Source: Candidatus Lindowiibacteriota bacterium (GTDB lineage Bacteria > Lindowbacteria > 2-12-FULL-62-27). From it: a stretch of DNA of 22,030 nucleotides. Under the pieces are notes generated by a model. It saw only the letters and a program-made list of their open reading frames with translations. It was not told the origin of the DNA and did not search any database. The number at the start of each line of letters is the position of its first letter. Position 1 is the first letter of the stretch. Both the position numbers and the translations under genes were made by a program. Shown here in pieces: positions 1-22,030 of this stretch. The stretch covers positions 1-22,030 of the forward strand of contig JAHFCY010000023.1 in assembly GCA_023249255.1 (NCBI GenBank), written 5' to 3'.

Positions 1-1134
1 TATCGCCGATGCATGTGTAGTCTCGCCGGCTTTTGAGGGATCCGATGTCGCCATGACCACATCGCCCGTATTGATGCCCACCCGGATGGACAAATGGATG
101 TTGTGATAGGCCATGTCGCGGACGGTTTTCTGCATCTCAATACCTGCCGATACCGCATCCAGCGCCGCTTCCGCCGCGGGGCCGTCAAAGAGTCCCATGA
201 TCGCGTCCCCGATGAATTTGTCGATCGATCCCCGGTGATTCTGGACGATGTTCGTCATGTGATCGAAATATTCGTTCAACATCCGCACGATGGCCGCGGG
301 TTCCAGTCCTTCGGACAATGGAGTAAAGGCACAGATGTCGGTGAAGATGACGGTCACCCGTTTTTTTTGCGCGATGACGCCGGACGCTCCCAGTTCCGCT
401 CGGCGGTGGGCCTCTTTCCAGGCGCTTTCGGAAACATAGGGAGATAACTCCTGTTTGGCGCGCAATCCCCGGACCATCTGGTTGAAAGTTTGAGCCAGCC
501 GGCCAAGTTCGTCTTTTCGGGTCTCCGGCACATGGATATTCATTTCGCCGCTCTCGACTTTTTCCATCCCGTGGATCACGCTGTACACCGGCCGGGTGAA
601 AAAGTAAGCCATGAGAATGGAGATACAGATACCGGTGGCGGCGAGAATGGTTCCGAAGATGAGGACATCCCGCCGGATATTCTGAATGAGGACGGCAATC
701 CAATTTTCATAGCCGACCACCAAACTCCCGATGTTTCGGGCGCCTGACCCTCCCGGTCCCTCTATTCCCGTAATCGTCACCGGCTGTTCCACGGAAAGGG
801 CGCGCGTGGGGTCCGCGTGCGGCCTCAGGAAAAAGTCGATCTGTCCGCCGTCGGAAGATTTGAAGAGGACGTAAAGGATATCCGGATCACGCGCCATCAG
901 GGCGTCGATCTGCTCCTTGGTGGCGTCGCGTCGAATGATTTTTCGGGATAAAAAATCCGGCGCATGGTTCAATCCCATGATACTGCTGACCGCGAGAGTC
1001 CGAGCTTGAAAACTGGCGACGTGCGCCTGTTTCAGCGCTCGATATTCCTGGATTCCGTAGGTCGTCACCACGCAGCCGACCAGAATAACGGTGAAGACGG
1101 CGAGCTGACCCCAGAAGGGAAGCCGGAGACTCAC
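1..1134 (-). CDS. HAMP-domain class III adenylate cyclase, membrane-bound (partial, frameshifted)
   Basis: This is a membrane adenylate cyclase that would make cAMP in the cytoplasm in response to a periplasmic input. Reading from the GTG at 1134: TM1 at about residues 8-28, an extracytoplasmic region of about 125 residues, TM2 at about 157-179, a HAMP linker at about 180-232, then the cyclase domain. The two metal-binding aspartates are D266 (FTDICAFT) and D310 (KFIGDAIM), and K306 is the usual adenine-recognising lysine. The GTG overlaps the upstream stop by 4 nt (GTGA) and has a GGAGGAG ribosome site. After residue 361 the frame breaks: the next frame reads GDIGSLKSRRDYTCIGD, the standard cyclase continuation, so one C appears to be missing from the CC at 51-52. 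This is either a sequencing error or a true frameshift. The 3' end lies outside the window. The cyclase assignment is firm; intactness is not. Confidence 0.88.
   Translation of the reverse strand, partial: MSLRLPFWGQLAVFTVILVGCVVTTYGIQEYRALKQAHVASFQARTLAVSSIMGLNHAPDFLSRKIIRRDATKEQIDALMARDPDILYVLFKSSDGGQIDFFLRPHADPTRALSVEQPVTITGIEGPGGSGARNIGSLVVGYENWIAVLIQNIRRDVLIFGTILAATGICISILMAYFFTRPVYSVIHGMEKVESGEMNIHVPETRKDELGRLAQTFNQMVRGLRAKQELSPYVSESAWKEAHRRAELGASGVIAQKKRVTVIFTDICAFTPLSEGLEPAAIVRMLNEYFDHMTNIVQNHRGSIDKFIGDAIMGLFDGPAAEAALDAVSAGIEMQKTVRDMAYHNIHLSIRVGINTGDVVMATSDPSKAGETTHASAI
48..54 (-). other. Apparent 1-nt deletion (frameshift) in the cyclase gene
   Basis: The codons up to ATG (54-52) give INTGDVVM, a normal class III cyclase motif. 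The same frame then gives nonsense-like residues. Shifting by one base gives a 17-residue stretch that fits the conserved G-x-IGS-...-DYTxIGD segment of the family. Adding one C to the CC at 51-52 restores the frame. The sequence shows the break; its cause cannot be decided here. Confidence 0.8.
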
Positions 1135-2057
1135 TTCAGCATCTCCTCCGCCGCCAGCGCGGACTGGGCCAGATTCTCGTAGATATGAATGTCGGCGCGG
1201 ACATAGGATCCTTCCCGGCCGCATTTTTCCAGTCCCTTCATGACCTGATCCCCGGCGGTGTCCGAGCGGATATCGAGAAGCGCGTCCATCAAAAGCTGGG
1301 CCAGTTTCTCGCGCTCCTTCACGAAATCCTCCAGAAACGCCAGCCCCGATCCGGGAATGTCCGCGCTGATCGCGAGGCTCGTCAGCTGATCCAGCTTGTC
1401 CGGGTCTGTATTGAATACATCATGGCCGGCATTCGAACCGTCCTGCGACGCATAGACGGCGCCCGCGTGAACTTTCCGGTCGTAGACGTCCCAGACTACT
1501 TGATGATGGTCGCCGGAAAACGCGGGAATGTAATCGGACGCGGAAAGCCCGGCGGCCCGCAGCATCAAGGACGGAAATAGAAATCCGGATGCGGATTCCT
1601 TGTCGACGAACGCGATCCGTTTGCCGCGCAGGTCGGCAAGAGAGAGAAATCCCCCGTCCTTGCGGGTGATAATCGCGCTCCGGTAGGTCGACCGGCCCCG
1701 GATCACCTCAATGAGCACCATGCGATAGGGCGCGATCTTGACGGCCCGGACGTATTGGAGCGGGCCGACGATCACGACATCGAATTCTTTTTTCTGCATT
1801 TTGGTCAGGAGGTCCGTGTAGCCGTCGGCGAATACCATTTCGACCGGGCAGCCCAATTTCTGTTCAAGGTAATTGAGCCACGGGCAGTATTCGCGGTAGG
1901 TTCTCAATGAATTCAGGCCCGACGGCCCGCCGATCAAGATGGGATGGATCCTCGACCGTTCCAGGATTTTGTATTCCGGTTGGTCCACCGGAGTACCTGT
2001 CAGGCCGCAGCCAGTCAAAAGAAAAATAAGAGGGAACAGAAAATAACCCCGCCTCAC
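1131..2057 (-). CDS. PhnD-like periplasmic binding lipoprotein
   Basis: This is a substrate-binding protein of the phosphate/phosphite/phosphonate (PhnD-like) type. The 308-residue product begins with a lipoprotein signal (LLTGC, lipidated Cys17). The body has typical family segments: a domain-1 stretch around EMVFADGYTDLLTKMQ, the motif FDVVIVGPLQY, and a hinge region LADLRGKRIAFVDKESASGFLFP. It starts with GTG, 7 nt after the stop of the upstream binding-protein gene, and its own stop overlaps the cyclase start by 4 nt, so the three genes are probably one operon. No ABC permease or ATPase gene is adjacent. I therefore infer that it may serve as a sensor input to the downstream membrane cyclase rather than in uptake. 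The ligand is unknown. The family call is strong, the sensory role is inference. Confidence 0.85.
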   Translation of the reverse strand: MRRGYFLFPLIFLLTGCGLTGTPVDQPEYKILERSRIHPILIGGPSGLNSLRTYREYCPWLNYLEQKLGCPVEMVFADGYTDLLTKMQKKEFDVVIVGPLQYVRAVKIAPYRMVLIEVIRGRSTYRSAIITRKDGGFLSLADLRGKRIAFVDKESASGFLFPSLMLRAAGLSASDYIPAFSGDHHQVVWDVYDRKVHAGAVYASQDGSNAGHDVFNTDPDKLDQLTSLAISADIPGSGLAFLEDFVKEREKLAQLLMDALLDIRSDTAGDQVMKGLEKCGREGSYVRADIHIYENLAQSALAAEEMLK

Positions 2058-2064
2058 GGAAGAA

Positions 2065-3333
2065 TCACCAGGACTTCAGTTCGGCGCGGTAACGCGCAAT
2101 TTCCTCCTCGGCCGCTTTTTGGGCGGCCGACAGAGCCTGTTCTGCGGAATATTTGTCGTCGAGGAATGGGCGGAACGCCATGTCCTGGAGGGGCCGCCAG
2201 ACGGCATAGAGTTCCGGGTCGGTCGGCATCGCCACCCCGACGGACGCTTGGTCGGCGAACGCCAGGAGATGTTTATTTTTCAAAATCACCGGGTCCTCAT
2301 AAATCGATTTCAGGCTTGGAATTCTCGCCGTCTCGATTGCGAACCGGCGTTGTCCCGCCGCGCGGCCCAAATACCGGATCAGATCGCGCGAGATCGGCCT
2401 GTCGCCCTTGCCCGTCAGAAATATCGCTTTCACGCCGATCAGCGGCGGCGCATACCGCCCGTTCGGCATTTTCGGCAGACGCGTGACGGCGAAATCTATT
2501 TTTGATTCCAGAAACTTCGGAATGTCCCATGGGCCGCCCAGATAATAGGCGGCCTTCCCCGATACAAACAATTCCGCCGCCCGCGTCTGCCGGCCGGTGG
2601 AACGAGGCGGGACGATCAGGTATTCATCCTGAAACGCTTTGACGGATTTCAGCCATCGGATTTTGTCCGGCGAGTTAAGCATCGGCGATCCGTCCTCGCG
2701 AAGCAGGGGTTCCCCCGCAGCCAGGAGCCAGGGCATGTTGAGATAGGGACTGGTCAGATCGTAAACAAGACCCCATTCGTCCCGATCGGGATGCGTCAGG
2801 CTTTGGGAGGATTTGATCCAGTCCGAAAACTTCGCGGGAACCGATTTCACAAGGTTCCGGTTGTAAAAAAGCGCGATGCATTCGTAGGAAATCGGAAGTG
2901 CGTAAAGGTGGTCTTTGTATTTGACGGCTTCGTAAGTATACGAAAGAAATTCATCAGGGGATTCGATCGGAAGATTGTCGATCGGGAGGATTAAATTTTT
3001 TTCGGCGAAATTGCCTATCCAGTCGTTGATTCCTGTGAAAACATCCGGCCCGTTCCCGCCCCCGCCCCTCCGGAGCGCGTCCTCGATTTGCCTGGCAAAG
3101 GTATCAAATGCAAGCGCGGTCAACTCGACCCGAACTCCGGGATGCCCCTTTTCAAAATCGGCAACTTCGTTTCTTAATATCTCTAACTCCCGACCCTCCC
3201 AGTGAGTCCACAACTGGATGGGCGCCACGCCGCGAGATTCCGGCGTCCCGCATCCGGCCGATATCGCGGCCAGCCACATCAATAGGCCGGCCGGCCACCA
3301 CCGTCCCCGCCTGCCGATCAAAATGTCCCGCAC
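2065..3333 (-). CDS. Extracellular solute-binding lipoprotein (family 1, sugar ABC type)
   Basis: This resembles maltose/sugar-type solute-binding proteins: IQLWTHWEGRELEILRNEVADFEKGHPGVRVEL at the N-terminus, the segment GPDVFTGINDWIGNFAEKNLI, and later AAELFVSGKAAYYLGGPWDIP. From GTG 3333 it has a basic n-region, a hydrophobic stretch and a lipobox (ISAGC, Cys28). An in-frame TTG at 3369 would lengthen it by 12 residues. I prefer GTG because TTGATA at 3369-3364 reads as a -35 box with N17 to TACAAG, and the GTG has a nearby GGGAG. It is the first gene of the operon with the PhnD-like protein and the HAMP cyclase. No permease or ATPase genes are nearby, so it may be an orphan binding protein working with the cyclase. 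Its ligand cannot be told from sequence. Confidence 0.87.
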   Translation of the reverse strand: MRDILIGRRGRWWPAGLLMWLAAISAGCGTPESRGVAPIQLWTHWEGRELEILRNEVADFEKGHPGVRVELTALAFDTFARQIEDALRRGGGGNGPDVFTGINDWIGNFAEKNLILPIDNLPIESPDEFLSYTYEAVKYKDHLYALPISYECIALFYNRNLVKSVPAKFSDWIKSSQSLTHPDRDEWGLVYDLTSPYLNMPWLLAAGEPLLREDGSPMLNSPDKIRWLKSVKAFQDEYLIVPPRSTGRQTRAAELFVSGKAAYYLGGPWDIPKFLESKIDFAVTRLPKMPNGRYAPPLIGVKAIFLTGKGDRPISRDLIRYLGRAAGQRRFAIETARIPSLKSIYEDPVILKNKHLLAFADQASVGVAMPTDPELYAVWRPLQDMAFRPFLDDKYSAEQALSAAQKAAEEEIARYRAELKSW

Positions 3334-3340
3334 AAACTCC

Positions 3341-3369
3341 CTTGTATCAAACGCCGTCCCGCGTATCAA
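3341..3369 (-). promoter_or_regulatory. Putative sigma70-like promoter of the binding-protein/cyclase operon
   Basis: TTGATA (3369-3364), a 17-nt spacer and TACAAG (3346-3341) lie on the minus strand. The -10 box ends 7 nt before the GTG at 3333, so transcription would start at or next to the start codon. The match is moderate, and the GGGAG just before the GTG could alternatively be a closely spaced ribosome site. Confidence 0.4.
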
Positions 3370-3414
3370 CTTTTATCGAGTCAATGGGGACGGCGATGGG
3401 GCAAATCAGCGAAG

Positions 3415-3468
3415 TTTAGCCACGTGCCCCTGCTGGCCATTCGGAACGGATGGCGACTTGGGTGGTGG
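3415..3468 (+). repeat. 54-nt dispersed repeat, copy 1
   Basis: This matches 6367-6420 at 52 of 54 positions in the same orientation. It starts TTTAGCCACGTG and ends near GACTTGGGTGG. It contains an 8-bp hairpin, GCCATTCG-GAA-CGGATGGC (one T-G wobble). Both copies sit a few tens of bases upstream of a minus-strand gene start (47 nt from the alternative TTG at 3369, 82 nt from the preferred GTG at 3333). Confidence 0.9.
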
Positions 3469-3530
3469 AAACCACGGATGAATCCAATATACGATGATTA
3501 TCGACTGCGGTTGAAAGCGGTCGATTCGAC

Positions 3531-3552
3531 CTGTCTGAGACGTCTCAAACAG
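3531..3552. repeat. 22-nt near-palindrome, left flank of the nucleotidyltransferase cassette
   Basis: It is centred on GAGACGTCTC, with 10 of 11 base pairs matching. The segment 3533-3556 matches 4688-4711 at 21 of 24 positions in the same orientation, and the two copies enclose the two-gene cassette. It could be an operator, a mobile-element end or a REP-like repeat; the sequence does not decide. Confidence 0.7.
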
Positions 3553-3673
3553 TTGGATGCTTCAGCTGAATGTTCCGGCTTTGAAAAATCACCCTTCAAC
3601 CCCAAATCTGTATCCTGAGCTTTGCCCCTATCTTTGATTGGATACGGTCATGCAAAATCAAAATTCCTAACAT

Positions 3674-4216
3674 TTAACGCAGACATTTTTTGATGAAATC
3701 CAGATCCTGCACATCCTTCGGTTCTTTCCGCGCACGAATCGCGATCTCTTTCATGGTTTTGAGATGGTTCAGGCTGGCTACCTTGATGATTGTGGTCCTG
3801 TCGAGCTTTTTGTTTGTGGCGGAGGCAAGGAGGTCGGATGCTTTCAGAGGGAAATCCATCAGGATATCTATTTTTAATTCAATATCCGGATTCCAGAAAA
3901 AAACAGTGTCCGGTTCGTCCATTAAGATCTTCGAGGCGGCAATGTTGATGTTGTCGAGCCAGCTCAGAGGCCGACGCCGCTTGTCGAGTCTGGACACGTA
4001 AAAACATCCGGCCCCGTGCATCGCGCCAACCAGCAATTTTGCCGCTTCCAGGTTCTCCGGACGGACGGCCACCAGATCACAGTCGAACGTCACTCGCTCG
4101 GACCCGAACAAGATCAGCGCCAGACCGCCGACCAGGACCGGTTCGAACCCGGCCGCGCGAAGGTTCCTGACGACCTTGATCAGCTTTCGGCTTTCCGGCA
4201 TCAATCCCGCATTCAT
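3674..4216 (-). CDS. Nucleotidyltransferase-fold protein (AbiEii/MNT-like), putative toxin
   Basis: The 180-residue protein has the nucleotidyltransferase signature: VGGLALILFGSERVTFDCDL (GG/GS followed by D-x-D) early on, then ELKIDIL with a further acidic residue. This fits DNA polymerase beta-like nucleotidyltransferases, including AbiEii-type toxins. Such enzymes transfer nucleotides to RNA or proteins; the target here is unknown. I start it at ATG 4216, which overlaps the stop of the preceding gene as ATGA; an upstream in-frame start at 4246 would add 10 residues. Translational coupling with the small upstream gene suggests a functional pair, as in type II/IV-like toxin-antitoxin systems. 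The fold call is good; the toxin role is inferred from family and layout. Confidence 0.8.
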   Translation of the reverse strand: MNAGLMPESRKLIKVVRNLRAAGFEPVLVGGLALILFGSERVTFDCDLVAVRPENLEAAKLLVGAMHGAGCFYVSRLDKRRRPLSWLDNINIAASKILMDEPDTVFFWNPDIELKIDILMDFPLKASDLLASATNKKLDRTTIIKVASLNHLKTMKEIAIRARKEPKDVQDLDFIKKCLR

Positions 4217-4611
4217 GATGAACCATTCACCCGCTTTAGATGCCAAACCAGCCGGACGTGGCGGAAATTTCGGTTCAAAAGGTCGATCGGTTCGCGACGG
4301 GCGGCAATCTTCGGCGCCGCACGGATAATCCCTTTCTGAATTTCCTCGTGACTTTTGCGCGCCGCGCGAAGCAGGGCTTCAAAAACCCGGCGCGCGGCGA
4401 TGCGATTCCGAATCGAAACGGGTTTGGCCGAATCCGCCGGACCGATGTACGTGAATCTCACCTTGCCGCCATCCCGGCGCGCCAAGTACGCATACCGGCG
4501 GGCCCGCAAAGTCTTTTCGGAAATACTGCCCCTGGGCAGGGCATTGATGGCTTTCCGATACCGCACAATCAGTCCGGCCAACCGGTCATATTCCCGCTCA
4601 AGCAGGTTCAT
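4213..4611 (-). CDS. Small basic protein paired with the nucleotidyltransferase, putative antitoxin (DUF6788-like)
   Basis: This protein has 132 residues from ATG 4611, chosen because GGGAGGG lies 8 nt upstream; an in-frame start at 4647 lacks this. An N-terminal helix (MNLLEREYDRLAGLIVRYRK) is followed by LPRGSISEKTLRARRYAYLARRDGG and KVRFTYIG. To me this resembles DUF6788-type proteins, which are commonly found beside nucleotidyltransferase genes. The C-terminal part is rich in Arg and Lys and may be helical. Its stop overlaps the nucleotidyltransferase start by 4 nt and it is driven by a consensus promoter. The role as antitoxin or partner is inference. The family name is from memory and should be tested with a profile search. 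Confidence 0.65.
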   Translation of the reverse strand: MNLLEREYDRLAGLIVRYRKAINALPRGSISEKTLRARRYAYLARRDGGKVRFTYIGPADSAKPVSIRNRIAARRVFEALLRAARKSHEEIQKGIIRAAPKIAARREPIDLLNRNFRHVRLVWHLKRVNGSS

Positions 4612-4647
4612 GGCTGTGTCCCTCCCAATGGGTTCATTACCTAACAA

Positions 4648-4677
4648 ATTATATTATATTAGTTAACCATCTGTCAA
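4648..4677 (-). promoter_or_regulatory. Consensus sigma70 promoter of the nucleotidyltransferase cassette
   Basis: On the minus strand there is a perfect TTGACA (4677-4672), an 18-nt spacer and a perfect TATAAT (4653-4648). A second TATAAT lies at 4658-4653 but at poor spacing. The AT-rich block stands out from the GC-rich surroundings. Transcription would start about 30 nt before the ATG at 4611. Confidence 0.8.
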
Positions 4678-4687
4678 ATACCGTACC

Positions 4688-4705
4688 GTCTGAGACGTCC
4701 CAGAC
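4688..4705. repeat. 18-nt near-palindrome, right flank of the nucleotidyltransferase cassette
   Basis: GTCTGAGACGTCCCAGAC has 8 of 9 pairs matching and is part of the 24-nt repeat shared with 3533-3556. It lies 11 nt upstream of the cassette's -35 box and 7 nt downstream of the end of the second cyclase gene. It could bind a dimeric regulator, mark an insertion end, or form a hairpin in cyclase mRNA. No T-run follows, so a classic terminator is unlikely. Confidence 0.65.
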
Positions 4706-4712
4706 AGTCGGG

Positions 4713-6329
4713 CTAAAAAAAGGTGATTTCCCAAATGGAAACCCCCCATTCTGTGGCGCGTTTTTTGCAGTTCACGCGCAGGAATTTCGCGGTCAGGGGT
4801 CCGGAAAAATTTATTTTTTTATCGTATTCCGCCCGGCCGGAAGAAATATCGGCAACCGTTTGCCAATCCACCTTGTTCATGGATACATCGATGGAATATT
4901 CCCGGGCGATAGCCGTCTCCCAGAAAATCGACACGCCGTTCAAGGTTCGCGGCTTATCAAACTGGATGATCAACCACTGGTTGTCGCTCCATGCGGAACT
5001 CCACCGTGTGTTTCTCCTGCCGTCCATCGCCATCTCAGCCGGAAATGCGTCTTCTTGAGATGAGGCAAATGCCTTCAGAGTATCTTTGAGAGTATCTTTC
5101 GAGGGTATCAGAGACATCGCCTTCGTCGCACGGTCCACCTGGCCGCCGGCGCCCGGGAATTTCTGGATGACGGTTTGAAATTCCGTCTTTGCTTTTTCAT
5201 ATTCTTTTTTCGCCAGATGGGATTCCCCGATCAGATAATGAATTTCGGCATGCAGTCCCCAATCTTCGACCGGAACTTTCTGCGACATCTCCCAAAGAAC
5301 TTCCTGGCCTTCCGATACCCGGCCGAGATCAATCAGGGTCTTCGCTTCCGCCGCTTTCGACCAGCGAGCATCGATCGATGCCGGATAATACTCCACGACG
5401 GCTCGATACGCGGCCATTTTTTTATCTCCGGGAGGCAGATCATCCGCATAGCGTTTTTGTTCCACCGCCGAATTCATGCGTGGGATGCTGATTTTAACGC
5501 GTCCTTTTTTTGGCGGCGCGGGCGTCGACAGGGACGGCGCCGGCCCGGGAGCGGGACTGGACGCATCGTTTGATGGAGTAGGTATCGGCGGCTCCCGTTC
5601 AGGCGCTTTGGCGACCTCCGGGGTTCGGTATATCTGAGAAAGGCCTTGAGAAGTGTCCGCAGGAGGCGGGGGTTCACCCAACTGCGTCGTAATCTCCGTG
5701 AGTTGATGATGGATGCGCGGCAGATATAAGCTAAGAACAACCGCGATTAAAATGATGGAACCCGCGGTGCTTCCTCTCCAAACCCATTTGTAAATGAGAG
5801 AACGCTTTTTTCTCCCCACCCGGTACAGTGAAATTTTATCCGCTATGCCTTTGAATCGTTTGGTGCCCGTATATTCGTATGGGACCTCACCTTTGGTCAT
5901 GGACAGGCGAGTCGCTTCGGTGAAAACAATCTCGTTCTTGCCGGCGACCTTCTCCAACCTGGCGACCAGGTTGACGGAATCGCCGAAAATGTCGGCGCCA
6001 TCCTCTTTCACAACCACCTCGCCCGTATTGATGGCGATCTTGATGTAAAACGCCTTTTCCGGAAATTCCTTGTTGAGACTCGATAAACTGGCCTGAATTT
6101 CGACGCCGGATTTCAACGCGTCAGTCGAACTCTTAAACGTCAGAAGATACGCGTCCCCGATATTCTTGACGATGGTTCCGCCGTGGGAGCTTATCGCCCC
6201 GGTTACGAGATCCTTGAAGGTTTGTTGAAGTTTGGAAATCTCCTCCCGCGACATTCTGGCAACCATGTCCGTGTACCCGCAAATGTCCACCAGCATGATG
6301 GCAAGGTAATCGCTCTTTATGTTCGACAT
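4713..6329 (-). CDS. Adenylate cyclase with TM, TPR-like and C-terminal discoidin (F5/8C) domains
   Basis: This is a 538-residue class III cyclase with an unusual layout. The catalytic domain is N-terminal and cytoplasmic (about 5-170): metal aspartates D15 (VDICGYT) and D59 (KNIGDAY), adenine-site K55 and D113, and transition-state N120/R124 (SVNLVARLE). One TM helix at about 187-204 follows. Then come a Pro/Ala/Ser-rich linker (about 225-280), TPR-like helices (about 300-410, including ESHLAKKEYEKAKTEFQTVIQKFPG) and a discoidin/F5-8C-type domain (about 415-538: AMDGRRNTRWSS, NQWLIIQFDKP, FLRVNCKKRATEWGVSIWEI). The domain order implies that an extracytoplasmic carbohydrate- or surface-binding module controls cAMP synthesis. 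All key catalytic residues are present, so it should be active. ATG 6329 is favoured by the TATAAT placed 6 nt before it. Confidence 0.9.
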   Translation of the reverse strand: MSNIKSDYLAIMLVDICGYTDMVARMSREEISKLQQTFKDLVTGAISSHGGTIVKNIGDAYLLTFKSSTDALKSGVEIQASLSSLNKEFPEKAFYIKIAINTGEVVVKEDGADIFGDSVNLVARLEKVAGKNEIVFTEATRLSMTKGEVPYEYTGTKRFKGIADKISLYRVGRKKRSLIYKWVWRGSTAGSIILIAVVLSLYLPRIHHQLTEITTQLGEPPPPADTSQGLSQIYRTPEVAKAPEREPPIPTPSNDASSPAPGPAPSLSTPAPPKKGRVKISIPRMNSAVEQKRYADDLPPGDKKMAAYRAVVEYYPASIDARWSKAAEAKTLIDLGRVSEGQEVLWEMSQKVPVEDWGLHAEIHYLIGESHLAKKEYEKAKTEFQTVIQKFPGAGGQVDRATKAMSLIPSKDTLKDTLKAFASSQEDAFPAEMAMDGRRNTRWSSAWSDNQWLIIQFDKPRTLNGVSIFWETAIAREYSIDVSMNKVDWQTVADISSGRAEYDKKINFSGPLTAKFLRVNCKKRATEWGVSIWEITFF

Positions 6330-6335
6330 GGGGCC

Positions 6336-6364
6336 ATTATACTAAGAAAAGACAATAGACAACA
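6336..6364 (-). promoter_or_regulatory. Putative promoter of the discoidin-domain cyclase
   Basis: A perfect TATAAT (6341-6336) ends 6 nt before the ATG at 6329, leaving room for essentially no leader, and no ribosome site is visible. The -35 region is weak: TTGTCT with a 15-nt spacer, or TGTTGT with 17. A leaderless transcript is the simplest reading. Confidence 0.5.
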
Positions 6365-6366
6365 CA

Positions 6367-6420
6367 TTTAGCCACGTGACCCTGCTGGCCATTCGGAACG
6401 GATGGCGACTTGGGTGGAGG
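6367..6420 (+). repeat. 54-nt dispersed repeat, copy 2
   Basis: This is the second copy of the repeat at 3415-3468, with two mismatches. It lies 38 nt upstream of the cyclase start at 6329. The similarity ends abruptly on both sides. Confidence 0.9.
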
Positions 6421-6629
6421 AGGCGGCTCGAAGGCTCACTGCTGTCCGGTTAAGAAAATCGGAAGGATAACTGGCCGAGCATTTGTTTTGAGCAGCGTTC
6501 TTTCGGAACGTCATTCCAGATAGAATCCAATGACTTGCAGGAGAAGAGAGCGACCGTCAGAGCCGCCATAATTGCAGGAATTCCCCAACCCAGTCGAGCC
6601 TGAAACTTCACGAGGGTTATCAAGAGACA
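6421..6629. other. Intergenic stretch, no firm gene
   Basis: A minus-strand reading frame at 6569-6450 would give a 39-residue peptide starting MAALTVALFSC, which looks like a short hydrophobic leader with a cysteine. It lacks a good ribosome site and known homologues. Nothing else is recognisable. Confidence 0.4.
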
Positions 6630-6936
6630 CTCCTCGGGAGGGACTCGAACCCCCGACCCGGCGGTTACGTTCTGACTCCGCTTTCACGGAGAGTCGGACT
6701 TTCTCTTTACCCTTCTACTTGTGGCAGATAGGGTAGCGGGTGTAAAGTCTCTGCACTTGCCCTCCCGCCTGCGGCGGGATGCTAGCTCAGGATTGCCTTG
6801 GCCGGATCCGACTTTAGGTTTCCCTGACTTAGCCCGCTTGTCATCCCGGTATTTCGACCGGGAGCTGCTAATTCGGCATGAATTTCTCTCATGCCTTCGG
6901 CACAGCCGCCTGCTCTACCGACTGAGCTACCGAGGA
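6630..6936 (-). tRNA. tRNA-Asn(GUU), interrupted by a group I intron
   Basis: The exons are 6936-6902 and 6667-6630. Joined, they form a complete 73-nt tRNA. The acceptor TCCTCGG pairs perfectly with CCGAGGA and the discriminator is G. The D-arm is GCTC/GAGC, the anticodon stem GGCGG/CCGCC with loop CTGTTAA, and the T-arm carries TTCGAGT. The anticodon is GTT, with the intron between positions 35 and 36, inside the anticodon. CCA is not encoded. The gene lies 56 nt downstream of phhB on the same strand and could be co-transcribed with recR-phhB. A weak promoter-like TTGCGG-N17-TTTACA also lies just upstream. The splice point follows from the mature tRNA plus the rule that group I introns follow a U and end in G. 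Confidence 0.92.
6668..6901 (-). ncRNA. Group I self-splicing intron (234 nt, IC3-like) in tRNA-Asn
   Basis: Read on the minus strand, the insert has group I core elements similar to those of cyanobacterial tRNA-Leu introns. A Q-like GGCAATCCTGAGC is present. The R-like GTGCAGAGACTTT and S-like AAAGAGAAAGTCC form P7 (GACTTT/AAAGTC). P8 is TACCCT/AGGGTA. P2 is GGCATGA/TCATGCC, P5 is CCCGGT/ACCGGG, P4 is AGCTC/GAGCT, and the P9 hairpin pairs GACTC-CCG with CGGAGTC. The 5' exon ends in U and the intron ends in G. There is no room for a homing endonuclease. An extra hairpin (6763-6779) looks like a peripheral extension. The P1 guide pairing is ambiguous; UGU with GCA is one option, but it competes with P2. 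Confidence 0.88.
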
Positions 6937-6992
6937 ATACTGTAAAAGAACAAATAAGACGTACCGCAATGTCTTTTAGCCTTCATATTCTG

Positions 6993-7280
6993 TCAAGACG
7001 CGACGGCGTCGATTTTGTCCGCAAGATCAAAATCCTTCGCGGTCAACGCGCCGGCGCTGTGCGTGGAAATCGAAATCTCGACGCGTTTGTACGCGAAGAT
7101 TCGCGCGTCCGGATGATGGTCCAACTCTTGTGCAATCGGCACGATTCGCCGGATGAATTCGACCGCCTCCACGAATCCTTTCAGAACAAATGTTTTTTTG
7201 ATTGCGATGCCGTCCCGCGTCCATCCGGTCAGTGACCTCAGTCGCGTCTCGATTTCCGCGTCCGACAGTTTGCCGTTCAT
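6993..7280 (-). CDS. phhB: Pterin-4a-carbinolamine dehydratase
   Basis: This 95-residue protein has the usual length and fold signature of the PCD/DCoH family. That enzyme dehydrates 4a-hydroxytetrahydrobiopterin and so recycles the pterin cofactor after aromatic hydroxylation. The motif ELDHHPD holds the catalytic histidine pair, and the C-terminal part (YKRVEISISTHSAGALTAKDFDLADKI) matches the family closely. Its ATG overlaps the recR stop by 4 nt (ATGA), so the two are translationally coupled. No phenylalanine hydroxylase is in the window, so in this organism the enzyme may have another pterin role, possibly with molybdopterin. The family assignment is secure. Confidence 0.92.
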   Translation of the reverse strand: MNGKLSDAEIETRLRSLTGWTRDGIAIKKTFVLKGFVEAVEFIRRIVPIAQELDHHPDARIFAYKRVEISISTHSAGALTAKDFDLADKIDAVAS

Positions 7281-7888
7281 CCCTGCTCCTGTCCGGCTCT
7301 CATGTCCTGGCGGTTCAGGATCGCGCGGGTCACGGTCATCGCGTCCATGTACTCAAGCGATCCGCCGACAGGGATGCCGGCGCTGATGCGCGTGATTTTC
7401 ACCCCGCAGTCGCGGAGCTTGTCCATGAGATAGTGCGCCGTGACTTCTCCCTCGGCTGTCGGGACCGTGCCGAGGATGACTTCGCGGACCTGCCCGGCCT
7501 TGAGGCGCTCCCGCAGTTCTCCGATCCGAAGTTTGTCCGGTCCGATCCGCTGCATGGGCGACAGAAGTCCGCCGAGGACGTGATAGCGGCCTTTGAACAT
7601 GCCGGTTTCCTCGACGGCCAGTAAATCCCGGATGTCGGCGACGACGAGAATGACGCCGGTGTCGCGGTTCGGATTTTTGCAGATCGCGCAGTCGTCTCCG
7701 TCCGCGATCGAAAAACAGGTCCGGCAGGTCTGCAGGCGGCGTTTGCCGTCCGTGAGAGCCGCCGCAAACACGTTGACGTCCTCCGGCGTCATCGAAAACA
7801 GGACGTGATGAGCCAGCCGCAGGGCGGTCTTGGGTCCGACCCCCGGCAGTTTGTTGAACTGTTCAGCGAGATGCGTCAGGAGTTTCAT
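7277..7888 (-). CDS. recR: Recombination mediator protein RecR
   Basis: RecR acts with RecF/RecO to load RecA at gaps. The 203-residue product has the helix-hairpin-helix LPGVGPKTALRLAHH (14-28), a four-cysteine zinc site (C55, C58, C67, C70), the Toprim domain (about 79-150, EETGMFKGRYHVLGGLLSP) and the C-terminal ATP-like-fold motif GIPVGGSLEYMD. The ATG at 7888 matches the normal RecR N-terminus; a longer TTG start at 7948 is less likely. One oddity: the first Toprim acidic residue, usually Glu in a VVE motif, is Ala here (ILVVADIRDLLAVEE). RecR is usually linked to dnaX and ybaB, but here it precedes phhB and tRNA-Asn. A 24-codon ORF ends 4 nt before it. Confidence 0.95.
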   Translation of the reverse strand: MKLLTHLAEQFNKLPGVGPKTALRLAHHVLFSMTPEDVNVFAAALTDGKRRLQTCRTCFSIADGDDCAICKNPNRDTGVILVVADIRDLLAVEETGMFKGRYHVLGGLLSPMQRIGPDKLRIGELRERLKAGQVREVILGTVPTAEGEVTAHYLMDKLRDCGVKITRISAGIPVGGSLEYMDAMTVTRAILNRQDMRAGQEQG

Positions 7889-7892
7889 GCGT

Positions 7893-7967
7893 TCAGTGTA
7901 CCTCGCCCGCAAATGAAATTTCAGCTCTCCTGCGGATCTCTGCGTCAACGATCAGCCCATTAATCAT
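7893..7967 (-). CDS. Possible 24-residue leader peptide upstream of recR
   Basis: An ATG at 7967 lies 6 nt after a TAATCT -10 box. It opens a short frame (MINGLIVDAEIRRRAEISFAGEVH) whose stop lies 4 nt before the recR ATG. This arrangement would couple translation of recR to a leaderless start. The peptide has no recognisable family. It may equally be a remnant of the truncated genes next door. Low confidence. Confidence 0.3.
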   Translation of the reverse strand: MINGLIVDAEIRRRAEISFAGEVH

Positions 7968-7972
7968 TGCTA

Positions 7973-8018
7973 AAGATTAGATGGAGGAGCGGGAAGTTGC
8001 AAGTTTGGAAAGTGCGGA
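7973..8018 (-). repeat. 46-nt dispersed repeat, copy 1
   Basis: This is similar to 12277-12322. A 21-nt block around AAGTTGCAAGTTTGG is identical, and the rest differs at about six positions. Both copies lie immediately 5' of a minus-strand start codon. Here the oxidoreductase fragment reads straight into the repeat and stops there. Confidence 0.85.
7974..8002 (-). promoter_or_regulatory. Putative recR promoter inside a 46-nt dispersed repeat
   Basis: TTGCAA (8002-7997), N17 and TAATCT (7979-7974) lie on the minus strand, 6 nt before the ATG at 7967. The same box pair with the same spacing occurs in the repeat copy before the gene starting at 12270. Confidence 0.45.
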
Positions 8019-8160
8019 CAGCCGCGCGATCGACTGCGCCTGCTTGAGCGACATCGACAGCGGCTTTTCGACAAAGACATGCTTGCCGTGCGCCAGCGCC
8101 ACCCCGGCCAGCCGGCCGTGAAAGGAACTTGGCGTTGCGATCACGACTGCGTCGCACGCG
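7977..8160 (-). pseudogene. Fragment of a Gfo/Idh/MocA-family oxidoreductase
   Basis: About 50 residues match the end of the NAD-binding domain of this family: CDAVVIATPSSFHG, then VALAHGKHVFVEKPLSMSLKQAQ with the hallmark EKP. Both the N-terminal Rossmann GxGxxG part and the whole C-terminal domain are missing. The similarity stops at about 8160, where a fragment of a different gene starts on the other strand, and at the 46-nt repeat on its 3' side. This is a remnant, not a functional gene. A longer frame extends to 8438, but that part is antisense to the TPR fragment. Confidence 0.75.
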
Positions 8161-8162
8161 CC

Positions 8163-8753
8163 GTGGAATCGGGGATCAAAGCAATCGAAAGCAATCCGTA
8201 CGTCCATTCGGCGTACTACAATATCGCCTTCCACCTTCTCGACGGAAATGAAACGGATCAAGCCTTGGATGTTTACAACCGTCTGATCGCCATCGCGCCC
8301 AACTACGCTCAGGTCCATCAGAATACGGGCTTGATCTATTACAAAATGTTCGGCAGTACGAATGATCGCAAGTATCTTTATCAATCGATCCTTGAATTCG
8401 AATGTGCCACGATTCTGGAAAACAGTTTTGAGAATCACACGAAACTCATTCAGCTCTATTCACACCTCCTCAACGACCTCCCGCGCGGGCAGTACCACAA
8501 CCAGTATCAGTTGTGGGAGGCGGACGAGGACGCCTATTATTTACTCAGTCGCCTCTGGCGATCCAGTTATGCTCAACCAACCACACCGGAGCCGGAACGT
8601 CGTTCGCGTTTCGAAGAATGGGCGAAGGGGATGTATGACTACAGCAGCGAATACTGGCGATATCGTCTGCAGACAGCCAGGACGATGAACCGCCCCAATG
8701 ACGAAATTCAATATATCCGCCATATGGGATCACGACGTGGTCTGTGGGATTAG
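8163..8753 (+). pseudogene. TPR-containing protein, probably a 5'-truncated remnant
   Basis: About 196 residues from GTG 8163 contain TPR-like helices (YYNIAFHLLDGNETDQALDVYNRLIAIAPNYAQVHQNTGLIYYKMF) followed by a Tyr/Arg-rich C-terminus without a known domain. The family-like sequence begins right at the junction with the oxidoreductase fragment, with no ribosome site, so the 5' part has probably been lost. Such repeats are common in surface-polysaccharide and O-antigen proteins, but the original protein cannot be named. It is possible, though less likely, that the shortened gene is still expressed. Confidence 0.6.
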
Positions 8754-8792
8754 CCGATTAGAACCCAGGGAGGCTTTGTCTGCTCCCCTGAT

Positions 8793-8821
8793 TTGACTTG
8801 CGGACGAAGGTAATGTAATGT
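8793..8821 (+). promoter_or_regulatory. Putative promoter and operator of the BrnT/BrnA-like pair
   Basis: TTGACT (8793-8798), N17 and TAATGT (8816-8821) lie upstream of the toxin gene. An inverted repeat GTAAT-N7-ATTAC (8810-8826) covers the -10 box. It is a plausible site for autoregulation by the DNA-binding antitoxin, as is usual for this kind of pair. Confidence 0.5.
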
Positions 8822-8841
8822 ATTACCCGGGAGGTGGGGGC

Positions 8842-9117
8842 GTGCGGATTGCGGATTTTGAATGGGACGATGGCAACGTCCTGCACCTCCAGCTTGGACA
8901 CGGCATTGATCCGGACGAAGCCGAGGAGGTATTTGCAGTCGCGCCGGTCTACAGGAAAACAAAATCGGGACATTATAAAGTTTTCGGAAGAACCTTGCGG
9001 GGTCGATTGCTCGTCATCGTGTTCGAAATGAAGCCCAAACGAAATGCCCGGCCCATCACGGGTTGGGACATGGATTTGGCCGAATCTCGCTATTACAGAA
9101 AGGGAAGGGGAAAATAA
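8842..9117 (+). CDS. BrnT-like toxin (RelE-fold RNase family)
   Basis: This 91-residue protein resembles BrnT/DUF497 toxins: FEWDDGN near the N-terminus, IDPDEAEEVF, TLRGRLLVIVFEM and the C-terminal ITGWDMDLAESRYYRK. Members are ribonucleases held inactive by a partner encoded downstream. The usual N-terminal segment with a conserved K/R-H-G is present in altered form (LQLGHGI), so activity is not certain. I chose GTG 8842 because GGGAGGTG sits 7 nt upstream; ATG 8818 would place that ribosome site inside the coding region. The antitoxin gene follows after 3 nt. Confidence 0.75.
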   Translation: MRIADFEWDDGNVLHLQLGHGIDPDEAEEVFAVAPVYRKTKSGHYKVFGRTLRGRLLVIVFEMKPKRNARPITGWDMDLAESRYYRKGRGK

Positions 9118-9120
9118 CCC

Positions 9121-9420
9121 ATGGCAGCCAGCGAGCGCAAACGCCGGACGAACTGGGCCGCATATCATGATCGGCGGCGACACAGTCTGACTGACCTGTC
9201 GGACGAACCCGTCGGATTTTCTCTGACGGAAGAATTGAAGCACGCCGTTCTTTCAGGCAAGCGGCGGCGAAGACTGAAAAACATTTCGATCAAACTCGAT
9301 CCCGTCCATATCTTGGCCATTCAGAAGATCGCGACCATGAAGTCCATCCCGTATCAGACCTGCATCCGGCACTGGATCAGCGAATCCTTGAAACGCGAGT
9401 CCTCCGCACTGGCTTGTTGA
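9121..9420 (+). CDS. BrnA/CopG-like antitoxin
   Basis: This is a 99-residue basic protein. Its C-terminal segment, LKNISIKLDPVHILAIQKIATMKSIPYQTCIRHWISESL, is a typical ribbon-helix-helix motif of CopG-family antitoxins of the BrnA type, which bind DNA and neutralise the toxin. The N-terminal half (RKRRTNWAAYHDRRRHSLTDLSDEP) would form the toxin-binding part. GGGAAGGGG precedes the ATG. Toxin-first order and a 3-nt gap fit BrnT/BrnA operons. It ends 15 nt before the convergent gene at 9436, with no terminator visible between them. Confidence 0.78.
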   Translation: MAASERKRRTNWAAYHDRRRHSLTDLSDEPVGFSLTEELKHAVLSGKRRRRLKNISIKLDPVHILAIQKIATMKSIPYQTCIRHWISESLKRESSALAC

Positions 9421-9435
9421 CATCCGACCGAAGGA

Positions 9436-12270
9436 TTACTTCCAGCGGGGATCGGGCCGGGTGAGCGGGCTGCTCTTTCGGATGTACTGTTCCACCGCCG
9501 ACCGAATGCGAATGTTCGTGTATTTTTTCGATTTGGCGTGGGAGAGGGCGGCATAATTGGCCCGCTCCAAAAGATAGTCGTTGACCGCAAGCCTGTACTG
9601 TCGCTGCGCCGCAACGGGTTCTCCGCGTTCGCCGCTCAACGTCACCGTTGGTGAATCTTCGGAAGTCACGGGCGGCGTGATTTTGATCTGCATGCCCGAC
9701 ACATAGAGAAATCGCTTTGGCTGGGCCGCTTCCTGAAAAAACGCCGCAAGATCCGCGCCGGTCATCTCAAGGACCACAAGTTCGTTATCGTAGGGCAATG
9801 CCTCCTCGATGATGCCGGAGGTAATGGCTCCCTTCGGAAAATTTCCGCAGAGGCCGGTCGGATTATAAACGCCGATGTCCGCCTCGGCGGCGGCGCGGGC
9901 GGCGTCCGCGACCACGTTTCCGAGTCCGCCCTCCTCCCACGGATAAACCCAGAGCAGGTTGTCCTTTGTTGCGCCAAAATCTTCGGTGCCATCCGGTTCG
10001 TCTTTCCGGAGAGCGTCGTAGTCGACGAACAAGGACGATGGACCGCCGTCATTCAACTGCGCCCGAAGCGCTCCTTCCGTGTCGAACGCGAGAAAGGTGT
10101 ATGACCTTTCGCCGGGAGTCGGAACATACGTCCAAGGGCCGCCCCACGGGGATTCCGGTAAGCGGGTCAGTTTCATTTTTTGCAATAATTCCGGGAGGGT
10201 CGGAGGACGCCGGGAATCAATCAGGTCCCGGGCCTTTCTCAACCAAAGTGTGGCCGCGCGGCCCTGGGGGGTCGCCTCGTCGCCCATTCCGGATTCGTCC
10301 CACGCCTCGACCTGTCTTTCCGCAAAGTCTCCGGCGTGATCATTGACGACATGGGCGATCCGCGCTACATCGGGACGGGACGACCCCGCCGGAAGTTCGG
10401 CATACCAGGTGTTTCGGCTACCTGCGGGTTTTTCAAATTTGAATTCGCCTGACGATTCCCAGCGGACGATGACGCAATACACCTCGCCTTGGATGATTCC
10501 GGGGCCGGTGATCACCAAGGTTCCGGGTTGAAACTCAATCGTGTCGTTGGCGGAAATATCGAAAATTCTCTGGAGCCGGGAAATAAATTTGACCCGGCCA
10601 AGCGGCGGCGCGGGCGCGGAGTCGGAAATCTCAAGCGCGGCCGAAACACGCGGCGCCACCGTCCATGCATCGCCCTGCCTGCAGGCAAACCGCAATTCGA
10701 TGCGGCCGGCCGGCCAGCTTTCCAAAACCCGCCAGAATCCATTATGCAAGGGATCGTCGGGCGCCCGCTCGGGATTCCAGATATGGCAAATGCCGTCGTT
10801 AAACATCACAAGGAATTTATAATCGTCTGCCGGATCAATCTGCGTGACCTCGATGCGCTCACCCGGCGAGGCTTTCCGGGATCGAAGATGAAACCCTGCC
10901 CGTCCGTCGCGCAGAAAATATCCGTCGACGACGCAGAGGTCGATAGCCGCCGATTCAACGCCCCGCTGGACGACTTTCAATCCGGCCCGCCCTTCCTCCG
11001 CTTCCTTTGGAATACGGCAAACCATCCGGAATTCATACGGGCGACCCCACGCCTCATGCGGCGCAATCCACTCGAGACGCCGGATGGTTCCACGCTGATT
11101 GAACTGAACTTCCACGTCTTGCGGAGAAATGGAGTTTTCCGTCGGAATGAGTTGTCGGACTCGAATTTCCGTCCACATTCCCGGAGAAACCATCGTCCGC
11201 GCATATTTGATCACGGGCGGCGCCGGTCGCGGAACGATCTGGATGGGAATGACGTCGTCTTCAACCCGTATCGCGGCCGCGCCATTTCGCAAATCGGGCG
11301 GCAGAAACACCGTATAGGTCCATGCCAATTCGGTCTCCGTGTGCAGGCTGTATTCGACACGAAGCGTCACATAGTCGTATTTTTTTCCTGCCTGCTCGAT
11401 CCAGACTGTCGGCGTCCAGCGCCGGTGCGCGAAATGCCTCGGACTGGCCAATTCGATCGTCTGCCCGGGCATCCCCTCCGTCCGGTCCGCGGTCCATTTG
11501 TCGTGCGTCGGAGCATGCATTCGAAAGTCATTGAAATGGATGAGCGCGGTATCCAGTTCACTCACGCGGCGGCGGATGTCGTCCATGTCGGGATTCGTCC
11601 TGCTCTCGTTGGAATTTGTCGCGGCCCGCGGTCTTCGTATCGCCGCCATCCGATCGCAGTTGTTGAAATTTGCTTCGAAGGGAACCCCGCACCATCGGCG
11701 GTTGAAATCGGGATAGACTTGATAGACCGCGTCCGGATTTCTGTTGAATTCCCCGATCAACCCCGCAGCGTCGGTGTCAACCGGCCAGCCCATGTATTCG
11801 TCGAGTTGCAATTGCAGTTCGAGCCGACGCGCCGGGTTCAGCGATGTTGCCCCGCGCGTCAGGGCCTGTTCGGCCAATTCAAATTCCCCGAGGTACGTCA
11901 GGAGGTACGTCAGGTCGATCCAGCCGGCGGGAGCAGGCGGCGATCCCGCGAATGACGACAGATCAGCGGTCGAGTCGCCCGGCGGGATCATCGCCGCAGT
12001 CCGGTACGCCCACACGCGGGCGGACAGCCGCGTGATCACTGACGCATTGACCGATTCATCCTTCTCGATTGATTCGAGCAGAACGTCATGCAGGACTGCC
12101 ATGTCTTGCGCGTGGGTCCGCGACGCTTTTCTCATGTGGTTTAGCACTCCTTGTACATCTCTCCCCATCGCTTTTGCGGAACGCGCAATGTCTCCGACGG
12201 CCGGATCGCGGAGGGACGAGAAAAGAAAGGCCACGGCGGCAATTCCCAGAAGAGGAATACGGGATTTCAT
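9436..12270 (-). CDS. Large secreted protein with a C-terminal 5'-nucleotidase domain but no catalytic domain
   Basis: The product has 944 residues from ATG 12270 and starts with a signal peptide (MKSRIPLLGIAAVAFLFSSL). Residues about 780-925 match the 5'-nucleotidase C-terminal (substrate-binding) domain: GLGNVVADAARAAAEADIGVYNP, ITSGIIEEALPYDNELVVLEMTGADL, RFLYVSGMQIKI and YRLAVNDYLL. The metallophosphatase domain that normally precedes it is absent. Instead there are about 750 residues I do not recognise: a helical region, then probable beta-sandwich segments with many Trp, Pro and Arg. It may bind nucleotides or glycan-like ligands outside the cell without hydrolysing them; this is inference. 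A longer in-frame start at 12306 lies inside the repeat and promoter and is rejected. A 12-bp exact tandem duplication lies at 11891-11914. Confidence 0.8.
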   Translation of the reverse strand: MKSRIPLLGIAAVAFLFSSLRDPAVGDIARSAKAMGRDVQGVLNHMRKASRTHAQDMAVLHDVLLESIEKDESVNASVITRLSARVWAYRTAAMIPPGDSTADLSSFAGSPPAPAGWIDLTYLLTYLGEFELAEQALTRGATSLNPARRLELQLQLDEYMGWPVDTDAAGLIGEFNRNPDAVYQVYPDFNRRWCGVPFEANFNNCDRMAAIRRPRAATNSNESRTNPDMDDIRRRVSELDTALIHFNDFRMHAPTHDKWTADRTEGMPGQTIELASPRHFAHRRWTPTVWIEQAGKKYDYVTLRVEYSLHTETELAWTYTVFLPPDLRNGAAAIRVEDDVIPIQIVPRPAPPVIKYARTMVSPGMWTEIRVRQLIPTENSISPQDVEVQFNQRGTIRRLEWIAPHEAWGRPYEFRMVCRIPKEAEEGRAGLKVVQRGVESAAIDLCVVDGYFLRDGRAGFHLRSRKASPGERIEVTQIDPADDYKFLVMFNDGICHIWNPERAPDDPLHNGFWRVLESWPAGRIELRFACRQGDAWTVAPRVSAALEISDSAPAPPLGRVKFISRLQRIFDISANDTIEFQPGTLVITGPGIIQGEVYCVIVRWESSGEFKFEKPAGSRNTWYAELPAGSSRPDVARIAHVVNDHAGDFAERQVEAWDESGMGDEATPQGRAATLWLRKARDLIDSRRPPTLPELLQKMKLTRLPESPWGGPWTYVPTPGERSYTFLAFDTEGALRAQLNDGGPSSLFVDYDALRKDEPDGTEDFGATKDNLLWVYPWEEGGLGNVVADAARAAAEADIGVYNPTGLCGNFPKGAITSGIIEEALPYDNELVVLEMTGADLAAFFQEAAQPKRFLYVSGMQIKITPPVTSEDSPTVTLSGERGEPVAAQRQYRLAVNDYLLERANYAALSHAKSKKYTNIRIRSAVEQYIRKSSPLTRPDPRWK

Positions 12271-12276
12271 TTGCCG

Positions 12277-12322
12277 AAGATTAGATGGAGAGGCTGGAAG
12301 TTGCAAGTTTGGAAAGCACGGA
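12277..12322 (-). repeat. 46-nt dispersed repeat, copy 2
   Basis: This is the counterpart of 7973-8018, in the same orientation relative to the gene it precedes. It contains the promoter described for the gene at 12270. Confidence 0.85.
12278..12306 (-). promoter_or_regulatory. Putative promoter of the 5'-nucleotidase-domain gene
   Basis: TTGCAA (12306-12301), N17 and TAATCT (12283-12278) lie on the minus strand; the -10 box ends 7 nt before the ATG at 12270. No ribosome site is present. This predicts a leaderless mRNA. Confidence 0.45.
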
Positions 12323-12477
12323 ACGATGACTTCTCGCCCTCAGTCTCCCCCCGACTTCTGCCGATAAGTTGGTCAGGACTCTTGTCCGCTCGGACGTCCG
12401 GCCAATACGGGCCTGCGCGTTTGGTGTCCGCGACACCCGCGCCCAAGGCCTAAACTATATGGAGAGGTGGAATTGCT

Positions 12478-15400
12478 GTGGTCCTGCGAACGTTGCGTAT
12501 GCATGGGTTTAAATCCTTTGCGGATCCCGTTGAGATCAATTTTACAGGGGCGGTGACGGGCATCATCGGTCCGAATGGATGCGGAAAATCGAACGTCGTC
12601 GATGCCGTGCGATTTGTCCTCGGCGAACAGAGCTTGAGGCTCCTGCGCGCCCGGAAAATAGACGATCTGATTTTCGCCGGCAATATCCGCCGGCCTGCCA
12701 CGTCGATCGGCGAGGTCGCGCTGACGCTCGACAACTCCAAACGCTGGATCGACATCGATTATCCCGAAGTCGAAATCCGGCGGATGATCCAGCGCGACGG
12801 CGAGTCGAAATATTTCCTGAACGGCACGCTGGTCCGCCTCAAAGACATTCAGAAAATGTTCATGGACGTCGGCGTCAACAAAGGCCACTACTCCGTGATC
12901 GGCCAGAACCAGGTCCAGCTCATTGTCGCGGCTTCGCCGGAAGAGCGCCGGTTGTATTTCGAGGAAGCCGCCGGCGTGGTGTCGTACCGGCAGAGCAAGA
13001 AAGAAACGATGCGCCGGCTTGAGGAAGTCCAGAAAAATCTCGATCAGGCCGGCGTCTTCACGGCCGAATACGAATCCCGCATGCACGGCCTCAAAGTCCA
13101 GGTTGGCCGCGCGCAAAAATATCTCGAATATCAGACCGCCTATCGCCGGTTGTATCTCTTCAGCGCCTGGCGCCGCTGGCATCAGATCCGCGACGAAATG
13201 GAATCCATCGGCCGGCAGGCCGCGTCCCTGACTGTCGAACTTGAAACCCTTCAGACCGAATCCGGCGCGTTCACGGCGCGAGAGGCGGCCCTGGCGGAGG
13301 AACGCCAGCGGATGTCCGCGTCGATGGCCGAACTTGAATCGGCGCTTCAGGCGGCGGAGTTTTCGAGGGGAGAAAAAGACAAGCTCCTGGCGGCGGCGGA
13401 CGAAAAACTCTATAATCTGCGCCGAAGCCTCAACGAAATCGATATCGCGCAGTCCCGTCTTCAGCGTTCTCTGTCCGAACTTCTGTCGGCTGACGGCGCG
13501 CCCGCCGCCGATTGGGCGGGGCAATTTGAATCTGCCAAACGCCGGATTGGCGTGAGTTTCGATCAGGCTGAGGCGAACTGCGAACGGATTCGCGCGGAAC
13601 TTGCGTCGACGGAGAAGCGTCTTAGGGCCGAGGAAGACCGCATCGATAAAAGCCGGGATGACATCATCTCGGCGCATGAAGAAGCCGCCGCAATCGAATC
13701 GAAACTTGCGGCCTTCACCGCCGCGGCCGAGGAAAGTCGCGTCCGCATGGAACAGATTGCGGCGCAAACCGCGTCCGCCGAGGCCCGGATTGCCGCGCTC
13801 AAATCCGACCAGTCGGCCCGGTCCGACCGCCGGACGCAGTCGGGCGAAGCACAGACGAGCGCGGAACTGGCTGTCAAGGAGGCGGAACAGCGGATGGAGG
13901 AATCGCGCGAGCGGCTCAATCGCCTCCGGCGTGAAATGGCCGAAGCCGAAGGGCGATTCAGGTCGATCAGCGCGGCTGAGGACGCATACCAGGGATTTTC
14001 GACGAGCGTTCGGATGGTCCTCGAGCGCTTCAACAAACACGATGAATTTTTGGGCGCGGTCCGCGACCTCATGACGTTCGACGCGCCCTATGCCAAAGCC
14101 GTCGAGGCGGCGCTCGGTCCGAAACTTCAGCATCTCGTCGTCGAGCGCGGTGACACGGTCAAAGATATTTTGAAGGAAATAACGGGCGGCCTTCGAGGCC
14201 GCGTCACGTTCTGGGCTCTGGATCTTCTTCCGCCTCCCGTCGCCGCGCCGACCCTTGCGCCGATCCAAAACTCCATCGGCTGGGCCGTGTCGCTCCTGAA
14301 ATTCGACGAGAAACTTCGCCGCCTCTTCGAAAATCTTCTCGGCCGCACGATTGTCGTCGAACACATGGAGGCGCTTCTGGCCGCGGCCAGGGTGGTCCAC
14401 GGCGCAGCGATTGTCACGCTCGACGGCGCCTACTACCGCGCCGGAGCCATCACCGCCGGACCGACCGCGGGGGCGCTTCTACTCGGCCGGAAACGGGAAT
14501 TATCCGACGCCGAACGCCGCGTGAAGGAACTGGCTGACCGGATCGCGTCGGAGGAGGATGCGTTCCAGCGCGCCTGTTCCGGGATGGCGGCGTGCCGGTC
14601 GGCCGCCGGGGCGGCCTTCGAGCGCTACAAGGAGGCGGACGGCGAGCATCTGCGCGTCTCGGCCGCCCTCGAATCTCTCGCCGGAGTCCTTCAGGAAAAA
14701 AAGCGGCTCCTTGAAATCGAGTCGAATCAGTTTTCGCTGAAAATGGGAGCGGTCTCCGAATGCCGCGCCCGCCACGCCGAAATTCAGGAATCGGGCGGCC
14801 TTGCGGTCGCGTCCGACCGGCAGATCCTCGATGATCTGCGCGGCCAGACCCAGACGCTTCGGGCCGAATCTGACAGCGCCGCCGAATCGCTGAGAGAGGT
14901 CCATGACCGCGACCGCGATCTTCGCCGGATCGAATCCGAACACACGGAATTGTCCACCCGCAGATCCGGTCTTGCCGCCGAAATCGAATCGGCGCAGGCG
15001 CGCATCGAACAGCTCCGGCAGGAACTGGCCGCCGCCGAACAGGAATCGGCCGCGCGGAAACACGCGCTGGCCGCCCGGCAGGCTGAACTCACGGCCGTCA
15101 CAGCCGAATCGGAGGCCGCTCGCGCCAGAAGCGCGGAGATCATTCAGGCGTCACAAAAATATCGGGACGATCTGCATGGATTTGAACTGCGTCTCACCGC
15201 CCTCGGCGCCGAACGCCAAAACCTTCGCGAAAACGTGATGAATGAGCTTCAGACCGACATCGAAACACAAGAGGTCGAACCGCCCGCGCCGGAAGGGATT
15301 GATCTTTCGGCGCCGCAGTCATGGGTCGACCAGCTCAAGGAACTCCTGGGAAAAATGCAGAAGTTGGGCGCGGTGAATGTCAACGCGATCGACGAATTCA

Positions 15401-15990
15401 ACGAAGTCTCGGGCAAACACACGGACCTGACCAGACAGATCGAGGACCTGACGCAGGCCCGCGAGAACCTCAAGGACGCGCTCCGGAAAACCGACCGGAT
15501 CTGCCGCGAACGATTCGCCGATGTGTTTCAGCGCGTGGCCGGGTATTTTCAGGAGGTCACCAAAAAACTCTTTCTCGGCGGCGAAGGCAAACTCATCCTC
15601 ACGCAATCCGAGGACATGATGGAAAGCGGCGTCGACATCCAGCTTCGCCCGCCCGGAAAAGGATTCACGTCATTGGCCTCCCGGTCCGGCGGCGAACAGG
15701 CGCTGGCGGGGTTGTGCCTCCTCTTTGCGCTGTTCATGGAAAAACCTTCGCCCTTCTGTTTCCTCGACGAGGTCGACGCCGCGCTGGACGACGTCAACGT
15801 CGGCCGTCTGATCCGCCTGATCGAGGAATTTTCGAACCGGATTCAGTTCGTGATCGTCACCCACAACAAAATCAGCATGCAGGCGTCGGGCAGTCTGTTT
15901 GGCGCCACCATGGAGGAGGCGGGCATCACAAAACTCATTTCCGTCCGGATGAAACAGGCGCAGGAATCCGTGCTCGCCGCCGCGTCGTGA
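12478..15990 (+). CDS. smc: Chromosome segregation protein SMC
   Basis: SMC is the condensin ATPase that organises and separates chromosomes. The 1170 residues are full length. Walker A is GPNGCGKSN (31-39). It is followed by VLGEQSLRLLRARKIDDLIFAG and the conserved FMDVGVNKGHYSVIGQNQV and FEEAAGVVSYRQSK. Two long Glu/Arg/Ala-rich coiled coils flank a hinge at about 500-640 (AYQGFSTSVRMVLERF, AVEAALGPKLQHLVVE). The C-terminal head has the ABC signature SRSGGEQ (about 1067-1073) and Walker B FCFLDEVDAALDD (about 1093-1105). GTG 12478 is supported by GGAGAGGTGG 7 nt upstream. No scpA or scpB gene is nearby. The reading frame gives a long antisense open frame that is only a shadow. Confidence 0.97.
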   Translation: MVLRTLRMHGFKSFADPVEINFTGAVTGIIGPNGCGKSNVVDAVRFVLGEQSLRLLRARKIDDLIFAGNIRRPATSIGEVALTLDNSKRWIDIDYPEVEIRRMIQRDGESKYFLNGTLVRLKDIQKMFMDVGVNKGHYSVIGQNQVQLIVAASPEERRLYFEEAAGVVSYRQSKKETMRRLEEVQKNLDQAGVFTAEYESRMHGLKVQVGRAQKYLEYQTAYRRLYLFSAWRRWHQIRDEMESIGRQAASLTVELETLQTESGAFTAREAALAEERQRMSASMAELESALQAAEFSRGEKDKLLAAADEKLYNLRRSLNEIDIAQSRLQRSLSELLSADGAPAADWAGQFESAKRRIGVSFDQAEANCERIRAELASTEKRLRAEEDRIDKSRDDIISAHEEAAAIESKLAAFTAAAEESRVRMEQIAAQTASAEARIAALKSDQSARSDRRTQSGEAQTSAELAVKEAEQRMEESRERLNRLRREMAEAEGRFRSISAAEDAYQGFSTSVRMVLERFNKHDEFLGAVRDLMTFDAPYAKAVEAALGPKLQHLVVERGDTVKDILKEITGGLRGRVTFWALDLLPPPVAAPTLAPIQNSIGWAVSLLKFDEKLRRLFENLLGRTIVVEHMEALLAAARVVHGAAIVTLDGAYYRAGAITAGPTAGALLLGRKRELSDAERRVKELADRIASEEDAFQRACSGMAACRSAAGAAFERYKEADGEHLRVSAALESLAGVLQEKKRLLEIESNQFSLKMGAVSECRARHAEIQESGGLAVASDRQILDDLRGQTQTLRAESDSAAESLREVHDRDRDLRRIESEHTELSTRRSGLAAEIESAQARIEQLRQELAAAEQESAARKHALAARQAELTAVTAESEAARARSAEIIQASQKYRDDLHGFELRLTALGAERQNLRENVMNELQTDIETQEVEPPAPEGIDLSAPQSWVDQLKELLGKMQKLGAVNVNAIDEFNEVSGKHTDLTRQIEDLTQARENLKDALRKTDRICRERFADVFQRVAGYFQEVTKKLFLGGEGKLILTQSEDMMESGVDIQLRPPGKGFTSLASRSGGEQALAGLCLLFALFMEKPSPFCFLDEVDAALDDVNVGRLIRLIEEFSNRIQFVIVTHNKISMQASGSLFGATMEEAGITKLISVRMKQAQESVLAAAS

Positions 15991-16021
15991 ACCGCAGAAT
16001 CCTCCGGAGCGTTGACGCCCC

Positions 16022-16567
16022 GTGAATTTTTTTCATCAGTGGCTCCAGGATCCGCATGCCCTGATCAAAAGAATGCTTCGGGTCAGCGGCTGGCTTTTCG
16101 CCGTCCTCGTCGTGCTCATGTTCATGAAATACGCGCACGACCGGCGCAAAAAGGAGGAGGCCGAGCGGACGGAGGCGGCCAAACAGGAAGCCGCGGCGAA
16201 ACAAGTGAAGGAGGAGGTCAATTGGGAGGAGAGGCTTCTCACGATCGTTCCGAAACAGGAGGACCTCCTGGCGCCCAACGTCATCCCCCAGATTCTGATC
16301 CCGCCGCTTTATACAAAAATTGAGGTTCCCCGATCGCTGGAGTTCGAACGCACGAAACTGTATTCCGCCGCGTACGAACTGCGCCCGACGGCTCCCGCCC
16401 AGATGTGGAGCGTTTCATCCGCCGCCGCCGCTTCGCCGATCAACACCTCCACGTCGATCCACACGGATATCCCCGCGCTCGCGCCGCCCCTCTCGTCCGA
16501 AGCCTCCAAACCGCGCGCGCCCAAACCCTACCGCGGCCTCAACCAGACCTACATTCTCCTGCCGTAA
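16022..16567 (+). CDS. Single-pass membrane protein of unknown function upstream of the export genes
   Basis: I do not recognise this 181-residue protein. It starts with GTG 32 nt after smc, with no strong ribosome site. One TM helix (about 22-36, GWLFAVLVVLMFMKY) is followed by a charged, probably coiled segment rich in Lys, Glu and Ala (about 38-68). A region with several prolines and a low-complexity Ala/Ser/Pro/Thr tail follow, ending in RGLNQTYILLP. The short N-terminal tail suggests that the bulk faces the periplasm. It lies between smc and polysaccharide export genes on the same strand and may belong to the latter, but this is only a guess from position. Confidence 0.7.
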   Translation: MNFFHQWLQDPHALIKRMLRVSGWLFAVLVVLMFMKYAHDRRKKEEAERTEAAKQEAAAKQVKEEVNWEERLLTIVPKQEDLLAPNVIPQILIPPLYTKIEVPRSLEFERTKLYSAAYELRPTAPAQMWSVSSAAAASPINTSTSIHTDIPALAPPLSSEASKPRAPKPYRGLNQTYILLP

Positions 16568-16590
16568 TCCACCGGGTTGTCCGTGTTCCG

Positions 16591-16607
16591 CCGCCTGCCG
16601 CAGGCGG
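16591..16607. repeat. REP-like GC-rich hairpin
   Basis: CCGCCTG-CCG-CAGGCGG forms a perfect 7-bp stem between two same-strand genes. It has no T-run, so it is not a typical terminator. It shares the 11-mer GCCGCAGGCGG with the hairpin inside the tRNA-Asn intron. Confidence 0.55.
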
Positions 16608-16638
16608 TCGTCAGGGCAGGGTTGACAGGCCAAAGTGG

Positions 16639-17871
16639 GTGAGAGAGAAACAACGCGTGCGTTTCTTCGCAATTTTTGGAGTGTTGGTGTGTATCCTGTT
16701 CATGTGGCCGCCCGGACTTTTCGGCGAATCCATTTTGGGTCCTGCGGCGATGGAAGTCGGGGAATACCGCGTGGGGCTCGGCGATGTTCTGCGGATCCGC
16801 CTCTATGACGGAAAGGAAAGCGTCGAGCGGGTAGTGCGCGTCCGCCCTGACGGCAAAATCAGTTTCGATCTCGTCAATTCCGTCCAGGTGCAGGATTTCA
16901 CGCCGACGCAGATTGGCGAGGTCATCAAACTGCGTCTCGCAAAATTCTACAAACATCCCGAAGTCACCGTTTTTGTCGATGAATTCGCCAGCCAGAAAGT
17001 TCTCGTCATCGGCAACGTCAATTCGCCCGGCACATACGCGCTCATGGGCGAAGACCGCGTGCTCGACCTTCTGGCCCGGGCCGGCTGGATTTCCACGCCG
17101 GCTGTCGACGGTGCCGATCAGGTGGTCCTGCTTCGCGACGGCGCCCGGGAAACACTCTCGCTGTCCCGGATGCTCAATCAGGCCAAACTCGACCAGAACC
17201 GGATCCTTCGCCGCGGCGACATCATCTACGTCGTGGCGTCCGGCGAAAAGGGCATGGTCCGCGTTCAGGGTGAATTCAAGTCGCCCGGGAAGGTCGCCAT
17301 CGAGCGCGAACCGATGTGGGTCACCGACGCCATCACGGCCGCCGGCGGATTCACGGCCGACGCTGAACCGTCGAAAGCGTTTATCGTCCGGTCGGACGGC
17401 ACGCGCGTGTCGGTTGATCTGTCCGAAGTTCTCGACGGCCGCAAGTCGCCCGCCGACGCGCCGGCCCTGCATGACGGCGATCTGTTTTTCGTCCCCCAGC
17501 GGATGTCGCTTCGCGTTTTTGTCCTCGGCATGGTCCGCGCGCCCGGCGAGTACATGTTGCCGGCCGGCAGCCATGTTCTCGCGGCCATCTCCCGCGCGGG
17601 ATATCATCTGCCCGGCGCGGTTCTTGACGGCACCCGCGTCGTCCGCATCTCGCCTTCCGGCCAGACCCAGGTTTTTCAGGTCGCGCTCGACCGCCTCCTG
17701 CATGACCGGCAGTTCCAGCAGGATATCGCGCTTGCCGACGGCGACGTCGTTTACGTGCCCAAAAGCGTGATGTCCAACATCGGCGATTTCTGGGAAAGAC
17801 TCTGGCCGCTCGTCCGCGTGAACATTCAAAATATTCAACAGCCGCCGCCGGCTCTCGAACAGCGCCGCTGA
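16639..17871 (+). CDS. Polysaccharide export protein with SLBB domains (Wza-like)
   Basis: This resembles the outer-membrane export proteins of the Wza/KpsD/GumB family, which form the channel for capsule or exopolysaccharide. After a hydrophobic N-terminal segment comes the Poly_export domain (YRVGLGDVLRIRLYDG ... VRPDGKISFDL ... PEVTVFVDEFASQKVLVIG). At least three SLBB-type repeats follow (SPGTYALMGEDRVLDLLARAGW; SPGKVAIEREPMWVTDAITAAGGF; APGEYMLPAGSHVLAAISRAGYH), ending with LADGDVVYVPK. I see no clear lipobox (VLVC lacks a small residue before Cys). GTG 16639 is chosen; GTG 16657 is an alternative preceded by GAGAGAG. The Wzc-like gene follows after 4 nt, so the pair is likely one export unit. 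Confidence 0.9.
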   Translation: MREKQRVRFFAIFGVLVCILFMWPPGLFGESILGPAAMEVGEYRVGLGDVLRIRLYDGKESVERVVRVRPDGKISFDLVNSVQVQDFTPTQIGEVIKLRLAKFYKHPEVTVFVDEFASQKVLVIGNVNSPGTYALMGEDRVLDLLARAGWISTPAVDGADQVVLLRDGARETLSLSRMLNQAKLDQNRILRRGDIIYVVASGEKGMVRVQGEFKSPGKVAIEREPMWVTDAITAAGGFTADAEPSKAFIVRSDGTRVSVDLSEVLDGRKSPADAPALHDGDLFFVPQRMSLRVFVLGMVRAPGEYMLPAGSHVLAAISRAGYHLPGAVLDGTRVVRISPSGQTQVFQVALDRLLHDRQFQQDIALADGDVVYVPKSVMSNIGDFWERLWPLVRVNIQNIQQPPPALEQRR

Positions 17872-17875
17872 TCGA

Positions 17876-19912
17876 ATGAAATCCCGGCGTCTCTTTTCGG
17901 CCTGCGCGATGGTGGCCGTCCTCGCCGCCGTGGGCGCCGCCCTCTGGACAGGCGCGCCGGCCCTTGATCAGCATTTGTCGCCGCTGTGGCTGATGCCGGA
18001 GGATTCGTGGGTCGAAAAACCGGCGTCACGCATTACCCTCACGCTGACCGGCGCCGATATGCAACTTCTGCAGCCTCTTGCCAAAAAAATCCGATCGCTT
18101 CTGGCCCCGTTCGACGGTCAGGTCCGCGCGACCGAACAGGATTCACCATCACTCAAAATCGAACTCGTCGCCACCGTGCCGCCGCCCGCGGTCTTGCCGC
18201 TCCACGAACTGGCGAAGGAAACGGTTGATCGGTATCAGGATTCCATCGCCCTGGCGTTCAGACCCGCGCGCGTCCGTTCCGTCGTCCGCCGGCACACCTC
18301 CCGTCCCGCGCATCTCCCGTCTCGCGCGTCCTCCGAGACTGCCGCGACTCGTGACATTCGCCGCCGGCAGGATGTCCTCGCCAAATCCATTCGGCAGGCC
18401 GCCGCCGATCACTCCCGCCTCATGACCGCCCGCCGGCAGTACCGCCATCCGGACGAACTTCTGAAAAATGATCCCGAGGCGCGGGAACTTAAACAAAAAC
18501 TGGTTGACCTTGAAATGACGCTGGCCGAAGTCATCGACCAATACACGCCGGCCCACCCCCGCACGCGGCAAATCCAAAGCGACATTGCGGCGGTTCGGAG
18601 CGCGCTCGACCGGCGTGTGACGGTCGCCGAACAGGAGGAACAGCTTCGATATGAACGGCAACAGACGGACCTGCTGAACCGCAAGCGTCTCCTCGATCGT
18701 GACGAGAAAAAACTCCGCCGCGCGCCAACGCCCGCCGAACCAGCCCACACGGAGGAATCCGAACCGCCCGCGCCGGCCGTTTCAGAATCAGCCGCCGGTT
18801 CCGCTCCCGCAATCGTCATGGAGTGGCTTGTAGCGGAAGCGTCCATGCGGGAGCTGAAGACGGTGAAAAAACTGAACATCCCGAATGTGGCCATCGTCAT
18901 CACCGCACTTCTGTCGCTGTCGCTTCTCGTTGGGTATGCCCTCGGCGTGTTTGGATTTTCCTCCGCTTCGCCCCGGGCGATGAGCGCAACACCTCCGTCG
19001 GGTGGCCCACCGGTGTCGCTTGCGAAATCTCCGCCGGTTTCCCCCGTTGCGTCTGATCTGCCGGCCGCAGGCGAGAACCCGCCGACTGCTCCGGTCAGCC
19101 GGCCGCCGGCCAGAATCAGAAGCCCTTTGCCGGCCGTGCCGCCGCCCGCGCCGCCGGAGCCTGAAAAAGTTCTGGACGAAAAAGACATTCCGGGCCGGAA
19201 TTGGCGCTCTCTTCAAAATTTGCCGGCCGTCGAAAAAAGGCTCTACACGGTTTTCGCGCCGACGTCGCCCTCGGCCGACCTGTTCACCCAGATGGCTGAC
19301 CCCCTGCTGTCGAGCATTCCCGCCGCCTCCGTCTCGCCGATCGTCGCCGTCTCGTCCGTTCGCAGCGGCGCGGGCGTGTCCGTCTTCGCGGCCAATCTCG
19401 CCGTGTCGCTCGCGGCCCGCCGGCCTGTCGTTCTCGTTGATCTGCATCCGACCGCGCCGATCCTTCATGAATTTTTTTCGATGAAACCTTCGGAGCTGGA
19501 TTCGGTGTCGCCGGCGCCCTGGAAACAGACGATGGTGGCGACGCCGATTGACCAATTGTCTCTTCTTCCCATGTTTTATCCGCACACGGAAAAGGAGACC
19601 AGGGACCTCAAACTCAAAAAACGCCTGCCTGCATTCGCCAAAGAGCTTCCGGCCGGGAGCCTCATCCTCATCGATATTGCCCCCATCAGCCGAAGCGACC
19701 TCTTCGAAGACGTTGCCGAAGTGTGCGACGTATTTCTGCTGATGCTGGGCCCGGATCCCACGCTGGCCTCGGCAAAATCTCCATTGAAACAACTGTCCAA
19801 AGCCATGGGCAAAAAACCCATCTTGCGGATCACCCGCACCGCCGATGACATGCCGGACGCCCTCCGGTCCAACCCGCCCGCCGCGTATGAATTTGCCGCC
19901 CGGCCGTCCTGA
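17876..19912 (+). CDS. Wzc-like polysaccharide co-polymerase/tyrosine-kinase homologue with degenerate P-loop
   Basis: The 678-residue protein has the layout of chain-length determinant/BY-kinase fusions: TM1 (about 9-26), a periplasmic region of about 300 residues with a Gln/Arg/Glu-rich coiled coil, TM2 (about 339-361), a Pro-rich linker and a MinD/CpsD-like ATPase domain (about 485-665). The ATPase motifs are eroded. The Walker A position reads SGAGVS (497-502), with Val501 where the catalytic Lys belongs, and the A' motif reads VVLVDLHPTAP instead of the usual IDAD. Walker B-like LILIDIAPIS remains. There is no C-terminal tyrosine cluster. It is therefore probably not a kinase and acts structurally with the export protein encoded 4 nt upstream. 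Family likely, inactivity inferred. Confidence 0.78.
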   Translation: MKSRRLFSACAMVAVLAAVGAALWTGAPALDQHLSPLWLMPEDSWVEKPASRITLTLTGADMQLLQPLAKKIRSLLAPFDGQVRATEQDSPSLKIELVATVPPPAVLPLHELAKETVDRYQDSIALAFRPARVRSVVRRHTSRPAHLPSRASSETAATRDIRRRQDVLAKSIRQAAADHSRLMTARRQYRHPDELLKNDPEARELKQKLVDLEMTLAEVIDQYTPAHPRTRQIQSDIAAVRSALDRRVTVAEQEEQLRYERQQTDLLNRKRLLDRDEKKLRRAPTPAEPAHTEESEPPAPAVSESAAGSAPAIVMEWLVAEASMRELKTVKKLNIPNVAIVITALLSLSLLVGYALGVFGFSSASPRAMSATPPSGGPPVSLAKSPPVSPVASDLPAAGENPPTAPVSRPPARIRSPLPAVPPPAPPEPEKVLDEKDIPGRNWRSLQNLPAVEKRLYTVFAPTSPSADLFTQMADPLLSSIPAASVSPIVAVSSVRSGAGVSVFAANLAVSLAARRPVVLVDLHPTAPILHEFFSMKPSELDSVSPAPWKQTMVATPIDQLSLLPMFYPHTEKETRDLKLKKRLPAFAKELPAGSLILIDIAPISRSDLFEDVAEVCDVFLLMLGPDPTLASAKSPLKQLSKAMGKKPILRITRTADDMPDALRSNPPAAYEFAARPS

Positions 19913-19950
19913 CGCGCTGCGCTTGCGCGGCCGCGAATTTGACCACCTAC

Positions 19951-19980
19951 TTGCGGGTCTCCTCTCCATATATATATACT
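19951..19980 (+). promoter_or_regulatory. Possible promoter upstream of the MerR gene and tRNA-Pro
   Basis: TTGCGG (19951-19956), N18 and TATACT (19975-19980) lie in an AT-rich TATATATA patch. Transcription would start about 7 nt before the ATG at 19994. The -35 match is weak. Confidence 0.35.
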
Positions 19981-19993
19981 GGCTTCGGAAGGC

Positions 19994-20311
19994 ATGGATA
20001 AGCTGTATTACACAATCCGGCAGGTGAGCGATGCGGTGGGTGAGCGTCCCCACGTGATCCGGTATTGGGAAAAAATATTTCCCCTGCGTCCGGCCAAAAC
20101 CCGGACGGGCCAGCGGAGGTACCGTTCGGAAGATCTGGTCCTGTTGCAGGGAATCCGGCGGATGTTGCGCGAAGAGGGATTGACGGTCGATGGCGCGAAG
20201 CGGAAAATCGAACGCCGTCGCCGGATTGCCGAACAGGCGGATTCGTTGTCCGCCGTCCGGCATGACCTTCAGCAGGCGCTGGATATTCTTCAAGGAAAAA
20301 CCGGGGTGTAG
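19994..20311 (+). CDS. Short MerR-family transcriptional regulator
   Basis: The 105-residue protein has a MerR winged helix-turn-helix: YYTIRQVSDAVGERPHVIRYWEKIFP, then RTGQRRYRSEDLVLLQGIRRMLREEGLTVDGAKRKI. A short C-terminal helix follows, with no effector domain. It is like the small MerR proteins encoded just before a tRNA-Pro in several bacteria. GGAAGG lies only 1 nt before the ATG, too close for normal use. Its last three codons and stop (TAG at 20309-20311) lie inside the 5' end of the tRNA-Pro gene, a 10-nt overlap on the same strand. Processing of the tRNA from a shared transcript would remove the end of the MerR message. The target genes are unknown. Confidence 0.88.
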   Translation: MDKLYYTIRQVSDAVGERPHVIRYWEKIFPLRPAKTRTGQRRYRSEDLVLLQGIRRMLREEGLTVDGAKRKIERRRRIAEQADSLSAVRHDLQQALDILQGKTGV

Positions 20312-20375
20312 CGCAACTTGGTAGCGCACACGCATGGGGTGCGTGTGGTTGTGAGTTCGAATCTCACCACCCCGA
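20302..20375 (+). tRNA. tRNA-Pro(GGG)
   Basis: The acceptor CGGGGTG pairs perfectly with CACCCCG and the discriminator is A. The D-arm is GCGC/GCGC, the anticodon stem CACGC/GCGTG with loop ATGGGGT (anticodon GGG at 20336-20338), and the T-arm GTGAG-TTCGAAT-CTCAC. CCA is not encoded. It overlaps the MerR coding sequence by 10 nt and ends 37 nt before the cNMP-binding protein gene. Confidence 0.96.
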
Positions 20376-20412
20376 ATAGATGGATGGATTCGCATACGAG
20401 AAAGGCCGGCTG

Positions 20413-21588
20413 ATGGCGATTGAACTGAACGCGGGGGATACCCTCTGCAAGGAAGGCGACATCGCGAACGAGATGTACATCCTGGTCGACGGCGCCCTTG
20501 AGATCTTTCGCCGTGACAAGCGCGGCCGCGACAAGAAAATTTCCGAAATCGCCGCGAAAAATTCGATTTTCGGCGAGGTCGGCGCCATTTTGAAACAGCC
20601 GCGGTCTGCCACCATCCGCGCCAAACAACACACCGTTCTTCAGGCGATCGACGTCCGCAAGAAGGCGCTGGATGAAACCATCCTTTCCCAGCCGAGGCTG
20701 GGGCTGTCGATCTCTTTCAATCTCGCGCGCTACATCAAGGAAACCAATGACCGGCTTTCACAGTACACGCAGTTCTTGAACGAAATCCGAAAATTGTCCG
20801 ATGAATATCTGCTTTTCTACTATCAGAAATCAAAAGCCTGCGGCGAGCTCTACGACCAGACGCATTTTGCGTGGGCCAAGACCATTTACGACAAGGCCAA
20901 ATCGCACATGTGCTACGGCATGGGCGAGGGCGTCGCTGGCGGGAAAGACATCATGTCCAGCGGCCCCCCGCCTCCCCCGCCTCCCCCGACGTCCGAGAAT
21001 GCGGCCGGGATCGCCGGCGGCCGCCAGTTCCAGCCCGGAGAGATTCTCTGCAAGGAGGGAGACGAAGGCCGCGAAATTTTTATTCTGCAGACCGGAACTC
21101 TGGAAGTGCAGGTCGGCGGCCGAAAGGTGGCGGAGATCAAGGACAAGGGGGCGGTGATCGGCGAGATCGCGGTGCTGTCCGGCTACGCCTCCAGAACCTT
21201 CGAAAAGCGGACCGCGACCATCATGGCCCGCGACGCCGCCACCGTCATCGTCATCGACGGCACAAAACTCGAAGCCGTCATCACGGCCAATCCCCAGCTC
21301 ATTCTCTTCGTCACCAAAGTCCTCTCGGAGCGTCTGCCCGGCACCAACAATTCCCTTCTGCAAGTCGACGAGCAGATTAAAAAATACATGGCCCTCCTCG
21401 ACTCCACCGGCGTCACAACCATGACCCTCATCAACGCCTATGAACTTCTGCGCACGAACCTGAAAAGCAGCGCCAGCGACAAGCCGCAAGCCGAGGGTTG
21501 GGAGACCGAAGTCGACTCCCGCTTGAACGACATGAAGGAAAAAGCCCGTTCCATCAACGACCAGTACGCCGAACTTGTGAAAAAATAG
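20413..21588 (+). CDS. Protein with two cyclic-nucleotide-binding domains
   Basis: The 391-residue cytoplasmic protein has two cNMP-binding domains of the CRP/PKA type and no DNA-binding or catalytic domain. Domain 1 is at about 1-90, with the phosphate-binding cassette FGEVGAILKQPRSATI (E55, R64). A helical region follows (about 100-170). A run of eight prolines (about 184-191) leads to domain 2 (about 203-300) with IGEIAVLSG ... KRTATI (E250, R265). Both cassettes keep the Glu and Arg that hold cAMP. The C-terminal tail is helical. With two adenylate cyclases in the window, it is a candidate cAMP receiver, perhaps a regulatory subunit. ATG 20413 is preferred (AAAGG about 8 nt upstream); ATG 20380 would add 11 residues close to the tRNA end. 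Confidence 0.88.
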   Translation: MAIELNAGDTLCKEGDIANEMYILVDGALEIFRRDKRGRDKKISEIAAKNSIFGEVGAILKQPRSATIRAKQHTVLQAIDVRKKALDETILSQPRLGLSISFNLARYIKETNDRLSQYTQFLNEIRKLSDEYLLFYYQKSKACGELYDQTHFAWAKTIYDKAKSHMCYGMGEGVAGGKDIMSSGPPPPPPPPTSENAAGIAGGRQFQPGEILCKEGDEGREIFILQTGTLEVQVGGRKVAEIKDKGAVIGEIAVLSGYASRTFEKRTATIMARDAATVIVIDGTKLEAVITANPQLILFVTKVLSERLPGTNNSLLQVDEQIKKYMALLDSTGVTTMTLINAYELLRTNLKSSASDKPQAEGWETEVDSRLNDMKEKARSINDQYAELVKK

Positions 21589-21642
21589 TCTCTCACGTCC
21601 CGCCTGTTGCAATTTATCCCTGTCCCAAAATCATCCGGATGC

Positions 21643-21672
21643 TTGACATTTTTTTTTTCCATCTGGTATCGT
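21643..21672 (+). promoter_or_regulatory. Putative promoter with a T10 tract in the spacer
   Basis: A perfect TTGACA (21643-21648) is followed by an 18-nt spacer beginning with ten T (21649-21658) and by TATCGT (21667-21672). The -10 box ends 7 nt before the GTG at 21680. Slippage in the T-tract would change the spacer length. Confidence 0.6.
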
Positions 21673-21679
21673 GGAGGGC

Positions 21680-22030
21680 GTGACTGAGAGACTGAAATTG
21701 CCGGTCATAACACTTGTGATGGCGGGGGCGATGCTGGTTTCTTCCATTGGAGTCGATCCGGCATTCGCGACGCACCGGATATCCGAGACCATGTTTCCGA
21801 GTGGTATTGGTGGAGGACTTGAATTTCGGTGGGATACATGCGTTGAGAATCCGCCATCCCCAGACGGCGAGCATTGCGCAAATATTTTGTCCATTGACGG
21901 ACGGCCGTGGGCTGCGGCAAACTTTATAGTGGGACCTGCGGCCCAGCCGGTCTATGAATTTGAAGTGCCGGGAATTCTGCTGGCCGGCTCATGGAAATTT
22001 GATTTATACGACGAGTACGCCGGCCGCCAG
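21680..22030 (+). CDS. Secreted protein of unknown function (partial, runs off the window)
   Basis: An open frame of 117 codons from GTG 21680 has no stop before the window end. It begins with a signal peptide (VTERLKLPVITLVMAGAMLVSS, probable cleavage after AFA at about residues 28-30). The mature part includes a pair of cysteines about 15 residues apart (DTCVEN, EHCANI) and beta-rich segments (VYEFEVPGILLAGSWKFDLYDEYAG) that suggest an extracellular beta-sandwich. I do not recognise the family. GGAGGG lies only 1 nt before the GTG, so either the mRNA is leaderless or a later ATG (codon 14 or 18) is used. Expression may vary through the T10 tract in its promoter. Confidence 0.65.
   Translation, partial: MTERLKLPVITLVMAGAMLVSSIGVDPAFATHRISETMFPSGIGGGLEFRWDTCVENPPSPDGEHCANILSIDGRPWAAANFIVGPAAQPVYEFEVPGILLAGSWKFDLYDEYAGRQ

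Follow-up and report, generated by a model that had tools for sequence, protein, structure and literature searches.

An intron within the anticodon of tRNA-Asn(GUU)

The stretch of DNA analysed here, referred to below as the window, comprises 22,030 nt of contig JAHFCY010000023.1 from a Candidatus Lindowiibacteriota bacterium (assembly GCA_023249255.1). On its minus strand lies a tRNA-Asn(GUU) gene that is split between U35 and U36 of the anticodon by a 234-nt group I intron (Table 1). ARAGORN missed this tRNA when run without introns, calling a tRNA-Pro as the sole tRNA of the window, and reported tRNA-Asn(gtt) with an intron of 234 nt when introns were allowed. Alignment of a 311-nt query with the uninterrupted tRNA-Asn gene of a genome from the same family (G001) breaks exactly at query positions 39|274, which in window coordinates are 6902|6901 and 6668|6667. 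We then moved each end of the intron by up to 2 nt, and out of the 25 resulting junctions only the unshifted one (0/0) restored tRNA-Asn(GUU); the joined exons form a perfect cloverleaf. Since the G001 alignment breaks at U35|U36 and shifted ends never restore tRNA-Asn, we assign the insertion to this bond. An earlier note on this DNA had given the same coordinates, had proposed that a perfect tRNA-Asn emerges only once a 234-nt insert is removed, and had put the insertion between positions 35 and 36; the alignment and the junction test bear out each of these points, with the gene on the minus strand.

Table 1. Features of the split tRNA-Asn(GUU) locus and its surroundings, in window coordinates
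Feature	Position	Strand	Evidence
5' exon, tRNA-Asn(GUU) nucleotides 1-35	6902-6936	-	alignment to intronless G001 gene; junction test
Group I intron, 234 nt, omega-G at 6668	6668-6901	-	RF00028, 60.2 bits; ARAGORN with introns; junction test
3' exon, tRNA-Asn nucleotides 36-73, CCA not encoded	6630-6667	-	G001 alignment; junction test
P1 5' strand, exon GGCUGU	6902-6907	-	CUGU/GCAG pairs constant in 27/27 sequences
Internal guide sequence GCAGCU, P1 3' strand	6863-6868	-	comparison with relatives
Hairpin in P1 loop (P1 extension), GGCAUGA...UUCAUGCC	6875-6895	-	sequence and fold; missing in most relatives
P2 hairpin, CCCGGU/ACCGGG	6845-6862	-	both-side changes in 6/6 pairs
P3	5' strand 6833-6837, 3' strand 6736-6740	-	100% of cells paired; double changes in 5/5 pairs
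P4	6823-6827 with 6787-6791 (within 6787-6827)	-	100% of cells paired; double changes in 4/5 pairs
P5	6816-6818 with 6796-6798	-	
P6	6784-6785 with 6756-6757 (within 6756-6785)	-	98% of cells paired; double changes
P6a hairpin	6764-6778	-	variable among relatives
P7, GACUU/AAGUC	5' strand 6745-6749, 3' strand 6697-6701	-	100% paired; one double-change pair (A-U to U-A)
P8 hairpin, UACCCU/AGGGUA	6708-6735	-	86% of cells paired; double changes in 5/6 pairs
P9 hairpin, GAAA tetraloop	6676-6691	-	alignment; loop visible in alignment
Pterin-4a-carbinolamine dehydratase, upstream neighbour	6993-7280	-	same order beside G001 intronless tRNA-Asn
recR, upstream neighbour	7277-7948	-	same order beside G001 intronless tRNA-Asn
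Part of ~9.4-kb island downstream of tRNA gene	1-6629	.	G001 synteny; contig overlap; Pfam

The intron has a group I core

The insert matches the Rfam group I covariance model RF00028 along the whole model (window 6917-6675, minus strand; 60.2 bits, E 3e-13, model positions 1-253 of 253), above the Rfam cut-off of 50 bits. This was the check that the earlier note had proposed, and its reading of a group I intron is confirmed by this match, by homology to at least 26 inserts at the same site and by covariation. Helices P2, P4, P5, P7, P8 and P9, which it had listed, were all found, and P3, P6 and P6a in addition; P1, which it had left unnamed, has its 3' strand at the guide. The fold lies 4 SD below dinucleotide shuffles.

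P1 is made of six pairs between the exon GGCUGU and the intron GCAGCU and ends at the splice site in the U.G pair expected there, in which U35 stands opposite the G of GCAGCU at 6868. This position is UG in 27 of the 27 aligned sequences, and the guide core GCAGC (6864-6868) is invariant in the same alignment. Rfam draws P1 with the exon paired to the intron directly beside the splice site; we rejected this pairing in view of the conserved GCAGC guide, which lies 33 nt into the intron. P10, between exon UAA and intron UUA, could form three pairs in the window; among the relatives, the nearest ones from Omnitrophota hosts have 4-5 such pairs, and in about half of all relatives P10 is undetectable. 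The last intron nucleotide, a G, is invariant in all 27 rows. There is no long open reading frame within the intron (the longest open stretch is 71 codons), and no homing endonuclease ORF was found in it. The small size, P2, the GAAA loop of P9 and the tRNA host are compatible with subgroup IC3.

The proposed structure was examined over 49 named pairs in an alignment of 27 sequences, the window intron and 26 others. Pairs are formed in 89.2% of the cells of this alignment, compared with 68.1% after shuffling of the 3' letters. Sliding the partners drops pairing to 34-48% of cells; the tested structure was read from the window sequence and so has some advantage over the slid versions, and the double changes elsewhere are independent of that. 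Cells changed on both sides number 283 versus 87 in shuffles, and P3, P4 and P7 are paired in every one of the 27 sequences. The P1 pairs beside the splice site show no covariation among the Asn introns, because the Asn exon is nearly constant.

The same bond is interrupted in distant bacteria and in viral contigs

The earlier note had called for a database search for other tRNA-Asn introns. We scanned one genome per bacterial and archaeal species for a tRNA-Asn split at U35|U36 by about 200-260 nt. Among the matches listed, 98 of 119 genome stretches proved to be tandem tRNA genes rather than introns. With the tandem pairs removed, there are at least 26 same-bond split tRNA-Asn genes besides that of the window (at least 21 genome loci and 5 viral contigs). 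All 27 inserts can be aligned as a single intron family that shows strong covariation, and the RF00028 cut-off is passed by 21 of the 26, many of which score higher than the insert of the window, up to 96 bits.

Hosts among the matches listed include Omnitrophota (five), Nitrospira and Nitrospirota, Elusimicrobia, Deltaproteobacteria, Clostridia and a MAG labelled Planctomycetales, as well as Patescibacteria such as Buchananbacteria, Kaiserbacteria, Berkelbacteria, Sungiibacteriota, Saccharibacteria and Paceibacterota. A stricter pattern, in which the guide was required, was found in at least 9 of 285 genomes of the phylum Omnitrophota and in at least 3 of 379 of the phylum Patescibacteria. 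The host and site, which had been described as unusual, are so against the literature that we searched (see Discussion); they are not unique, as they recur in several phyla.

In five IMG/VR viral contigs (L202, L203, L207, L211 and L212) an intron of this family interrupts tRNA-Asn at U35|U36. Three of these five introns lie above the RF00028 cut-off, and genes resembling those of phage tails and baseplates occur on L203. These contigs deserve attention because a review of 2014 places all phage group I introns known by then in protein-coding genes (PMC3984707). Nucleotide searches gave no match of the locus in plasmids and none of the intron in named phages.

Several further RF00028 matches appeared in other kinds of host gene. 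Two (L244 and L233, in Nitrospira and Sungiibacteriota genomes) lie, judging by their 3' ends, apparently in tmRNA-like genes, and two others (L236 on contig C11 of G001, and L258 in Elusimicrobia) are flanked by apparent 23S rRNA sequences. A Berkelbacteria genome (G079) holds four matches (L230, L249, L252 and L253), one with an apparent tRNA-Phe host, so that the intron load per genome can be high.

Origin of the intron

The genome that carries the split tRNA-Asn also has a group I intron in tRNA-Leu(UAA), on contig C169 (RF00028 38.8 bits). In a maximum-likelihood tree built from 50 introns over 258 columns, the tRNA-Asn intron of Omnitrophota REEB252 comes out as sister to the window intron (L167; support 100/97), and the resident tRNA-Leu(UAA) intron groups with its own sister in another genome, G002 (100/100). 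This tree has long branches and 17 weak forks. Explaining the Asn label on it takes 8 changes, compared with 17 when labels are shuffled; the Asn label is clustered, and a single origin is not thereby established. Descent of the window intron from the resident tRNA-Leu intron was rejected, as the tree groups it with the Asn introns. Given that the Asn intron did not arise by copying of the Leu intron, and that the orthologous tRNA-Asn gene of G001 is uninterrupted, the simplest reading is that the intron was gained by transfer into the window lineage, loss in G001 being the alternative. The intron belongs to a family that is specific to the tRNA-Asn site and occurs in several phyla, and its arrival in this lineage was probably independent of that of the resident tRNA-Leu intron.

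A putative island integrated at the same tRNA gene

In G001, recR, the pterin dehydratase gene, tRNA-Asn and the genes downstream of it are contiguous. In the genome of the window these downstream genes were found on contig C272, which holds at 11771-11817 (L078) an uninterrupted 47-bp tRNA-Asn 3' half, which begins at the anticodon arm, extends to the 3' end and matches both the joined exons and the G001 gene without a difference. Window positions 1-170 correspond to C272:14582-14752 at 99.4% identity; the two contigs therefore appear to join, leaving an insert of about 9.4 kb between the tRNA copies. The genes of this insert include, by Pfam, a cyclase, discoidin-domain proteins and solute-binding proteins. 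A direct repeat from the anticodon arm to the tRNA 3' end thus flanks both of its ends, as elements that integrate into tRNA genes usually leave behind, and we interpret the insert as a putative island integrated at tRNA-Asn. Since no integrase was found among the island genes tested with Pfam, it would be at most a remnant, or dependent on an integrase elsewhere. The window also contains a 55-bp repeat of 96% identity (3415-3469 and 6367-6421), with two weaker copies on contigs C357 and C308.

The tRNA-Leu(UAA) locus on C169 mirrors this arrangement. The gene, with its group I intron at 34|35 (L080 11180-11772), lies 211 bp from an uninterrupted 5' half, and an integrase gene (L080 7781-8887) lies 2.3 kb from the locus. 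These two cases hint at an interplay of introns with integration, without establishing it. No general association of Asn introns with displaced tRNA halves is supported, such halves having been seen only in the genome of the window: the pattern used detected a displaced tRNA 3' half in 0 of the 21 other Asn-intron genomes.

One could imagine that the intron was carried in by the island, the two forming a single mobile unit. This would fit two observations: the intron is in the complete gene and absent from the 3' half at the distal end of the island, and the one further tRNA intron detected in this genome likewise sits near a half gene and an integrase. The island itself, however, is without an integrase, none of the 21 other genomes has a detectable displaced half, and the order of events is ambiguous, because a crossover within the 47 bp could fall on either side of the intron bond. 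We regard joint arrival as rather unlikely.

Predicted splicing and its probable importance to the host

We are highly confident that the locus carries a site-specific group I intron of tRNA-Asn that would remove itself and restore the GUU anticodon. As predicted from the sequence, the exon end GGCUGU of the precursor RNA would pair with the internal guide GCAGCU to form P1. A guanosine bound in P7, the guanosine-binding helix of group I introns, would attack after U35, and the freed U35 would in turn attack the bond that follows the terminal G (6668), so that U35 is ligated to U36. P10, formed by exon UAA and the intron UUA beside the guide, may help to hold the 3' exon.

The own-genome tRNAs were listed from RF00005 matches and ARAGORN in an assembly that is 88.7% complete. 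No uninterrupted tRNA-Asn was found in it, only a 3' half besides the split gene, and the earlier statement that the gene could not work without splicing is right for what is the only complete tRNA-Asn found in this 88.7%-complete assembly. Of the 21 other host genomes, two have an uninterrupted tRNA-Asn; the same pattern detected none in the remaining 19. Splicing is probably essential to the host, because its assembly is without an uninterrupted gene, a missing copy being possible at this completeness; taken together with the 19 other genomes, this means that selection should keep the intron active.

A degenerate intron in a pseudogene, with a missing intact tRNA-Asn serving the cell, would be compatible with the incompleteness of the assembly and with an RF00028 score below that of many relatives. 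Yet the exons form a perfect cloverleaf, P3, P4 and P7 are fully paired, and the site-specific family retains its catalytic core in distant hosts that yielded no uninterrupted copy, so that we consider such decay very improbable. That the split is a tandem tRNA gene pair, as were most raw matches of the scan among those listed, or an assembly artefact, is at odds with the lack of a second tRNA in an insert that begins and ends inside the anticodon and with the recognition and removal of tandem cases, and is already refuted by homologous inserts at the same bond in independent genomes.

Discussion

The element described here is of a known kind, and its host tRNA and insertion bond are, provisionally, new relative to the open-access literature that we searched. 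The tRNA hosts of group I introns named in it are Leu(UAA), fMet, Ile2 and Arg(TCT) (PMC8450103, PMC4853749, PMC5733544), and short inserts in cyanobacterial Arg, Gly and Lys tRNAs have been termed group I introns (PMC5733544). A paper on the completion of metagenome genomes mentions some tRNAs with group I introns, and Asn is unnamed in the part consulted (PMC8172020). We found no report of a group I intron in a bacterial tRNA-Asn in this literature; an earlier description elsewhere is possible.

Like the window intron, the bacterial and plastid introns of tRNA-Leu(UAA) (34|35) are small, ORF-less and located in the anticodon, share the same core helices, and have a guide that pairs with the exon and a U.G at the 5' splice site. 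The window intron differs from them in residing in another tRNA, in being cut one nucleotide further 3' and in a guide (GCAGC) that matches tRNA-Asn. The introns of tRNA-Ile(CAU) in Azoarcus and of tRNA-fMet in cyanobacteria also interrupt the anticodon loop of an essential tRNA and have a similar small size and core, whereas the host tRNA and the insertion bond are different. Self-splicing in vitro is established for the Azoarcus intron, as is its structure. The tRNA-Ile(CAU) and tRNA-fMet cases are named in PMC8450103 and reviewed in PMC3984707; in neither paper did we find tRNA-Asn among the hosts. Closest is the Omnitrophota tRNA-Asn(GUU) intron L167, the tree sister, which shares the bond and the architecture; unlike the window intron it is without the long P1 extension, and its genome is without a displaced tRNA half by the pattern used.

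These results extend the host range of bacterial group I introns to an asparagine tRNA and to a new insertion bond. They also have a practical side: tRNA finders that do not allow for long introns miss such genes, and genomes of these groups can consequently appear to lack tRNA-Asn. The intron also overlaps an integration site; this association is unusual but ambiguous, and it makes it possible to test whether introns and integrases are connected. Speculatively, U35|U36 of tRNA-Asn may be a standing, undescribed home of an intron family that moves horizontally among phyla and phages; since tRNA integrases target the anticodon loop, where this site lies, an intron there may even shield the gene from integrating elements or lock them in. 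We put this whole reading forward only tentatively and think it rather unlikely. One site-specific family is common to distant uncultured bacteria and phage sequences, and if the split genes are truly the only copies, these introns must splice for the cell to read its Asn codons.
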